From positions 3,286,001-3,350,000 of the forward strand of contig NZ_CP015772.1 of NCBI RefSeq assembly GCF_001654455.1: 64,000 bases of DNA. The letters run 5' to 3'. Both the position numbers and the translations under genes were made by a program. The stretch comes from Niabella ginsenosidivorans (GTDB taxonomy: Bacteria; Bacteroidota; Bacteroidia; Chitinophagales; Chitinophagaceae). This document shows, piece after piece, positions 1-64,000 of this stretch (position 1 is its first letter; each line of letters opens with the position of its first letter). Under the pieces are notes generated by a model. That model was given only the letters and a program-made list of their open reading frames with translations. It had not been told where the DNA came from and searched no databases.

Positions 1-29
1 AATCTGTTGATAATCACACGCCATTTTAG

Positions 30-50
30 ATGCTGAAATAAATTCAGCAT
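30..50. repeat. REP-like inverted repeat
   Basis: Perfect 8-bp arms ATGCTGAA / TTCAGCAT around a 5-nt AT-rich loop, followed by GAC. This word resembles the short dispersed palindromes (TTCAGCATGAC type) common between genes in Bacteroidota. It lies just beyond the csbD terminator, so it may also work as a second transcript end. Copy number in the genome cannot be judged from one window. Confidence 0.5.
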
Positions 51-53
51 GAC

Positions 54-77
54 AAAAGGGGCTTTTTGGTCGGCCCC
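54..77 (-). terminator. Rho-independent terminator after csbD
   Basis: Read on the minus strand, GGGGC and GCCCC arms (positions 77-73 and 62-58) are followed by TTTTG. It starts about 10 nt past the stop codon of the CsbD-like gene. Confidence 0.65.
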
Positions 78-86
78 AAGAAGTCA

Positions 87-287
87 TTATTCAAATCTGA
101 TCTTTTCGATGAATTCATTAATATTCTCTTTGGTTTCGCCTGTTTTCTTTTGCACTCTTCCGAGCAATTCATCTTCTTTACCTTCTTCATAAAGCAAGTC
201 ATCATCGGTCAGATTTGCCCATTTTTGTTTCAGGTTTCCTTTGATAATGTTCCAGTTCCCTTTAATCTTATCATTTACTGTATTCAT
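87..287 (-). CDS. CsbD family stress protein
   Basis: A 66-residue, highly charged, helical protein that matches the CsbD family over its full length: the N-terminal NDKIKGNWNIIKGNLKQKW stretch, then TDDDL and a glycine-flanked second helix. CsbD proteins are small cytosolic proteins induced by general stress in many bacteria; their biochemical role is unknown. The gene is single, with its own terminator at 54-77 and about 225 bp of non-coding DNA upstream. Its place beside an MscS channel and near DUF4142 and DUF2383 genes suggests a stress-induced neighbourhood, which is inference. Confidence 0.88.
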   Translation of the reverse strand: MNTVNDKIKGNWNIIKGNLKQKWANLTDDDLLYEEGKEDELLGRVQKKTGETKENINEFIEKIRFE

Positions 288-512
288 AACTCCTCCATTT
301 TAAATTAAAAAATCGATTTGATATTTGCCGGGTTCATTCATCCCTTAAGCGACAGGTTTCAAATTTGATGCCAGTACCCTGATATGCCCGGAAACTGTTA
401 CTATCCTGCGCCTGTTATACTTCTTCAATAAATCCATACTATTAATTTTTAATCGTTAATGATTTTAATCACCGGGGCCGCAAAGGCTGCGCCTGTTATA
501 TTGCCGGTAAAT

Positions 513-1280
513 TCAAACCGATGCCTTCAGTTGCTGTAATAGCTTTTCCTGGAACTCCATTTTAGCGGCGGTAAAATCAGGAGCGCTGATCCATAAATTC
601 AGCATTACCTTATAGCCGTCCGGCTCCAGCGATGAAACACCAATTCGCTTTGGCGGCACAGACAAAACATTTCCTGCATCTGTTATTGCTGCTTCCATTA
701 CTTTTTTCACCTCTCCGTAGTCGGTGTTGCTGCTGAATTTTATTTCAATATCCAGCCTGCGGTTTCCAGATGCGCTTTCATTAATGATCACCTCGTTGGA
801 TAATTTACTGTTGGGGATCACGATGATCCGGTTATCAAAGGTCGTCACGATCGTATAAAAAATCATGATCTCTGTAACCGTGCCTTCGTGCCCCTGGGCT
901 ATAATAGTATCGCCTGCCTGAAATGGCTTTAAAAACAGGATCAGCACACCACTGGTAAAATTTTGGAGGGTGCCTGATAAGGCAAGGCCTGCCGCCACAC
1001 CAAAAGAAGTTACCAGGGCCGCAAATATCGTCATCCTGATACCGGCGATCTGCATTACAGCAAGGAGTAGCAGCATGCGCAACAAAGTGACCAGCATACT
1101 ACGGAGAAAGGGTCTCAGCGAGCCGTTTATCTGCCTGCGCTCCATCCATTTCCGGAGATAGCCCGAAAGTGCCCGGATAACCCACAACCCAATAAATAAC
1201 ACAATTGCAGCAGCCAGTACAGCCGGCCCTTTATCAAGCAGCCAGGCATACATCTTCTGCAACAATGCCTCCGCATTCAT
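513..1280 (-). CDS. MscS-family mechanosensitive ion channel
   Basis: 255 residues. There are three predicted membrane segments in the first about 110 residues (around 15-37, 60-80 and 85-110). The third is rich in Gly and Ala (FGVAAGLALSGTLQNF), as in the MscS pore helix TM3. The beta domain follows (GDTIIAQGHEGTVTEI, then TTFDNRIIVIPNSKLSNE, the MscS signature) and a C-terminal alpha/beta domain. The protein opens in the inner membrane under tension to release solutes during osmotic downshock. Size agrees with short MscS homologues. It lies upstream of csbD and 31 bp downstream of a small membrane-protein gene on the same strand. Confidence 0.93.
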   Translation of the reverse strand: MNAEALLQKMYAWLLDKGPAVLAAAIVLFIGLWVIRALSGYLRKWMERRQINGSLRPFLRSMLVTLLRMLLLLAVMQIAGIRMTIFAALVTSFGVAAGLALSGTLQNFTSGVLILFLKPFQAGDTIIAQGHEGTVTEIMIFYTIVTTFDNRIIVIPNSKLSNEVIINESASGNRRLDIEIKFSSNTDYGEVKKVMEAAITDAGNVLSVPPKRIGVSSLEPDGYKVMLNLWISAPDFTAAKMEFQEKLLQQLKASV

Positions 1281-1311
1281 TTTTGTTTCCTTTTTAATGA
1301 AAATGCTGCCA

Positions 1312-1536
1312 TTATTCGGAACCTTCTGTCTTTACGATCTTGTTATAGATGCCGAATAATAAAAAGGGAGCGGCCCACTGGCCAATAAACAATGCACGAT
1401 GATCCTGCTTGCAGATCTTTAAAGTAAGGGAAGTGACCATAGCAGCCACAGACGCCCACAGGTAAATATCTGAGGGAACTTTGGCGGTTTGCTGTTCAAT
1501 GGTTTCAGCCACTTTTCCTTCTGAATGACTAAACAT
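1312..1536 (-). CDS. Small two-helix membrane protein, unknown function
   Basis: 74 residues with two predicted membrane spans (about 27-42 and 50-66), a charged N-terminus (SHSEGKVAETIEQQ) and a charged C-terminus. I do not recognise a characterised family, although short proteins of this layout are common in Chitinophagaceae stress loci. It lies 31 bp upstream of the MscS gene on the same strand and is probably co-transcribed with it. Confidence 0.65.
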   Translation of the reverse strand: MFSHSEGKVAETIEQQTAKVPSDIYLWASVAAMVTSLTLKICKQDHRALFIGQWAAPFLLFGIYNKIVKTEGSE

Positions 1537-1997
1537 AATATATTTTTTTATAGTTAAAAATCAGTTGCAGTGGGGGCTTTTAAAAAGCACTCCGGGAGCC
1601 AGCACACAAGCAATAAGTTGTTGCCGGAATTATTATAAACTTTTTATTCAGCTCAAATTGCCTGCCACGACCGGGTATTGAGGCCAGGTTAATTATAAAA
1701 CAAACGAAAAAAAGACCTTCCTGCTGTAAAAACATTCTAAACCTGGCTATTCTTAAATCCAACCGGCTGCTATCCTTTTCCTCATGGGGATGAGGCTCTA
1801 CATAAAGTGTCGCAGATTTTTCCTTTATCCTGCTCATCGAAACAGATCCGCCTCTCCGTTTCATATCCTCCCTCATCTCCACGCGGTTGCATACCGGTAC
1901 GGTATAATGTTTGAAATCAGAATAGCAGTTGCTGTTCATTGCCCCGGCTATAGCTGGCTATGAACAAAGACTTTTTACAAACCAACACTTTTAAAAG
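1537..1997. other. Non-coding stretch of about 460 bp
   Basis: No convincing gene. Open frames on the minus strand here have poor composition, no domain and overlap the start of the peptidase gene. It should hold the divergent promoters for the small membrane-protein gene (minus) and the isoaspartyl peptidase relic (plus). No clear TAnnTTTG box stands out. Confidence 0.5.
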
Positions 1998-2936
1998 ATG
2001 AAAAAAACAGCAATTGCCGTACATGGTGGCGCCGGGCCAGTTACAGAACTCATCATAAAACAGGAGCAACAGTATAAAAAAAAACGCTCTCGGCTTCAGC
2101 GCTGGCGGGTCATACAATCCTTCAAAAAGGAGGAACAGCTGTTGATGCTGTTGTAAAATCAGTAAGCATACTGGAAGATGATCCCTTATTTAATGCCGGC
2201 AGGGGCTGCTTTAAATGCCAAAGGAAAACCGGGCCTGGACGCAGCTGTTATGTGCGGGCTGACCGGGAACGCCGGTGCGGTAACAGCACAAACCCAAATA
2301 AAGAACCCTGTTTGTATGGCAAAAGCTATTATGGAACAAACGCCTTATGTATTGCTGACTGGTGAAGGCCCGGAGATTATACAAAGATCCCGTTACCGGG
2401 ATACTGTTCCCATGGATTATTTCCTTACCCAACATCAGTTAAAAAAATATTTCGCTTATAAACACAGCAAGCCCAAACAAAAAGGCAAATATATAGCTGC
2501 CGGTTATACTGAACATGATCTGAAAGACACGGCAGGCGCGGTTGCTTTAGACGCGTATGGAAATGTAGCCGCAGCCGCTTCAGCCGGTGGTGCGCCCAAT
2601 TGTATACCCGGCAGGGTAAGTGATAGCTGCATTATAGGCGCCGGCTGCTATGCCAGCAATCAAACCTGTGCCATCTCCGGTACGGGAGACGGAGAATATC
2701 TGATCACAGGCCTTACAGCGCATACCATATCCATGATGATGGAGCTGACAGGGTGTTCTCTCAGAGCCGCTTCCAGGCTGGTCATTGCAAAATACCCGGC
2801 AGATGAATGCGATGCAGGGATCATCGGAGTTGACCGTGAAGGGAATATTGCCATCAATTTTAATTCGGAGCGCATGCTCCGGGCATGGATTGATACAAAC
2901 AACACCCGTTTTTGCTCCTTATATAATAACCATTGA
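1998..2936 (+). pseudogene. Isoaspartyl peptidase / plant-type L-asparaginase, two frameshifts
   Basis: The start MKKTAIAVHGGAGP is the classic N-terminus of Ntn-hydrolase asparaginases. Reading frame is lost at a run of nine A (2076-2084), resumes one frame over as LAGHTILQKGGTAVDAVV and DDPLFNAGRG, and is lost again at GGGG (2202-2205), resuming as AALNAKGKPGLDAAVMCG. Each break equals one missing base. The rest is well conserved: the nucleophile Thr in KDTAGAVALDAYG, PGRVSDSCIIGAG and GTGDGE. The intact enzyme would cleave itself before this Thr and hydrolyse beta-aspartyl dipeptides or asparagine. Such enzymes complete cyanophycin breakdown, and a cyanophycin synthetase lies at 21.2 kb. 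Either a true pseudogene or two sequencing errors. Confidence 0.85.
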
Positions 2937-2998
2937 GCAGGAGCACTCACTAATTTCAATCTTATTAGCATTACAGGGGAAACAGAGCAACTGTTTGT

Positions 2999-3014
2999 GT
3001 GGAATATATTCCAC
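2999..3014. promoter_or_regulatory. Palindromic operator candidate GTGGAA-N4-TTCCAC
   Basis: A perfect 6+4+6 inverted repeat with spacer TATA. The same half-sites and the same 4-bp spacer occur at 8103-8120, and a variant with GTAGAA / TTCTAC at 20091-20108. The centre is about 84 bp upstream of the GG of a GG-N10-GC element, a distance suited to an enhancer-binding activator. The cognate protein is unknown; the sigma-54 activator at 4518-5915 is one candidate. Confidence 0.5.
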
Positions 3015-3088
3015 GATTAATGCATGTGAATACGCTTAATCAATAAGAACAGCGCTTTAAAACAGGTAACAGGCGGTCATAATAACCC

Positions 3089-3103
3089 AGGAACGATAAT
3101 TGC
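3089..3103 (+). promoter_or_regulatory. Candidate sigma-54 promoter for the DUF4142 gene
   Basis: AGGAACG-N4-TTGC: GG at 3090-3091 and GC at 3102-3103, exactly 10 bp apart, compared with the consensus TGGCACG-N4-TTGC. Five of seven -24 positions and all four -12 positions agree. A start near 3115 would leave a leader of about 155 nt. Confidence 0.4.
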
Positions 3104-3271
3104 GGGCACCAATAATAATACTTCAGGTTATAGCAATACGAACCAAACCGGGAAGTATAAATACCGTCATTTTTCAGAAAGTAAGATTTTGCCCGCTGAA
3201 CTTTTTGAATACAGGTACTGTTCTACCGGCCGTTCAGCTATAACCTGTTTTTAACTATTAAATTTTAAAGT

Positions 3272-3853
3272 ATGAAAACAATAAAAAAATTATTACCAAT
3301 CGCTGCCGCTGTAATACTCTGGAGTTGTGGCAGCCCGAATTCCAATGATAGTACGGCCCGGGCGGATAGTGCTAATGCAGCAACTATTGACAGTGCCACT
3401 ACGGATACTGCAGCCGCTTCTGTTAGTAAGGAGGACGCTAAATTTGCGGTAGATGCTGCCAGCGGAGGCATGGCAGAGGTGCAGTTGGGGGAGCTGGCAC
3501 AAAATAAAGGCACAGACCCCCGTGTAAAAGAGTTTGGGAAATTGATGGTAACGGACCATACCAGGGCAAACGATGAACTGAAGATGTTAGCAGCCACCAA
3601 AAATATAACATTGCCTCCTGCACCGGATAACGATAAACAAAAGGCAGCCGCCGACCTGTCTTCAAAAAGCGGATCCGATTTTGATAAGGCTTATATTAAA
3701 CAAATGGTGGAGGATCACCGAAAGACAATTGATCTTTTTGAAGATGCCCAGAAAAATGCAAAAGATGCCGATATTAAAGCATTTGCTGTTAAAACGCTTC
3801 CTGTATTAAGAACGCACCTTCAGCATATCCAGAGCCTGGACAAAGCAAAATAA
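3272..3853 (+). CDS. DUF4142 lipoprotein (ferritin-like fold)
   Basis: 193 residues. A lipoprotein signal ends at Cys19 (ILWSC). An Asp/Ser/Ala/Thr-rich linker (about 22-52) follows, then a DUF4142 domain (about 55-190) with KFAVDAASGGMAEVQLGELA, FGKLMVTDHTRANDELK and YIKQMVEDHRKTIDLFE. These paired helices with DH motifs resemble ferritin-like four-helix bundles; the function is unknown, and the gene family is often expanded in Bacteroidota. A second copy lies at 24987-25580. The upstream dyad and sigma-54-like element suggest activator-dependent expression, which is inference. Confidence 0.9.
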   Translation: MKTIKKLLPIAAAVILWSCGSPNSNDSTARADSANAATIDSATTDTAAASVSKEDAKFAVDAASGGMAEVQLGELAQNKGTDPRVKEFGKLMVTDHTRANDELKMLAATKNITLPPAPDNDKQKAAADLSSKSGSDFDKAYIKQMVEDHRKTIDLFEDAQKNAKDADIKAFAVKTLPVLRTHLQHIQSLDKAK

Positions 3854-3986
3854 GGCTGACCGGGGCTTTTCAAAATGCGATCATGGTACTTTAGCATAAA
3901 GCCTTGTCCTGCGCCTGCCTGTGCTGCATTACGGAAAGTGCTGCCTGGCAGGCTTACTGATTTTATTAGCTTATAAAATACGATCT

Positions 3987-4433
3987 ATGGTTACTATGGA
4001 TGGCGAAATATTAAATGATCTGCTGCGTGTTCACAAAGACCGCATTTCAGGCTATGAGCGCGCCATCGCCGAATTGACGGATGCGGAAGATGCCGACCTT
4101 AAACAGCTGTTCCGGAATTATATTGACAACAGCCAATCTTTTATTACCGAGCTGTCAGCCGCATTAACAAAAATGAATGAGCCTGTAGCCGTGAGCCCTG
4201 CAGCAACAGGAAAAATCTACAATGTGTGGATGGAGATCAAGGCTTTTTTTACCGGGAATGACCGGCAAACGATCCTTAATAGCTGTGAAGCAATGGAAGA
4301 TGCTGTAAAGAAAGCCTATGAAAGCGCGCTGGATCCCTCCTCACTGCTTCCTGAGACCTTTTTATTGATCAGCCGGCAAAGCAAACAGTTGCTGAAAGCC
4401 CACAACGAGGTAAGAAAATTAAGAGATGCCTGA
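3987..4433 (+). CDS. DUF2383 (PA2169-type) four-helix protein
   Basis: About 148 residues from the ATG at 3987. An upstream in-frame ATG at 3921 would add a hydrophobic stretch not typical of the family. The motif LNDLLRVHKDRISGYERA followed by a second helix pair (DLKQLFRNYIDNSQSFITEL) matches DUF2383, a ferritin-like four-helix bundle family of unknown function found in stress loci. It lies downstream of the DUF4142 gene on the same strand with a 133-bp gap, and a divergent paralogue is at 20436-20900. It may be co-expressed with DUF4142. Confidence 0.85.
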   Translation: MVTMDGEILNDLLRVHKDRISGYERAIAELTDAEDADLKQLFRNYIDNSQSFITELSAALTKMNEPVAVSPAATGKIYNVWMEIKAFFTGNDRQTILNSCEAMEDAVKKAYESALDPSSLLPETFLLISRQSKQLLKAHNEVRKLRDA

Positions 4434-4517
4434 AAAAATGCACGGCGCGCAGACGACGATCTGTGATTGTTTTACCGATAGATAAACAAGCACAATGAGT
4501 GGGCCTGGCATACCTGT

Positions 4518-5915
4518 TCAATTTACCCCCTGGAACTGTTTTAATTTATTATACAGGGTTTTCCGGTCTATATTTAACATTTCGGCTGCCTTTTTCTTAT
4601 TAAAGTTTACTCTTTGCAGAACGTTCATAATAGCCTGGTATTCTGCCCTGCCGGCTACGTCTTTCAGCAGGTCCTGTGTAGGTGATACTGCGGACGCCAT
4701 AGGTGCCGGATCCTGCGTTAAAACATTATCAGGCACAGGAGTATGGGTAATGATTTCAGGTAGCAGCGTTTCTTCAGTAATGGTACCGCCAGGAGGGGTC
4801 AGCAGCACAGCCCTGCGAACGGCATTGCGCAACTCACGCAGGTTGCCCGGCCAGTCGTATCTCTGAAAGGCAGCAAATACATGTTCAGAAAAACCGTTTA
4901 TCTTTTTTTCACTTTCTTCACAGCATTTTTTCAGGAAAAATGTTGCCAGAGGCCGGATTTCATCAGGTCGGTCGCGTAAGGCTGGCAGGTGAATGGCAAA
5001 CTCATTAAGCCGGTGATAAAGGTCTTCCCTGAATTTTCCTTTCTGGCACGCAGCTTTAAGATTTTCATTGGATGCCACTATGATCCGTACATCTGAACCT
5101 ATTTCCCTGTTTCCTCCAACCCGCTTGAATTTCCGTTCCTGGATGATCCGGAGCAGGATGGCCTGGATATCTGACGACAGGTTTGCTATCTCGTCCAGGA
5201 AAAGTGTGCCGCCGTTTGCCATTTCAAAATGCCCTTCTTTATCCTGTAATGCTCCTGTAAAAGCACCTTTTACATGACCAAAGAGCTCACTGCCGGCCAG
5301 CTCCCTGGAAAGCGTGCCACAATCAATAGCCACAAAGGGCTGTTTTGAGCGTTTGCTGTTCTGGTGTATGGTACGTGCTATCACCTCTTTTCCCGTGCCA
5401 CTTTCTCCATATAAAACAACACTGTAATTGGTAGGTGCCACTACATTAACCTGTTGATAAAGATCTGCTGTTGCATCGGAGGTGCCGATATAATAATCCT
5501 GCTCAAACAGGATGGCTTCATTTTGAGGAAGAGCTGCCTGTTCTCCTGAATACTCCCGGTTCAGCATTTTTTTAAGAATCTCCAGTACTTCTTCAGGAAC
5601 CAGCGGCTTAGGTATATAATCAAAAGCGCCCAGGCGGGTTACTTCTATGGCAGGTCTTATATCAGAATAACCGGTAATGATCAAAATAGCCACCTTGCTG
5701 TTGATCTGTTTTAATTCTCTTATCAGTTGTATACCGTCCATATCTCCCAGCCTGTAATCTGCAATTACTGCATCAAAATCACCGGTTTTATATTTGGCAA
5801 TACCTTTATTACCGGAGAAAGCAGTTTCAGTAACATATCCTTTTTTAAAAAGATATCTCGAAAGAAGATGACATAAATCCACATCATCGTCTATAATGAG
5901 GAGCTTATTGGGCAT
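4518..5915 (-). CDS. Sigma-54-dependent response regulator (NtrC/AtoC type)
   Basis: 465 residues in three parts. A receiver (1-120) has the acidic pocket DDD at 9-11, phospho-acceptor Asp53 (IADYRLGDMDG) and Lys in PKPL. An AAA+ sigma-54 interaction domain (about 140-370) has Walker A GESGTGKE, the sigma-54 loop GAFTGA, Walker B FLDEIA and an arginine-rich region RYDWPGNLRELRN. A Fis-type helix-turn-helix ends the protein (AAEMLNIDRKTLYNKLKQF). It should activate sigma-54 promoters when phosphorylated. It is divergent from the lone receiver at 5982 with a 66-bp shared region, and the kinase at 6460-7854 is the obvious partner. Confidence 0.95.
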   Translation of the reverse strand: MPNKLLIIDDDVDLCHLLSRYLFKKGYVTETAFSGNKGIAKYKTGDFDAVIADYRLGDMDGIQLIRELKQINSKVAILIITGYSDIRPAIEVTRLGAFDYIPKPLVPEEVLEILKKMLNREYSGEQAALPQNEAILFEQDYYIGTSDATADLYQQVNVVAPTNYSVVLYGESGTGKEVIARTIHQNSKRSKQPFVAIDCGTLSRELAGSELFGHVKGAFTGALQDKEGHFEMANGGTLFLDEIANLSSDIQAILLRIIQERKFKRVGGNREIGSDVRIIVASNENLKAACQKGKFREDLYHRLNEFAIHLPALRDRPDEIRPLATFFLKKCCEESEKKINGFSEHVFAAFQRYDWPGNLRELRNAVRRAVLLTPPGGTITEETLLPEIITHTPVPDNVLTQDPAPMASAVSPTQDLLKDVAGRAEYQAIMNVLQRVNFNKKKAAEMLNIDRKTLYNKLKQFQGVN

Positions 5916-5981
5916 ATTTTACTTTTTTTTAGTATACCCAATTTACCGCGTAAATCATGCCGATTTTTCATTTTATCAACA

Positions 5982-6452
5982 ATGTGGATTAAAAAATATT
6001 ATTTTGGCAAAATAATTGTCGATCTTATTAGAGTGAACAGTCGTTTTTATGCATATAATTCCGTATCCGCATCGCCTGAACTTTTGTTTAAAACACTGAT
6101 TATTGATGACGAAGATGATATGTATTTCCTGCTGCGCAACATTCTGAGGCAGCGCAAGATCGAAGCGTTATGGGCAGGTTCTATAAGTGATGCACTGGAT
6201 ACGCTGCAACGGGAACCGGATATCTTTTTAATTTTTCTTGATAACCGTTTGCCTGATGGCCTGGGGTATCAGCACATTCAGCAGTTTAAGGCTATTTCCC
6301 CTGCTTCTATTGTTATGATAACTGCCTATGATACCAGCTACGACAGAAAAATGGCAAAGGATTACGGGGCCGATGATTTTATCGGAAAGCCTTTTACCAA
6401 GGACTCAATATTAACAATAGTAGACCGGATCATCTCATCCCGCGCTTTATAA
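5982..6452 (+). CDS. Single-domain response regulator
   Basis: 156 residues. After about 35 residues of uncertain N-terminus, a receiver domain covers the rest: acidic pair DDEDD at 42-46, phospho-acceptor Asp87 in IFLDNRLPDG, Thr in MITAYD and Lys in DDFIGKPF. There is no output domain, so it probably passes phosphate on or competes for a kinase. The true start could lie downstream of 5982, because residues 1-35 have no counterpart in normal receivers. It sits between the divergent sigma-54 activator and the convergent histidine kinase, whose stop codon is 7 bp away. Confidence 0.88.
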   Translation: MWIKKYYFGKIIVDLIRVNSRFYAYNSVSASPELLFKTLIIDDEDDMYFLLRNILRQRKIEALWAGSISDALDTLQREPDIFLIFLDNRLPDGLGYQHIQQFKAISPASIVMITAYDTSYDRKMAKDYGADDFIGKPFTKDSILTIVDRIISSRAL

Positions 6453-6459
6453 AACAATG

Positions 6460-7854
6460 CTATACAAGATTCAGGGCTACTGTAAATGTAGTGCCCATTC
6501 CCTGCTGGCTGTCTACCTTTATCGTACCCTTATGATTCAGGATGATGTTTTGTGCATTGGTAAGGCCCAGCCCGTTCCCTTTTTTCTTTAATGTAAAATA
6601 TGGTTCAAAAAGATTTTGCAGTGTGTGCTCATCCATACCTTTACCATTATCACTGATTTCAATAACACATTTGTCTGCTTCCTTTCTGGTAGCAAGCGTC
6701 AGAACGCCTTCTGCACCGTTCATAGCTTCTATAGCATTTACAATAATGTTTAAAAAAGCAAGCCGGATCCGTTCTTTATCCACCATTACGTCGCAGAGAT
6801 CATTGGAATAATTTTTTACAACACGTATTTTTCTTAATAATACCCGGTCCTTAGCCATAAAAAGACTTTCATCCAGAATTTTGTTAATGTCTTCTTTCTG
6901 TTTGTCCAGTTGCATGAACTTGGTAGCGTTCAACAGATCGGAAACCATCTGGCTGATCCGCACAGAGTTCCTGCTAATGATCTTAATTAAAGACTGAGCA
7001 TCCTCATCTTTTTCAAGACAGGCCACGTCCCGAAGTTGCTCGGTTGCAAGGGATATATTGGTAAGCGGGTTCCTGACTTCATGCGCTACAACCCTTGCCA
7101 CTCGGCCAATGGTAGCTAACTTTTCAATCCCCTTCAATTCATTCAGCGCGGTATTTTTTTCGCTCAGTTCCTTAATATTACTTTCAAGCTCCTCCCGGTA
7201 CTGATTGGCAATATTGTTGGCCTTTTTTTTCTGTTTATACTGGCTGTTAAAGGTAATGACAGCATATATTATGGCTATTGCTGCCATGCACAGGGACAGT
7301 ATGGTCATAGCAGCTGTACTTGTATAAAAATTATTGAGTTTTGACATCCTTTTTTTCATAAGCTGCTCTTCCTGCACGGTCATCACCTGTATTTGCCGGT
7401 AAATACTATCGGTCTGCGCCAGTTTCGCGGGCCCTACTGCAGAATTCTCCAGCTTTACGGATGCCTTCTGATGCAGCCTGATAGCTGTTGAAAGCTCAGA
7501 AAGGCGCTGATCTGTCATTATCTTTAACCGGGATTCATTTGCCGATTGTACAGGGTCTGTTCTGGTGAGTTTTTTTATTTCAGCATGCAGCATTGCTATG
7601 GAATTGCGGGCATCATAAAAGCCGTTCAGGAATTGAGGCAGCCCATTAATAATATATCCCCGTACGTTGGATTCCGCCGTGCCTATCATCATTTTTACAT
7701 CCCCGATCTTGTTGATCAATGTATAATTATCCACGATCCAGTTCTTCTCCTGTTGCAGTCTCCGGTTGGTAGAAAGGATAAGGATATAGGAAACCAACAG
7801 CAACAATGATGATAGTGCATATCCAAGTCTGATCTTATTTAAAGACAATACCAT
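6460..7854 (-). CDS. CHASE3-type membrane sensor histidine kinase
   Basis: 464 residues. TM1 (about 8-27) and TM2 (about 179-202) flank a helical extracytoplasmic domain with NVRGYIINGLPQFL, the CHASE3 pattern. A coiled coil follows (residues 205-240), then HisKA with the phospho-acceptor His in VAHEVRNPLTN, and HATPase_c with the N box (NIIVNAIEAM), G1 box (DNGKGMD) and G2 box (GNGLGL). The signal is unknown. Gene order makes it the probable partner of one or both response regulators beside it. It is convergent with the lone receiver. Confidence 0.93.
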   Translation of the reverse strand: MVLSLNKIRLGYALSSLLLLVSYILILSTNRRLQQEKNWIVDNYTLINKIGDVKMMIGTAESNVRGYIINGLPQFLNGFYDARNSIAMLHAEIKKLTRTDPVQSANESRLKIMTDQRLSELSTAIRLHQKASVKLENSAVGPAKLAQTDSIYRQIQVMTVQEEQLMKKRMSKLNNFYTSTAAMTILSLCMAAIAIIYAVITFNSQYKQKKKANNIANQYREELESNIKELSEKNTALNELKGIEKLATIGRVARVVAHEVRNPLTNISLATEQLRDVACLEKDEDAQSLIKIISRNSVRISQMVSDLLNATKFMQLDKQKEDINKILDESLFMAKDRVLLRKIRVVKNYSNDLCDVMVDKERIRLAFLNIIVNAIEAMNGAEGVLTLATRKEADKCVIEISDNGKGMDEHTLQNLFEPYFTLKKKGNGLGLTNAQNIILNHKGTIKVDSQQGMGTTFTVALNLV

Positions 7855-8102
7855 AAATAAAGTGTTTTTAACCGGTATGGACTAATGAGGGACGGGGGTA
7901 TACACCCGTACCGGACGTTAACTTTTGAAAAAGAAGAGTTTTTTGCCGGATTAATTTTATTGAAAAGCAATATCAGAATCCGGCAATATCCGGCGCGCTT
8001 ACAAAAGCGCTTTTGATAAAAGTAATCTATTTTTTTAACAATCGCCGTATGCCGGATGGAAGTTTTTATAAACCCCTCTGAATCTTAACAGTTTACAGTT
8101 TT

Positions 8103-8120
8103 TGTGGAAATAATTCCACA
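8103..8120. promoter_or_regulatory. Palindromic operator candidate TGTGGAA-N4-TTCCACA
   Basis: Perfect 7+4+7 inverted repeat with spacer ATAA. The inner 6+4+6 core is identical to the site at 2999-3014. It is centred about 76 bp upstream of the GG of the sigma-54-like element at 8187 and about 105 bp before the carbamoyltransferase start. Confidence 0.5.
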
Positions 8121-8186
8121 CAATCAACAGCATTCCGGACTGTTTATCCCTGTTTGGGCTGCCGGCACCGGGCATTTACAGATGGC

Positions 8187-8201
8187 GGATTATTTGTTGC
8201 T
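8187..8201 (+). promoter_or_regulatory. Candidate sigma-54 promoter for the glycan operon
   Basis: GG at 8187-8188 and GC at 8199-8200 with 10 bp between and a good -12 box TTGCT. The -24 box beyond GG is poor. A start near 8212 would give a very short leader. The case rests mainly on the dyad at nearly the same distance as in the DUF4142 region. Confidence 0.25.
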
Positions 8202-8224
8202 ATAACAGAAACAAATCAATTTTT

Positions 8225-9949
8225 ATGTACACTCTTGGAATTAATGCGGCTTTTCACGATAGTGCTGCGTGCATGGTAAAAGACGGAGCACTGGTTGCAG
8301 CAGCAGAAGAAGAACGGTTCACACAGATCAAACACGGTAAGCGCCCCATTCCCTTCTCCGCTTACGAGCTGCCTTATAATGCCATTGCCTATTGTTTGCA
8401 GGCAGCCGGCATTCATCTGAATGATGTGGATCATTTTTCTTATTCATTTGACCCGGCGCTGATGGCCGGTTATCCTGCCATTACTTCCAGCGAGATCCGG
8501 CTGCCGCTCACAACCCGCGCCGGTTACAGGGAAAACAGCGAAGCATCGCCCTGGGAATCCTTGTTCCTGTCCTATATCATCAATGCACCGGCACACCTTA
8601 TTGATGGCTATCCGCATCATTTACAAAAAGATTATCATAACAGCACCATCAGGCCGGGACGCTGGCATTTTATTGACCATCACCTGTCGCACGCTGCAAG
8701 TGCCTTCTTACCTTCTCCCTTTACGGAAGCGGCCATACTTACTATTGACGGGAGAGGTGAGACCGCCACCACTACATTTAATGCAGGTACGGACACTGAC
8801 ATTCAGCGGATCAAACAGGTAGACCTCCCTCATTCCCTGGGCCTGTTGTACGAACGGGTCACCACTCACCTCGGCTTTCTTCATTCATCTGATGAATACC
8901 GTGTAATGGCATTAGCATCTTATGGGAAGCCCCGGTTTGTAAATGATTTCAGGGAAATGATCACCCTGCATAAAGATGGTACCTATACAATCAGCCAGGA
9001 AGACTTTGATCAGCGGTTCGGTGCCGCCCGGAAAAGAGGCGCATCTTTTACCGCACATCATTTTGACATTGCCCGCTCTGCGCAGATAGTGCTGCAGGAA
9101 GCTGCGCTTGAACTGGCCGGCTGGCTAAAGAAAGAAACAGGCATGGAGCATCTTTGCCTGGCAGGTGGTGTAGCGCTGAACTGTGTGCTCAATGCCCACA
9201 TCAGGGATTCCGGAATGTTCAGGGACATCTGGATACAGCCAGCCGCCGGCGATGCGGGAACGGCTTTGGGCGCGGCTTTATGGACAGACGCGCAGCTAAA
9301 TAACGGACATTCATCACGTGGTTTTAAGATGGAGCATGCTTTCTGGGGGCCGGGGTATACAGATGAAGAGATCGAGGAATTCTTAAAATGGACAAAGACT
9401 CCCTATAAAAAAATGCAGCATGTAGCAAAGGAAACAGCAGAGCTTCTGGCGCAGGACCATATCATTGGCTGGTTCCAGGGACGTATGGAATTTGGTCCGA
9501 GAGCGCTTGGCGGCCGTTCTATACTGGCTTCGCCAATAGCGCCTCATATGCAGGCACGCCTGAATGAGCTGAAAGACCGTGAAGATTTCAGGCCTGTAGC
9601 ACCTGTGGTGCTGGAAGAACAGGCAGCTGCCTGGTTTGAAGCGGCCCACCCCTCTCCTTTTATGTTGTTTACACACCAGGTACGGGAGGATAAAAAAAAT
9701 AAAATACCGGCAGTCTGCCACATTGATGGTTCTGCAAGAATACAAACAGTTAAGCGCGAGCAGCATCCGCGTTATTATGAAACGATCCGGGAATTTGAAA
9801 CACTAACAGGAGTACCGGTATTGGTGAACACTTCTTTCAATTCTTTGGGCAAACCCATTGTCTGTACACCGCGCGATGCCCTCGAATGCTTCTGGACCAC
9901 GCCCTTTGATGATCTTATTATTGGCGATTGCCATGTTAGTAAATTATAA
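8225..9949 (+). CDS. Carbamoyltransferase (NodU/TobZ family)
   Basis: 574 residues, normal for the family. The N-terminal Kae1-like half begins LGINAAFHDSAACMV and carries metal-binding histidines in DHHLSHAASAF. The C-terminal YrdC-like carbamoyltransferase part contains GRMEFGPRALGGRSIL and PVLVNTSFN. Such enzymes transfer carbamoyl from carbamoyl phosphate, by way of a carbamoyl-adenylate, to a hydroxyl of a sugar or antibiotic. As the first gene of an operon with GT2 and GT9 glycosyltransferases it probably carbamoylates a surface sugar; the acceptor is unknown. A gap of 6 bp separates it from the next gene. Confidence 0.93.
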   Translation: MYTLGINAAFHDSAACMVKDGALVAAAEEERFTQIKHGKRPIPFSAYELPYNAIAYCLQAAGIHLNDVDHFSYSFDPALMAGYPAITSSEIRLPLTTRAGYRENSEASPWESLFLSYIINAPAHLIDGYPHHLQKDYHNSTIRPGRWHFIDHHLSHAASAFLPSPFTEAAILTIDGRGETATTTFNAGTDTDIQRIKQVDLPHSLGLLYERVTTHLGFLHSSDEYRVMALASYGKPRFVNDFREMITLHKDGTYTISQEDFDQRFGAARKRGASFTAHHFDIARSAQIVLQEAALELAGWLKKETGMEHLCLAGGVALNCVLNAHIRDSGMFRDIWIQPAAGDAGTALGAALWTDAQLNNGHSSRGFKMEHAFWGPGYTDEEIEEFLKWTKTPYKKMQHVAKETAELLAQDHIIGWFQGRMEFGPRALGGRSILASPIAPHMQARLNELKDREDFRPVAPVVLEEQAAAWFEAAHPSPFMLFTHQVREDKKNKIPAVCHIDGSARIQTVKREQHPRYYETIREFETLTGVPVLVNTSFNSLGKPIVCTPRDALECFWTTPFDDLIIGDCHVSKL

Positions 9950-9955
9950 TGCATT

Positions 9956-10936
9956 ATGTACACACTTATTTCTGTTGTTATTCCAACCTTTCAGCGGTCA
10001 GCGCTTCTTGGCAGGTGCCTGCAGGCGTTATCGCGCCAAACGCTTCATAAAAACTGGTTTGAAGTAATGGTTGTAAGCGATGGCCCGGATACAACCACCG
10101 CCGCCCTGGTAAACAGATTTAAACAATCGACCGATCTCCCAATCGAATACAGGGCGCTGCCGCATAAGGCAGGCCCCGCAGCAGCCCGTAATACCGGGTG
10201 GATCAATGCCTGCGGCAAATACATTGCATTTACCGATGATGATTGTGTTCCTGATCCTTTATGGCTGGAAACGCTGCTGAAAGCCTTTGAAAACGGTAAA
10301 GGCCAGGCTTTCTATGGTAAAGTAAAGGTGCCGGTTACCAACCCGCCCACAGACTATGAATGGAACACCCGGCAATTGGAAAAGCCGCAGTTTATAACAG
10401 CAAATGCAGCCTGCACAAAAGCCGCTTTGTGGACTACCGGTGGATTTGATGAACGCTTTCGCATAGCCTGGAGAGAAGACAGTGATCTGGAATTTGCCTT
10501 GCGCAAGGAAGGTATCTCCCCCCGGTTTCTTCCGGAGGCACTGGTGGTGCATCCTGTAAGACCTGCCCAATGGGGCATTAGCATAGCAGAACAAAAAAAA
10601 GCACTTTACAATGCGTTGCTTTACAAAAAACACCCGTTGTATTACAAAAAATATATACGGCAGTTTGTTCCACCGGCTTATTATACAATGGCATTTGCCG
10701 CAGTGCTTGCCGGCCTATTCTTTTTATTAAGAATAAACGGGATCGCATTTGTTTTCCTGCTGGTATGGGCAACCGGCTTCACCGCATTTGTTCTGAAAAG
10801 GCTCCGGCATACCAAACACGCTGCCGGCCATGTTTTAGAAATGATCTGCACCTCCGCCTGTATTCCTTTTTCCTCCATTTACTGGAACTGGCTGGGGCGC
10901 TGTAAATTCAGAAATAACTGTTTACAACAAGGTTAG
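9956..10936 (+). CDS. Glycosyltransferase family 2 with C-terminal membrane anchor
   Basis: 326 residues. A GT-A fold begins ISVVIPTFQRSALLGRCL, has the metal-binding DDD in AFTDDDCVPDPLW, and the acceptor-side motif GGFDERFRIAWREDSDLEF, where ED is the probable catalytic base region. Two predicted membrane helices (about 242-258 and 263-280) fix it to the inner-membrane face. It should transfer a sugar from a nucleotide donor to a growing glycan. It is the second gene in the plus-strand operon, with 2 bp to the GT9 gene. Confidence 0.92.
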   Translation: MYTLISVVIPTFQRSALLGRCLQALSRQTLHKNWFEVMVVSDGPDTTTAALVNRFKQSTDLPIEYRALPHKAGPAAARNTGWINACGKYIAFTDDDCVPDPLWLETLLKAFENGKGQAFYGKVKVPVTNPPTDYEWNTRQLEKPQFITANAACTKAALWTTGGFDERFRIAWREDSDLEFALRKEGISPRFLPEALVVHPVRPAQWGISIAEQKKALYNALLYKKHPLYYKKYIRQFVPPAYYTMAFAAVLAGLFFLLRINGIAFVFLLVWATGFTAFVLKRLRHTKHAAGHVLEMICTSACIPFSSIYWNWLGRCKFRNNCLQQG

Positions 10937-10938
10937 CA

Positions 10939-11913
10939 ATGAACATTGCAATTTTCAGAGTATTGAAACTGGGTGACCTGCTTTGCACCGTCCCTGCTTT
11001 CCGGGCATTGAGAAATGCCTTTCCCAGGGCACATATTATATTGCTGGGCATGACCTGGGCGGCTTCTTTTGTAAAAAGATTCAACAGCTATATTGATGAG
11101 TTCATGTACTTTCCGGGCTATCCCGGATTGCCGGAGCAGGATGCGGCACCCTCCGCCATCCGGGATTTTTTTAACCGTATCCGGAAAAAAAGGATCGACC
11201 TGTTGCTGCAAATGCAGGGCAACGGATCTGTTGTAAACGAACTCCTGGAACAGTTTCATCCCGCGCTGCTTGCCGGCTTCTGCCTTCCGGGCGATGTAAG
11301 GGAACAGCAAAGAACCTTCCTGGCTTATCCCGCTCATCTGCATGAGATTCACCGCCTCATTGCATTGCTGCAACAGCTTTCCATTCCTGATGCAGGCAAC
11401 GAGCTGGAGTTCCCGCTTACCCCGGAAGACTTCAGGGCCTTTGAACAGATAAAAAGCAGTCATTCTTTAAAAAATTATCTCTGTATCCATCCCGGATCAG
11501 CCGCTGCCAGCCGCCAGTGGCCCCCGCTCCATTTTGCGCACATAGCAGATCATTTTGCAGCGCTTGGCTATACCATAGTTCTGACCGGCAGTGCTGAAGA
11601 GAAAAAACTTGCTACACATGTATCTGACCTGATGCACCATGCAGCAACCAACCTGGCAGGTGAAACAACATTGGGCAGCCTGGGTGTATTGTTAAGCAGA
11701 GCGCAGGGGTTGATCACAAACTGTACCGGTGTTTCGCATATGGCGGCTGCGCTTAAAGTGCGGAGCGTTGTAATCAGCATGGATGGCGAACCCTACCGCT
11801 GGGCGCCTCTAAATGTTCAGTTACATTATACGATTGACTGGACAACTACTGCCGACTACTCCGCTGTAGTTGCGGAAGCGGAACGGCTCTTTTCAGCATC
11901 CAGCAGTCTTTGA
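10939..11913 (+). CDS. Glycosyltransferase family 9 (heptosyltransferase-like)
   Basis: 324 residues, GT-B fold. The N-terminus IFRVLKLGDLLCTVPAFRAL matches the ADP-heptose:LPS heptosyltransferase family, with HPGSAAASRQWPPLHFA in the middle and LITNCTGVSHMAAAL in the donor site. It is expected to add a heptose (or related sugar) to a lipid-linked core. Its last 58 bp overlap, tail to tail, the coding end of a second GT9 gene on the minus strand. Confidence 0.9.
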   Translation: MNIAIFRVLKLGDLLCTVPAFRALRNAFPRAHIILLGMTWAASFVKRFNSYIDEFMYFPGYPGLPEQDAAPSAIRDFFNRIRKKRIDLLLQMQGNGSVVNELLEQFHPALLAGFCLPGDVREQQRTFLAYPAHLHEIHRLIALLQQLSIPDAGNELEFPLTPEDFRAFEQIKSSHSLKNYLCIHPGSAAASRQWPPLHFAHIADHFAALGYTIVLTGSAEEKKLATHVSDLMHHAATNLAGETTLGSLGVLLSRAQGLITNCTGVSHMAAALKVRSVVISMDGEPYRWAPLNVQLHYTIDWTTTADYSAVVAEAERLFSASSSL

Positions 11914-12959
11914 GCCGCCGCAACCACATTTTCTGCAGAAACCGGCGCCCCGTTCCATTGATAGTGCCGGTGCATAAACTGAAGCAGCTCATTGCTGCTT
12001 CTGAGGTTATCCGGCACGTCAAAGAACAAAACGGCAGCGGCCACCATCCACGGCAAATGCTGAGGGTTTGTTTTTGCATAAAGTGCTATTACAGGCGTCT
12101 GAACCGCGGCTGCAATGTGCAGCGGCAGGGAATTGATACTGATGAGCAGGCTACTGTTGCTAACCAGGGTGATAAACGCGCCCAGGGTGAGCCGGCCTGC
12201 TATATTAAAACAGCGCGGTCCTATCTGCTGCTGTATGAAGGCCGCCTCCTCTGCATCCTCTTCATTCCCTGTAAGCAGCAAGGGTTTGTTAATGTGCTGA
12301 ACTAAAGCCCTGCCTATAGCCACCCATTTTGTTACCGGCAGTCTGCGTTTGGGATCCCGGGTTCCCGCATGCAGCAGGCAGCACCCTTCCCCGGCAGGAA
12401 CTCCGCTTTCAGCGATCTCTTTCATACAGCCGGGGGCATACTGCCTGCCGGTTTGCAGCAATAATCTTTTGTTGCGCGTATACGCCCCGATTGAAGCAAC
12501 CAAATCAAGATCCCGCTCTACCTGATGTTTATCCATTATTCTGAGCGGCTCCGGATCCGGTACCCAATGGGTTAATAAGCGGTATGGATTTTCCCGGCAA
12601 TAGGCCAGGCGTACAGGGATGCCTGCCATATAAGCCAGCATGGCCGAAGGAAGCGGGTTCTGGCTGCTCACCGTAAAGATCACTGCAAGATCAAAACAAC
12701 CGGCCCTTAACTGCTGCGCCAGGCCGGTGAGGGCATCTTCATCACCACTGTGCTGTACCCAGGGAACATCAGATAAAAGCACTTCATCGATCTCGGGAAT
12801 AAAAGAAGCAATCGCCCCTCCCTGCCGGGAAGTCAGTAGGGTAATAGCTGCTCCATAGGTTTCTTTTAATGCCCTGATGGCCGGAGCGCTCATCAGCACA
12901 TCGCCCATGTTATCCAGGCGGATGCACAGTATCTTCCGGATCAATTCAGGCGCCATCAT
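11856..12959 (-). CDS. Glycosyltransferase family 9 (heptosyltransferase-like)
   Basis: 367 residues. It opens with ILCIRLDNMGDVLMSAPAIRAL, the GT9 signature, and has LLHAGTRDPKRRLPVTKW and LVSNSSLLISINSLPLHIAAA in the C-terminal donor domain. It is the last gene of the heptose operon, starting 1 bp after hldE ends. It probably adds heptose to LPS or another surface glycan. Its last 19 codons run antisense to the 3' end of the plus-strand GT9 gene. Confidence 0.92.
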   Translation of the reverse strand: MMAPELIRKILCIRLDNMGDVLMSAPAIRALKETYGAAITLLTSRQGGAIASFIPEIDEVLLSDVPWVQHSGDEDALTGLAQQLRAGCFDLAVIFTVSSQNPLPSAMLAYMAGIPVRLAYCRENPYRLLTHWVPDPEPLRIMDKHQVERDLDLVASIGAYTRNKRLLLQTGRQYAPGCMKEIAESGVPAGEGCCLLHAGTRDPKRRLPVTKWVAIGRALVQHINKPLLLTGNEEDAEEAAFIQQQIGPRCFNIAGRLTLGAFITLVSNSSLLISINSLPLHIAAAVQTPVIALYAKTNPQHLPWMVAAAVLFFDVPDNLRSSNELLQFMHRHYQWNGAPVSAENVVAAAQRLLDAEKSRSASATTAE

Positions 12960-12960
12960 A

Positions 12961-14445
12961 TCAGGATACGGTCTTAAGGGCCAGTGAAGGATTGATCTTA
13001 TGGATCATACCTGAGGTGGAACAGCCGGGCATTAACGGCAGGATATGAACGCTTCCTCCGTTTTTCCTTACCAGCTCTGCCTCGGGCAGCTCTTTTGCTG
13101 CATAATTGCCGCCTTTTACATAAATATCCGGGCGGAGCAAGGTGATCAGCTCTGTTGCGGTATCATCTTCCCTGTTTCCAAAAGGAACAATATGGGTAAC
13201 ACATTCCAGCGCGGCCAGCACCGTTTTTCTGTCAGCAAGCGGGTTAATGGGCCGGTGAGCGCCCTTCAGCCTCCGCACGCTTTCATCAAAGTTAAGCCCT
13301 ACGATCAACACATCTCCCAGCGCCCGCGCCTGTGAAAGAAAACTGATATGCCCCCGGTGGAGAATGTCAAAACAGCCATTGGTAAAAACAATTTTTTTGC
13401 CCATGGACCGGTATACGGAGCCTATAGCTGCTATTTGCGCCGGATCTGAAATATACCGGGTGTGCAATGATAAAAAAGCATTCAATTCAGGTGCTGTGCA
13501 GGAGCAGGTACATCCGGTTTTCATCATTCCAACTGCGGCAGCTGTGGTAGCAATATCTGCTGCCTGTTGTTCCGTGCACTCAGAAAGCACCGCCAGCACA
13601 AATGCGCTGAAAAACACATCGCCGGCTCCTACTACATTAGGATGTTCCAGCCGGAAAGGAGCACAATGGCCCGCCTGTTCTCCTTTCCTGAAAATAACAG
13701 CCCCGTCAGCATCTGCCGTTAAAGCAAGCAGCTGCGCATTTGTGATCTCATATAAACGCTTGCCCAACCGGAGCATCTGTTCTATACGCCCTTTACTCCT
13801 GAAAGGAATGTTCAGCAGTTCCACTGCTTCACTGTAATTGGGCTTAACAAATGATGGTGCAAGCGCGCTGAACAATTGCAGTCTTTTGGAATCGACTGCC
13901 ACATAGCTGCAGTATTGTTGTTTTAATTGTTTTAAAACAGCTATGATCGTTTCTGTAAGAATGCCCTTATCGTAATCAGAAACAACCACGGCGTCATGAT
14001 TCCTGAACTCACTGGTTAAAACAGCCTTAAGCCATCCGGTTGTTTTTGCTGACACAGGAGCGGATGTGCCCTGGTCATAGCGCGCAAGCAGTTGCCGGGC
14101 GCTTATGACCCTTGTTTTTACGATAGTGCTCCGTTCCGGATCCCTTAGCACATGAAGATGGAGGTGCTGTTCTTCCATCATTTTAATCACCTTTTCTGCG
14201 GCGGCATCATCCCCTGTTACGCTGCAATAGGTAACCTGCGCTCCAAGAGCTGAAAAATTAAGCGCTACATTGGCACTGCCGCCCAGTGTGTACCGGCTGT
14301 TGGTTACATCCACTACCGGTATGGGGCCTTCCGGGCATAAACGCTCTGTTTCGCCCTGTATATAATGATCCAGGATCAGGTCGCCGACCACCAGAATCTT
14401 CCATTGTTTAAATTGTTCTGTTATCTTGCTGGGTAAGTTGTTCAT
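12961..14445 (-). CDS. hldE: Bifunctional heptose-7-phosphate kinase / heptose-1-phosphate adenylyltransferase
   Basis: 494 residues, fused as in HldE/RfaE. An N-terminal PfkB/ribokinase domain (about 1-325) has the GGSANVALNFSALGA substrate loop and VVGAGDVFFSAFVLAVL with catalytic Asp in GAGD. A C-terminal cytidylyltransferase-like domain (about 350-480) has VFTNGCFDILHRGH with the HxGH nucleotidyl-transfer motif. It makes ADP-D-glycero-beta-D-manno-heptose with GmhB. The start overlaps the 3' end of the phosphatase gene by 38 bp. GmhA and the epimerase HldD are not in the window. Confidence 0.94.
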   Translation of the reverse strand: MNNLPSKITEQFKQWKILVVGDLILDHYIQGETERLCPEGPIPVVDVTNSRYTLGGSANVALNFSALGAQVTYCSVTGDDAAAEKVIKMMEEQHLHLHVLRDPERSTIVKTRVISARQLLARYDQGTSAPVSAKTTGWLKAVLTSEFRNHDAVVVSDYDKGILTETIIAVLKQLKQQYCSYVAVDSKRLQLFSALAPSFVKPNYSEAVELLNIPFRSKGRIEQMLRLGKRLYEITNAQLLALTADADGAVIFRKGEQAGHCAPFRLEHPNVVGAGDVFFSAFVLAVLSECTEQQAADIATTAAAVGMMKTGCTCSCTAPELNAFLSLHTRYISDPAQIAAIGSVYRSMGKKIVFTNGCFDILHRGHISFLSQARALGDVLIVGLNFDESVRRLKGAHRPINPLADRKTVLAALECVTHIVPFGNREDDTATELITLLRPDIYVKGGNYAAKELPEAELVRKNGGSVHILPLMPGCSTSGMIHKINPSLALKTVS

Positions 14446-14995
14446 ATACTACGTTTTTAAGAATAACGGCCGTTGCTTCAAACAAATCCGGCACTGAAAA
14501 ATCCGGTATACGGTATGGCCCGGTCTTCCATTCGGTTTCCCCGCCGTTGTCTAAAAGTATCGTCCGGCAGCCCGCCCGCTTACCGGCTTCCACGTCATCC
14601 AGTATATCTCCCACCATCCAGGATTGCTCCAGGTCAATCCCTTCCGCTGCTGCGGCTGCCAAAAGCATCCCCGGTAACGGTTTGCGGCAGTTGCATTCAA
14701 CATTATAGGGAACCACAAGCCCTGCCGGGCTATGAGGACAGTAAGAAATACGATCAAATGAAACAGCGGCGGCCTTTTCAATAGCTTCCATAACTGTTAG
14801 GAAGTCTGCCTCCGAATAATAGCCCAGCGCAATTCCCGGCTGATTGGTAACCAGTATGATCTTATACCCACAGGCGCTTATTAATTTTATAAAAAAATCG
14901 GCACCCTTACCCAACTCCACCCTGTCCGGGTTTACATTGTAAGGAATGTTCTTTATAAACGTTCCGTCTTTATCTATAAATACCGCCCGATGCAT
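14408..14995 (-). CDS. gmhB: D,D-heptose 1,7-bisphosphate 7-phosphatase
   Basis: 195 residues, HAD superfamily. Catalytic motif I is FIDKDGTFIKN (DxDGT), motif II is VTNQPG, and the GmhB zinc loop is visible as CPHSP followed by CNCRKP. Motif III/IV appears as MVGDILDDVEAGKRAG. It removes the 7-phosphate between the two HldE steps. It is the third gene of the minus-strand operon, and its 38-bp overlap with hldE suggests translational coupling. Confidence 0.93.
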   Translation of the reverse strand: MHRAVFIDKDGTFIKNIPYNVNPDRVELGKGADFFIKLISACGYKIILVTNQPGIALGYYSEADFLTVMEAIEKAAAVSFDRISYCPHSPAGLVVPYNVECNCRKPLPGMLLAAAAAEGIDLEQSWMVGDILDDVEAGKRAGCRTILLDNGGETEWKTGPYRIPDFSVPDLFEATAVILKNVVYEQLTQQDNRTI

Positions 14996-15016
14996 GGATC
15001 CGTAAAAATTTTAGTA

Positions 15017-16270
15017 TTAAACCACCTGTTTTATTCCAAAATCTGCAACGCTTCTTATTTCTTCATAGACCGCAGCCATTTTACCGGCAATGCCCTGCCA
15101 AGTGAACAGGGTTTGCACCCTGCTGAGTCCGTTACGGCCCAGCTGTCTTAAATATTCAGGCCGTTTGCTGAGATAAAGAATACTGTCTGCAAGTGCTACA
15201 GGATCTTCAGGAGCTACCAGCAGGCCGGTTGCTCCTTCTTTAACGCTGTAAGTAATGCCGCCTACGCCTGATCCAATAACCGGCGTCTGGCAGGCCATTG
15301 CTTCCAATGGTGTAATGCCGAAAGGTTCGTACCAGGGCGTTGTAATAAAAATATCAGCGGCCGAATAATAATATTTTAATTCCTGCTGTTCTTTTTTTCC
15401 TGCAAAAGAAACGCGATCTGCTATGCCCAGTAGTTTACAAAGATCCTGCAGCCGGGCCAGTTCCGGCTGTCCGGCAACATCCTGCGGATCCCCTCCTACT
15501 ATAATCAACCTGAACGGCAGGTCTTTTTTACATAAAATATCAAGCGACCGGATCACATTTTCTATTCCTTTTCTTGGAACCATCCTGCCCAGCTGTAAAA
15601 GTGTAAAATCTTCTTTGGGTATATTTATATGTGCCCTTGCCTCTTGCTGAGGGATGCGGTAAAACTGGGCTGTATTTACCCCACAGGGTATCACGCTTAT
15701 TTTTCTTTCAGGAGCACTATAAAATCTGGTCAGATCTTCTTTATCCTGCGGGCATTCTGCTATTACCCTGTCAGCAAAGCGGATGGCATCTGTTTCTATC
15801 TGTATGCGTTCAGCAGGAAAACGGTCATTGCTTCCCTGAAAAAGCCGCCGTATATGCCCCAGGGCATGGAAGGTGACCACAAACGGAATACCCATGATCA
15901 TTTTTACTTCCATTGCTACCAGCGCAGACATAAAAAAATGGGCATGGATCAGCTCATAGTTTTGTCCTGTATTGCGGATAAAATCAATAAGATGCCGCCG
16001 GAAGTCTGCCATGTAAGGCAGCAGGTTCTCCTTTTCAATATACCGCCTGGGGCCGGCCTCAATATGGACCACCCGTATCCCCGGGCTGCAACAGACAACC
16101 TGTGGCAACTGCTCATTTTCCCATCTTGTAAAAATATCCACCTGATATTGCAAACGGGCCAACTCCTTGGCCAACTCCGTTACGTATACATTCTGACCGC
16201 CGGCATCCGTTCCGCCAGGTGTTGCCAGCGGGGAAGCATGCTCACTTATAAATGCAATTCTCTTTTCCAT
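15017..16270 (-). CDS. Glycosyltransferase family 4
   Basis: 417 residues, GT-B fold. The N-terminal acceptor domain contains GGTDAGGQNVYVTELAKELA, as in sucrose-synthase/mannosyltransferase-like GT4 enzymes. The C-terminal domain has LLQLGRMVPRKGIENVI and the EX7E retaining motif in EPFGITPLEAMACQTPVIGS. It should use a nucleotide sugar to extend a glycan on the cytoplasmic side of the membrane. It lies 21 bp before gmhB and 10 bp after the other GT4-like gene. Confidence 0.92.
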   Translation of the reverse strand: MEKRIAFISEHASPLATPGGTDAGGQNVYVTELAKELARLQYQVDIFTRWENEQLPQVVCCSPGIRVVHIEAGPRRYIEKENLLPYMADFRRHLIDFIRNTGQNYELIHAHFFMSALVAMEVKMIMGIPFVVTFHALGHIRRLFQGSNDRFPAERIQIETDAIRFADRVIAECPQDKEDLTRFYSAPERKISVIPCGVNTAQFYRIPQQEARAHINIPKEDFTLLQLGRMVPRKGIENVIRSLDILCKKDLPFRLIIVGGDPQDVAGQPELARLQDLCKLLGIADRVSFAGKKEQQELKYYYSAADIFITTPWYEPFGITPLEAMACQTPVIGSGVGGITYSVKEGATGLLVAPEDPVALADSILYLSKRPEYLRQLGRNGLSRVQTLFTWQGIAGKMAAVYEEIRSVADFGIKQVV

Positions 16271-16280
16271 AAAATAAAAT

Positions 16281-17267
16281 TTAACTGTATGAAAAGGCCC
16301 GTTGAGGAGCGCCGTTCTTTGCTATTGCTTTTTCAAAGACTTTTGCCCACCGGCTTAAGAACGGCTCTAAGGCAAACAGTTCCCGGGCAGTTTCCCTGCC
16401 TGCAGCGCCTATCTTTTTTGCCAAAGCAGGATCTTTTAAAAGACAGCCCATTTTTTCTTTCAGATATTCGATATCTGTATGAATAAATCCGTTTTTACCG
16501 TTCTCAATAACCGTAACCAGTTCGGTAGTGGCCAATCCTACAACCGGAACGCCATGCATCATTGCTTCGCAAACCGCCAGTGCCAGGCTGGTATGCCGCA
16601 CCGGGTGAAAAAGAAAACGGTAATTGCTTCTAAACAGCGGCAGCCGCGGATGCAATATTTCGCCAATCGCACTCCTTCCATTGCCCATTCCTGCAAGATC
16701 CAGTGGTATAACCTGCCGTACCTCCCTGTATACATCCCAACCCAGCGTCCGGCCCCTGTCTTCAAGATGATTGATGACCACCAGTCCTTTTGGAAGCATG
16801 CCCTTATAGGGTATATTAAAATCCAGCACACCATGAGGAATTACCGTAACCGGCGTTTGATTATTATTCCACATCAGTTTGTTAAAATGGGTCACATGCA
16901 CCAGCAATATTTCCGGGTCATCTACCCAATGCAATGTGTTTACTGCAGATTCATGCGGTGTATTGTGCTCCAGAAAAATCCTGGGCAGTTTTCTTTGTTC
17001 CGATGAAAGTATCTCATACTGGTCCTTTAAATAATTACGGGCCGACTGGAATAATACCACATCGAATTCAAGATTCCTAACTTCTGCAGCGGGTATTTCA
17101 TGCACATTAGATCCAAACGGAAAGGTATTACCCCGGCCGCAGTATCCTTCTTCTGCCATTTGCTTAACAGGAATATATAGTTCAAAAGGACCCTGCGACA
17201 GGTAAAAAAGGTAGGAACCATGCACATGCCAGGTAAAAATCCGGTATCTGTTTGTTTTTGTAGTCAT
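16281..17267 (-). CDS. Glycosyltransferase, GT-B fold (GT4-like)
   Basis: 328 residues. The best conserved part is the C-terminal donor site, SLALAVCEAMMHGVPVVGLA followed by TVIENGKNGFIHTD, the GT1/GT4 pattern with one Glu of the EX7E motif. The N-terminal half (residues 1-150) is unusual: it starts RYRIFTWHVHGSYLFYLSQ and matches only poorly annotated glycosyltransferases. It is first in the five-gene minus-strand operon. A weak GG-N10-GC element lies upstream on the minus strand (17385-17372), not strong enough to list separately. Confidence 0.85.
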   Translation of the reverse strand: MTTKTNRYRIFTWHVHGSYLFYLSQGPFELYIPVKQMAEEGYCGRGNTFPFGSNVHEIPAAEVRNLEFDVVLFQSARNYLKDQYEILSSEQRKLPRIFLEHNTPHESAVNTLHWVDDPEILLVHVTHFNKLMWNNNQTPVTVIPHGVLDFNIPYKGMLPKGLVVINHLEDRGRTLGWDVYREVRQVIPLDLAGMGNGRSAIGEILHPRLPLFRSNYRFLFHPVRHTSLALAVCEAMMHGVPVVGLATTELVTVIENGKNGFIHTDIEYLKEKMGCLLKDPALAKKIGAAGRETARELFALEPFLSRWAKVFEKAIAKNGAPQRAFSYS

Positions 17268-17526
17268 CCGGGAAACGTTTTTACTTTATTTCCCAAACAT
17301 GAAGCCATTTCATTTTTAACAGTTATCTATAGCAGATAGCACATGGAATGTTGCTTTTTCTGCCCACATCTGCAGCCGGTGTTCCTTTTTTTCCTCGGTC
17401 GGCGCACCTTGCAAAACAATTGCAATAACAGAACCGGTTTACACCGTAAGACAATTACAAACAAGTATTTTTCACCTTATTACTGTAAGGCAACATTTTT
17501 GATGCGCTAACAATAAAGAAAAAATC

Positions 17527-18222
17527 ATGTCAGCAACAGTAATAAAACAGGCATCCCCAAAAAAGGTACAGACGGATAAAGCCCGTAATGACTACAACGC
17601 CTTTAAAGAGTTCAAAGGAAAAATTTACACCGGTATGCAGGTAGGAAGAAGCCATAAATGGAATTATGATAAAGGCATATGGCAGGAACGGAAGGCAACT
17701 CCGGATCAATGGGACATTACTTATTCAGTTACCAAACGGCGTGCGGGCAAAGCACCGGAAGGTTCGGGTGTGCCGGTAGGCACGGGATACCATTGGTTCA
17801 TTTTATCGCATCAGTTTGTGCATAAGCTAAACGCCAACGACTACAGCACAGCTATGACCGGAATAAAACTAAAGATCGCCCATAAGCGGGCTGACAAGGA
17901 TAAATGGAACATTTCTGAAGCGGCCAAACGGAAGCTGCTGATAAAACTATTAAAAGAATTTATTATAAGCCTGGAAAAAGAACCTGAAAAGACCGAAGTG
18001 ATTCCCCTTAATTTTACTTTCCAGTCTAAAGTATATAAAGGCAGGGCAGTACCCATGCTCACAACCTGTGCTAATGGCATCTGCCAGGATCTGGATATTA
18101 CTTTGAATGACCAGCATTTTGGTATTATACGGTGCACGAAGAATGGATGGCGCATGACCAACATAAAGCCCCAGCAACTTGTAAATACCATTGGTGAACA
18201 GATAGCACTCTGGTATGAATAA
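17527..18222 (+). CDS. Unrecognised 231-residue protein
   Basis: No family recognised. The protein is basic and soluble, with no signal peptide or membrane span. Residues 20-110 are rich in aromatic and charged residues (GKIYTGMQVGRSHKWNYDKG, then WDITYSVTKRRAGKAPEGSG). A central helical stretch (about 120-155) is Lys/Glu-rich, and a compact C-terminal part (160-231) has CANGICQDLDITL. It stands alone, 259 bp from the glycan operon and about 100 bp before the DUF6496 gene. Context suggests a stress gene, but that is weak. Confidence 0.75.
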   Translation: MSATVIKQASPKKVQTDKARNDYNAFKEFKGKIYTGMQVGRSHKWNYDKGIWQERKATPDQWDITYSVTKRRAGKAPEGSGVPVGTGYHWFILSHQFVHKLNANDYSTAMTGIKLKIAHKRADKDKWNISEAAKRKLLIKLLKEFIISLEKEPEKTEVIPLNFTFQSKVYKGRAVPMLTTCANGICQDLDITLNDQHFGIIRCTKNGWRMTNIKPQQLVNTIGEQIALWYE

Positions 18223-18325
18223 AGTTTTGCCGGGGTGCACAATACCTGGCTTAGGGAACGCTTCGTTATTAAAACCATACAATAACCGGCAGGTCTTTTG
18301 AAGAGGCTATTAAAAAATAAACAGT

Positions 18326-18523
18326 ATGACAACGCATTCAAAAAAATCAGGAAACAAGGTAGAGAAAACAATGCGCGAAATGAAAAAAGGCACGCTCAAA
18401 AGCGGCAGCGGTAAAAAAGTAACCAGCCATAAGCAGGCAATTGCCATTGGTCTTTCGGAAGCCCGGAAGGAAGGTGCCAAGGTGCCTGAAAAGGCCGCTT
18501 CTAAAAAGAAGGCCAAGGCATAA
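18326..18523 (+). CDS. DUF6496 small basic protein
   Basis: 65 residues, about a third Lys/Arg. The core MREMKKGTLKSGSGKK followed by SHKQAIAIGLSEARKEGAKV is the DUF6496 pattern, with a Lys/Ala-rich tail (KKKAKA). Function is unknown; such small basic proteins often sit among stress genes and could bind nucleic acid. It follows the 231-residue gene on the same strand. Confidence 0.85.
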   Translation: MTTHSKKSGNKVEKTMREMKKGTLKSGSGKKVTSHKQAIAIGLSEARKEGAKVPEKAASKKKAKA

Positions 18524-18678
18524 TACCGGTAGCAGCGGTGGTGCAGCGTTTATTGTTTATTATTGTTTAATGAAACCGGAAAGATAGCACAAGGCCATTC
18601 TGCAAATACCATAGCGCCTGCTGCATAATACAGCTCTAGAAAAAGCCGGGTTCTTGTAACCGGCAATTTCAATACGGG

Positions 18679-19167
18679 TTACTTTGGAGCCCCCAGCGCA
18701 TCGATCAATAGTTTTGCAGTATAGACAATTGCCCGGAGCATGATTTTTTCCGGTGATCCGGAGAATACAGATCTTCCTGAAAAAAGCACAGATCCATTCT
18801 TTATTCCACAGACAAACATTGTACCCACGGGTTTTTCAGGCGTTTCGCTTCCACCGGGTGCAGTTAAACCGGTAACCCCTACGTGAATATCAGCCGGTAT
18901 CAGCGGTATCAACCCCCTGGTTATAGCAGCGGTTACCTCAGCAGATTCGGGTGTGTATTTTTTTACCAGCCGGTCTGGCACTTTTAATACCTTTTCTTTA
19001 AGAGTGGCATCATAACACACAAAGCTGCCTTTAAGAAAAGCGCCTGCATCCGGCAGCAAAGAAAATTCAGCAGCAAGCCGCCCGGCTGTGGCGCTTTCTG
19101 CAAAAGCTATGGTCAGTTTTTTTTCCAGCAGTAATTTTCCACATTGTGTGAGATACCGGTTTATCAT
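18679..19167 (-). CDS. CinA C-terminal domain protein (nicotinamide-nucleotide amidase type)
   Basis: 162 residues forming only the CinA_C/PncC domain: KLTIAFAESATAGRLAAEF near the N-terminus, FVCYDATLKEKVLKVP and VTGLTAPGGSETPEKPVGTM. Homologues deamidate nicotinamide mononucleotide in NAD salvage. The N-terminal MoCF-like half of full-length CinA is absent, as in E. coli PncC. It is monocistronic on the minus strand. Confidence 0.88.
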   Translation of the reverse strand: MINRYLTQCGKLLLEKKLTIAFAESATAGRLAAEFSLLPDAGAFLKGSFVCYDATLKEKVLKVPDRLVKKYTPESAEVTAAITRGLIPLIPADIHVGVTGLTAPGGSETPEKPVGTMFVCGIKNGSVLFSGRSVFSGSPEKIMLRAIVYTAKLLIDALGAPK

Positions 19168-19416
19168 AAACTTAAAATTTAAATACTGTTTCCATACCTG
19201 ATACTATTTGGCTTGATTTTTTCGTAATCGTTATAAGAGGTGCTTACACTGCACAAATCAAAAGGCCGGGAACGTAAGGTTGCAAAGCAATATACAAATT
19301 ATACGTATTCTTAAACCTTCTGCTCTTTGCGCTCTTTTCCACTATCAGGATCAAAGAAAAAATACATTTCATACAACCCCTTATAAACATATTTCCAACT
19401 TCAAAAAACAGAAATC

Positions 19417-19992
19417 ATGACACAAACAAAACCAGGAAGATCAATGACTTCAGAAAAAAATGCTACAGGCAGCAGTGCAAAAATAACTCCTGAAATGAAA
19501 AACAGTGAGTTTCACCGGTTTTTTGTAGACGAATTAAAAGACATTTACTGGGCGGAACAGCATTTGGCAAAAGCGCTGCCTAAAATGCAAAAAGCCAGCA
19601 GCAGCAAGGACCTCGCAGCTGCATTTGAAAAACATACAAAAGAAACAGAAATGCATGCCACTACACTTGAAAAAGTTTTTGAGCTTTTAGAGGAAAAAGC
19701 GGCTGCAAAAAAATGTGATGCCATGAAGGGATTGCTGGAAGAAGCAGATACTATTATATCCGATACAGAAAGCGAAAGTTTTACCCGTGACGCAGGGCTG
19801 ATACTGGCAGCACAAAAAGTAGAACATTATGAAATTGCCACATACGGTACTTTGTGCGCCTTTGCCCGGCAAATGGGTCATAGTGAAGCAGCCAAATTAC
19901 TACAACAGACGCTGGATAATGAAAAAAACACTGATGCCACACTGACAAAAATTGCAGAGAGCTTTGTAAATGAAGAGGCAGTGGCAGAATAA
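19417..19992 (+). CDS. DUF892 ferritin-like protein (YciE/YciF family)
   Basis: 191 residues. After a polar N-terminal tail of about 28 residues, the DUF892 four-helix domain starts at FHRFFVDELKDIYWAEQHL, with metal-ligand-type Glu and His residues (KHTKETEMHATTLEKVFELL and EHYEIATYGTLCAFARQMGH). YciF-like proteins are stress-induced and ferritin-like, with likely di-metal centres; their role is unclear. A terminator follows at 20021-20056. Confidence 0.92.
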   Translation: MTQTKPGRSMTSEKNATGSSAKITPEMKNSEFHRFFVDELKDIYWAEQHLAKALPKMQKASSSKDLAAAFEKHTKETEMHATTLEKVFELLEEKAAAKKCDAMKGLLEEADTIISDTESESFTRDAGLILAAQKVEHYEIATYGTLCAFARQMGHSEAAKLLQQTLDNEKNTDATLTKIAESFVNEEAVAE

Positions 19993-20020
19993 GCCGGCAT
20001 AGTTTGGGTTCTATATTTCA

Positions 20021-20056
20021 AAAAAAACCGTTTGTCAGCAGGCAAATGGTTTTTTA
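20021..20056 (+). terminator. Rho-independent terminator after the DUF892 gene
   Basis: Arms AACCGTTTG (20026-20034) and CAAATGGTT (20043-20051) pair with one G-U, followed by TTTTT. Confidence 0.75.
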
Positions 20057-20090
20057 TTGTTAGGACCGGTGGGTAAAAAACACCATCAAT

Positions 20091-20108
20091 TGTAGAAAAA
20101 TTTCTACA
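20091..20108. promoter_or_regulatory. Palindromic operator candidate TGTAGAA-N4-TTCTACA
   Basis: Perfect 7+4+7 dyad with spacer AAAT, of the same architecture as 2999-3014 and 8103-8120 with one symmetric base change (GTGGAA to GTAGAA). It lies after the DUF892 terminator and about 330 bp before the second DUF2383 gene. Unlike the other two, no GG-N10-GC element is found at a matching distance. Confidence 0.35.
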
Positions 20109-20132
20109 GCAGCATTCCTTATTTCCTCTGCA

Positions 20133-20291
20133 TTATTTTCCGGGTTTCTTCTTTTTAGTTTTATTTTCCGGCTCAAAAGCTTTTTCCAGCTTTTGCATAG
20201 GAGTGGATACAGGGCCTTTCATTTCATCCTGCGGATCCGTTTTATGCAACGTTTCCGGATCGGGTTTTACTTTATTTTTCTTATTTTTCAT
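20133..20291 (-). CDS. Small Lys-rich protein, 52 residues, unknown function
   Basis: An ATG at 20291-20289 opens a 52-codon frame ending TAA at 20133-20135. The product begins MKNKKNKVKPDPETLHKTDP, contains a conserved-looking core DEMKGPVSTPMQKLEKAFEP and ends in a basic tail (KTKKKKPGK). I recall similar short proteins with a TDPQ...GPVS..M core in Chitinophagaceae, but know no function. It is soluble and very polar. Confidence 0.6.
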   Translation of the reverse strand: MKNKKNKVKPDPETLHKTDPQDEMKGPVSTPMQKLEKAFEPENKTKKKKPGK

Positions 20292-20435
20292 AATCCAGGT
20301 ATTCAATTTCTATTATTATAACCGCAAAACAATGCCAATAAGCCTGTTTGCAGCAGCGCCTTCAGCCTTTGCAACTTTGGCGTAATCCTTGAAAATTTTA
20401 TACAATTGACCGTTTTACCTTTAAAAGATAGTTCT

Positions 20436-20900
20436 ATGCATCCTACAGACAATACCATCCAGGAAACGGAGGCACTGAATGACCTGTTACAGATCAATAT
20501 GGATAAAATAACGCTTTACGAAAAATTAAAACGCTATTGCGCCGGCTGCTATCTGGCGGAAATTATTGAGGAGCTGATTCAACAAAGCCGTTCTTTCGTC
20601 GAAGTTCTTCGCTCCTGTATACCGGAAACAGCCTATAATAACCCCGGGGTCCTTAGCCATACCATATACCGGCTCTGGAATGATCTGCGTGCATTATATT
20701 CTGTTAATGAAACCCTGGGGCTGCTGGCAGCGCTGGAATACAACGAGGATGCAACCATAAGGGCGTATGAAATTGTATTGTCGGACCTTTTTCAAAATGA
20801 TGCGCTGTGCAGCCTGCTCAAACATCAGAAAGAGCTGTTACTTAACAATCAGAAAACCATCAGGCTCCTGCAGTTGCCCGGCAAAACACCAGACCAATAG
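20436..20900 (+). CDS. DUF2383-like four-helix protein
   Basis: 154 residues from the ATG at 20436, preferred over the one at 20406 because the family domain starts soon after it. LNDLLQINMDKITLYEKL corresponds to LNDLLRVHKDRISGYERA in the paralogue at 3987-4433; a second helix pair follows (IIEELIQQSRSFVEVLRS). The protein is more divergent than its paralogue, with cysteines in RYCAGCY. Function is unknown, probably stress related. Confidence 0.75.
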   Translation: MHPTDNTIQETEALNDLLQINMDKITLYEKLKRYCAGCYLAEIIEELIQQSRSFVEVLRSCIPETAYNNPGVLSHTIYRLWNDLRALYSVNETLGLLAALEYNEDATIRAYEIVLSDLFQNDALCSLLKHQKELLLNNQKTIRLLQLPGKTPDQ

Positions 20901-21229
20901 CCGGGCCGGGGCCATAAAAAGACCTGACTGTTGATTTTTTTGCGCACTTAATCCATCCTGCTGTTACTCTTTTTCTTCATATTAAAGGTTGGAGCAGCTG
21001 TTGCGGCAGTATTTCCGGCCGGGGCAGCGCTCACAAATATTGGTGCTTTTATTGTTATACTAAGGTAGTTGTAGCACCATTATAAAATAAAGCCTCATGA
21101 TCAGTAAACAACCCATCAACAGCACTTAAAAGAGCCCTGCCATGCTCTTTATAATTGCAGTTGCCCTGTTGTTGGCAAGTTTACTGTATGCACCTATGGA
21201 ATGCCCGCTCAAACATTTAAAATAAAAAG
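20901..21229. other. Leader region before cphA
   Basis: 329 bp with no firm gene. It contains a GG-N10-GC element at 20991-21004 (GGAGCAGCTGTTGC), a weak sigma-54 match, and a 27-codon frame at 21142-21225 whose product would be a hydrophobic peptide (MLFIIAVALLLASLLYAP then MECPLKHLK). That peptide ends 4 bp before the cphA start and could be a membrane micropeptide or leader; I give it about 0.25. Confidence 0.35.
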
Positions 21230-23926
21230 ATGGAAATACAAATAATTGATACAAAAGTGTTGACTGGCCCCAACTATTGGTCTGTTAAACACAGCCGGCT
21301 GATCCAGATGAAGATGGACCTGGGAGCCTATGAATATAAGCCCACGAACCAGTTGCCTGGTTTTAAAGAGCGGCTCGTGCAACTGTTGCCGGGGCTATTT
21401 AAGCACCGATGTTCGCCCGGATACGAAGGCGGTTTTTTAGAAAGAATGACAGAAGGCACCTGGCTGGGTCATGTTATAGAACATGTAGCCCTGGAATTAC
21501 AAAGCCTTTCTGGTATGGATGTGGCATTTGGGAGAACGCGTTCAGTCATCAATAACCCGGGCATATATCATGTTGTATTTGCTTATACAACTCCCAAGGC
21601 CGGGATATATGCCGGCCAGGCAGCAGTTGAGATAGTGCAGGCTGTAGCGTTGAATAAAGATTGTTTACTTGTCAAGCACCTGCACACCTTAAAAAAAATA
21701 GCTGCGGAAGAAAAATGGGGCCCCAGCACTAACGCAATTGCAGAGGAAGCTACCAAAAGAAATATACCTGTTACCCGGCTTAACAAGGGTTCTTTAATTA
21801 TGTTGGGACAGGGTATAAAAAGAAAAATGATCTGGGCCGCTGTTGCAGACAATACAAGTGGCGTAAGTATTGATATTGCCGGCAATAAGCAACTTACAAA
21901 AGAACTTTTAATGGCGGCCGGCATCCCCGTGCCCAAAGGATCCACTGTAAAAAGTAGTGCCGGAATTACGGCTGCAGTAAGGTCCGTTGGCCTGCCCGTA
22001 ACCATAAAGCCGGTAAGCGCCAACCAGGGAAAAGGGGTTACTACCCGTCTTTATTGCTGGCAAAGCATTCTTGAGGCTTTTGAGAATGCCCGGAAATACG
22101 CGGAAGAAACAATGATAGAGCAACACATAGAAGGCTATGATTACCGGCTTTTAATTGTTAACTTTAAACTGATTGCTGCATCCCTGCGGCTGCCGGCAAG
22201 CGTTACCGGCAACGGGCGCTCCACCATACAGGAACTTATAGATGAAAAAAACAAACATCCCTGGAGGGGGACTGGGCATAGTCTGCCCCTTACCCTTATT
22301 GAAACAGATGAAGAAACACATAGGCTGCTGCAATCACAGCAACTTACTTTTCAAACTGTATTGCCCCCGGGGAAAGCGCTGCAGTTAAAAAACGCTGCAA
22401 ACCTGTCCAAGGGAGGCTCGGCGATTGATGTAACAGACCTGGTACATCCTGATAACAGGAAAATAGCTGAACAGGCGGCCCGTTTACTGAACCTGAATAT
22501 TTGTGGCGTGGATATTATTTCAAAAGACATCAGCGTTCCTTTTTATGAAAATAACGCCGCGATACTTGAGCTGAATGCATCCCCGGGTTTGCGCATGCAC
22601 CTGTTTCCATCGGAAGGCCAGCCGCGGAACGTGGCAAAACCAATCGTTGACCTGTTGTTCAAACCGGGTGATAATGGCCGTATACCGATTGTGGCAATAA
22701 CAGGCACCAACGGAAAAACCACTACCACCAAGCTAACAGCGCATATTATGACGCAGGCAGGGCGCCGCACAGGCCATACCACAACCGATGGCATTTATAT
22801 AAACGGGGAAAAAATAATGAAGGGAGATTGTAGTGGCCCCCGCAGCGCAGGTGTTGTACTAAAGGACCCAACGGTTGAATGGGCCATCTTTGAATGTGCC
22901 AGGGGCGGCATTTTAAGAGAAGGGCTCGGCTTTGACAATAGCGCCATCAGCATTGTTACCAACATTGCAAATGATCATTTAGGCATTGATGACATTCATA
23001 CTATGGAACAAATGGCCCGGGTAAAACAGGTGGTACCCTTAAGCACCTGCCCGGAAGGATATGCTGTACTGAATGCCGATGACCCGTTTGTATATGCAAT
23101 GAAAGCAGCAATAAGCTGCAATATTGCTTTATTTTCAACCAATGGTTTTACAGAAGCGCTTGCTGCGCACAGTCTGAACGGAGGCCTGGTTGCTTTTACT
23201 GAAAACCAGCACCTGCTGGTAAAAGAAGGCAGCGAAGTAAAAATAGCTGTTGCGTTAAGTGATATTCCGCTTACAGAAAATGGTTCTATGAAATTTATGA
23301 TCCAGAACGTGCTTGGTGCCACTCTTGCTGTTTTTATTTCGGGCATCGGGGCAACTCAGATCATTAACGGCCTGCGCACATTTTTGCCGGGTCCCGAACA
23401 GAACCCGGGCAGGATGAATCACTTTACTATAGGAAAGGCCCATGTCATTATTGATTACGTCCATAACATTCCGGGTATTGAGGCGGTGCATGAATACCTG
23501 GCGCAGACTTCTTTTTCCAGGAAAACAGGAATCATATCGGCAACAGGCGACCGAAAAGAGGAAGACATTATAGCATTTGGCCGATGGGCAGCAAAAACCT
23601 TTGACTTCATCATCATAAATGAGCAGCATGTAAGCCGTGGCCGCTCCAATGCTGCGCTGACTGCATTGCTTTATAAAGGAATTAAAAGGGAAATGCCCGC
23701 GTTGCCGGTAGCCACCGTTTACGGTGAAGCTCCTGCCCTGGAATACGCTCTTAATAATGCCTGTGCCGGTGAACTGATCTTTGCCGCAATAGATAATATT
23801 GAATCTGTAATCCAGTTCATAAATACCCTGCAGGCGCAAAGTGCAGCCTCCTCATTTGCCAAACAACCACAGCTCTATTCATTATCCATACCTGAAAGCA
23901 TTGCTCCAATTGAATTATTAAAGTAA
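21230..23926 (+). CDS. cphA: Cyanophycin synthetase
   Basis: 898 residues, full length. The N-terminal CphA domain (1-160) has PGFKERLVQLLPGL and LGHVIEHVALELQSL. The ATP-grasp domain (about 220-480) has PVTIKPVSANQGKGVTTRL and FYENNAAILELNASPGLRMH. The Mur-ligase-like domain (about 485-875) has Walker A GTNGKTTTTKL and IVTNIANDHLGIDDI. CphA polymerises aspartate and arginine into multi-L-arginyl-poly-L-aspartate, a nitrogen and carbon reserve. No cyanophycinase gene (cphB) is present in the window. Seven base pairs separate it from the topoisomerase gene. Confidence 0.95.
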   Translation: MEIQIIDTKVLTGPNYWSVKHSRLIQMKMDLGAYEYKPTNQLPGFKERLVQLLPGLFKHRCSPGYEGGFLERMTEGTWLGHVIEHVALELQSLSGMDVAFGRTRSVINNPGIYHVVFAYTTPKAGIYAGQAAVEIVQAVALNKDCLLVKHLHTLKKIAAEEKWGPSTNAIAEEATKRNIPVTRLNKGSLIMLGQGIKRKMIWAAVADNTSGVSIDIAGNKQLTKELLMAAGIPVPKGSTVKSSAGITAAVRSVGLPVTIKPVSANQGKGVTTRLYCWQSILEAFENARKYAEETMIEQHIEGYDYRLLIVNFKLIAASLRLPASVTGNGRSTIQELIDEKNKHPWRGTGHSLPLTLIETDEETHRLLQSQQLTFQTVLPPGKALQLKNAANLSKGGSAIDVTDLVHPDNRKIAEQAARLLNLNICGVDIISKDISVPFYENNAAILELNASPGLRMHLFPSEGQPRNVAKPIVDLLFKPGDNGRIPIVAITGTNGKTTTTKLTAHIMTQAGRRTGHTTTDGIYINGEKIMKGDCSGPRSAGVVLKDPTVEWAIFECARGGILREGLGFDNSAISIVTNIANDHLGIDDIHTMEQMARVKQVVPLSTCPEGYAVLNADDPFVYAMKAAISCNIALFSTNGFTEALAAHSLNGGLVAFTENQHLLVKEGSEVKIAVALSDIPLTENGSMKFMIQNVLGATLAVFISGIGATQIINGLRTFLPGPEQNPGRMNHFTIGKAHVIIDYVHNIPGIEAVHEYLAQTSFSRKTGIISATGDRKEEDIIAFGRWAAKTFDFIIINEQHVSRGRSNAALTALLYKGIKREMPALPVATVYGEAPALEYALNNACAGELIFAAIDNIESVIQFINTLQAQSAASSFAKQPQLYSLSIPESIAPIELLK

Positions 23927-23933
23927 ACAGATA

Positions 23934-24977
23934 ATGGCGCTTTTCAAACAATTGGAGCAGGTGCCCTGTAATACAGCAGGTAACAGCAAACATTCGCAGC
24001 TGGTATATATTGCCTACAGGGAGCAGGGGATCAGGCGCATAAAAAAGAACAATGCCTTCATTTATACCCAAAACGGCAGGGTAGTAAAAAACAAAAAAAC
24101 ACTTTCCAGGATCCGGGGGCTGGCAATACCTCCTGCATGGACAAACGTATGGATCAGCGATAAAGAAAACGGGCATCTTCAATGTACGGGTGTTGATACT
24201 ATGGGCAGAACACAATACAGATACCATTCCTTATGGAATACTTTGCAGAAAGAAACAAAATTTCACCGCCTGCTGCAATTTGGCAGGGCGCTGGGCCGGA
24301 TCCGGAAAAAGGCAGATACCCATCTTTCCGGGCACAGGCTAAGCAGGCAAAAAATACTGGCTACCGTAGTCAGCACGCTCGACAAAACCGGGCTGAGGCT
24401 GGGCAATACTTTTTATGAAAAGCTTTATGGCTCTTTTGGCTTATCAACATTACAAAACAGGCATACGCGAATCAATGGCAATAAAGTCACCTTCAGCTTT
24501 AAAGGCAAAAAAGGGATTTATCAGCACGTTTCAATAAAGAGCCGGCGGCTTGCCCGGGTTATTGGTCAATGCAAAGAAATTCCCGGAAAGGAATTATTCC
24601 AGTACATTGACGAATCCGGCGGGCGGCACCCTATAAAAAGCGAAGACGTAAATGCTTATATCAGAAAAATTTCCGGAGGTGATTTTACCAGTAAGGATTT
24701 CAGAACATGGACAGGTACTGTAAGCTGCATCCGGCATCTTTTGGAAAAGGGACCGGCTAAAACAAAAAGTGAAGTAAAAGAAAATATTATATCCGCACTG
24801 GAAGAAGTATCCCAAACGCTTGGAAACACAAGAACTGTATGTAAAAAGCATTATGTGCATCCCCTTATCTTGAACCTGTATGAAACCGGAGATTTATTCC
24901 GGTATGCCTCCCATAAGCCTGACCAGGAGGACGACCCGGAATCCGTGCTGCTGCAGCTCCTTGCTAAAGAAACATAA
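23934..24977 (+). CDS. DNA topoisomerase IB
   Basis: 347 residues, poxvirus/bacterial type. The N-terminal part has IRGLAIPPAWTNVWIS and GRTQYRYHSLW. The catalytic domain carries GLRLGNTFYEKLYGSFGLST and ends with the active-site tyrosine Tyr307 in CKKHYVHP. It relaxes supercoils through a 3'-phosphotyrosine intermediate. It follows cphA by 7 bp on the same strand, so the two are probably one transcript; the functional link is not obvious. Confidence 0.93.
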   Translation: MALFKQLEQVPCNTAGNSKHSQLVYIAYREQGIRRIKKNNAFIYTQNGRVVKNKKTLSRIRGLAIPPAWTNVWISDKENGHLQCTGVDTMGRTQYRYHSLWNTLQKETKFHRLLQFGRALGRIRKKADTHLSGHRLSRQKILATVVSTLDKTGLRLGNTFYEKLYGSFGLSTLQNRHTRINGNKVTFSFKGKKGIYQHVSIKSRRLARVIGQCKEIPGKELFQYIDESGGRHPIKSEDVNAYIRKISGGDFTSKDFRTWTGTVSCIRHLLEKGPAKTKSEVKENIISALEEVSQTLGNTRTVCKKHYVHPLILNLYETGDLFRYASHKPDQEDDPESVLLQLLAKET

Positions 24978-24986
24978 CCCCCTTTA

Positions 24987-25580
24987 TTATTTCCGTAAAA
25001 GGCTATCCACCTGCCGGGCATACCGAAGATGCAGCTCCCATACCGGAAGTTTGGCCAACGCCCACTGCACAAGATCCTGGTCTGCGCCGCCGGATACGTA
25101 TTGCCTGAACTCATTTATGCCTTTCATATGATCTGTTACCATCCATGACATGTATTTTTTATCAAACCGCTCTCCCTCCAGTGAGCGCAGCTCATTATAC
25201 TTCTTTTTTTTATCATCACCTAAAGCAGTGGTCAGGGAAATATTTTTTTGCCGGGCCAGGGTCAGTATTTCATTATTAGCTCCTGAGTGGTCCCGGATCA
25301 TCCTAAGTCCAAAATCCCTGACGCTCTGCGCCCGGGCATTGTTTTGAGCCAGCTGGCCCAATTGTATTTCCATTATTCCTCCGTTAATGGCGGTCATTGC
25401 AAAGTCTGCATCTTTTTCAAGTATTCTCATAGAAGGGTTAGCGGTATCGCTTTTATCAAACAGCGTTTCATTAGCAGCCCCGATGGTCCTCCTGTTGTCT
25501 GATGCAGTATTGCAGGCCGGCATCAGCGTTCCTGCCAATAGCGGCAACCCTATTATAAAATTCAAACAGCGTTGTTTCAT
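24987..25580 (-). CDS. DUF4142 lipoprotein (ferritin-like fold)
   Basis: 197 residues. A lipoprotein signal ends at Cys23 (MPACN). The DUF4142 domain (about 55-190) has DADFAMTAINGGIMEIQLGQ, FGLRMIRDHSGANNEIL and YMSWMVTDHMKGINEF. It is a paralogue of the protein at 3272-3853, with the same DH-containing helix pairs. It is convergent with topoisomerase IB (9 bp between the stops). Function is unknown. Confidence 0.9.
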   Translation of the reverse strand: MKQRCLNFIIGLPLLAGTLMPACNTASDNRRTIGAANETLFDKSDTANPSMRILEKDADFAMTAINGGIMEIQLGQLAQNNARAQSVRDFGLRMIRDHSGANNEILTLARQKNISLTTALGDDKKKKYNELRSLEGERFDKKYMSWMVTDHMKGINEFRQYVSGGADQDLVQWALAKLPVWELHLRYARQVDSLLRK

Positions 25581-25607
25581 AAAAATGGTTTAATCTGCAA
25601 AACCTTT

Positions 25608-25823
25608 TTACCCGGCACCGGCGCCTCTGTTCTGCCGTTTTCTTAGCAATAAGCGATACCATCCTGTTATCTTACGTGCAATCTTACTACCGGAAATGCC
25701 TGTTTCCATCTTAACATTGCCGGACACTCTGCTGGTCCTGTTTCCATTGATACCCGTATTTCCCTGTTGATTCAGCATATCTGAACCCGGTTTTGCCGTA
25801 TAAAACGGTAGTATTTTTCCCAT
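25608..25823 (-). CDS. Possible small basic protein, 71 residues
   Basis: An open frame with codon use similar to neighbours; the product starts MGKILPFYTAKPGSDMLNQQ, has a Gly/Asn/Ser-rich middle and a basic amphipathic end (KIARKITGWYRLLLRKRQNR). No family recognised. It fills the gap between the SDR relic and the DUF4142 gene on the same strand. It could equally be chance. Confidence 0.3.
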   Translation of the reverse strand: MGKILPFYTAKPGSDMLNQQGNTGINGNRTSRVSGNVKMETGISGSKIARKITGWYRLLLRKRQNRGAGAG

Positions 25824-25852
25824 TATTTCTCATTTTTAACAATTGTAAAAGC

Positions 25853-26712
25853 TTATCCGTTAATGATCTCGCCTCCATTAGGGTGCAATACCTGTCCGGT
25901 GATAAAGCTGGCATCATCACTGGCCAGGAATAAATAACATGGTGCAATTTCATTAGGCTCCCCGGCCCGACCCATTGGCACATCGCTGCCAAACGTGGCA
26001 ACCTTATCTTTGTCAAAAGACGAAACAATCAAAGGTGTCCATACCGGTCCCGGTGCTACTGCATTCACCCGGATGCCTTTCCTAACCAGGTTACCTGCAA
26101 GACTTCTTGTAAAACCAACAATAGCCCCTTTAGTGGATGCATAATCTATTAATGAAGAGCTGCCCCTATATGCGGTTACCGATGTGGTATTAATAATGCA
26201 GCTTCCTTTTTTCATATAGCCAACCGCATATTTTGATAACCAGAAACAGGAAAAGAAATTGGTGTAAAATGTTTTCAAAAGCTGTTCTGTACTGATTGCT
26301 TCAACAGACTCCTGCTCCCATTGCGTACCTGCGTTGTTAATTAATATATCCAGCCCCCCAAAGCCTTTATTGTTTCTTCAATGATCATGATACACTCTTC
26401 TTCTTTACTGATATCCCCTCTGATCAGGCTGCAGGAGCCTCCTTCGGCGTTAATAATACGCTGTGTGTCTGCCGCATCAGCATCTTCATTCAGATAAGCA
26501 ATGGCCAGGTGCGCCCCTTCCTTTGCCAACAATAAGGCAATTGCTTTTCCGATGCCGCTGTCTCCGCCTGTGATCAATGCCTTTTTACCTGCCAGCCGGC
26601 CTCCTTCATACTGCTTTGGCTGGCTTTGCGGCCGGGGATGCATCTCATTTTCAGTGCCGGGTTTTTCCTGTACCTGTCCGGGGCGTAATGGTTGCTTCTT
26701 TTCCTTTTCCAT
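25853..26712 (-). pseudogene. SDR-family oxidoreductase, one frameshift
   Basis: Two frames join to a full-length YhdF/YghA-like SDR of about 285 residues. Part one (26712 down to about 26359) has the polar tail typical of this subfamily (QKPGTENEMHPRPQ-like), then ALITGGDSGIGKAIALLLA. Frame is lost at a run of six G on the minus strand (26359-26354): one extra G would give GGLDILINNAG and continue into WEQESVEAI. Part two has SCIINTTSVTAYRG, the catalytic YASTKGAIVGFT, PGPVWTPLI and HPNGGEIING. These enzymes are often found in stress loci. One missing base is the only lesion, so this may be a sequencing error or phase-variable tract. Confidence 0.85.
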
Positions 26713-26736
26713 AACATTTGTTTATAGATTATTTAT

Positions 26737-26763
26737 AAAAGGGGAGCTCCATACTCCCCTTTT
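26737..26763 (-). terminator. Terminator between the KGG gene and the SDR relic
   Basis: Perfect 10-bp arms AAAAGGGGAG / CTCCCCTTTT with a 7-nt loop. The T-run is present on both strands, so it may work in both directions. It lies just after the KGG gene stop. Confidence 0.75.
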
Positions 26764-26779
26764 TATCTGTCCTCCGCGG

Positions 26780-27277
26780 TTAACGATGCGCCCGGGATTT
26801 TCTTCCTGCACCACGACTGCCTCCATGAGCAGCTTCGCCGCCTTTTTTTGCAGCCTGTGTCCGCTGTGCCTTGCTCATAGCTGCAAACCCCCGTTTTGAA
26901 GAGCCATTGGATGAAGAACGGTGCCCTGAAGCTGACTGGCCCTTTGACCGGCCTGATGAAGTGGAACGCCTGCTACGGCTGGCAGTGCTGCTTTCTCCTG
27001 ACCGGAAACGGCCTCTGCTATCCCTGGTCCTTCCGGATTCCTCTTCCGCTTCCTCCTCTCCTTCTTCCTCATTGTAGTCCTCATCATCATGGTCGTGGTT
27101 GTCTTTTACTTCATAATCATCATATTCATCTTCATAATCCGAAAAGTCATCATCATATTCATCATCGTCATTGGCGTCTTCAAACCCGTGCTTATAACCC
27201 AGCTTGTATACTTCTTCAAAAACAGAAGTATCCGATTGATGGCTCTTACTGCTCCGTGCACCTTGCTTTGCTTTCAT
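26780..27277 (-). CDS. Acidic/basic low-complexity protein with C-terminal KGG motif
   Basis: 165 residues in blocks. A short N-terminal region has FEEVYKLGYKHGFEDAND. An almost wholly acidic stretch of Asp/Glu/Tyr spans about 33-80, a Ser/Arg/Gly-rich stretch about 81-128, and residues 129-151 carry the stress-induced KGG motif (KRGFAAMSKAQRTQAAKKGG) followed by a basic tail. KGG repeats occur in YciG-like stress proteins. The charge pattern suggests an intrinsically disordered protein that could bind DNA or phase-separate; that is inference. Confidence 0.75.
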   Translation of the reverse strand: MKAKQGARSSKSHQSDTSVFEEVYKLGYKHGFEDANDDDEYDDDFSDYEDEYDDYEVKDNHDHDDEDYNEEEGEEEAEEESGRTRDSRGRFRSGESSTASRSRRSTSSGRSKGQSASGHRSSSNGSSKRGFAAMSKAQRTQAAKKGGEAAHGGSRGAGRKSRAHR

Positions 27278-27605
27278 AATAAATGCTTTTTAAGTTTAGA
27301 AATAATCTTGAGAATATCCTTTAAAAACAAAACAAGCAACAGGCCAGCTCCTGTATATTATAAATACCCCCGGAAAAGTTGCCGGCTTTACCAGGGCTGT
27401 TTTAAAGCGCAGAACAGGCCGTATGCCTGTCTTACAGCGTTTTTACCACGTTAGGGCATTACTAACTTTTATACAGTTCTTTCAATATTTTTAGCAGGAC
27501 CGTAATCTATTACCTACAGCATATGGCAGGTTCCGGTAAATATTGCAACATACTATGGGGAAAAGCCTCCCCAGGAGCCTTATTCTTTCTACGGGCTATA
27601 GATGG
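27278..27605. other. Non-coding stretch upstream of the KGG gene
   Basis: About 330 bp with no supported gene. It should carry the KGG gene promoter on the minus strand. Short open frames on the plus strand are antisense shadows of the acidic coding region. Confidence 0.45.
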
Positions 27606-27692
27606 TCAGAAAAATAATCCCAATATTGTATAGTAGATCACTAAAAACATAAAAAAGCCGAGGACTGCTGCATTAACATGTTTATTTTCCAT
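27606..27692 (-). CDS. Possible 28-residue single-helix membrane peptide
   Basis: ATG at 27692-27690, TGA at 27608-27606. The product MENKHVNAAVLGFFMFLVIY followed by YTILGLFF is one hydrophobic helix with a short polar N-terminus. It lies 54 bp downstream of the riboswitch-controlled gene on the same strand, so it may belong to that transcript. Small membrane proteins of this sort are real in many bacteria, but length alone gives little proof. Confidence 0.35.
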   Translation of the reverse strand: MENKHVNAAVLGFFMFLVIYYTILGLFF

Positions 27693-27746
27693 TGGATACA
27701 ATATTAACAGGTGATAAAAATTTATTTTAAAAATGGCGCTACCCCC

Positions 27747-28094
27747 CTATTTATTCACTACCCGCATTCTATTAATATCAAAGTCATCACAGGATAAAGA
27801 AACTGCAAAATGAAGCACATAAGCTGCAAAGTCTATGGGCTTCATCCTTTTTTTAAATTTCTTAACCGGCAACCGGCCTTTGCCGGCAGGCATTTTCCCG
27901 TTTTTTTCGTAAGCATATAAGGTAACGCTGAACCCTTCTTTACTAAATGAAATTTTTATGTTTACGGGGGCAAACCGCTCCGGATGGTAGTTCGGAAATT
28001 CAGCAGTCAGCAATTCTTCCACTCCTTCTCTCAGATCAAGGGCAGCATAGCCAACCAGGCTATGCGCTGCCATTTCAAAAGGCTGCTCTTTCAT
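27747..28094 (-). CDS. Unrecognised 115-residue protein downstream of a TPP riboswitch
   Basis: No family recognised. The protein is soluble with no signal or membrane span: N-terminal HSLVGYAALDLREGVEELL helix, then beta-like NIKISFSKEGFSVTLYAYEK, a basic loop (GKGRLPVKKFKKRMKP) and FAAYVLHFAVSLSCDDFDIN. The start codon is about 44 nt beyond a TPP aptamer and terminator on the same strand, so its expression should fall when thiamine pyrophosphate is plentiful. No thiamine biosynthesis, salvage or transport motif is visible. Confidence 0.7.
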   Translation of the reverse strand: MKEQPFEMAAHSLVGYAALDLREGVEELLTAEFPNYHPERFAPVNIKISFSKEGFSVTLYAYEKNGKMPAGKGRLPVKKFKKRMKPIDFAAYVLHFAVSLSCDDFDINRMRVVNK

Positions 28095-28137
28095 TCTGTA
28101 TAAATTTTACCGGCCTGTTAAAAACGGGGGCTATTAC

Positions 28138-28165
28138 AAAAGGCCCCCGGTGCTACCGGGGGGCC
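28138..28165 (-). terminator. Riboswitch expression-platform terminator
   Basis: On the minus strand, a very strong GC hairpin (GGCCCCCCGG / CCGGGGGCC, loop UAGCA or similar, one bulged base) is followed by UUUU. It starts 12 nt after the end of the TPP aptamer, the usual place for a riboswitch-controlled intrinsic terminator. Confidence 0.85.
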
Positions 28166-28177
28166 CAGATTTTCTCA

Positions 28178-28261
28178 TCTTCCTGCGCTGGCATTATCCA
28201 GTTCAGGTTCTACGGGTTTTTCTCAGTGCGTATCTTTCGATAGTTTCACCACCCCGGAAGA
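28178..28261 (-). promoter_or_regulatory. TPP riboswitch (THI element)
   Basis: Read on the minus strand from 28261, all main parts of the thi-box are present. P1 arms are UCUUCC and GGAAGA. The left conserved block is GGGGUG then CUGAGA, and ACCC follows. The strongly conserved right block reads GAACCUGAACUGGAUAAUGC then CAGCGCAGG. An optional P3a-like hairpin UAUC-GAAA-GAUA sits between the left blocks. The aptamer binds thiamine pyrophosphate; the following terminator hairpin makes it a transcription-off switch. Confidence 0.93.
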
Positions 28262-28359
28262 AAATCTATCAATATCATTTAAATAATTATGCCAAAAACC
28301 GGGCAGCCATTTATTTTAAGTTTTTAGTACTTTTTTATCTACACAGTGTGTATTGTTTT

Positions 28360-28830
28360 CTACAGTTTATTATCCTCAAAAGGCGAAAGATACCGGGGTT
28401 TCGGTCTTTTATAAAAAAAGCCCCAACAGGCAGCTGCAATAATAAAAGCAGCCGTAAGCCCTATCCTTATACCCCGGTTAAGCTTCTTATTCTTTTGGGG
28501 CGGGCGTTTGTTTATAGCGGGAATTTCCTTTACAAATTGCGCTATATACCCGTCTGAATATATGCCGTAAGCATCCAGCAATATCCCCCGTGCTCCATCC
28601 GGGGTCTGTAAAAGATACAACACAGAGTTGTCTGCCGGATCACTTCCCCCTTCAAACCGGTAAAAATTCTTTATGATAACTTCCCCGGGTGCGTACGCCT
28701 TTGGCGCTCCGTTATAAGAAAGGCCACTGCCGGTTATAAAAAAAGATCTGGTATAGCCTTCCTTTGCTGCATGCTTTATGCATTCACTGATCGTGCTCAT
28801 TTTTTGCGAAGAAGTCTCTTTTTTCATCAT
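28360..28830 (-). CDS. Tail-anchored protein of unknown function
   Basis: 156 residues. The N-terminal part (about 1-105) is soluble: a short helix with ISECIKHAAKEGYTRSFFIT, then a beta-rich region (APGEVIIKNFYRFEG, SVLYLLQTPDGARGILLDAY) often seen in uncharacterised Bacteroidota proteins. One membrane helix lies near the C-terminus (about 117-137), with a basic segment before it, so the domain faces the cytoplasm. No function known. It is on the same strand as, and 39 bp after, the DUF72 gene. Confidence 0.75.
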   Translation of the reverse strand: MMKKETSSQKMSTISECIKHAAKEGYTRSFFITGSGLSYNGAPKAYAPGEVIIKNFYRFEGGSDPADNSVLYLLQTPDGARGILLDAYGIYSDGYIAQFVKEIPAINKRPPQKNKKLNRGIRIGLTAAFIIAAACWGFFYKRPKPRYLSPFEDNKL

Positions 28831-28869
28831 TGTTGTTTACCGTCTGCAAAAACAAAAATGCTGCCGGCA

Positions 28870-29598
28870 TTATAACAGTTTTCCGGATAAGGCTCCTGCA
28901 TTCTGTACGGCATAGCCTGCCTGATCATTATCAAAATACAGATATACATCCAGTTCTTCTGCCTGCCATTTCCGGCACTTTTTCGCCCAGGTTTCAAGCA
29001 TTGAAGCAGTGTACTTTCCCTGGTATTTACCGGCAGGCCCGTGCAAACGGATGTATACAAAATCGGCAGTGGTGATAAGCGGGCTGGTTTGCCTGTTCAA
29101 ATCGTAAATACAAAAAGCGCAGTTATATTTTTTTAACAATGCATATACCTGCTCGTTATACCAGGTAGCATTCCGGAACTCAAAACTATAACGATATTTA
29201 CGTGGCAGTATTTTTAGAAATCCTTCCAGCCGCTCCGCATTTACCTTCCATGCAGGTGGCAGTTGAAACAATACAGGTCCTAATTTCTTTTTAAGATGCT
29301 TTATATGAGTAAAGAAAGGCTGCAGATCCTTTTTACCAAGGTTCAGCTTTTTCATATGGGTAAAAAAACGGCTGCCCTTAACCGCAAATAAAAAATTTCC
29401 CGGCACCGCAGCAGCCCAGGCGCTAAAAGTTTCCGCGGCAGGAAGCCGGTAAAAACTGTTGTTTATTTCTACGGTTCTGAACACCTGTGCATAATAGTTC
29501 AATTGATCTTCATTCCTGACGGTATCCGGGTAAAAAACTTTCTTCCAGTGCCGGTAATGCCAGCCGGAGGTTCCGATGTTTATTGTTCCTTTAGCCAT
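28870..29598 (-). CDS. DUF72 family protein
   Basis: 242 residues, TIM-barrel-like DUF72 (YecE family). Signature parts are INIGTSGWHYRHWKKVFYP near the start, TVEINNSFYRLP, FAVKGSRFFTHMKKL, LFQLPPAW, FEFRNATWY and YIRLHGPAGKYQGKYT. The biochemical role is not established. It shares one base with the upstream DUF421 gene (stop/start overlap at 29598), indicating one operon. Confidence 0.92.
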   Translation of the reverse strand: MAKGTINIGTSGWHYRHWKKVFYPDTVRNEDQLNYYAQVFRTVEINNSFYRLPAAETFSAWAAAVPGNFLFAVKGSRFFTHMKKLNLGKKDLQPFFTHIKHLKKKLGPVLFQLPPAWKVNAERLEGFLKILPRKYRYSFEFRNATWYNEQVYALLKKYNCAFCIYDLNRQTSPLITTADFVYIRLHGPAGKYQGKYTASMLETWAKKCRKWQAEELDVYLYFDNDQAGYAVQNAGALSGKLL

Positions 29599-30089
29599 TA
29601 TTCTATTTTAAGTATAAAACTGATCCGTCCGTTTGTTTCAATATAGACCCTCTGAACCCGGCTCAGATCTTCGCTTTTGGTTTCCAGCCGCAGGCTTTCC
29701 AAAAGATCTGTGCGGCTTAGTGCCGCCCGCCTCATATTATTCCAGAGAACAGTACCGTTATCATACAGCAGCAGCGGCTTGCCTGCAACCAGCTGACCAA
29801 ATTTTCCGCTGGCCTGCGCCCACCAGGCTACAATGCGGTTAACCAGGATCATAACTGCAGAAGCCGCCACCGTAGCCCAGTAGGGAGAGGCGCCTACAAT
29901 GCCCCGGGCCAGCACAGACCCCATTGCAATGATAATAATCGTATCAAATGCAGAGCGTTTATTAATGATGCGTATACCACCCAGGCGGATCAGCAGCAGG
30001 CAGATCAAAAATGTAACAAATGCGCGGGCCGACATTTGCCCTATGCCCAGCTCTTCGCCTTTACCAAATACCCAGTAAATAGTATTCAT
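29598..30089 (-). CDS. DUF421 (YetF-like) membrane protein
   Basis: 163 residues. Three hydrophobic segments (about 20-37, 45-70, 70-88) precede the soluble DUF421 domain with GKPLLLYDNGTVLWNNMRRA and SRTDLLESLRLE. YetF homologues in Bacillus are about 230 residues; this one lacks the C-terminal extension, as many Bacteroidota members do. Function is unknown. It overlaps the pyrophosphatase gene by 4 bp (ATGA) and touches the DUF72 gene. Confidence 0.88.
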   Translation of the reverse strand: MNTIYWVFGKGEELGIGQMSARAFVTFLICLLLIRLGGIRIINKRSAFDTIIIIAMGSVLARGIVGASPYWATVAASAVMILVNRIVAWWAQASGKFGQLVAGKPLLLYDNGTVLWNNMRRAALSRTDLLESLRLETKSEDLSRVQRVYIETNGRISFILKIE

Positions 30090-30574
30090 CCTTCATTCTT
30101 TTTAATTTGCTTTGTTGCTTCTTTGGCATTTATAAATCCCTGCGGCCGGAAGTCCTTCCCTTCTTCCCTGTTGTAATTGATAAAAAAATCCTCAAGCTCC
30201 CGCAGCAGCTTTTCCGGCAGCTCACCGGTACACCCTGTATTCCATTCATAGCCCGTAACAACAGGAGTAAATAAATACCGGTCATTACGTATCTTTTCTC
30301 CATCCTTTTCTATCTGCACTGCCTTTATAGCGCCCAGTAAGCGGCATTCGATCATACAGCCGGGAAATGTTTTGAGTGATGACAATACAAAAGCGTCCAA
30401 CGGATCTCCATCTTCGCCTTTAGTACCAGGTATAAAACCAAAGTCAAAAGGGAACACCATCCCTTCCGGCAGCAGTTTCTTCAAACAAAGCATACCATAT
30501 CTGGAATCATAATCATATTTTTCCCTGCTGCCTCTGGGCGTTTCTATAATGATAAATGTTTTGTACTTGCTCAT
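30086..30574 (-). CDS. Inorganic pyrophosphatase, family I
   Basis: 162 residues. It contains the catalytic signature GEDGDPLDAFVL (metal-binding aspartates) and the expected beta-barrel strands around FDFGFIPGTKG; the Lys/Arg residues near the start (RGSREKYDYD) match substrate-binding positions. The sequence is divergent from housekeeping Ppa and may be an accessory copy. It is the first gene of the operon with DUF421 and DUF72, joined by a 4-bp overlap. Confidence 0.85.
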   Translation of the reverse strand: MSKYKTFIIIETPRGSREKYDYDSRYGMLCLKKLLPEGMVFPFDFGFIPGTKGEDGDPLDAFVLSSLKTFPGCMIECRLLGAIKAVQIEKDGEKIRNDRYLFTPVVTGYEWNTGCTGELPEKLLRELEDFFINYNREEGKDFRPQGFINAKEATKQIKKNEG

Positions 30575-30772
30575 AGCCGGAATTTATTATTGCTGCATCA
30601 CTATTGTCCAATCTTTTATTTCACTAAAAAATTGATGCCAAACTACAGCTTATGGTACAGGAAGTATTTTGTTTTTAAGTTTCCTATCTGGAATAACAAG
30701 CGGATCATCAACAGTCAACCAGGATTAAGAAGAGGACAGATATTTGCGGCAAATTTTATTTTTGGTAACTAC

Positions 30773-31308
30773 ATGGCAAAACAGTTTCTACAATTCTATA
30801 TTGGATTGATTCTTTTTTTATGGTATCCTGTCAGCCGGCAAGCCCGGATCATTTTTTTGACCAGGCAGTATTAAACAGTAATCTTGTAAGCGACTTTGAA
30901 CCTTATAGCTTTGGCAAAGCCCTGGAGCAATACACTGTTGAGTATCCGGATGTACCGTCAGGTAAGAGGAAAGAAAAGGAAGCCCGGCAGGTTGTACAAA
31001 CCAAGATACAATCCATAGAAGGCGCTCTGGCCAGGGTAAAAGCCCTGGATGCCGGCGATGATGAGATGCGGGCTATAAAGCAGAATTCCATTGCGCTTTT
31101 TTGAAACCGCGCTTCCTGTGTACAAAAACGAATATCTGAAATATGCCAAACTATGCGATGAAAAGTCTGCATCGCCAGAGAAAGAAGCGTTATTTAAAAA
31201 AGTAGAACAGGAGGATTTTCCAAAAGTAAATGCCTGATGGACAGCCTGTACCGGAAAGGGAAACTGTTTGCCGATAAACATTATATAAATGTCAATTGGG
31301 GCAGGTAA
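30773..31308 (+). pseudogene. Helical lipoprotein relic, three frameshifts
   Basis: Three frames join into one protein of about 175 residues. The start MAKQFLQFYIGLILF runs into a T7 tract (30813-30819); one more T would give a lipobox ending VSC followed by QPASPD. The middle is long and helical (FEPYSFGKALEQYTVEYPDV and KIQSIEGALARVKALDAGDD). A shift at T6 (31097-31102) restores FETALPVYKNEYLKYAKL. One more missing C at 31233-31234 gives LMDSLYRKGKLFADKHY and the stop at 31306. Coiled, charged lipoproteins of this kind are common and uncharacterised in Bacteroidota. Confidence 0.7.
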
Positions 31309-31359
31309 AAAATCCGGCTGCCTGCTCTGCAACAATCCTACCAATCATTACAGCTGTTT

Positions 31360-31703
31360 TCATCCTCCGTTTTGCGGGTCGTATTTTGCAAACTCATTTG
31401 TATCGGTAAATGCTGATGCGGTCATTCCTGGAGCAGGAATGACCGCCTGGTTCCAGCCTGCTGTAAAATAAACCCCTCTTTTTGCCTGCAATACCGGTAC
31501 TCCACACCTGATATGTATTCAATAGTATCCGAAGCTTCTTTTTCAATTTCGTAATCATAGCTTAGCAGCCGATCCTTTAAACTTTTGTATTGGGTTTCTG
31601 TAAAAAGCTCCGGGTTTTCACCGTTATTAAAAAAACCGGCATCGTTCAGTTGCTGTTCACGATCTCTTGTTTCCGTTCTGAATAATTGTATATCGTAACT
31701 CAT
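31360..31703 (-). pseudogene. Conserved MSYDI-type hypothetical protein, frameshifted
   Basis: The frame beginning MSYDIQLFRTETRDREQQL is open to 31422, but its C-terminus is wrong. Adding one T at 31491-31490 switches into GVYFTAGWNQAVIPAP then MTASAFTDTNEFAKYDPQNG and a stop at 31360, which reads like the natural end of the family. The repaired protein has about 115 residues. Function is unknown; it may be an immunity-like or accessory protein. Its end is tail to tail with the lipoprotein relic, 51 bp apart. Confidence 0.7.
31418..31446. repeat. Perfect 12-bp inverted repeat inside the relic gene
   Basis: GCGGTCATTCCT and AGGAATGACCGC with loop GGAGC. It lies within the coding part of the frameshifted MSYDI-type gene and near the end of the convergent lipoprotein relic, so it may act as a stable 3' structure in both directions. 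There is no T-run. Confidence 0.7.
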
Positions 31704-31734
31704 ACTGCCGGTCTGTTTTCATTATTGTTACGCA

Positions 31735-33576
31735 TTATCTTTCAACAATTTCTTTTACATAATCCCCATAATAATCTATTTCCAAAGCCTGCCGGTTCAG
31801 CAATACCCGCCATCTTTTAAATGTATTAAAAAAAACGATCAGCATCAACAACATTGCAATAAAGGCCAGAACCGCCAGCAAATACTGGCCATTAGGCAGG
31901 TAAATCTTCATGATCTGTTCATAGCCTGCCCAAAAAGTGATCAGCGCCATAAATATTCCGGGAATTGCAGCACACAACGCATATTTCTTCCGGTTAAGAC
32001 GGATCAGCATCGTTGTACAAACGATCAATCCGCAAGCTGCCAGCAATTGATTGCTGATGCCAAACAATGGCCAGATGGAGCTGATATTTCCTGTATAGAC
32101 CAAATAGCCCCATGATAAAGTAAAAATAAGACTGGTGATCACAATGCCGGGCAACCAGTTCTTATCATCGAATTTCGGAAAGATAGTACCGATCATTTCC
32201 TGTAAAAAAAATCGTCCCACTCTTGTTCCTGCATCAATTGCCGTCAGAATAAAGACCGCTTCAAACATTATTGCAAAATTGTACCAATAGGCCATCACAT
32301 CATCCATAAAAGGAATCTTATCAAAAATGTGCGCCATGCCTACTGCCAGAGATACCGCGCCGCCCGTTCTTCCCATCAGGTCCACCCCAATCTTAGAGCT
32401 GATATGACCCATATCCACGGTAACCCAATCCGGGTTCTGTGCAATAAAGCCGGCATATAACCCTTTGGGAGTGTTGATACCGAAATAATCGCCCGGCATC
32501 AGCGTACAGGCCGCAATCAAAGCCATTAATGCTACAAACCCTTCCACCAGCATGGCTCCATATCCTACAAAAAGAATCTCCTTTTCATTATTCAGCATTT
32601 TAGGCGTTGTTCCGGTAGCTATTACCGCATGAAAGCCGGAAATAGCCCCGCAGGCAATCACAATAAATATAAAGGGTAAAACGGGCCCGCCAATTACTGG
32701 CCCGCCTCCGTTAACGAACTTCGTAATCGCCGGCATCTGCAGGTCCGGATGAATGATCACTACGCCTACGGTGAGCATTATAATAGTTCCGATCTTTAAA
32801 TACGTAGACAGATAATCTCTGGGTACCAGTAGCAACCACACCGGCAAAACAGACGCCAGGAAGCCATAAACAGTTATGGCTACAGCGATGGTTTCCATTT
32901 TCCAGTGAAAAAGATCTCCGATTTCTTTAAATTCCATCAACCGGTGCCCGCCCACAATTGCCGCAATCAACAAAGCACCTCCCAAAATACTTGCAAATGT
33001 TAAACTGTTTTTTTTATAGCGCATAATAAGCCCCATAATGATTGCGATCGGCAAAGTAGAGATTACCGTAAATAAAGACCAGGGCGCCTCATACATGGCA
33101 CTGATACAGGCAAGAGAAAGACCGGCCAGCGTTAAAATAAGAATAAAAAGAATGGCTGTTCCGGCAATGAGCCCTGTGGTTTTTCCAACTTCCTTACCGG
33201 CAATGGATGCCAGGCTTTCTCCCTTGTGTCTTACAGAAGCAAACAGCACAACCATATCATGCACACCGCCTGCCAGCACGCATCCGATCAGGATCCATAA
33301 AGTGCCGGGCAGGTACCCGAATTGCGCAGCCAGTACCGGGCCCACCAGGGGGCCTGCCGCCGCTATGGCGGCAAAATGATGCCCGAAAAGTACATTTTTG
33401 TGAGTAGGCACATAATCCTTGCCGTTAGAGAATTCGTATGCAGGCGTTGTATTCTTTGTATTAATACGGAGCACCCTTTGCGCAATAAAAATACCATACA
33501 CCCTGTAGGCAATAGCAAAAAGCAATAAACCACAGAAGATTAATGTGAGCGCATTCATCCCGTTCAGGAAACTCAT
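31735..33576 (-). CDS. Carbon starvation protein CstA family transporter
   Basis: 613 residues with many membrane helices (about 16). Family blocks include HHFAAIAAAGPLVGPVLAAQ, GGVHDMVVLFASVRHKGESL, ISGFHAVIATGTTPKML and IDAGTRVGRFFLQEMIG. CstA/BtsT proteins take up peptides or pyruvate at the inner membrane during starvation. It lies directly downstream of the three FAD oxidoreductases (53 bp) on the same strand and could be co-transcribed with the SusCD locus. Confidence 0.94.
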   Translation of the reverse strand: MSFLNGMNALTLIFCGLLLFAIAYRVYGIFIAQRVLRINTKNTTPAYEFSNGKDYVPTHKNVLFGHHFAAIAAAGPLVGPVLAAQFGYLPGTLWILIGCVLAGGVHDMVVLFASVRHKGESLASIAGKEVGKTTGLIAGTAILFILILTLAGLSLACISAMYEAPWSLFTVISTLPIAIIMGLIMRYKKNSLTFASILGGALLIAAIVGGHRLMEFKEIGDLFHWKMETIAVAITVYGFLASVLPVWLLLVPRDYLSTYLKIGTIIMLTVGVVIIHPDLQMPAITKFVNGGGPVIGGPVLPFIFIVIACGAISGFHAVIATGTTPKMLNNEKEILFVGYGAMLVEGFVALMALIAACTLMPGDYFGINTPKGLYAGFIAQNPDWVTVDMGHISSKIGVDLMGRTGGAVSLAVGMAHIFDKIPFMDDVMAYWYNFAIMFEAVFILTAIDAGTRVGRFFLQEMIGTIFPKFDDKNWLPGIVITSLIFTLSWGYLVYTGNISSIWPLFGISNQLLAACGLIVCTTMLIRLNRKKYALCAAIPGIFMALITFWAGYEQIMKIYLPNGQYLLAVLAFIAMLLMLIVFFNTFKRWRVLLNRQALEIDYYGDYVKEIVER

Positions 33577-33629
33577 ATATTTTTAAATTTAAAAACCATT
33601 CATTGCTTTATTATTGATATAACCATATC

Positions 33630-35432
33630 TTATTTATAAATTTCTTCAGGCCAGTGAAGCGCTACTCCCTGCGCTTCCAGGTACGCCTGAAAATCTTTTA
33701 GTAATTGTTCGTTTTCCCGGATTGCATGCGGTTCCGTCTTTTTTTGAAGGGAAAAGGCAACTGCTGCCCCAACGGCTTCGCCAATGCCCCACTCAACTGG
33801 GTGCAAACGGTAACAGCCGTTTGTGATGTGCGTGGTACCTATATTTTTATTTGCCGGTAAAAGGTTCCGCACCCTTTGAGGCAACAGCGCCCCCAGGGGA
33901 ATCTGAAAAGGCAGGGAATCAAAATCTATATAATTATTTTTTCCTGTGCCGGGGTGCAGGTCAATATGGTAATACCCAATACCAACAGTATCAAAAAAAG
34001 AAGCTGCTTTTCCTGCATCAGCTGCTGAAGCTACCTGTTTCCGGTTCTCCTTTCCCACATGTTCTTCCAATACCCTGAATACAGGCCGGATACGGCGCGA
34101 CTCGCGTATATACGGATACTGCGCTAATCCATCCGCTGTGCCCAGCATATCCGTGCGCAGCAGCAACCCCGGCCATCCCTGCCCTCCATCGGGCCGCTCC
34201 ACTTCTGTCTGAAGCCAGTAGAGCAGGGACCTGCTGAGCTCTTTTCCTTTTGCTACCTGCTTATTAAACGTCCGTTCATCCACATCAATAATATTACCTA
34301 AAAAATAATCATTTTGGGGCCAGTTGATCAAACTCAGGTTGCCTTTATAAAGCCCCTCCTTAAAATTCCTGTGATCAATAATGCGCCGGTAATTCCAGAG
34401 ATTTAAAACACCTTCTGTTGTTTTACCTGTTGGATCAAACCCCAGCTTTTTGGGCTTTAGTGTGGACGGGCTGGAATAATATAAGGATAGCAATTTTCCG
34501 GGCCATGACGGTTTTAACGGGGGAATAAAATCTTTCCAGAAATTATAATTTTCAGGTTTATCAATGCGGTGGTCTTCACCTTCCCTGTATTCCAGTACAA
34601 AACAGTGGGTAAAAGCCTGGTTATTTTTAGGATCAGCTACCTCCGCTGCATGCAGCTCTTTTGTCTGGCTTTTTGATTCTGCACCGGAAACATATTCAAC
34701 CCCCGCAAGAGGTAATAAGTCGCCCAGTTCCGTTGCATCAATAAAATAGGCAGCTTTGAGTACCTGCTCCTGTCCTGTATCCAGGTTCCGGCATTTCATA
34801 TAGTGTACAAAATCGCCGCTGCTATCTGCTGCCACCACTTTTGTACGCAACAGCAGTTCCAGTTTTCCTGCGTGCAGATAAGGCAGCAGGAAACTGTTTA
34901 AAACCGTCAGCGCCACCCGCGGTTCATGGCATAATTTAGAAACAGAACCATTTCCCGGGTTAAAAAACCTGGCGGCTTTTGCCTGCGCACTAAGCGGATA
35001 AAAACCGGTATAAAATGCACGGATCCGGGCCCGCAACTCCAGATACGATTTTGTTGCGCCAAATGATTCTATCCAGGGATGTTCATCAGGGCAGCTTACT
35101 CCCTGTTGGGTCAGCTGCCCGCCGATCCAATGCGTTTCTTCTGTCAGCACAACGGAAAGTCCGTTCCTCAATGTCGCCAGTGCAGCAGCACAGCCACCCA
35201 TTCCTCCGCCAGCAATGACCACATCCGCCTTCATTTCCCTTGTGCCGGAAGTCAGCGACTTTTGTAATTTATGAGCAGCAGCCAGGTTATTGAGTCCCAT
35301 CAGTGCTCCTGTGCCAACTCCTAATGAGCTTATAAAATGCTTTCTTTTCAATTTGCAAAGAGTAATACAGAAATAATGACCCGTTATAAAATTTTCTTTG
35401 GAACTGATCGCAAACCCGGGTGCCCGGTACAT
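33630..35432 (-). CDS. FAD-dependent oxidoreductase (FAD_oxidored family), copy 3
   Basis: 600 residues from the ATG at 35432, which shares its A with the TGA of the upstream gene (TGATG, classic coupling). A TTG at 35351 is an alternative: it would start exactly at a Tat-like leader (KRKHFISSLGVGTGALMG) and remove 27 unusual residues. The dinucleotide-binding motif is VVIAGGGMGGCAAALATLR, followed by TEETHWIGGQLTQQGVS. It is more divergent than its two neighbours and ends in HPVEWGIGEAVGAAVAFSL. It probably oxidises or rearranges a small exported substrate; the substrate is unknown. Confidence 0.88.
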   Translation of the reverse strand: MYRAPGFAISSKENFITGHYFCITLCKLKRKHFISSLGVGTGALMGLNNLAAAHKLQKSLTSGTREMKADVVIAGGGMGGCAAALATLRNGLSVVLTEETHWIGGQLTQQGVSCPDEHPWIESFGATKSYLELRARIRAFYTGFYPLSAQAKAARFFNPGNGSVSKLCHEPRVALTVLNSFLLPYLHAGKLELLLRTKVVAADSSGDFVHYMKCRNLDTGQEQVLKAAYFIDATELGDLLPLAGVEYVSGAESKSQTKELHAAEVADPKNNQAFTHCFVLEYREGEDHRIDKPENYNFWKDFIPPLKPSWPGKLLSLYYSSPSTLKPKKLGFDPTGKTTEGVLNLWNYRRIIDHRNFKEGLYKGNLSLINWPQNDYFLGNIIDVDERTFNKQVAKGKELSRSLLYWLQTEVERPDGGQGWPGLLLRTDMLGTADGLAQYPYIRESRRIRPVFRVLEEHVGKENRKQVASAADAGKAASFFDTVGIGYYHIDLHPGTGKNNYIDFDSLPFQIPLGALLPQRVRNLLPANKNIGTTHITNGCYRLHPVEWGIGEAVGAAVAFSLQKKTEPHAIRENEQLLKDFQAYLEAQGVALHWPEEIYK

Positions 35433-37099
35433 CAGCCTATTTTTTGCTGCTGCTTTAACAGGTTATTTTTTAACGCTGCATAATCCACTTTCTGCACGCT
35501 GCTCTTATTATCAATTGCCATTACCGCTGCTGTAGCTGCTGACTCGCCAAGGATCATGAACACAGGCTCCATCCGTATGGAACCATAGGCCACATGAGAG
35601 CTGGACAGGCAAACCGGTACCAGCAGGTTCTGACACTCAGCTGCTTTTGGCACAATTGCCCGGTAAGAAATATTGTAAGGTTTGGGAACCGCTACCCCAA
35701 AATCACCCTCATTCTGAACAAAGCCCTCTTTTGTTACATACCGCTGTATGTTATGAGAGTCCAACGTATAAGAGCCCATCCCTATAGAATCCGTAACCGC
35801 CCGTTCCCCAAGGATCTCCTGCTCTGTCATCACAAAATCACTGACCATTCTCCTTGCCTCCCTGATATACAGCTGGAACGGCCAGTTTTCATTATCTGTA
35901 AACTCATCTTTGGCCAAACCCCATTTATTAAATTCCTGCTGCACCTCACGGGGTATTCGCTGGTCTGTGGCTATAAAATAAAATAATCCCTGTTGATAGT
36001 TCCTGTGATTTTGTATGATTTGTTTTCGCTGCGTATAGGACGCATCCGGGTACAGGTAATTCATCCCGATATAATCCGTGCTAAATGGTCCGTGGTTATT
36101 CGTATCTGTTTTCAGATTGGGGATCGGATCAAATTTCCGGAACAGTTCCCGCCATCCGCTGTTAAAAACCCGGACCAACAGTTCATATTGTGTCGGATCA
36201 TATCCCGAAGGCTGCGGAAATGCGACCTTGTTTTCCGGATGCGATGAAAAGCACATCCGGTAACAATACGCCTGCACTTTTTTATCGCCCGAACCATAGG
36301 CGCCGGGCGCTTCCCCTGAAATGCCCGGCAACAGCCCGCTTGAAGGTTTGCCGGGGATCTTATAGGGATCGATCCTGGATTTAAAATAATGGTCGTGATG
36401 GAACACGCCTGTAAGCACGCCTGCCCATTTTTCATTATACACACCAGCAGCCTCCCGTCCTATTGTAAAACTGACACTGGCAGCAGCCATCAGATCGCCC
36501 TCATAAGTGGCATCAATAAAGATCTTACCGGCATACACATTGCTTTTTACTGTTTTAAAGGAAATGATCTGCCCATGCTTCATCTGCACTCCATGAGGGC
36601 GCTCCAGCCATTCATCCCGGAACACGGCTATACCGTTTTCATGAATAAACCCCTCGAAGACTTTCTCCGCCGCATGTGGCTCAAAGATCCACATAGTCCT
36701 GTTTGTGCCATCTATGGCAGGAGTGCCCTGCCCTTTATTGCCATATGCTTCTTTTTGCTGCCATTGCCAGGATTTCGCATCTTCATAGTGCAAATAGATC
36801 CTGTGGTAAAACTCCCGGGCTAATCCACCGATCACCGCTTTATTCCCGGTATCTGTAAAGCCCAGTCCTCCGGAAGTCATGCCGCCCAAATGCAGTTCAG
36901 GGCACACGATCATTACGGTTTTACCCAACTGCTTTGCTTTTACAGCAGCGGTAACGGCTGCAGAAGTACCTCCATAAATAATAACATCGGCCTCCCGTCT
37001 TTCTCCTGTCCGCGCAAAAGGCTCCCAACCGGGAATACCCCCGGAAAGAACGGCTCCGCCACCTATTGCCAATGATTTGACGAAATTTCTTCTTTTCAT
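35432..37099 (-). CDS. FAD-dependent oxidoreductase (FAD_oxidored family), copy 2
   Basis: 555 residues. A Tat-type leader MKRRNFVKSLAIGGGAVLSG suggests export folded with FAD bound. The FAD site is IIYGGTSAAVTAAVKAKQLG then LGGMTSGGLGFTDTGN. The C-terminal family signature is LLVPVCLSSSHVAYGSIRME, where SIRMEPVF is shared with the next gene. The protein is clearly paralogous to the upstream copy 1 (37247-38866). Middle gene of three. Confidence 0.92.
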   Translation of the reverse strand: MKRRNFVKSLAIGGGAVLSGGIPGWEPFARTGERREADVIIYGGTSAAVTAAVKAKQLGKTVMIVCPELHLGGMTSGGLGFTDTGNKAVIGGLAREFYHRIYLHYEDAKSWQWQQKEAYGNKGQGTPAIDGTNRTMWIFEPHAAEKVFEGFIHENGIAVFRDEWLERPHGVQMKHGQIISFKTVKSNVYAGKIFIDATYEGDLMAAASVSFTIGREAAGVYNEKWAGVLTGVFHHDHYFKSRIDPYKIPGKPSSGLLPGISGEAPGAYGSGDKKVQAYCYRMCFSSHPENKVAFPQPSGYDPTQYELLVRVFNSGWRELFRKFDPIPNLKTDTNNHGPFSTDYIGMNYLYPDASYTQRKQIIQNHRNYQQGLFYFIATDQRIPREVQQEFNKWGLAKDEFTDNENWPFQLYIREARRMVSDFVMTEQEILGERAVTDSIGMGSYTLDSHNIQRYVTKEGFVQNEGDFGVAVPKPYNISYRAIVPKAAECQNLLVPVCLSSSHVAYGSIRMEPVFMILGESAATAAVMAIDNKSSVQKVDYAALKNNLLKQQQKIG

Positions 37100-37246
37100 G
37101 AGTGTAAGTTTTTTTTAGTTGGGTTTCCATCAGTCCGCTTCCCCCAGCAATGGCCCTTATTTCATCATTTCATCAATGACCTGAACCTTGCCGGCTGTTC
37201 ATTTCCCTTTTTAATTGTTCGTTGCTATTTACCAAAGTAATCCTTC

Positions 37247-38866
37247 CTATTTTTTAGCCTTTTCCAGAAACGGGTCTTCCCGCAGCCATTGCTGAAGGCC
37301 CTGCACATCAATTTCCTGAACAGTTTTTTTCATGCGGATGGCCATAGAGGCTGCCATTGCAGCAGATTGACCCAAGACCATAAATACAGGTTCCATACGG
37401 ATGGAACCATAGGCAATATGACTGGAAGACAGGCAAACGGGCACCAGGAGATTAGTGCATTCGGCTGCTTTAGGAGTTATGGAACGGTAAGCAATGGGAT
37501 ACGGCTGCTTTACATGCACTTCCACATTGCCTTCATTCTTTACCATCCCGTTTACCGCGATCCGGTCACAATTATGACTGTCCATGCCATAAGAAGCAAG
37601 ACCTATGCCATCGGCCACCGTTACTTCACCCGTGCAATTATGCTCTGTCATCACATAAGCCCCGATCATCCGCCGGGCCTCTCTTACATACAACTGCGGT
37701 GTAAAATGGTCAAATTCCTTATACTCATCTTTCGGGTAGCCCCAATTGCGGATAAAATTCCGTAAGGTATCCGGAACTCTTTTATCTGCAGACATAAAAT
37801 AGAGCAGTCCTTTTGTGTAGGCTATTCCCTCACGGATCATTGCTGCTCTTTCCGCATAACCAGCTTCTGCCCAGCCCTGGTTCATACCGATCATGTCTGT
37901 TGAAAAACCGCCACGATTGTTCACGTCCGTTTTACGGTTGGGCATTTTGCTCCAGATAAAATAGTTGTTGACCGACCGCATTTCCGGCTGTGCTTCAAGA
38001 AGCCGGACCAGCAATTCATATCTTGATGAATCATAATCAGCGGGGCGCGTAATGGGGATGCGGTTGGCTGCACTGTCTGTAAGGCATATCCTGAAATTGT
38101 ATGCCTGTACTTTTTTATCGCCCGTTCCTGCCGGAACCGCCTGATTCCCGGAGATCCCCCAGAGCAGCCCGCTTTGGGGATCTCCGGGAATTTTATAAGG
38201 GCTGACCCCATCCGGGAACTGGTGATAACCCGATTGTTTATGGTATTCTGGCAACTGAAATCCATTTAAGGTTTCACCGTAGACCTTATTATCTTCCCGG
38301 CCGATAAAATAGGAAACACCGGCTTTGGCCATCAGGTCGCCCTCATAGGTGCAGTCTATAAATTGTTTAGACCGCACGATAACTTCTTTGTTCTGCCCCT
38401 GCCGGGAAAAACGGGCTTCCACTATCAAGGCGCCTTTCTTTGTCAGTTCAGAAAGCTGCGTTTGCATGAATACCGTAATTTTCCCTTCTGCTAAAAAATC
38501 ATTCATTACCGCTGATGCAACCCGTGGCTCAAATGTCCATTGTTCTCCGGATTGTTGATATTTCTTAGCTACCCTTTGGTAAAACTGCCGGGAAAAACCG
38601 GTGATCGCATCTTTTGTACCCGCATCCGTTTGACCAAGTCCCCCTGTGGTCAACCCGCCAATCCAGTTTCCAGGCTCAATCAGCAAAACGGTATTGCCAC
38701 ACCGGGCAGCGGTATAAGCAGCTATAACACCTGCTGCAGTACCGCCATAAATACAGATGTCGGTGGTATAGGAACCGGGAACTGCTGCTCTGCCGGCAAT
38801 GGCTGTATTACCCATTAGAAAACAGCTCCACATTACAACCAGTAACACAATCGTTTTATGCTTCAT
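37247..38866 (-). CDS. FAD-dependent oxidoreductase (FAD_oxidored family), copy 1
   Basis: 539 residues. A Sec-type signal (KTIVLLVVMWSCFLMGNTAI, cleavage after about residue 25) precedes ICIYGGTAAGVIAAYTAARC, GNWIGGLTTGGLGQTDAGT and IDCTYEGDLMAKAGVSYFIG. The end has LVPVCLSSSHIAYGSIRMEP. Its closest relative here is the next gene. It is the first of three after susD (55 bp). Proteins of this family are common in PUL-like loci but rarely characterised. Confidence 0.92.
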   Translation of the reverse strand: MKHKTIVLLVVMWSCFLMGNTAIAGRAAVPGSYTTDICIYGGTAAGVIAAYTAARCGNTVLLIEPGNWIGGLTTGGLGQTDAGTKDAITGFSRQFYQRVAKKYQQSGEQWTFEPRVASAVMNDFLAEGKITVFMQTQLSELTKKGALIVEARFSRQGQNKEVIVRSKQFIDCTYEGDLMAKAGVSYFIGREDNKVYGETLNGFQLPEYHKQSGYHQFPDGVSPYKIPGDPQSGLLWGISGNQAVPAGTGDKKVQAYNFRICLTDSAANRIPITRPADYDSSRYELLVRLLEAQPEMRSVNNYFIWSKMPNRKTDVNNRGGFSTDMIGMNQGWAEAGYAERAAMIREGIAYTKGLLYFMSADKRVPDTLRNFIRNWGYPKDEYKEFDHFTPQLYVREARRMIGAYVMTEHNCTGEVTVADGIGLASYGMDSHNCDRIAVNGMVKNEGNVEVHVKQPYPIAYRSITPKAAECTNLLVPVCLSSSHIAYGSIRMEPVFMVLGQSAAMAASMAIRMKKTVQEIDVQGLQQWLREDPFLEKAKK

Positions 38867-38921
38867 TATTTAATACATTTATTGTTGAATACTATTCATT
38901 TCCAATAGTCCTGCTTTCCTG

Positions 38922-40367
38922 CTAGTAGCCGGGGTTTTGATCTGCCTGGGATAGGGCACCATTATTATCAATTTCTTCCTGCGGGATCGGCCATAATAAC
39001 CGGGCATCAATAACCGTACGGCCTACCAGGCCCATTGCCTTCTTTACGGTTCCTGTTCTTTTCAGGTCATTCCATCGTTGTCCTTCTACAATAAATTCCA
39101 GCGCTCTTTCCTTTAGCACCGTGTCGCGGAACTGCTCCTGGTTCATCCCGGGCTTAAAATCCGCCACAGAAGGTGCTAAGGGGCTGTACCCATAGGCCCG
39201 CCTTCTTATCCAGTTCAGGCGTTCCAGCGCCAGGTCAGTAGGCCCTCCGTTTGCCATACAATCGGCTTCTGCAAATATCAGGAGGGCTTCTGCATAACGG
39301 TAAACAGGATCGCTCGATGTTGCCAGGCCGGAAGCTTCCGTAATAAATTTTTTGAACAGCACGGGCGTTGCAGAAGGAAGTAAAACAGAGTCTCCGCCCG
39401 GGCCCAGGTACTTTGTATATAAGTTGAAACTTTTTCTGAGATCCTGATCATCCCAGGTGGCAAGAAAAGACTTCATATTCGGCAGCCAGGCATAAACACC
39501 CCCGCTGCTGTAATTATAAGGAGGCGTATTGGGCCGGTGCAAATAACTGGGCAGTGTGGATTGCCGCGAATCTGAATGATGAATGGACAGGACATCTTCT
39601 GAGCTTGTTGTTACTGCAAAAATTTTATAAAAGTCATCGGGTTTCTGTACACTTACCAATGTGTATACGCCGCTTTTAATGATATCATCGGCTTCTTTTG
39701 CGGCATCTGCCCATTGCTCCCTGGTTAAATATACATTTGCCAAAAGCATTTTCGCCGCCCATTTGGAGGCTTTGCCGGTTTCGCTGCCGACAGATTCCGG
39801 CAACCCGTTCACCGCTGCTGTTGCGTCCTCTATAATGAGTTTATACACTTCATCCTCCGGCGACCGGGGCACATCCACCTGGCTGATATCCACACTTTCT
39901 TTTGTCTTTAAAGGCACCGGGCCAAACCCCCTGACCAGATTAAAATAAGACATCCCTCTTAAAAAATGCGCTTCTGCAAGGATTCTGTTTTTTGCGGTTT
40001 CATCCATATCAATACCAGGCACATTTTCCAGTACGGAATTGGCGCGGTTGATGGTTTGATAAAAAGAAGACCAGATGTCGCCTGCACGCCCGATATTGGC
40101 AACATCCAGGATCTGGCTAAATACTGATATCGGGGCCTGGGATCCGCGGCCTTCCTCATAATCTGAGTGGTTGACCAGGAACAGCCAGTAATTGATCCCA
40201 TAATTATCGGCCAGGGAAGAATAGACCCCTGTAATAGCGGTTTGCGCATCAGATGCATTTTTATAATAATTCGCTTTTGAAATAAAACTTTTTGGAATTT
40301 CCGTTAATTGCTTTTTACAGGAGCCCAGTAAAGCAATAAACCCTATATATATAATTATCCTTTTCAT
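38922..40367 (-). CDS. SusD/RagB family outer-membrane lipoprotein
   Basis: 481 residues from the ATG at 40367, chosen because it opens a lipoprotein signal (MKRIIIYIGFIALLGSC, Cys17); an ATG 141 bp upstream would add an unrelated tail. TPR-like SusD helices appear in ISKANYYKNASDAQTAITGV, ILAEAHFLRGMSYFNLVRGF and KERALEFIVEGQRWNDLKR. SusD forms the lid on the SusC transporter and binds its ligand at the cell surface. It follows susC by 82 bp. Confidence 0.93.
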   Translation of the reverse strand: MKRIIIYIGFIALLGSCKKQLTEIPKSFISKANYYKNASDAQTAITGVYSSLADNYGINYWLFLVNHSDYEEGRGSQAPISVFSQILDVANIGRAGDIWSSFYQTINRANSVLENVPGIDMDETAKNRILAEAHFLRGMSYFNLVRGFGPVPLKTKESVDISQVDVPRSPEDEVYKLIIEDATAAVNGLPESVGSETGKASKWAAKMLLANVYLTREQWADAAKEADDIIKSGVYTLVSVQKPDDFYKIFAVTTSSEDVLSIHHSDSRQSTLPSYLHRPNTPPYNYSSGGVYAWLPNMKSFLATWDDQDLRKSFNLYTKYLGPGGDSVLLPSATPVLFKKFITEASGLATSSDPVYRYAEALLIFAEADCMANGGPTDLALERLNWIRRRAYGYSPLAPSVADFKPGMNQEQFRDTVLKERALEFIVEGQRWNDLKRTGTVKKAMGLVGRTVIDARLLWPIPQEEIDNNGALSQADQNPGY

Positions 40368-40449
40368 CAGTCTGTTTTTTATATTTTTTAATGGTCTTGT
40401 GAGCTTTGAAACAATCATCCTGCTTTGTTTCGTGCTGAACTGTTTATTG

Positions 40450-43400
40450 CTAAAAACGAAGTTCAATTCCGGCGCCAAAGACCCGGGCGTTGGGATACCC
40501 GCTTTCATCCGTACCTATAAACAGGCGATCTTCTATTGATTGGGAATCGCTTCCCCTGGTATTGACTTCAGGATCCAGGCCGGAATATTTGGTAAAGGTG
40601 AACAGGTTGGTTGCCTTTACATAAATACTGGCATAGTTCAGCCAATCCAGCTTCATCTTTTGAACGGGCAGGCTGTAAGATAACTGAACCGACTTTACAC
40701 GCAGATAACTGCCATCCTCAATAAACCGGTCCGATGGCCGCATCTGGGTCAGCGAGCTCAGCCTGGGATATTTTGCGTGCGGATCAGGGTTATCTGCTGT
40801 CCAGTAATTGCCAAAAAGATCTGCAAGCTGGTTCTGGGTGCGCTGAAAGGAATTCAGGTTGGTAAATGCGGTAGCAAAGAAGATGTCATTTCCTTTTACT
40901 CCCTGTAAAAACACGGAAAGGCTGATGTTTTTGTAGGAGAAATTGGAATTGAACCCATATTCATATTTCGGATACGGGCTTCCCAGAATTACCCGGTCCG
41001 CAGGGGTAATGGCACCATCCTTATTCACATCAACAAATTTGATAAATCCTTCATCATCCAGACCGTCTTCCAGGTACCCGTAAAAAACACCCAATGGCTG
41101 GCCCACCCTGGCTAAATTATAACCGGGCAAGCCGGAGGTTTGCCCGGCTGTAACAATATCGCTGCCACCTGCGATCTTCATTACTTTATTCCTGTTTGTT
41201 GATAATTGCGCTGCAGCGTACCATTTAAATCCACCGGTTAATATATCGGCATTCAGGCTGAACTCAAGACCCTGGTTTTGAATTTCCCCAAAGTTCCTGA
41301 GCATATAGCCAAAACCGGAAGAGGGTGGAAGAGGCACAGAGGCTAACAGGTCTTTGGTATTTTTCTTATAATAATCAAAAGTGAAACCCAGGCGGTTATT
41401 TAATATGCCCAGGTCCATTCCCAGGTCCAGCTCATTGCTGGTTTCCCATTTCAGCTGACTGTTGGCAATGCCCGATGGAGCATAACCCACGCTTTCTGTG
41501 TTCCCGTTATAAATATATTTTACGGGAGATAACCGGTCAAGCGACTGGTAAGGCGAGAGCGCCGTATTTCCCGTAACCCCATAACTGGCCCTCAGCTTCA
41601 GGTTGTTTATAAAAGCCAGATGATCTTTTATGAACCGTTCTTCGGATATTCTCCATGCCAGTGCCCCGGAAGGGAACAAGCCCCATTTATTGTCTTTTCC
41701 AAACCTGGAAGATCCATCGGAGCGAATGCTGGCCGTCAGGAAATACCGGTCCAGGAAAGAGTAATTCACCCTGCCCAAACCTGAAACCAGGCTCCATTGC
41801 TCGATACCTGAAGAGGGCGGATTGATCGTCTCTGCCGATCCCAGGTTATAATTCTCCGTATTATTGTTGGCGAAGCCCGATACCGATATCCCGGAATTCC
41901 GCGTCATATAGGTTTGATAGGTAAACCCACCTGTGGCCGTCAGTTTATGGCCTCCGGAAAATAATTTTTCATAGGTCAGTACTTCTTCATTCAAAATGGA
42001 ATTCCAGTAAGTGCTGCTGTTGGAAGCGCTGCCTCGGTCATTGGGGTATATAATCGGACTGAACTGGTCATTAATTGAATTCTCATATTCAAGCCCGATC
42101 CTTGACACAAACGAAAGTTCTTTTGTTAATTTAAAAGTAAAGGCATTGTTCAGAAGTATTGTATTGGCAAGCGTCCGGTTCTTATAAGGCTTTGCCCATA
42201 ACATAGGGTTTCTCATATCTCCCGGATCCGTAAAAGGATAGGCTTCTCCTATGCGTACCGGCAACCCGTTCTCATCATAAACGGGACTGGTAGGAGGTGC
42301 AGACAGGGCCCCGGAAAAAAGGTTATTCCCCCTTCTTCCGTTGTCTACGGGCACCGTATACTGTTCCCGTCTGGATAAATTCAGATTCACCGCTACCTTC
42401 AGCCAGCTTTTAATTTCATGATCCAGGTTCAGCCTGAAGGAACCTCTTTTAACTCCTGAGTTAATAATGATCCCCTGCTGATCATAGTAATTCCCGGACA
42501 TTGAATAGTTGGTCCGGTCATTCATTCCTGAGAAACTCAATGTATGATTCTGAACCGGTGCATTCCTGAAAATAGCATCCTGCCAATCGGTTCCGGCCCC
42601 CTGTATATCATCCAGGTTAAAGTAGGGATCCTTCCCATCGTTTTTTAAAAATTCATTTACCACCGTGGCGTACTGCCGGGCATCTAACAGATCAAACCGC
42701 CTGGCCGTTTGCTGAACCCCGTAATAGCTGTCAACCCCGATTTCATTTCTGGCACCGCCCCTCCCCCTCTTGGTGGTGACCATCACAACACCATTGGCGC
42801 CCCTGGCACCATAAATAGCAGTTGCGGAGGCGTCCTTCAGAATATCAATGGATTCAATATCTGCCGGGTTCAGAAAATTGATCCCTCCTGCTATGGGGAA
42901 CCCGTCCACTACATACAACGGATCATTACTTCCGATCATGGAATTGCCTCCGCGCACCCGCACCTGGATCCTGGATCCGGGCGCGCCGGAATTATGGGCT
43001 ACAGATACACCGCTTGCCCTTCCCTGAAGCGCCTCCCCGATATTGTATACAGGTACTGCCTGCAGCTCCTTATTGGAAACCTGGGCCACAGAACCCGTCA
43101 GGTCTTTCTTGCGCTGTGTTCCGTAGCCTACCACAACCACTTCATCCAGTTTGTTCTCTTCCTTATGCAGCATAATATTGCTGATCTCCTTATCTTTTAC
43201 GGAAATTTCCCGGGTGGTATATCCCACAATTGATACTACCAGGATAGCGTTATCATTTGCCACCTTAATGGTAAAGGAGCCATCCGCCCCGGTAGTAGTA
43301 CCATTGGTAGTCCCTTTCTCTACAATATTTACGCCAGACAGTGGCTCGCCGGTTTCATCGGTTACCACACCTTTCACATTCAAAGAAACCGTTTCACTGG

Positions 43401-43767
43401 GGTATCCTACGATCACCACCATCCCGCTGTTCATTTTTTTGTAGGAAAGGGAAGAGTTTTGAAGCAGCTTGTCCATAACATCATCAATAGTGGCCTTTTT
43501 GGCGTAGATGTCTATCTTCCGGCTGTTCAATTCTGCATTATCGTTATAGAAAAATCGGTATTGATACCGGCTTTCAATATATTTTATTACGGAAACAATC
43601 GTCTTTTCCTTCAGATCCAGATCTATTTTCTGCTGGGAACGCCCCTCCAGTGCAAACACCTGCAGGGAACTGAACAGAATTAATAAAACGGAGCCATTCA
43701 TTACCAGAAAAAATTTCGCACACAACAACCCTACCCCACCTGTAGCAGGGTGATCATTTTTTTTCAT
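40450..43767 (-). CDS. SusC/RagA TonB-dependent transporter with N-terminal STN domain
   Basis: 1105 residues. Signal peptide about 1-40, then an STN domain (about 50-110, IDLDLKEKTIVSVIKYIESR), a CarboxypepD_reg-like domain (about 125-205, GVVTDETGEPLSGVNIVEKG) and the SusC signature LDEVVVVGYGTQRKKDLTGS before the plug (VRVRGGNSMIGSNDPLYVVD) and a long beta-barrel. The STN domain marks it as a receptor that signals to the FecR/ECF pair just upstream. It imports a ligand across the outer membrane with TonB energy. Which ligand is not visible. Confidence 0.96.
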   Translation of the reverse strand: MKKNDHPATGGVGLLCAKFFLVMNGSVLLILFSSLQVFALEGRSQQKIDLDLKEKTIVSVIKYIESRYQYRFFYNDNAELNSRKIDIYAKKATIDDVMDKLLQNSSLSYKKMNSGMVVIVGYPSETVSLNVKGVVTDETGEPLSGVNIVEKGTTNGTTTGADGSFTIKVANDNAILVVSIVGYTTREISVKDKEISNIMLHKEENKLDEVVVVGYGTQRKKDLTGSVAQVSNKELQAVPVYNIGEALQGRASGVSVAHNSGAPGSRIQVRVRGGNSMIGSNDPLYVVDGFPIAGGINFLNPADIESIDILKDASATAIYGARGANGVVMVTTKRGRGGARNEIGVDSYYGVQQTARRFDLLDARQYATVVNEFLKNDGKDPYFNLDDIQGAGTDWQDAIFRNAPVQNHTLSFSGMNDRTNYSMSGNYYDQQGIIINSGVKRGSFRLNLDHEIKSWLKVAVNLNLSRREQYTVPVDNGRRGNNLFSGALSAPPTSPVYDENGLPVRIGEAYPFTDPGDMRNPMLWAKPYKNRTLANTILLNNAFTFKLTKELSFVSRIGLEYENSINDQFSPIIYPNDRGSASNSSTYWNSILNEEVLTYEKLFSGGHKLTATGGFTYQTYMTRNSGISVSGFANNNTENYNLGSAETINPPSSGIEQWSLVSGLGRVNYSFLDRYFLTASIRSDGSSRFGKDNKWGLFPSGALAWRISEERFIKDHLAFINNLKLRASYGVTGNTALSPYQSLDRLSPVKYIYNGNTESVGYAPSGIANSQLKWETSNELDLGMDLGILNNRLGFTFDYYKKNTKDLLASVPLPPSSGFGYMLRNFGEIQNQGLEFSLNADILTGGFKWYAAAQLSTNRNKVMKIAGGSDIVTAGQTSGLPGYNLARVGQPLGVFYGYLEDGLDDEGFIKFVDVNKDGAITPADRVILGSPYPKYEYGFNSNFSYKNISLSVFLQGVKGNDIFFATAFTNLNSFQRTQNQLADLFGNYWTADNPDPHAKYPRLSSLTQMRPSDRFIEDGSYLRVKSVQLSYSLPVQKMKLDWLNYASIYVKATNLFTFTKYSGLDPEVNTRGSDSQSIEDRLFIGTDESGYPNARVFGAGIELRF

Positions 43768-43908
43768 ACATTTGAGTTTGAATTAATAATTGATACCAGC
43801 AAATTGCACCTTGCAATTTTTCAATTGTTTAATTTGAGTGGAGATGTAGCAGCATTTCCACTTTTTTCTTATATATGCATAGGCATTTTTTTTATTATTA
43901 AAGTTGAT

Positions 43909-44949
43909 TTATCTGATAATTATTGTATCGTTATTGATCCGGTATTGTATGCCGGCCGACAGTTTAAAAGACTCCAGCACTTCGCCCAGCGTTTCTTTGT
44001 AAATCTTTCCGCTGAACCGCATTGCCCCCAATGAGGGAGAAGCCAGTATAATCTTAACGCCATACCATTTTTCCAGCATAGGAATGATATCTTTTAAAGG
44101 CTGCTGGTCAAAATGAATATGACCTTTTAACCATTGTGTTTCTAAAAATCCGGAATCGATCACATTGGGCTGTACTTTGCTGATCGCAATCTCAGGCAGC
44201 GCCTCATGCTGCTCTTTTGTAAAAGTCTTATTGTTCCTGTTTTCATTTTTTATAACCAGCTTCTCACTGGGATGCAAGACAACCTTTTCACTTTCCTTCT
44301 GATTGATCAGCACTTCCACCCTACCCCTTATCAGTGTTGTTTCAGAACTACATTCATTTTTATACGCCCTTACATTAAACTGGGTGCCTAAAACCTTAAC
44401 ATCCATTTCCTTGGTATGCACCAAAAAGGGCTTATCCTTATTTTTGACCACATCAAAAAAAGCTTCTCCATTCAGGTAAACTTCCCTGTTTTGCCGCCCG
44501 AAATCATTGCGGAACCGGAGCTCTGTTTTTTCATTGATCCAGACCTTGCTTCCATCCGGCAAAACCAGGGAGGTCCTGGATCTTGCCGTTGTAGCTACTA
44601 CCTGCATGGAGCCCGTATTACCCTTGTAGTTCAGCAGTACCAGCAACCCTATACCTGTTAAGAAAATTATGGAAGCCGCAATCCCTGTCAGTCGCCACCG
44701 GCTCCCTTTTTTAACCTTGCCGGCGTTCTCCATCTTTTTATTAAATGCATCAAGTGATTTTTCTACTGAAGCCTCGTCTGTAAATCCCGACGCTGTCAAA
44801 CGATGATCAAACAACACATCCAGACAGGCTTCAATAGCCTCAATTGAAGCAGACTCATTAATCAGCCTTTTTAATTCCAGTTGTTCATCAAGATTAATGA
44901 TCCCTTCCTTTCTTTTCAATAATAGCTCGAACAATCGGGTTGGTTCCAT
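43909..44949 (-). CDS. FecR-family anti-sigma factor
   Basis: 346 residues. Cytoplasmic N-terminal region (1-80), one membrane helix (about 84-106, ASIIFLTGIGLLVLL), periplasmic FecR domain (TSLVLPDGSKVWINEKTELR, VYLNGEAFFDVVKNKDKPFL, VKVLGTQFNVRAY) and C-terminal DUF4974 (FSGKIYKETLGEVLESFKLS). It should hold the ECF sigma factor until the STN domain of the SusC protein signals. It lies 141 bp upstream of susC. Confidence 0.94.
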   Translation of the reverse strand: MEPTRLFELLLKRKEGIINLDEQLELKRLINESASIEAIEACLDVLFDHRLTASGFTDEASVEKSLDAFNKKMENAGKVKKGSRWRLTGIAASIIFLTGIGLLVLLNYKGNTGSMQVVATTARSRTSLVLPDGSKVWINEKTELRFRNDFGRQNREVYLNGEAFFDVVKNKDKPFLVHTKEMDVKVLGTQFNVRAYKNECSSETTLIRGRVEVLINQKESEKVVLHPSEKLVIKNENRNNKTFTKEQHEALPEIAISKVQPNVIDSGFLETQWLKGHIHFDQQPLKDIIPMLEKWYGVKIILASPSLGAMRFSGKIYKETLGEVLESFKLSAGIQYRINNDTIIIR

Positions 44950-45268
44950 TTGATTATCGTTCTGTTATAAAGACGCTTTTCAGTTATCCAGACCCTGAAA
45001 GCAAATCCGTTTTTTTTTATTATATGGAAAAAAGATAGCCGCAAACAGATGCTGTGCCGCAACCAGATCATAAGAGATAGCAGATGAGCACATGGCGCAG
45101 ACGATCAACTATCTTTAAAGTGTCAGGGAACAAAATCGCGCTGATCATAAATTTGGCAGAGCTGAATTTGTCTTGCAGGGGGCTGATGCTATAACAAGGC
45201 TAAGAAACATCCGTGCACCAGTGGCAAAATAACAAATACTGCTGCAAAATAAAGATACCCGGCCCTCT
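44950..45268. other. Gap between ECF sigma factor and fecR
   Basis: 319 bp without a supported gene. The ECF gene and fecR are usually adjacent, so this probably contains the sigma-factor-dependent promoter of fecR-susC. I see no unambiguous promoter. Confidence 0.4.
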
Positions 45269-45853
45269 CTATCTATACCCTGTCCTGGCTTTGGATGGCA
45301 TACTGGAGGTATACTCCGGCAGAGCTTCAAAAAGCGCTGTGGCAATTCTTTTATTGGCAATCATCATCTGGGTCTCCACCGTTTTAACTGAAATGTTCAA
45401 TAATCTGGCCACTTCAGAGTATTTCAACTGTTCTTCTTTAACCAGTCTGAATACAAGCAGGCATTTGGGTGGCAGGGAACCAATGGCCTCCTGAATCAGG
45501 CGTATATTCTCTGCAGAAACCAGCTTGCTTTCCGGTGTAGCCATGGTATAGGTAAGCTCATCCTCAATTACATCTGTAAATACCAGCTTCTTTTTTCTCA
45601 TAAAATTCATACAGCCGTTTTTTGAAGCAATGAAGATATAACTGGAGATATTCTCTATGGCGGCAAGCATCTTCCGGTTTTCCCATAACTTTAGAAATAC
45701 GTCATGTATAATCTCTTCCGCTCTTTGCCTGTCCTTTACTATAGCAAATACAAATGGAAAAAGGCCGGGAAAAAAATGCCTGAATAATTCATTAAAGGCG
45801 GCCTGATCATCCTTTTCTGCAACCAGGACAACCAGTTTTTCAATCGTTTTCAA
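45269..45853 (-). CDS. ECF RNA polymerase sigma factor (FecI-like, sigma-70 family)
   Basis: About 194 residues from a TTG at 45853, chosen because it puts the protein at normal ECF length; upstream in-frame ATG (46258) would add about 135 residues of non-homologous sequence. Region 2 is visible in AFNELFRHFFPGLFPFVFAI and AEEIIHDVFLKLWENRKML. Region 4 is the HTH in LPPKCLLVFRLVKEEQLKYS and VARLLNISVKTVETQMMIA. It drives transcription of the SusCD locus when freed from FecR. Confidence 0.88.
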   Translation of the reverse strand: MKTIEKLVVLVAEKDDQAAFNELFRHFFPGLFPFVFAIVKDRQRAEEIIHDVFLKLWENRKMLAAIENISSYIFIASKNGCMNFMRKKKLVFTDVIEDELTYTMATPESKLVSAENIRLIQEAIGSLPPKCLLVFRLVKEEQLKYSEVARLLNISVKTVETQMMIANKRIATALFEALPEYTSSMPSKARTGYR

Positions 45854-46156
45854 ATCTGCAGGTATTTTGTTAATTATAAAAAACAGTGTTCTGAACCTCC
45901 AAAAACCCGATCCCGAATTTACGTTGTTTTCTCTATCCGGACAATTCCATTTTAATTTTTTTGGACCAGGAACAGGTATTATGCTGTTCTTTAGTAGCAG
46001 ATAAAAAACAGCAGCGCAACTATTGCGCTCATCAATACCTGTGCATTCCTGACTGAATACGCATGTCACAGTTGGTGAGCAAACCACGCACAACAAACAG
46101 CCTGTGGCTTTAAAAAATAAATAGTAGCTTGCAGGAAACGATGGCTCATTTTGAAT

Positions 46157-47869
46157 ATGAAAGAAAAAAATCTCAGAAGCAGCAGCTGGTTTGGCCGCAC
46201 AGGTAAAGATGGTTTTATTTACCGGGCATGGATGAAGAATAACGGCATTCCCGATCATGAGTTTAAAAAGCCCGTTATTGGTATCTGCAATACCTGGAGC
46301 GAGCTAACCCCCTGCAATGCCCATTTCAGGGATCTTGCGGCATCAGTAAAACGGGGCGTGCTGGAAGCCGGTGGTTTTCCTGTTGAATTTCCGGTAATGT
46401 CGTTGGGCGAAACGCTGATGAAACCTACTACCATGCTTTTCCGTAATCTGGTCAGCATGGATGTGGAGGAAAGTATCAGGGGCAACCCGCTTGATGGTGT
46501 GGTGTTGCTTTGCGGATGCGATAAGACAACCCCGGCCCTGGTAATGGGTGCCTGTAGTGTAAACCTGCCAGCCATTGTGGTCTCCGGCGGGCCTATGTTA
46601 ACCGGCAGGCATAAAGGGCAACCTATAGGCACCAGTGATGTATGGCGGCTGGCCGCGGGTCTGGAAGAAGGCTCCGTCAATGAAGAGCAGCTGCGTTCAA
46701 TGGAAGGTGATCTCTGCCGCAGCCAGGGGCATTGTGCGGTAATGGGCACTGCATCCTCAATGGCCTGCATGGTAGAAGCCCTGGGCTTATCCCTGCCCGG
46801 CAATGCAGCCATTCCTGCAGTAGATGCGCACCGTAAAGTATTAGCGCAGTTATCGGGCGGCCGGATCGTGGAAATGGTCAAAGAAAACCTAAAGTTATCC
46901 GATATTTTAAAGAGGGACGCTTTTGAAAACGCAATCATTACCAATGCAGCCATCGGCGGCTCTACCAATTTCATCATCCATCTCCTTGCCATAGCGGGCC
47001 GCGCCGGTGTTCAGCTGGAGTTAAAAGACTTTGATACCCTTTCGAAAGATATTCCGCTGATCGTAAATCTTCAGCCTTCCGGACAGTTTTTTATGGAAGA
47101 CCTTTATTACGCAGGCGGATTGCCTGCTGTTTTAAAAGAGCTGAACAGTTTTCTTCATAAAGATGCAATGACCGTAAACGGGAAAACGATCAGCGAAAAC
47201 TACGCCAGTGCGGAGTGTTATAATAAAGACATCATCGGTACAATTGACAAACCGTTTAACAGTGCTACCGGGCTTGCGGTATTGACCGGTAATATTTGTG
47301 AGCAGGGGGCAGTCATAAAGCCATCCGCCGCAAGTGCGCACCTGATGCAGCATACAGGCCCCGCAGTTGTTTTTGAGAACATTGAGGATTACAAACAACG
47401 CATTAACAGTGACGGTTTGAAGGTTGATGAGAACAGCATACTGGTCTTAAAAAATGCTGGGCCAAAAGGATATCCGGGTATGCCGGAAGTTGGCAATATG
47501 ACCCTGCCTAAAAAGTTATTGCAAAAAGGGATTACAGATATGGTGCGTATTTCAGACGGCCGGATGAGCGGCACGGGTTTTGGCACCGTAGTATTGCATA
47601 TTGCTCCGGAGGCGGCAGCAGGCGGCAATTTCAGCGTACTGAAAACAGGAGATATCCTTACACTGGACGTTCCCAAAAGAACCTTGCAGGCTCACTTAAG
47701 CGCAGAAGCGCTTGAACAGCGAAAAAAAGAAAGAAAGCCTCAGCAATTCCATGCAACAAGAGGCTATGTAAGCCTTTATATCCAACATGTACAGCAGGCC
47801 CATTTGGGAGCTGATCTTGATTTTCTTACCGGCGGCAGCGGCAGCAATGTTGCAAAGGACTCTCATTAA
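46157..47869 (+). CDS. IlvD/Edd-family dehydratase, probably for a sugar acid
   Basis: 570 residues. An ATG 6 bp upstream is also possible. Family residues include ICNTWSELTPCNAHFRDLA, the Fe-S cysteine motif CGCDKTTPALVMGA, GDLCRSQGHCAVMGTASSM and SDGRMSGTGFG. Length and the CDK pattern fit L-arabinonate / D-xylonate / gluconate-type dehydratases rather than IlvD of branched-chain synthesis. It converts an aldonate to a 2-keto-3-deoxy acid; the exact sugar is not determined. It heads an operon with an SDR and an SMP-30 gene and is divergent from the ECF sigma gene. Confidence 0.9.
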   Translation: MKEKNLRSSSWFGRTGKDGFIYRAWMKNNGIPDHEFKKPVIGICNTWSELTPCNAHFRDLAASVKRGVLEAGGFPVEFPVMSLGETLMKPTTMLFRNLVSMDVEESIRGNPLDGVVLLCGCDKTTPALVMGACSVNLPAIVVSGGPMLTGRHKGQPIGTSDVWRLAAGLEEGSVNEEQLRSMEGDLCRSQGHCAVMGTASSMACMVEALGLSLPGNAAIPAVDAHRKVLAQLSGGRIVEMVKENLKLSDILKRDAFENAIITNAAIGGSTNFIIHLLAIAGRAGVQLELKDFDTLSKDIPLIVNLQPSGQFFMEDLYYAGGLPAVLKELNSFLHKDAMTVNGKTISENYASAECYNKDIIGTIDKPFNSATGLAVLTGNICEQGAVIKPSAASAHLMQHTGPAVVFENIEDYKQRINSDGLKVDENSILVLKNAGPKGYPGMPEVGNMTLPKKLLQKGITDMVRISDGRMSGTGFGTVVLHIAPEAAAGGNFSVLKTGDILTLDVPKRTLQAHLSAEALEQRKKERKPQQFHATRGYVSLYIQHVQQAHLGADLDFLTGGSGSNVAKDSH

Positions 47870-47870
47870 A

Positions 47871-48647
47871 ATGCGAAATAACAAAATGGACTTTAACAAT
47901 AAAGTAGCTATTGTAACAGGCGCCGGACAAGGGATCGGCTTTGAGATCTGTAAACAGTTGGCAGGGCAGGGAGCTTTAGTGATCCTGAATGACCTGGATG
48001 CCCAACTGGCGCAGCAAGCCTGCACGGTTATCGATCAGCAATGCCCCGGTCGTGTTCATGCAGTGCCCGGCGATTGCAGCAACATGGCGGTTATTAACCA
48101 GATGGTGGAATATGCAACCGGTAATTTTGGCCGGCTGGATATTGCAATCGCTAATGCCGGCATTACCTTATTTGGTGCTTTCCTGGATTACCGGCCGGAA
48201 GCCTTTGACCAGGTAATGAAGGTAAACCTGGCAGGTTCCTTTTTCCTGGCGCAGGCAGCAGCCCGTAAAATGAAGCAGCAGCCCGGCGGGGGCTCTATCC
48301 TTTTTATGTCGTCTGTTACAGGGCATCTGGCACATAAGGGGCTCGTTGCCTATGGTATGAGCAAAGCCGCACTGGAAATGCTGGCAAGGAATTTAGTGAT
48401 CGAGCTGTCCCAGTACAGAATCAACATCAACACCGTTGCCCCCGGTGCCACATTAACAGAGCGCACTACTGAAAATAAAAATTATGAAACCGCCTGGCAA
48501 AAAATAACACCTGGCGGCCGGCCCGCTACCGTAGCGGATATCGCCAACGCGGTACTGTTCCTGGTACATGAGCGGTCAAGGCATATTAACGGGCAGAATA
48601 TTGTAATTGACGGAGGATGGACAAGCGTAGGAATTCAGCCGGAATAA
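47871..48647 (+). CDS. SDR-family dehydrogenase, probable sugar dehydrogenase
   Basis: 258 residues from the ATG at 47871, or 253 from 47886. Cofactor motif VTGAGQGIGFEI, NAG in AIANAGITLFG, catalytic Ser/Tyr/Lys in MSSVTGH and YGMSKAAL, and the C-terminal HINGQNIVIDGGWTSVG end. In this operon it probably oxidises an aldose to its lactone, before lactonase and dehydratase. The order fits a non-phosphorylative pathway. Spacing to the dehydratase stop is 1 bp. Confidence 0.9.
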   Translation: MRNNKMDFNNKVAIVTGAGQGIGFEICKQLAGQGALVILNDLDAQLAQQACTVIDQQCPGRVHAVPGDCSNMAVINQMVEYATGNFGRLDIAIANAGITLFGAFLDYRPEAFDQVMKVNLAGSFFLAQAAARKMKQQPGGGSILFMSSVTGHLAHKGLVAYGMSKAALEMLARNLVIELSQYRININTVAPGATLTERTTENKNYETAWQKITPGGRPATVADIANAVLFLVHERSRHINGQNIVIDGGWTSVGIQPE

Positions 48648-48657
48648 GGAGCATCCC

Positions 48658-49528
48658 ATGATCGAAGTTGCCTGCTATCAAAGAGCACAATTAGGAGAAG
48701 GCCCGGTTTGGGATGAACAAACCGGTTGCATCTACTGGATCGATATTATTGCCGGCGTTGTACATCAGCTGAACGTTCAAAATAACAGGTATCAGTCCTG
48801 CCCCATCGGGCAGATGATCGGCGCTGTTACATTATGTACCAATGGCAATCTTTTGGTAGCAGCAAAACAGGGGCCCGGTATTTTGAACCTGTCCGACAAA
48901 ACGTTTGTCCAATATCCCTTTCAGGAAACAGGTACAACCAATAACCGCTTTAACGATGGCAAATGCGATGTAAATGGGCGGTGGTGATCGGTACCATAGC
49001 ACTGGACGAGGCAGCCGGAGCCGGAAGCCTTTATTCTATGGATGCCCATTTCCGCTTTAAAAAGCAAATCGGGAATCTGATGATTCCTAACGGGATGGGC
49101 TGGAACAATGATCATACGAAATTTTATTTTATTGATACGCTTTCTTATTCGGTTACAGCATATCATTTTAATGCCATCACGGGCCGGTTATCCAATAAGA
49201 AAACGATCATTTCTATTGATGAGAAAGAAGGAGCTCCCGATGGAATGACAATTGACAATGAAGGAATGCTCTGGATTGCACACTGGGATGGTTGGCAGGT
49301 AACACGCTAGGATCCCGGCACGGGAAAGAAACCGCTGTCAGTGCCATTGCCTGTAGCAAGAGCCACTTCCTGTACGTTTGGCGGAAAAAACCTGTCTGAT
49401 CTTTATATTACGAATGCTTATGACCGGTTAAATGAAGAACCATTAAACATTCAACCCTGGCAGGGGCACTTTTCGTCTGGAGGAACTGTGGTTTTAAAGG
49501 AGTTCCTGCCAATCGTTTTAAATACTAA
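48658..49528 (+). pseudogene. SMP-30/gluconolactonase-family lactonase, three lesions
   Basis: The repaired product has about 290 residues. The N-terminal blade has LGEGPVWDEQTGCIYWIDI and NNRFNDGKCDVNGR. One base is missing at about 48986, after which GAGSLYSMDAHFRFKKQIGN and APDGMTIDNEGMLWIAHWDG continue. A TAG at 49308-49310 replaces the expected Tyr of RYDPGTGK. TSCTFGGKNLSDLYIT follows, and one G is missing in GGGG at 49463-49466, after which NCGFKGVPANRFKY and a stop at 49526 complete the family end. The lactonase step of the sugar pathway is therefore lost or relies on another gene. Confidence 0.88.
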
Positions 49529-50341
49529 AAAATGAACAGTTCTTTATATCAGCAAAGCATCCGGTTAACAAAGAAGGCAAGGAATTAAGAACCCAATAAA
49601 AATGTTTGACAAGTTTTATTATTCTGGTAAAGATTGGTCACAAAAAAATGGACATACTTTGCTGCGGGCAAGAGAGCATATCCATTGAATAAAACCTGTT
49701 AAATCGCACAGCCTCAAAAGCACTTTGGTGGCTCATGTTCAACTAGCAACGGCTCAATGACGATCCGAGATCAAAATGCAGCATTATGAATGCTCAGGTC
49801 AACAACGTTGGCAATTTTGAATGCGCAAAATTATGCTAATAAGCCGGCAAACTGAACAGGCAGCGACTTAACCCCGGTTAACATCTGGAAGAAAATAAAG
49901 AAAACATACCTGTTTTATCTATATCCTGTAAATCATCTAAATTTAATGTTCAAAGCTTTTTAAATGTTTAATCATTAACAAAAACATTTTAAACACATCA
50001 AACCGTGCACGGGCAGCAAAATTAAATACTTCTGCTCCTGAAAACAGGGCATTACAACCCTATAATACTGAAGCACAATCACATAAATGATTTACAATTA
50101 TTATGGAGCTATTTTGCAATAATAAACCGAAGGCACTGCAGACAGCAGTTAAAATATAGTAGACGTAGCCTCCACTGAATATCCCGAGGGCTGTAGCAAT
50201 TTGGGATACTGTAATAAAATTTCTCCTGGTGAAATCTTCTTGTATTAATACACTTCCTCCCCGGCAGGGTTTTCGCTTCAACCCTGCTAACTTAGAGCTT
50301 TCATCTTATTGAATATACAAAGCAATCAAAGCCCCGACCCT
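49529..50341. other. 813-bp stretch without a firm gene
   Basis: AT-rich, with no domain-bearing frame. A minus-strand frame at 50060-50281 contains TRRNFITVSQIATALGIFSG, which resembles a Tat leader, then an unrelated hydrophobic stretch; this may be a fragment of a decayed exported oxidoreductase. A short GC-rich inverted repeat (AGGGTT / AACCCT) lies near 50254-50285. Otherwise nothing recognised. Confidence 0.4.
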
Positions 50342-51253
50342 TTATGGCGTGGTAAAGCCATATTTCCTATAAACAGCTTTTGCGGCTGCGCTTTTCAGGA
50401 ATTCCATAAACTCTTTTGCAGCTATCGGGTGTGGTGCATTCTTTAAAAGGCCGGCCATATAAGTAGCCTGTATGTTTTCATTATCGGGGATCGGCACCAG
50501 CTCCACAGGATGATTGATCAGTTTCTGATAATATGCCTCAGAATACCACACGGGCCCGGCATCGCTTTTTTCATATAAAACCCACATAGGAGTTTGCCGG
50601 TGGTGGATCTGGGTAAGCCGGGTTGTTCCGGCTTTGACCTTGTCTTCCATAATTGTTTTCTTCAGCGCCTTTCCACCGGCCTTTATATAAGCAGCTTCAA
50701 TACGTTTTCCGATGCCTTCAAATGCAGGGTTGGGCATTGCAACCAGCACGTCCTTTCGTCCAAGATCTTTTAAGCCGGCTATCCGTTTCGGGTTGTTCTT
50801 TTGTACCATAATGGCCAGCTTATTGTACGCATAGGCAATAGTGTCCGCAAAAAGATCGGCCATTTCATCAATCCTTGTTTTCCCGGCGGTATATACATCC
50901 GGTTTCAATGTAATGCGCATATTGCCCATTGTTAAAGAGCCTCCTTCTATCTGTTTGGCAAGTACCCCGGGTGGCAGGGTCTCCGCAAATATGCGGGTAT
51001 ATTGAGGATATGCCTTTTTAAACGCAGTCAGCAGCTCGTCAACGCACATGAACTGGTTGCCCGCAAAAAACAGCACCAGTTGTGGGTCATTGATGTCTCC
51101 GAAAAGATCCGGAACATTATCCACACCCGGAACTGTAAACAGCACCTTGCTTTCAGGGGGGATGTTCCAGGGTGGATCAAATCGATACTCCTGCGCTTTT
51201 ACAGTATTTCCCAATACCATGCAAAAAAATATTCCGGTAAATAGTTGCTTCAT
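50342..51253 (-). CDS. Periplasmic binding protein, ModA-like (SBP_bac_11)
   Basis: 303 residues. Sec signal 1-20 (KQLFTGIFFCMVLGNTVKAQ). The mature part has two-lobed binding-protein features: VLFFAGNQFMCVDELLTAFK, KNNPKRIAGLKDLGRKDVLV and PIAAKEFMEFLKSAAAKAVY, as in molybdate/tungstate-type extracytoplasmic solute-binding proteins. No ABC permease or ATPase lies nearby. The insertion around residues 85-115 is atypical. It is third in a minus-strand group with DsrE-like and TsdA-like genes. Confidence 0.82.
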   Translation of the reverse strand: MKQLFTGIFFCMVLGNTVKAQEYRFDPPWNIPPESKVLFTVPGVDNVPDLFGDINDPQLVLFFAGNQFMCVDELLTAFKKAYPQYTRIFAETLPPGVLAKQIEGGSLTMGNMRITLKPDVYTAGKTRIDEMADLFADTIAYAYNKLAIMVQKNNPKRIAGLKDLGRKDVLVAMPNPAFEGIGKRIEAAYIKAGGKALKKTIMEDKVKAGTTRLTQIHHRQTPMWVLYEKSDAGPVWYSEAYYQKLINHPVELVPIPDNENIQATYMAGLLKNAPHPIAAKEFMEFLKSAAAKAVYRKYGFTTP

Positions 51254-51306
51254 TTCATTCCTTTAAATCTACTTATGATATTTGTTACAAAAAACACGCG
51301 GATCTT

Positions 51307-51771
51307 TTAAGGTTTTATAACAGACCAGCCCTCTGCCTGGCGCAGGATCAGCTCTCCGTTACCGCTGGGAACAATTGCAATAAAATCATAGAGCTGCTCT
51401 TTGTCAATCTTGCGCTCATGTAATGTATTGGCGCACTGGGCTACAATCACCCCGCGCTCAACCAGATTCTTTAAAGCTTCTTCGTATTTGCTTCCTTTCA
51501 GGTAGGCATCCGTACCCCCGCTAAATGCGATCAGCTCTGCTTTCAGCTTTCCCTTCAGCCGGGGATCATTCAGCGCATTGTTAAGGTTCCGCAGCACTTT
51601 TTCAATGATCTTTGGATCATTGTTATCCATCTGGTAAATGGCATGATATACTTTTTGTTTGGCCACTGCTCCGGTGAACCGTTTATTCTCCTGCTGGGCA
51701 GGTGTCAGTTGCTGTGCAGTTGCAGTAATGGTTAATACTGCGCTGAAAAGGATCAATAAAGCTTTTTTCAT
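51307..51771 (-). CDS. Exported DsrE-family protein
   Basis: 154 residues. Sec signal 1-19 (cleavage after TATA). The mature domain has KQKVYHAIYQMDNNDPKIIE, LKAELIAFSGGTDAYLKGS, RGVIVAQCANTLHERKIDK and SGNGELILRQAEGWSVIKP, the DsrE/DsrF-like fold found in periplasmic sulfur-handling proteins. A conserved Cys in QCAN may carry sulfur. It sits between the dihaem cytochrome and the binding protein genes, about 55-65 bp on each side. Confidence 0.88.
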   Translation of the reverse strand: MKKALLILFSAVLTITATAQQLTPAQQENKRFTGAVAKQKVYHAIYQMDNNDPKIIEKVLRNLNNALNDPRLKGKLKAELIAFSGGTDAYLKGSKYEEALKNLVERGVIVAQCANTLHERKIDKEQLYDFIAIVPSGNGELILRQAEGWSVIKP

Positions 51772-51837
51772 TTACTACTGGTTTTAAAATTAAAATACTC
51801 GTTATTCTATTATTCCCGTCATTTCCGGGCCCTGTAT

Positions 51838-52821
51838 TTATTTATAAGCAGCCTGTGCCAGTTCTATGGGACCAAACGGACCGTATTTATGCTGCCGTTC
51901 TGAAAAACTGTCTATATAAGGGCCATAAGGTGCATCAACCGGTTTCTTTTTTAGCACCGGCCAGTCTGCGCTTTGGTCAAACTTCGGCCGTGGCTTGCTG
52001 AGCACATAAGCGGCTACATCCCAGGCTTCCTCATCGGTTAATTGCGGACTAAGATAAGTAGTTCCCTGCGGCATATTATTTTTTACAAAGCCTGCAAAAC
52101 TGCGTATTCTGAACAACCCTGCTCCATCATTAAAACTATGAGCGCCCCATAAGGGCGGATATGTATATCCTGTACCCTCAATGTTCAGCATGCCTGCACC
52201 ATCAGCACCATGGCACCGTTCGCACTGGGCGCGGTATACAATGCTGCCTTTTAACGGGTCTGCAGCCCGGTTCAGGAAGGGCAGCCGCATGATCGATGTT
52301 CCTTTATAGGCTTTTCCTTTGGGCACATCCTCCCCTACCCATTTCAGATAAGCATAAATAGCCTGCATCTCTTTTGAGGCGGTATCCAGCGGTTTCCCGT
52401 TCAGGCTTCTCTCAAAACAATCATTTACCCGCATATAAATATCCTGTATGCCATCGTTCCGGGCACGATACAGCGGATAAGTAGCAAAAACTTTCCCGAA
52501 ATTATTACCAAAAGGAACCGTTCCTCCGTTCAAATGACAGTTCTGGCAGTTCATTCCATTGGTAAGGGTGGCTACAGTTCCTTTGGGGCCCATGTAATAA
52601 GAGGTATTTGCAATGAGCCGGTACCCGTATTCAATGAGCTTTCCTTCTTCCGTATAATCGGGGATCTGATAATGGTTCCATCCCCACCACGTCGTATCCG
52701 GAGACTGACTGCCGCTCGCTTCCTTTTTTATGCCATTACCTGCTTTTTTCCTGGTGTGTTCAGATAAGATCAGCACCGCAGCAGTTATAAAAAGCAGGAA
52801 CGGTATCCAGAAAATCCTCAT
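51838..52821 (-). CDS. Membrane-anchored dihaem cytochrome c (TsdA-like)
   Basis: 327 residues. N-terminal membrane anchor (about 3-20), then two haem sites, CQNCH at 92-96 and CERCH at 200-204. The first domain (NGMNCQNCHLNGGTVPFG, YPLYRARNDGIQDIYMRVND) resembles thiosulfate dehydrogenase TsdA; the second is a class I cytochrome with MPQGTTYLSPQLTDEEAWDV near the distal ligand Met. It probably passes electrons from a reduced sulfur compound or other donor. The substrate is inferred only. Confidence 0.87.
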   Translation of the reverse strand: MRIFWIPFLLFITAAVLILSEHTRKKAGNGIKKEASGSQSPDTTWWGWNHYQIPDYTEEGKLIEYGYRLIANTSYYMGPKGTVATLTNGMNCQNCHLNGGTVPFGNNFGKVFATYPLYRARNDGIQDIYMRVNDCFERSLNGKPLDTASKEMQAIYAYLKWVGEDVPKGKAYKGTSIMRLPFLNRAADPLKGSIVYRAQCERCHGADGAGMLNIEGTGYTYPPLWGAHSFNDGAGLFRIRSFAGFVKNNMPQGTTYLSPQLTDEEAWDVAAYVLSKPRPKFDQSADWPVLKKKPVDAPYGPYIDSFSERQHKYGPFGPIELAQAAYK

Positions 52822-52994
52822 CGCTTACATTTTACTTTCCATACAAAGCTATAAGAAGCTGCTCCTCCGGGGAAATCACAAAAGTCAATCGCCGATAACT
52901 TTAAGTTATAACAGTTACAGTTTGTTATACCTTTAGCCCGTAGCACTCCTGCAAGGAGCTAAGAGTGCCCCGGTAAGCCGTTCCCCTGCCTGTT

Positions 52995-53882
52995 TTATTC
53001 ACCTTCCAACTGGTTTTTGTACTGCTGAATATGTGCTTTTATTGTATCATCTGGTTCAGGATATTGAATCTCTTTATAATTTTTTAATACGTCCAGCATA
53101 ATGGAGGCTACCAGGTAACGGCAAATATCCTTATCATCAGCAGGAATTGCATACCAGGGCGCTTTGGGGGTGCTGGTATGCCTTATTGCTTCCTCGTAGC
53201 AATGCATATAATCCTCCCAGCGCTTTCTTTCTGCAAGATCCCCGGGCGAAAATTTCCATTGATGCTTTTCTTTTTCCAGCCTGCGTAAAAGACGGTTGCG
53301 CTGTTCCTTTTTGCTCAGGTTCAGAAAAAATTTAAACACTATGGTACCATTCTCCACCAACTGCTCCTCAAAATGATTGATCTGTTCAAACCGTTTTTTC
53401 CAGAAATTACGGGGGAGGTCTTCCACCCGCTCCAGTCCGGGTATACACTCATTAAGCAGGTATTCCGGGTGCACCCGGGTTACCAGCACATTTTCATAAT
53501 GCGTGCGGTTAAACACCCCAAACTTTCCTTTCTCCGGCAAGGCAATCTCATGACGCCACAGGTAATCATGCTTCAGCTCCGGCTCCGTAGGTGTTTTAAA
53601 GCTGTTGACCACCACACCACGTGCATTAAAAGCCTTAAACACTTCGCGTACCAGGCTGTCCTTTCCCGCGGTATCCATTCCCTGCAAACATACCAGTACA
53701 CTATACCGGTTATGAGCATACATCTTATCCTGCAAGGCGCTTAGCTGCTTGCGTATTTTTTTCAGCGCTTTCTTGGCAGCTTCAGGATCAATGGTTCCGG
53801 ACAGATCAGTGGGATATTGATCCAGCTTAAAATTATTGTAGGCAAGCAATTGTTTGCGTGTAACTTTTTTCATAAAAATCAT
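52995..53882 (-). CDS. Polyphosphate kinase 2 family protein
   Basis: 295 residues, PPK2 fold. Walker A GMDTAGKDSLVREVF, Walker B/lid region FGVFNRTHYENVLVTRVHPE and the Arg-rich lid NRLLRRLEKEKHQW. It transfers phosphate between polyphosphate and nucleotides; class (I, II or III) cannot be set from motif inspection alone. It stands alone on the minus strand. Polyphosphate use fits the stress theme of the window. Confidence 0.92.
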   Translation of the reverse strand: MIFMKKVTRKQLLAYNNFKLDQYPTDLSGTIDPEAAKKALKKIRKQLSALQDKMYAHNRYSVLVCLQGMDTAGKDSLVREVFKAFNARGVVVNSFKTPTEPELKHDYLWRHEIALPEKGKFGVFNRTHYENVLVTRVHPEYLLNECIPGLERVEDLPRNFWKKRFEQINHFEEQLVENGTIVFKFFLNLSKKEQRNRLLRRLEKEKHQWKFSPGDLAERKRWEDYMHCYEEAIRHTSTPKAPWYAIPADDKDICRYLVASIMLDVLKNYKEIQYPEPDDTIKAHIQQYKNQLEGE

Positions 53883-53931
53883 CTGAATAATGATCTGAAG
53901 ATAAACAATCTTTATCAGAAAGTACCGGGCT

Positions 53932-54831
53932 TCAGGCAGCCGGTGTATTCACCGCTACAGCCCTTTTATGATTACGCTTCAGGATGACAGCATGCAGTAT
54001 GAGGGTAAAGCTGATGATCGTAAAACCAAAATAAAAGCCGTTATTGAGTGTCTTATTTTCCTTTAAAATAACAAAGACCATCAGTATGCCATAAAGAGGT
54101 TCCAGGTTATAGGATAAACTTACCGTAAAAGCTGATAACTTTTTTAAGGCATTCATGGAGAACTGAAAAGCGATTACCGAGCAGAACCAGGCCAGCACCA
54201 GCAGCCATAAAAAATCACTCAGGGAAGGCAGTAAGGTATTTACAGGAAATGCCTTCAGATAAAAAGGCAGCACCATTGACAGCGTAACAAAGCCACCGGT
54301 CATTTGCCAGGTCAGCACAGTTTGCATATTCACCCTGCGCATAGAAAATTTTAAAAGGATCGGGAACAGTGCCGCAAAGAAAGAAGAAATAAACCCCAGG
54401 ATAATGCCCAGCTTATACTGCGTATCAAAATGAAAAATAAGATAGATGCCCAGTACCGAGCAAAGACCCAACAGCAGCTCTGTTCTTTTCACCGGCTGGC
54501 GGCTCAGCAAAGGCTCCAGGATCGAGGAAAAAAAACCTACAGCCGATAAGCATACCAACCCGATAGAAACATTTCCATATTTTATGGAAGCATAAAATAA
54601 TACCCAGTGAACAGCCGATAAAAAACCGATGCCTCCTATTTTTAGCGCTTCCTTTACCGGCAGTCTTTGTATTTTTCCGGTAAGGCCCATTAAAATCCAT
54701 AAAGTTACAGCCGTTATCAGCAACCGGTACCACACCAGCAGCCCGGCATTTAAAGTGATCAGTTCTCCCAGGATTCCGGTAAAACCTGCCAGCAGCACTG
54801 CAATATGTAACTGTAAGAACGCTTTTTTCAT
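53932..54831 (-). CDS. EamA/DMT-superfamily transporter
   Basis: 299 residues with ten predicted membrane helices in two EamA repeats (about 5-135 and 150-285). The first repeat has GILGELITLNAGLLVWYRLL, and the second starts LGFISSFFAALFPILLKFSM. It probably exports a metabolite. Its start is 97 bp from, and divergent to, arginine deiminase, so it could export a product of arginine or citrulline use; that is a guess. Confidence 0.9.
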   Translation of the reverse strand: MKKAFLQLHIAVLLAGFTGILGELITLNAGLLVWYRLLITAVTLWILMGLTGKIQRLPVKEALKIGGIGFLSAVHWVLFYASIKYGNVSIGLVCLSAVGFFSSILEPLLSRQPVKRTELLLGLCSVLGIYLIFHFDTQYKLGIILGFISSFFAALFPILLKFSMRRVNMQTVLTWQMTGGFVTLSMVLPFYLKAFPVNTLLPSLSDFLWLLVLAWFCSVIAFQFSMNALKKLSAFTVSLSYNLEPLYGILMVFVILKENKTLNNGFYFGFTIISFTLILHAVILKRNHKRAVAVNTPAA

Positions 54832-54861
54832 CAGAGCTGCAAGCTAATTAATTTAACCAAC

Positions 54862-54893
54862 TTTGATGGCAAACATTCATTCCCTTATTTTTG
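54862..54893 (+). promoter_or_regulatory. Bacteroidota-type promoter for the arginine deiminase operon
   Basis: TTTG at 54862-54865 and TATTTTTG (TAnnTTTG) at 54886-54893, 20 bp apart, the known -33/-7 pattern of the phylum. The ATG lies 36 bp further on. Confidence 0.6.
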
Positions 54894-54928
54894 TTAATAA
54901 CAAATGTTAGCCGCTAAAGAAAAATTTT

Positions 54929-56359
54929 ATGGAAATAAAAGTAACATCTGAAATCGGGTTATTGAAAAAGGTATTGGTGCACAGCCCGGATAGCGGCATA
55001 GGCAAGGTCATACCTTCAAAAGCACAGGACTGGCTTTTTGAAGACATCGTGCATCTGGATACGATAAGACGAAAAGAATACGACTACTATACAAAACTAT
55101 TGCTGTATTTCCTGGACCCGGAGCTGATTAAAGGGAAGCTGAAGACAATAGATGCTCCAAGGAATAATTACAATTTCTACAAGCCCGGAAAAAAAGACTT
55201 CCATAATTCCCGGAATGTAATAGAAATACAGGTATTGCTGTCAGACATTCTGAAGAATGCCACCATCAAACAAAAACTGGTTGCCTCCGTTTGTGCCATA
55301 GAGAACTGCTCCTACAAGATCCAGGAGCTGCTACTACAGCAGGAAGCAGCCGAACTGGCAAAAATTTTTATAAGCGGAACGGGCAATGACCTGGATATGC
55401 TGTTTCCTCCTGTCCCTAATTTTATCTTCACCCGTGACATCGGCATTGTAATCAACGATCACATCGTTTTAAACAAGCCTGCCAAAAAAGCAAGGCTGCG
55501 TGAAGCGCTTTTAATGAAATATATTTTCTTTAATCACCCGCTTTTTAAGGATTATAAAGACAGGATCATTGAGCTGGAAGACAGTCCCTATCACTTTCTG
55601 CTGCCCGTTGATGCAGACGAGTACAACGTTACCCTGGAGGGGGGCGACGTAATGGTGGTAAGCAAAGAGCATGTGATCATAGGCATCAGCGAGCGCACCA
55701 GCCTGGCAGCCGCGCACCAGGTAGCCACGATCCTTTTTAAAAAGAACATCGTTCGTAAGGTTACACTGGTGCAGATTCCGCAAAAAAGGGAGTACATGCA
55801 TATTGATACCCTTTTTACCCAGATAAAGAAAGACACCTGGGTGATGCTGGGCTCCTTTTCAAAGAAACGTGCCCAAAAAGAGCTGGATGATGCCATCCTG
55901 AAAGCCATTGAAGACCAGAAGCCGGAAACGGTCACCACTATTATACAGTTTAAAAAAGAGCAGGTTACGCGGCCGGTTTATTTTAACAGCCTTGAGGATC
56001 TGCTGACAGACATCAGCAAAAAAGACCTGAAAGTAAAAGGGCCGGTAAAGATCATTCACTCCGGCAATGATGAATTTCCTTTTGACCTGCGCGAGCAATG
56101 GACGGACAGTTGCAACTTACTGGCTTTAAAAGAAGGCGTAGTGGTAGGATACGACAGGAACGACAAAACCCTGGAAGCCTTTCGCAAAGCAGGTTTTAGC
56201 ATTATTGATGTTAAGGAATTGCTGCCCCGGCTGGAAAGTGGCGCACAGACCGCCGAAAAGCTGCAGAACGTTTTCATCACCATTCCCTCTGCCGAACTTT
56301 CAAGGGCCAGAGGCGGTTTTCATTGTATGAGTATGCCGCTGTTAAGAAAAGATATTTAA
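54929..56359 (+). CDS. Arginine deiminase-like hydrolase
   Basis: 476 residues, longer than classic ArcA (about 410). GME-superfamily motifs are all present: LVHSPDSGIGKV at the start, PNFIFTRDIGIVI (FTRD), LEGGDVMVV (GGD), HIDTLFTQI (HxD) and the catalytic Cys in RGGFHCMSMPL. It should hydrolyse arginine to citrulline and ammonia. No carbamate kinase or ornithine carbamoyltransferase of the ADI pathway is near. It is followed at 26 bp by CtlX. Confidence 0.88.
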   Translation: MEIKVTSEIGLLKKVLVHSPDSGIGKVIPSKAQDWLFEDIVHLDTIRRKEYDYYTKLLLYFLDPELIKGKLKTIDAPRNNYNFYKPGKKDFHNSRNVIEIQVLLSDILKNATIKQKLVASVCAIENCSYKIQELLLQQEAAELAKIFISGTGNDLDMLFPPVPNFIFTRDIGIVINDHIVLNKPAKKARLREALLMKYIFFNHPLFKDYKDRIIELEDSPYHFLLPVDADEYNVTLEGGDVMVVSKEHVIIGISERTSLAAAHQVATILFKKNIVRKVTLVQIPQKREYMHIDTLFTQIKKDTWVMLGSFSKKRAQKELDDAILKAIEDQKPETVTTIIQFKKEQVTRPVYFNSLEDLLTDISKKDLKVKGPVKIIHSGNDEFPFDLREQWTDSCNLLALKEGVVVGYDRNDKTLEAFRKAGFSIIDVKELLPRLESGAQTAEKLQNVFITIPSAELSRARGGFHCMSMPLLRKDI

Positions 56360-56385
56360 AAAGAAGCTGAAAGAAGAACTGATAT

Positions 56386-57315
56386 ATGCAAACCACATCC
56401 CATTTGTTAATGATACGGCCCATCGCTTTTGGTTTTAACCAGGAAACAGCGGTCAATAATTCCTTTCAGAAAGACGTAAAGGACTGGAATGCCAATGAAA
56501 AAGCCCAAAAGGAGTTTGATAATTTTGTGACCCTGCTGAGGGCGCATCACATAGAAGTGCTGGTAGTGCAGGATCAGCCGCAACCGTATACGCCGGATTC
56601 TATCTTTCCGAATAACTGGATCTCTATGCACAGCGACGGACAGATTGTGCTGTACCCGATGTTCGCTCCCAACCGGCGCGCAGAACGGGCAAAAGGTGTT
56701 ACGGATAAGCTGAAAACCCATTTTACCATCTATTCAACAGTAGACCTTACCGGTTATGAGAAAGAGAACCGTTTCCTGGAAGGAACCGGCAGCATGGTAT
56801 TAGACCGGGTGCACCAAAAGGCCTATGCCTGCTTATCGCCAAGAACAGATAAAAAGATCCTTTATGATTTTTGTGAGGTGCTGGATTATACGCCCGTGCT
56901 TTTTCATGCTTTTGATAAAAACAATGCCCCGGTTTATCATACCAATGTAATGATGTGCATAGCCGAGGATTATGCAATTGTTGCCGGCGATGCCATCACC
57001 AATATACCGGAACGGAAAGGGGTTTTCAGCACACTGAAAGAAACCGGCAAGGAAATTGTGTCAATAAGCATTGACCAGATGGAACAGTTTGCAGGAAATG
57101 CCCTGCAGGTAAGGAACTCCGAAGGGCAGCGGTTCTTAATTATGTCGGACAGCGCTTATCATTCCTTAACCGCTGAGCAGCTAAAAAAACTGGAGACCTT
57201 TAACCCCATCCTGCATGCTCCGTTAACAACCATTGAACAAAATGGCGGGGGCAGCGCCCGATGCATGATAGCAGAGATTTTTCTGCCTCCGCACCATTTA
57301 TCGCATCAAGAATAA
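56386..57315 (+). CDS. ctlX: Citrulline-utilisation hydrolase, CtlX type
   Basis: 309 residues, GME superfamily. It carries PDSIFPNNWISMHSDG, EGTGSMVLDR, YHTNVMMCIAEDYAIV and the catalytic Cys near the end in NGGGSARCMIAEIF. CtlX proteins are described as citrulline hydrolases or ADI-related. Together with the gene 26 bp upstream it suggests conversion of arginine to citrulline and on to ornithine with release of ammonia. Confidence 0.9.
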   Translation: MQTTSHLLMIRPIAFGFNQETAVNNSFQKDVKDWNANEKAQKEFDNFVTLLRAHHIEVLVVQDQPQPYTPDSIFPNNWISMHSDGQIVLYPMFAPNRRAERAKGVTDKLKTHFTIYSTVDLTGYEKENRFLEGTGSMVLDRVHQKAYACLSPRTDKKILYDFCEVLDYTPVLFHAFDKNNAPVYHTNVMMCIAEDYAIVAGDAITNIPERKGVFSTLKETGKEIVSISIDQMEQFAGNALQVRNSEGQRFLIMSDSAYHSLTAEQLKKLETFNPILHAPLTTIEQNGGGSARCMIAEIFLPPHHLSHQE

Positions 57316-57320
57316 TAACA

Positions 57321-57917
57321 ATGAAAAAAGAGATCCTGATTTTTCTTTTTACCCTTATAGCAGGTGCTGCTGCCGCGCAAACCACCTACAGAGACAGCCT
57401 GGAGCGTTTTTTGAAAAACTACGTAAAAGAGCACCAGGTGGTTCCGGAAGTGGATAAAAAGTATTTTCGCTTTTTTCCTGTTGATGAACAATACCGGGTT
57501 GTTGCAGATTTTACGCCCGCTACAGATACAGCCTGGTTTGAGATACCTACATCAAGCGGAAAAAATAAAAAATACAGGGCCTATGGCCGCCTGCATTTTT
57601 CCATAAACGGGCAACAGCTGGAACTGACAGTATACCAGTCTCACTTCCTGATGCAATACAATCAATACTGGAATTATTTGTTCCTGCCGTTTAAAGATGC
57701 TACCAATGGAAAAGAGACCTATGAAACAGGCCGTTACTTAGACCTTAAAACAACGGATATTAAAAATAACAGGCTCACGCTCGATTTTAATAAGGCCTAT
57801 AATCCTTACTGTGCTTATGTTGCAACCGGCTATAGCTGTCCTGTACCACCAAAGGAAAATCATTTACCGGTTGCCATAAAAGCCGGTGAGCAAAAATTTG
57901 CAAAACCGCACCGGTAA
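57321..57917 (+). CDS. DUF1684 exported protein
   Basis: 198 residues from the ATG at 57321, which opens a Sec signal (KKEILIFLFTLIAGAAAAQT); an earlier in-frame ATG overlaps ctlX and would bury it. The DUF1684 domain has RFFPVDEQYRVVADFTP, YGRLHFSINGQQLELTVYQS, LFLPFKDATNGKETYETGRY and NPYCAYVATGYSCPVPPKEN. Function is unknown. It is 5 bp after ctlX. Confidence 0.9.
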   Translation: MKKEILIFLFTLIAGAAAAQTTYRDSLERFLKNYVKEHQVVPEVDKKYFRFFPVDEQYRVVADFTPATDTAWFEIPTSSGKNKKYRAYGRLHFSINGQQLELTVYQSHFLMQYNQYWNYLFLPFKDATNGKETYETGRYLDLKTTDIKNNRLTLDFNKAYNPYCAYVATGYSCPVPPKENHLPVAIKAGEQKFAKPHR

Positions 57918-58404
57918 CAGGCAACTTCAGGTTCTGCAATTTATGATTGAGATCGATACGTCTGATGGGGAAGCCCCTGAGATCCCAGCAAAGAAATCCG
58001 GTCTGTGGAGCACGCTGCATCTATAAGCTCCTAATATGCAAGTGAAATTTATTATAGACCTGAACAAAGCGTTACGGCTAAGTTGCCGGGCATTAAAAAT
58101 TCCTAAAAGCAGATGGATCTATTTTAGGATGTAGCATTCCCGATACCCCCGGATTTCCAGGCAGCACCAAAAGAAAGGGCCCGTGCCATTCAATGCTTCC
58201 GCAGAATTTGCAGAACAGCGCAGGCACCGTCCATCTGCGCTTCCGCCATTGGCGGAAGTCTGCGTTCCGAAGGTTCGGAACAGCGGGACGTAACACGACC
58301 AACAAAAAATCGTTGCGTCTTCGGGAAACTTTTCGGTCTGATTAAAATGTCATTTCCGTATAACCAATACTCTGGCGCATTTTCAGACCCAAAGAATGCC
58401 CAAA
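57918..58404. other. 487-bp stretch without a gene
   Basis: No supported coding frame. Convergent ends of the arginine operon and the RmlD-like gene meet here. The middle is GC-richer and contains two adjacent perfect palindromes (58240-58281), listed separately. Confidence 0.5.
58240..58281. repeat. Pair of adjacent perfect palindromes
   Basis: CTTCCGCCA-T-TGGCGGAAG (58240-58258) and, 5 bp on, GTTCCGAA-GG-TTCGGAAC (58264-58281). They share TTCC arms and are flanked by similar words (TCTGCGC, TCTGCG). The design resembles a dispersed intergenic repeat (BIME/REP-like) rather than an operator. Confidence 0.6.
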
Positions 58405-59292
58405 TTACCCGGCCAGGGTACGTTTCAGCCCCTCTTTAAAGGAAACAGGCACATAGCCCAGCTCTTTTTTTGCCTTTGTAACATCAAGGCCGCTTTTCAG
58501 GGGCCGGCGGGCAAGCTCATTCAGTTCAGCCGTACTCACCGGCTTTAACCGGTGCGATTGTATATTCATAAAACCGGCTACAGCCATTGCCATCTGGTAA
58601 GGGGTTACAACCTCTTCCCCGCTTAAATGGAAAATGCCGGTGGCTCTTTTATTGATAATAGCGCTGATCCCTTTTGCAAGGTCTTCCGCAAAAGTAGGGG
58701 TGCGCTCCTGGTCATTCACAATACGGAAGGGTTCATTATTTTGTAACTTTTTTGCTATCATGTTAAGAAAGCAATCCCTTCCATACAAAGGTTTTCCATA
58801 AACAAAAACCGTCCTGACGATGGCCCAGCCATATTCATATTCCATAACAGCCTCCTCTGCCTCCCGCTTGGTTTTTCCATAATAGCTCAGCGGATCAGGA
58901 GCATCTTCTTCCTTATGCATCCCTTCCTTCCCGTTAAAAATAAAATCAGTAGACAGGAAAATAAAAAAGCTTTTATAATCCGCCGCGTTCAGCAACAGTT
59001 GTACCGTGCCGGCCATATTGGTTTCATAGGCCTCCGCCTGGTTCCTTTCGCAATCATCCGGTTTGCTCATAGCGCCGGAATGTACTACAACATCCGGCCG
59101 GATGCGTTCAAATGCGGTATGCACGGCATAAGGATCCGTAAAGTTGCATTGTATAAAATGATAACCGGAGCTTTTAAAACCGGAAAGATCTGCCGACCTG
59201 GAGGAGGCAAAAACGGCATCCCCTTCTTCCAGCAATTGTTTAACCACATAGCTGCCTACCAACCCGTTTGATCCTGTTACTAAGACTTTCAT
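58405..59292 (-). CDS. RmlD-like NAD(P)-dependent reductase / epimerase
   Basis: 295 residues, extended SDR. Cofactor motif VTGSNGLVGSYVVKQL, HSGAMSKPDDCERNQAEAYE, catalytic YGKTKREAEE, and the RmlD-type ATGIFHLSGEEVVTPYQMA. RmlD reduces dTDP-4-dehydrorhamnose, but no other rml gene is near, so it may act on another sugar nucleotide. Confidence 0.85.
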   Translation of the reverse strand: MKVLVTGSNGLVGSYVVKQLLEEGDAVFASSRSADLSGFKSSGYHFIQCNFTDPYAVHTAFERIRPDVVVHSGAMSKPDDCERNQAEAYETNMAGTVQLLLNAADYKSFFIFLSTDFIFNGKEGMHKEEDAPDPLSYYGKTKREAEEAVMEYEYGWAIVRTVFVYGKPLYGRDCFLNMIAKKLQNNEPFRIVNDQERTPTFAEDLAKGISAIINKRATGIFHLSGEEVVTPYQMAMAVAGFMNIQSHRLKPVSTAELNELARRPLKSGLDVTKAKKELGYVPVSFKEGLKRTLAG

Positions 59293-59468
59293 AATGCAAT
59301 AATAGGGTTTCTGACCGGGAATCTGACATTTGAAAAGACCCGGTGAGCACTACAAAATCGGAAGCCGCAGGTAGTCCGCCCCAAACCTTTTAATGCTAAT
59401 TAAAATGCAGCTGTTTGAAATGATTGCTGTAACATTAATTCCGGCATCGTATCAAATAAACTATAAAA

Positions 59469-59500
59469 TAAAGCGCCCCGGAAAATTCCGGGGCGCTTTA
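59469..59500. terminator. Strong terminator after rpoD
   Basis: 15-bp perfect arms (TAAAGCGCCCCGGAA / TTCCGGGGCGCTTTA) with T-rich flanks on both strands. It lies about 50 bp past the rpoD stop. Confidence 0.85.
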
Positions 59501-59552
59501 TTTATTTTAACCGCTGATTAACGGCTCCCTACTATCTGCTATTCACTTTTCA

Positions 59553-60410
59553 CTATCCCAGATAGGATTTTAAGGCGCTGCTGTAGCGTGCTTTTTGTAA
59601 GCGTTTGATGGCTCTTTCCTTGATCTGGCGGATGCGCTCTTTTGTCAGGTCATATTTCTGGCCAATCTGCTCAATGGTAACCCCATTTTCGCCATCCAGC
59701 CCAAAATAAGCATTTACAATTTCAGCCTCCCGTGGAGAAAGCGATTTCAGTACCCTGCGAATCTCGTTGCGCAATGAATCTTTCATTACGTCATCATCCG
59801 TATCAGAGCCCCCTTCCAGCAGATCACCCATGGCCACGTCTTCGGCTTCATGAACCGGTGCATCCAAGGAGGTATGGCGGGTATTGCTTTGGAAAATATT
59901 ATTGATCTCGGTCTCACTCATTTCCAGAAGCTCAGACAACTCTTCTGTAGAAGGTTCCCTTTCATGCTCCTGTTCAAACGCCATATAGGCCTTGTTGGCC
60001 TTGTTATAGGTTCCGATCTTATTCTGTGGTAAACGTACCAGCCTGCCCTGCTCTGCCAAAGCCTGTAAAATGGATTGGCGGATCCACCATACGGCATAGG
60101 AAATAAATTTGAACCCCTTTGTTTCATCAAAGCGCTGAGCGGCTTTGATAAGGCCCAGATTTCCTTCATTGATCAGATCACTAAGAGAAAGCCCCTGATG
60201 CTGATATTGCTTTGCTACAGACACAACGAAACGCAGGTTTGCCTGAACCAGCTTATCCAGCGCCCGCTGATCGCCCATTTTAATTTTTTGAGCAAGAGTG
60301 GTTTCTTCCTCAGGCGTGATCATAGAGATCTTAGAGATCTCCTGAAGGTACTTTTCCACCGCCTGGGAATCGCGGTTAGTAATTTGTGTAGCAATTTTTA
60401 GCTGACGCAT
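59553..60410 (-). CDS. rpoD: Primary RNA polymerase sigma factor RpoD/SigA
   Basis: 285 residues, the short Bacteroidota form without region 1.1. Region 1.2 starts AVEKYLQEISKISMITPEEE. Region 2 is KLVQANLRFVVSVAKQYQHQ and AAQRFDETKGFKFISYAVWW with the -10 contact WWIRQSI. Region 3 has EPSTEELSELL. Region 4 is REAEIVNAYFGLDG and TIEQIGQKYDLTKERIRQIK. It directs housekeeping transcription. Its own TAnnTTTG box lies at 60487-60494. Confidence 0.97.
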   Translation of the reverse strand: MRQLKIATQITNRDSQAVEKYLQEISKISMITPEEETTLAQKIKMGDQRALDKLVQANLRFVVSVAKQYQHQGLSLSDLINEGNLGLIKAAQRFDETKGFKFISYAVWWIRQSILQALAEQGRLVRLPQNKIGTYNKANKAYMAFEQEHEREPSTEELSELLEMSETEINNIFQSNTRHTSLDAPVHEAEDVAMGDLLEGGSDTDDDVMKDSLRNEIRRVLKSLSPREAEIVNAYFGLDGENGVTIEQIGQKYDLTKERIRQIKERAIKRLQKARYSSALKSYLG

Positions 60411-60486
60411 AGTCGAATTTAATTATAATATACCGGCGCCTGACCGGATTTTTATAGAACAATATTAATGAATATTTAAAAACGCC

Positions 60487-60494
60487 CAAAGATA
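60487..60494 (-). promoter_or_regulatory. -7 box of the rpoD promoter
   Basis: TATCTTTG on the minus strand matches TAnnTTTG, giving a leader of about 70 nt before the rpoD start. Confidence 0.5.
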
Positions 60495-60574
60495 CGACAG
60501 AATTTGTGAAAAACCATGTCGCAGATTGAACTTATCTTAATATAACAGTTTTTTTAAAAGATAGTTATAACTGA

Positions 60575-61861
60575 TTAAGACGTTTTTACGGGCGTTGTTC
60601 CTGCGCGGTTTTTCCGGTTTAGGATAAGGATCATAACGACCCCGGCAATAATCAGCAAAACAGAGATCAGCTCGGCCTGCGTCGGCTCTATACCCAGCAG
60701 GTGCATTTTTACATTTACCCGTATCTTTTCGATCAGGAATCGTTCTAATCCTGTAAAAATCAAATAAATACCAAATAGCATACCGGCTATTTTAAACCGC
60801 CTCCTGAGCGCCCACAGGATGCCGAAAAGGATCAGCGCCATTATCGTCTCATAGAAGGAAGTGGGGAAAACCGGCACCGGAAGGTGAGTGCAGAATTTTC
60901 CGGCACAATTGGCCAGCGGAACACCGGCTTCGTTTACATTGTGCGGGAAATCATAGGCAAAGACCCAGTCCGGTAAAAAGCTTAAGAAACCAGGCTTGGG
61001 AAAAAATGCATGATGTGTTGAATTGCCTGCAAAATAAGCCGATTGCTGTGCCACAGTAGCGTTAAAGTCATTCAGTGTGGCAGGGAATACCCCTCCGGTT
61101 GGGGCTGTCTTAAAAGCAGCATTATAAATGCCCCAGTCCCCGTCACCCGCTACCTGGCAGCCGATACGGCCGATGCCGTAGGCCAGCATCATTACAGGCC
61201 CCATTACATCAATAAAATGCAAAAAATTAATATGGTGCTTGTGAGTATACCACCAAAGAGCAATGCCTGCACAGATCAGTCCGCCATAAAAAGTAAGGCC
61301 CGACATTGAGAAAAAGGAAGACGGGTCTTTTAAAAAGGTGTCCCAGTTTTCAAAGGTATCAAAGATCTTTGCACCCAGTAACCCAAAAATAATGGCCAGC
61401 ATCGTCAGCTCTCCTACCCGGTCGTGCGGCCAGACCCTGATGACGCGTGTTTCCGGCTGTGCCAGCTTTTGCCTGTTCTTATCGCGCCATTTAATAAAAG
61501 CAAAAATGGCTCCCAGTGCAAGGCCGGCAAGCCAGTTCCCCTGTGCAGAAAAAATATAGTCCTGTGGATTTATGTTGTTTTCCTTTGTAAAGAAAAGCCC
61601 CAGTATTTTGTACCCCAGCACAAAGCCAAGCACAAAATTGATCAGCAATTCATTGACTGATGCGGGCTTGCCCACTACTACCTTTTCTTCAGTAGGCCCG
61701 AATATTCCTTCCTTACTTTTGCGCTTCAGCTCTTTGGTAAGCACAATGGAAGAGATGATAAAAGAAACTGCAACAAAAAAGCCAAATGAATTTACAAAAT
61801 GCAGAAAGTTCCAATCGACTCCGAAAGCATCTTTAAAAAAGTAATACAGATTAGGATACAT
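60575..61861 (-). CDS. lgt: Prolipoprotein diacylglyceryl transferase
   Basis: 428 residues, longer than the 260-300 usual in proteobacteria because of an extended N-terminal region (about 1-115) and an inserted stretch in the middle. Seven or more membrane helices. The Lgt core is MSGLTFYGGLICAGIALWWY, YGIGRIGCQVAGDGDWG (the GRxG signature with catalytic Arg) and FPTSFYETIMALILFGILW. It adds diacylglycerol to the lipobox Cys of lipoproteins. Confidence 0.9.
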   Translation of the reverse strand: MYPNLYYFFKDAFGVDWNFLHFVNSFGFFVAVSFIISSIVLTKELKRKSKEGIFGPTEEKVVVGKPASVNELLINFVLGFVLGYKILGLFFTKENNINPQDYIFSAQGNWLAGLALGAIFAFIKWRDKNRQKLAQPETRVIRVWPHDRVGELTMLAIIFGLLGAKIFDTFENWDTFLKDPSSFFSMSGLTFYGGLICAGIALWWYTHKHHINFLHFIDVMGPVMMLAYGIGRIGCQVAGDGDWGIYNAAFKTAPTGGVFPATLNDFNATVAQQSAYFAGNSTHHAFFPKPGFLSFLPDWVFAYDFPHNVNEAGVPLANCAGKFCTHLPVPVFPTSFYETIMALILFGILWALRRRFKIAGMLFGIYLIFTGLERFLIEKIRVNVKMHLLGIEPTQAELISVLLIIAGVVMILILNRKNRAGTTPVKTS

Positions 61862-61885
61862 GCGTAAAAATTGAGCACAATATTA

Positions 61886-61893
61886 CAAATATA
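61886..61893 (-). promoter_or_regulatory. -7 box of the lgt promoter
   Basis: TATATTTG on the minus strand matches TAnnTTTG; the ATG lies about 25 bp downstream. Confidence 0.4.
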
Positions 61894-62055
61894 ATGCAGA
61901 TTAAAGGTTTTATATGAACAGCATTCTTATTTAGACCATTCCGACAGCTATCAGAATTCCCGTATAATGCCCTATCAGCATAAATATCCTTTCCGGGCCA
62001 ACCGGTATAACCTCATTATCCGGAAAAATACCTTTTCTTTAAAGCAGGCCGGCAA

Positions 62056-62097
62056 AAGAAAAGAAGCCTCACAAATAAACTATTGTAAAGCTTCTTT
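62056..62097 (-). terminator. Likely terminator after the bacilliredoxin gene
   Basis: On the minus strand, AAGAAGC and GCTTCTT arms are separated by about 20 nt and followed by TTCTTTT. The stem is short, so it is moderately supported. Confidence 0.45.
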
Positions 62098-62132
62098 ACC
62101 AAAAAATTCCGGTTCCTGATCAAACCAGCAGA

Positions 62133-62549
62133 TTAATCGCAATATTCATCAAATGCCGCCATAAGATTCTGGGCAATCATTTCTGCGGAACGGCCTTCGA
62201 TCTGGTGCCGTTCAATAAAATGAACCAGCTCTCCATCTTTAAACAAGGCAATGGAAGGAGAAGATGGCGGATAAGGCAGTAAATGCTCTCTTACCTTATT
62301 TACTGCTTCAATATCGAAGCCTGCAAAACTCGTTGTCAGATGATCGGGTTTCTTTTCGGCATTAGCCACTGCCATTAGCACACCAGGCCTTGCAGTACCG
62401 GCGGAACAGCCGCAAACTGAATTAATAACTAATAAGTTAGTTCCTTGTTGGGTCAGGGAAGCTTCAACTGCTTCAGGCGTTGAAAGACTTTCAAAGCCGT
62501 TATCAGTCAATTCCTCCCGCATTGGGATCACTATTTCCTGTGGATACAT
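62133..62549 (-). CDS. BrxA/BrxB-family bacilliredoxin
   Basis: 138 residues. The thioredoxin-like fold with the active-site CGC motif is clear (VINSVCGCSAGTARPGVLMA), as are YPQEIVIPMREELTDNGFES at the start and SPSIALFKDGELVHFIERHQ. In firmicutes these proteins remove bacillithiol from oxidised proteins; in Bacteroidota the same family is common and protects against redox stress. Confidence 0.93.
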   Translation of the reverse strand: MYPQEIVIPMREELTDNGFESLSTPEAVEASLTQQGTNLLVINSVCGCSAGTARPGVLMAVANAEKKPDHLTTSFAGFDIEAVNKVREHLLPYPPSSPSIALFKDGELVHFIERHQIEGRSAEMIAQNLMAAFDEYCD

Positions 62550-63106
62550 ATTTATAATTATTTAAGATTGATAACGCAAAAATAATTAAAAGGTTGCATT
62601 CCCGGCAGTGTAAGGGAAAGAGGGTATAACATTTTCCTGATCTATGTGCAAATTCCTGGCTCACGGATCGTTCAGATTTAAGACCATGCATCAAGGGGAG
62701 ACGCATAAATTTATTTTTACTGAAACGGGCTGTGAATAAGGCCAATTCACAATACCTCAGGATGTCCGGGATACGAATAAGTGCCATTGGGCGCTATTTG
62801 TATCTATTTTAAAAGAAAAAAACGTATTTTATTGATCCCTGCCCGACGCAGCCGGGTATCTGTGGCATAATCGTTTACCGATTTATGCGCTCACCCTGGA
62901 CCATTGCATGAACAGCCCGGTCACCTGATCCGTGCATTTATAACGGCATCTTTCCTGATTTTTTTGACAGGCAGTTTTTTAATTTAAGACATTATGTCAT
63001 ACTTATTATACATCAAATGACAAAATTTCATATCCCTGTAGATTGGTTGTTAATTTGTTGCAGGAATGGCAAGTCAATATTTTAATAACTTAAAAAATTA
63101 ATAACA
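62550..63106. other. 557-bp intergenic region before hsp20
   Basis: No supported gene. The minus-strand half carries a TATTTTTG box for bacilliredoxin (62577-62584). The plus-strand half, before hsp20, has an 11-bp dyad GACAT-T-ATGTC at 62988-62998 and AT-rich tracts; this may be a heat-shock regulatory site. No CIRCE-type element is seen. Confidence 0.45.
62577..62584 (-). promoter_or_regulatory. -7 box of the bacilliredoxin promoter
   Basis: TATTTTTG on the minus strand matches TAnnTTTG, 28 bp before the ATG. Confidence 0.45.
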
Positions 63107-63553
63107 ATGACCAACGTAAAATTTAACGGAACGCCTTTCGAAAGAACGCTGACCAGCCTGGTAGACGATTTTATTACTGAAATGCCGGCTATTTTTAAAA
63201 CAGAAGTAAAGAACCCTAATATAAAAGGGTTTGCACCGGTGAACATTATTGAAAAAGAAAACGAATACCAGATTGAGGTAGTAGCCCCTGGCTTTGAAAA
63301 ATCCGATTTTAAGATCAGCCTGGATCAGCACGTACTTTCCATTTCTGTTGATAAGAAAGAAGAGACAAATACAACAACAGACAAAACCATACGGAAAGAG
63401 TTTTATTTAAGATCTTTTAAAAGAACTTTTACTGTTGATGATAAACTGGATACAGATAAAATTGAGGCCAAATATGTTAATGGAATCTTAATAGTTACCA
63501 TCCAGAAAAAGGAAAATATAAAACCGGCGTCTAAAGATATAGAAGTTCTTTAA
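63107..63553 (+). CDS. Hsp20 / alpha-crystallin small heat-shock protein
   Basis: 148 residues. After an N-terminal arm with LVDDFITEMPAIFKTE, the alpha-crystallin domain runs about 42-140: VNIIEKENEYQIEVVAPGFE, SDFKISLDQHVLSISVDKKE and the closing AKYVNGILIVTIQK with the conserved GIL motif. It is an ATP-independent holdase that keeps unfolded proteins soluble. It is monocistronic, with a terminator at 63603-63631. Confidence 0.95.
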   Translation: MTNVKFNGTPFERTLTSLVDDFITEMPAIFKTEVKNPNIKGFAPVNIIEKENEYQIEVVAPGFEKSDFKISLDQHVLSISVDKKEETNTTTDKTIRKEFYLRSFKRTFTVDDKLDTDKIEAKYVNGILIVTIQKKENIKPASKDIEVL

Positions 63554-63602
63554 TGATAAAAAGCATATAAGTTTTTCTCATAAGCAGTTAGTTTTGGTTT
63601 AG

Positions 63603-63631
63603 AGCCCGTTGTTTCTACAATGGGCTTTTTT
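63603..63631 (+). terminator. Rho-independent terminator after hsp20
   Basis: Arms AGCCCGTTG / CAATGGGCT (one G-U pair) followed by TTTTTT. Confidence 0.8.
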
Positions 63632-63731
63632 ATTGAGTTCATACGATTTTGCCTGCTGATGAAACCTTACTGATTAATAGTTCGTCCTAAAACAGTAAAT
63701 TCGCAAACCATTATAACCAAACATTGGGATT

Positions 63732-64000
63732 ATGTTTAGAAAACCTGTGCTTTTTGTCTTTGTTTTACTTGTTTGGGGAAAATTTTTAAGTGCTCAGATT
63801 CCTAATGACTCTACCCGGCAGTCTTTTGATTTTACTCCGAATCTGTATCACGGTATAGATACCTCTTTAAGAATAATTAATTTATATCCGTTCTTTTCCC
63901 TTCATGTTGATTCCAGCTTATCCTATCAGCTGCAGATCAATAAGCCGTTAAAAAATTACTATTGGTACCTGAGGGATGCACCGGTTGGTTTAAAAATAGA
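63732..64000 (+). CDS. Partial exported protein, cut by the window end
   Basis: 89 codons are visible from the ATG at 63732, without a stop. A Sec signal (RKPVLFVFVLLVWGKFLSAQ, probable cleavage after LSA) is followed by a polar sequence (SFDFTPNLYHGIDTSLRIIN). No family can be named from this fragment. Confidence 0.75.
   Translation, partial: MFRKPVLFVFVLLVWGKFLSAQIPNDSTRQSFDFTPNLYHGIDTSLRIINLYPFFSLHVDSSLSYQLQINKPLKNYYWYLRDAPVGLKI

What the first reader, a model, noticed from the sequence alone, without database searches (positions are those of the whole stretch)
27747..28261. TPP riboswitch controlling a gene with no recognisable thiamine function
A complete TPP aptamer (28261-28178, minus strand) and a strong terminator hairpin (28165-28138) sit directly upstream of a 115-residue protein I cannot place in any family, followed by a possible 28-residue membrane peptide. 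TPP riboswitches nearly always control thiamine synthesis, salvage or uptake. Either the downstream protein is an undescribed thiamine-related factor, the peptide is, or the real target was lost and the switch is an orphan. The gene being intact argues for the first.
Basis: partly seen in the sequence, partly recalled or inferred. Interest (0 to 1): 0.75.

Follow-up and report, generated by a model that had tools for sequence, protein, structure and literature searches.

The report
TPP riboswitch in a stress-gene context
A vitamin-B1-sensing RNA in this bacterium belongs to a group that sits beside stress-type genes instead of vitamin B1 genes, usually with its own kind of start signal and its own stop signal, and may have been recruited to a new job.

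Summary
The TPP aptamer is real (RF00059, 61.7 bits, cut-off 54.3), followed by an intrinsic terminator and an intact 115-aa gene. The gene is an orphan seen only in Niabella (7 of 17 genus genomes, own included). It follows a TPP element in 3 of the 7; in the other 4 the element lies 20-36 kb away, before a DUF6766 gene in 3.

The RNA, not the gene, is the constant part. I found 51 TPP elements without a thiamine gene, in 22 genera of the family. A sigma54-like GGCAC/T site lies upstream in 44 of 51, against 3 of 107 thiamine-linked switches; a terminator-like hairpin follows in 47 of 51, against 18 of 61. Neighbours include universal stress protein, pyrophosphatase, DUF892 and histidine kinases. 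In 15 of 51 the next gene points the other way, so the terminated RNA itself may act.

In this locus the gene starts about 44 nt past the terminator; TPP-dependent attenuation is the likeliest mechanism, a stand-alone TPP RNA the main rival. TPP binding, transcription and sigma54 use are untested.

The parts
28280..28295 (-). sigma54-like -24/-12 site TTGGCATAATTATTTA
   Evidence: Highest score in the window, both strands, with a matrix from 26 elements of other genera: 15.9 bits; the next is 15.3, and 26 places exceed 10 bits. Aligned in 7 of 7 genus loci
28163..28266 (-). TPP aptamer (RF00059)
   Evidence: cmscan 61.7 bits, cut-off 54.3
28258..28267 (-). 5' strand of extended P1 helix, at the inferred transcription start (about 28268)
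   Evidence: fold; own P1 strands fit better than swapped ones in 24 class members
28167..28176 (-). 3' strand of extended P1 helix
   Evidence: fold; swap test
28138..28166 (-). intrinsic terminator hairpin and U-tract
   Evidence: fold; hairpin formed in the predicted folds of 7 of 7 genus loci
27747..28094 (-). 115-aa orphan gene, about 44 nt after the terminator
   Evidence: 5 intact homologues plus one broken, Niabella only
27606..27692 (-). 28-aa putative membrane peptide
   Evidence: similar 29-aa ORF in G008 only
28360..28830 (-). 156-aa gene upstream; a relative also stands upstream of the element in G015, G005, G006 and G011
   Evidence: by eye; tblastn finds one in 5 of 6 other genus regions; no Pfam match
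30626..30641 (-). second sigma54-like site, 52 nt before the pyrophosphatase gene (30086-30574)
   Evidence: 14.0 bits; enrichment of such sites before the window's genes is weak
4518..5915 (-). NtrC-type response regulator with sigma54 activation domain, a candidate activator only
   Evidence: PF00158 4.9e-66; relatives are not enriched near the elements of other genera (1 of 16 against 2 of 22)
6460..7854 (-). CHASE3 histidine kinase; a relative follows the element in G176
19417..19992 (+). DUF892 (YciF-like) gene of the island
   Evidence: PF05974; relatives near 9 of 16 non-thi elements of other genera, 0 of 22 thi-linked ones

Best explanation
The element belongs to a class of TPP riboswitch in Chitinophagaceae that is not linked to thiamine genes. 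A sigma54-type promoter starts transcription at the 5' strand of an extended P1 helix, so that the RNA is little more than the TPP aptamer plus a terminator. In this locus it works as an OFF attenuator. With TPP bound, P1 and P2 form, the terminator's 5' arm is free and transcription stops. Without TPP, that arm (CCCCGG) pairs with the CCGGGG of P1/P2, the polymerase reads on, and the 115-aa gene (and perhaps the peptide) is made. Shown: aptamer, conserved site, extended P1, terminator hairpin, stress-gene setting, predicted alternative pairing in this genome. Inferred: use of sigma54 and of an NtrC-type activator, TPP binding, the switching itself, and a stress role for the gene.
For: RF00059 match. 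Site in 44 of 51 non-thi elements against 3 of 107 thi-linked ones; the window site scores highest in the window with a matrix from other genera. rpoN is in the genome and an NtrC-type regulator in the window. P1-extension strands and terminator arms fit their own partners better than swapped ones (0 of 20,000 permutations each, 24 elements). Island homologues near elements of other genera: DUF892 9 of 16 against 0 of 22, DUF4142 6 of 16 against 0 of 22. For cis control here: the gene starts about 44 nt after the terminator, leaving little room for a promoter of its own; element, gene and a membrane-like peptide stay together in G000 and G008 although the genes on either side differ; the RNA cut before the terminator's 3' arm is predicted to form the antiterminator in G000, and aptamer-arm pairing beats shuffles there (z -2.7). 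Strong terminators also follow some thi-linked TPP elements of the family (6 of 61 at -15 kcal/mol or below), so attenuation is not foreign to it.
Against: Across the class there is no sign of a shared antiterminator: own against swapped pairing -9.5 against -9.5, p 0.52; P1 3' strand against arm p 0.22. Among the 7 genus loci the CCGGGG antiterminator is the predicted nascent fold only in G000 and G015; in G011, G006 and G010 the arm pairs with other aptamer parts, and G008 and G005 keep the aptamer. In 15 of 51 elements the next gene is convergent (by eye). The site lacks the GC of the usual sigma54 -12 element (consensus recalled). NtrC-type regulators are not enriched near elements of other genera (1 of 16 against 2 of 22). 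Enrichment of such sites before the window's other genes is weak (19 of 200 permuted matrices do as well). Covariation inside the genus alone is modest: 4 of 41 pairs with a change on both sides. A terminator-like hairpin is not unique to the class (18 of 61 thi-linked).
Confidence: 0.47

Rival explanations
1. The short RNA itself is the product: a sigma54-dependent, constitutively terminated, stand-alone TPP-aptamer RNA that acts in trans, buffers TPP, or acts on convergent genes by read-through antisense; downstream genes are incidental.
For: Convergent next gene in 15 of 51 elements, e.g. both in G034; no class-wide antiterminator, while flavobacterial TonB-linked TPP switches show one between P1 3' strand and terminator arm (11 of 14 with z below -1.5, against 5 of 24); neighbour genes vary from genus to genus; more than one copy in G265, G053, G034, G315, G182 and G109; the inferred transcript is aptamer plus terminator only.
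Against: 30 of 51 elements have a co-directional next gene, many within about 150 nt (by eye); I saw no conserved unpaired seed, but did not search for targets; in G000 a plausible antiterminator exists and the gene has little room for another promoter. Whole-aptamer pairing with the arm does not separate class from controls (3 of 24 against 2 of 15).
Confidence: 0.32
2. The 115-aa protein (or the peptide) is an undescribed thiamine-related factor under an ordinary TPP switch.
For: TPP element, gene and peptide are linked in G000 and G008; the gene is conserved.
Against: 4 of 7 homologues are not behind a TPP element; the same element precedes DUF6766-type genes in G005, G006 and G010; no thi-type gene within 1.5 kb downstream; the upstream site is absent from the two other TPP elements of this genome.
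Confidence: 0.08
3. The switch is an orphan or decaying relic with no present function.
For: Some members look decayed: G015 (gene frame broken, CUGAGA changed to CCGAGA), G384, one G109 copy, the G034 pair; three members of other genera score below the Rfam cut-off at 39-50 bits.
Against: Site, P1 extension, aptamer and terminator are kept together across genera, with pairing partners that change together.
Confidence: 0.07
4. The aptamer core has shifted to a related ligand of stressed cells (e.g. an adenylated or triphosphate form of thiamine) while keeping the fold.
For: Non-thiamine setting; some members have changed core positions.
Against: Core segments are unchanged in the window and in most aligned members; the AA for AU change in the P4 loop of the Niabella elements is common in other TPP elements of the family, so it is no evidence.
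Confidence: 0.06

Closest known systems
TPP riboswitch (RF00059, THI element)
   Same: Aptamer fold and conserved core; passes the Rfam cut-off
   Different: No thiamine gene downstream; sigma54-like site; extended P1; terminator directly after the aptamer; stress-gene setting
[quoted passage not shown]
   Same: Same phylum; the two other TPP elements of this genome precede a TonB-dependent receptor and an NMN-transporter family protein
   Different: The third element here has no thiamine target
Clostridium acetobutylicum SAM-I riboswitch controlling an antisense RNA (as described in PMC2258182, passages)
   Same: Terminator-bearing riboswitch that faces a convergent gene, as in 15 of 51 elements
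   Different: Other ligand; a typical antiterminator is described there, none is shared by the class here; in the window the gene is co-directional
Orphan aptamers noted by Barrick and Breaker (PMC2258182, passages)
   Same: High-scoring aptamers away from genes of the cognate metabolite; action through trans-acting antisense RNAs or orphaning was suggested there
   Different: That was 'a handful' of hits; here a conserved class with its own promoter-like site and terminator
Flavobacterium psychrophilum sigma54 regulon (PMC9723704, passages)
   Same: Bacteroidetes sigma54 promoters reported before protein quality-control and envelope-stress genes
   Different: The passages read mention no TPP element under sigma54

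Membership tests
TPP riboswitch aptamer (RF00059) | Covariance model match above the curated cut-off | tested here: met
   61.7 bits, cut-off 54.3. Of 9 class members of other genera put to Rfam, 5 pass and 4 do not (53.5, 50.4, 43.0, 39.3 bits)
TPP riboswitch aptamer (RF00059) | Conserved ligand-pocket segments (CUGAGA, CCUGA, GCG) | tested here: met
   alignment; residue roles recalled from the crystal structures
TPP riboswitch aptamer (RF00059) | Binds TPP | not testable with these tools
   needs in-line probing or calorimetry
Thiamine-gene TPP riboswitch (THI box in the usual sense) | Thiamine synthesis, salvage or uptake gene downstream | tested here: not met
   115-aa gene without family; no thi-type reference within 1.5 kb downstream
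Transcription-attenuating riboswitch | Intrinsic terminator after the aptamer | tested here: met
   47 of 51 class members
Transcription-attenuating riboswitch | Antiterminator that excludes the terminator and the aptamer | tested here: inconclusive
   predicted in G000 and G015, not shared by the class
Sigma54-dependent transcription unit | -24/-12 promoter (TGGCAC-N5-TTGC; consensus recalled) | tested here: inconclusive
   GGCAC/T and TT at the right spacing, GC of the -12 part not conserved
Sigma54-dependent transcription unit | rpoN and an enhancer-binding activator in the genome | tested here: met
   PF04552, PF00158
Stand-alone small RNA | Discrete terminated transcript independent of a downstream gene | tested here: inconclusive
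   15 of 51 elements face a convergent gene (by eye); no expression data

The most novel reading that the evidence does not exclude
Chitinophagaceae have a family of sigma54-dependent, stand-alone TPP-binding RNAs, sometimes several per genome, that link the TPP level to a general stress response in trans or by antisense: a metabolite-sensing small RNA class derived from the TPP riboswitch and free of thiamine genes.
Probability: 0.3. Interest if true: 0.88.

Novelty: new variant of a known kind. Interest (0 to 1): 0.72.

Why it matters
TPP riboswitches are the textbook case of a vitamin controlling its own genes. A conserved class that has left the thiamine genes, carries a sigma54-type start, sits among stress-type genes and often faces no co-directional gene would show how a riboswitch can be recruited as a general metabolic sensor or become a small RNA gene. 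It gives many natural copies to test the 2007 suggestion that orphan aptamers may act in trans.

Tried and rejected
Rejected: a ligand shift argued from the P4-loop AA, because AA is common in other TPP elements of the family. Rejected: homologues of the 115-aa protein behind thi genes; none seen among 7. A single-sequence scan of genome contigs for the protein found nothing; the alignment scan found three Niabella records. Structure prediction of the 115-aa protein was weak (mean pLDDT 60.7) and no solved structure matched (best E 0.27). The first terminator detector was too strict and missed plain terminators; its terminator column was not used. The detector failed on 6 of 31 elements, partly through misplaced anchors; G053 was dropped too because its hairpin was doubtful, leaving 24. 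A wider detector finds hairpins in 47 of 51 class members, and also in 18 of 61 thi-linked ones, so a hairpin alone does not define the class. The site before other window genes is only weakly enriched, and NtrC-type regulators are not enriched near the elements. None of the 29 best loci outside the family had the site, so the class was not seen beyond the family in that sample of 296 phylum genomes.

Literature: seven searches. Among the rows listed (at most 15 per search, of up to 7,772 papers) I saw no paper on TPP switches under sigma54 or before stress genes; only open-licence papers are held. I read passages of PMC2258182, PMC9723704 and PMC7366714 and no whole paper.

Full report
OBSERVATION. 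The window lies in a 5.63 Mb single-contig genome. Contig lengths of three genus relatives (G011, G005, G010) equal those of Niabella records found (N. aurantiaca DSM 17617, a Niabella MAG, N. pedocola JCM 31011), so the genus is Niabella (family Chitinophagaceae, recalled). cmscan confirms RF00059 at 28163-28266 (-), 61.7 bits against a cut-off of 54.3. Aptamer and terminator fold together at -49.7 kcal/mol, z -3.9. The genome has three TPP matches: one precedes a TonB-dependent receptor, one (37.3 bits, below cut-off) an NMN-transporter family protein, and the third is this one.

THE 115-AA GENE. It has no Pfam or NCBIfam match and is found in 7 of 99 genomes searched, own included, all in the genus (7 of 17 there). 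One of the 7, in G015, has a broken frame. Behind a TPP element it stands in G000, G008 and G015 only. In G005, G006, G010 and G011 it has no TPP element before it; by eye a 156-aa-type gene lies upstream in G006, G010 and G011, and SDR and DUF4142-type genes follow. These four genomes keep a TPP element 20-36 kb away. The same type of 156-aa gene lies upstream of it in G005, G006 and G011 by eye. The next gene is DUF6766 in G006 (Pfam 1.3e-89) and by resemblance in G005 and G010; in G011 a similar start is followed by what looks like a broken frame. The target gene thus changes while the element stays.

THE ELEMENT. The seven genus loci align from a TTGGCA block about 40 nt upstream, through the aptamer, to the terminator. 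A loose pattern search of 394 family genomes (67 with a match) brought TPP elements with a terminator in other genera, standing before stress-type genes. A covariance model from nine of these, none from Niabella, was run on 294 family genomes. The held-out window element ranks 18th by E-value (73.5 bits); the 17 places above it, six of them training sequences, are all without a thi gene. In 296 genomes of the phylum, mostly outside the family, the 29 best non-family loci look TonB- or thi-linked by eye and none has the site. Not every member passes Rfam: of nine from other genera tested, five pass and four fall short, at 53.5, 50.4, 43.0 and 39.3 bits.

THE SITE. I collected 158 distinct TPP places of the family and order for which DNA was in hand. 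They are not a random sample: they come from hits, partly chosen for aptamer similarity; the site was never part of a query. 107 have a thi-type gene within 1.5 kb downstream (tblastn against 15 references of six types). Representatives of the six types were put to Pfam: TonB receptor, NMN transporter, ThiC, hydroxyethylthiazole kinase and ThiS families, and a methyltransferase that I count as thi because thi-like genes follow it, judged by eye. Of these 107, 3 have the site. Of the 51 others, 44 have it. A matrix from 26 non-Niabella sites scores the window site highest in the window, 15.9 bits, closely followed by another intergenic place (15.3) and places inside genes (15.2, 14.5). Informative columns are GGCAC/T and a TT ten bases on, the spacing of sigma54 promoters (recalled), but the GC of the -12 part is not conserved. 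The genome has rpoN and the window an NtrC-type regulator with a CHASE3 kinase. With GG at 28292-28293, transcription would start near 28268, at the extended P1 helix.

RNA STRUCTURE. In 24 of 31 elements tried, the P1-extension strands pair better with their own partner than with swapped ones (-10.1 against -6.4 kcal/mol, 0 of 20,000 permutations), and so do the terminator arms. Aptamer against terminator arm does not (-9.5 against -9.5, p 0.52), nor does the P1 3' strand against the arm (p 0.22). As a comparison, of 15 flavobacterial TonB-linked switches 14 could be scored for pairing of the P1 3' strand with the arm, 11 with z below -1.5; in the class 5 of 24. For whole aptamer against arm the figures are 2 of 15 and 3 of 24, no difference. 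So the class shows no common antiterminator. In the window's own RNA the pairing is strong (z -2.7), and the RNA cut before the terminator's 3' arm is predicted to form it. G015 does so as well; in G011 the arm pairs with P5, in G006 and G010 with the 3' side of P4, and G008 and G005 keep the aptamer. Within the genus, 4 of 41 pairs show a change on both sides. A hairpin of -8 kcal/mol or better with a U-run follows 47 of 51 class members and 18 of the 61 thi-linked places tested (of 107); 6 of those 61 reach -15.

NEIGHBOURS. By eye, over, the next gene is co-directional in 30 of 51 (7 of them Niabella, two of those with broken frames), convergent in 15, and unclear or far in 6. Families found for the genes I searched: co-directional DUF6766, Usp, pyrophosphatase, MFS, GNAT, DinB, trypsin-like, CheB/CheR, DUF892 and histidine kinases; convergent GH97, ferredoxin reductase-like, Usp, GT9, DUF2383, a PF00144 hydrolase, DUF326 and an FAD-binding protein; three more (erythromycin-esterase-, TetR- and methyltransferase-like) only below the curated cut-offs; three without a match; one not searched. 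Homologues of the window's island genes lie near 10 of 16 non-thi regions of other genera and near 4 of 22 thi-linked ones; DUF892 9 against 0, DUF4142 6 against 0, DUF2383 6 against 1, but NtrC-type regulator 1 against 2. 'Stress' rests on what these families are known for (recalled), not on expression data.

MECHANISM. Two readings remain. (i) A sigma54-type transcript is attenuated by TPP, and in this locus the 115-aa gene, starting about 44 nt past the terminator, is made only on read-through; I hold this most likely here. (ii) The terminated RNA itself is the product; I hold this most likely for members facing convergent genes. Both may be true in different members.

NOVELTY. The aptamer is known. 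The class, its site and its setting were in none of the rows listed by seven searches. Barrick and Breaker had noted a handful of aptamers away from related genes and suggested trans-acting antisense RNAs or orphaning (PMC2258182, passages). I file it as a new variant of a known kind.

Noticed in passing
window 3272-30574: The left half of the window is rich in DUF4142 (two), DUF2383 (two), DUF892, topoisomerase IB, a low-complexity KGG-like protein, SDR, DUF72, DUF421, pyrophosphatase, and a CHASE3 kinase with an NtrC-type regulator.
   Followed up: partly
window 25853-26712: The short-chain dehydrogenase appears as two ORFs (26341-26712 and 25853-26278), while relatives have one ORF of about 286 aa, so the gene looks broken here.
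   Followed up: no
L048 (G015): The 115-aa homologue has a broken frame and the aptamer has CCGAGA in place of CUGAGA; the locus may be decaying, or the frame may be an assembly error.
   Followed up: partly
L182-L210 (loci outside the family): Many TonB-linked TPP switches of other Bacteroidetes families share a GCCGTT...AACGGC terminator complementary to the P1 3' strand (AAACGG), which looks like a simple transcription attenuator.
   Followed up: partly
L132 and L134 (G034): Two similar class members in one genome, both facing convergent genes and both with changed aptamer core positions.
   Followed up: partly
L161 and L119 (G158, G103): Proteins alike by eye (trypsin-like in G158) are encoded just downstream of the element in two different genera, a possible recurring partner.
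   Followed up: no
L064, L067, L125, L127, L140, L225: Strong terminator hairpins (-15 to -21 kcal/mol) follow six thi-linked TPP elements of the family.
   Followed up: no
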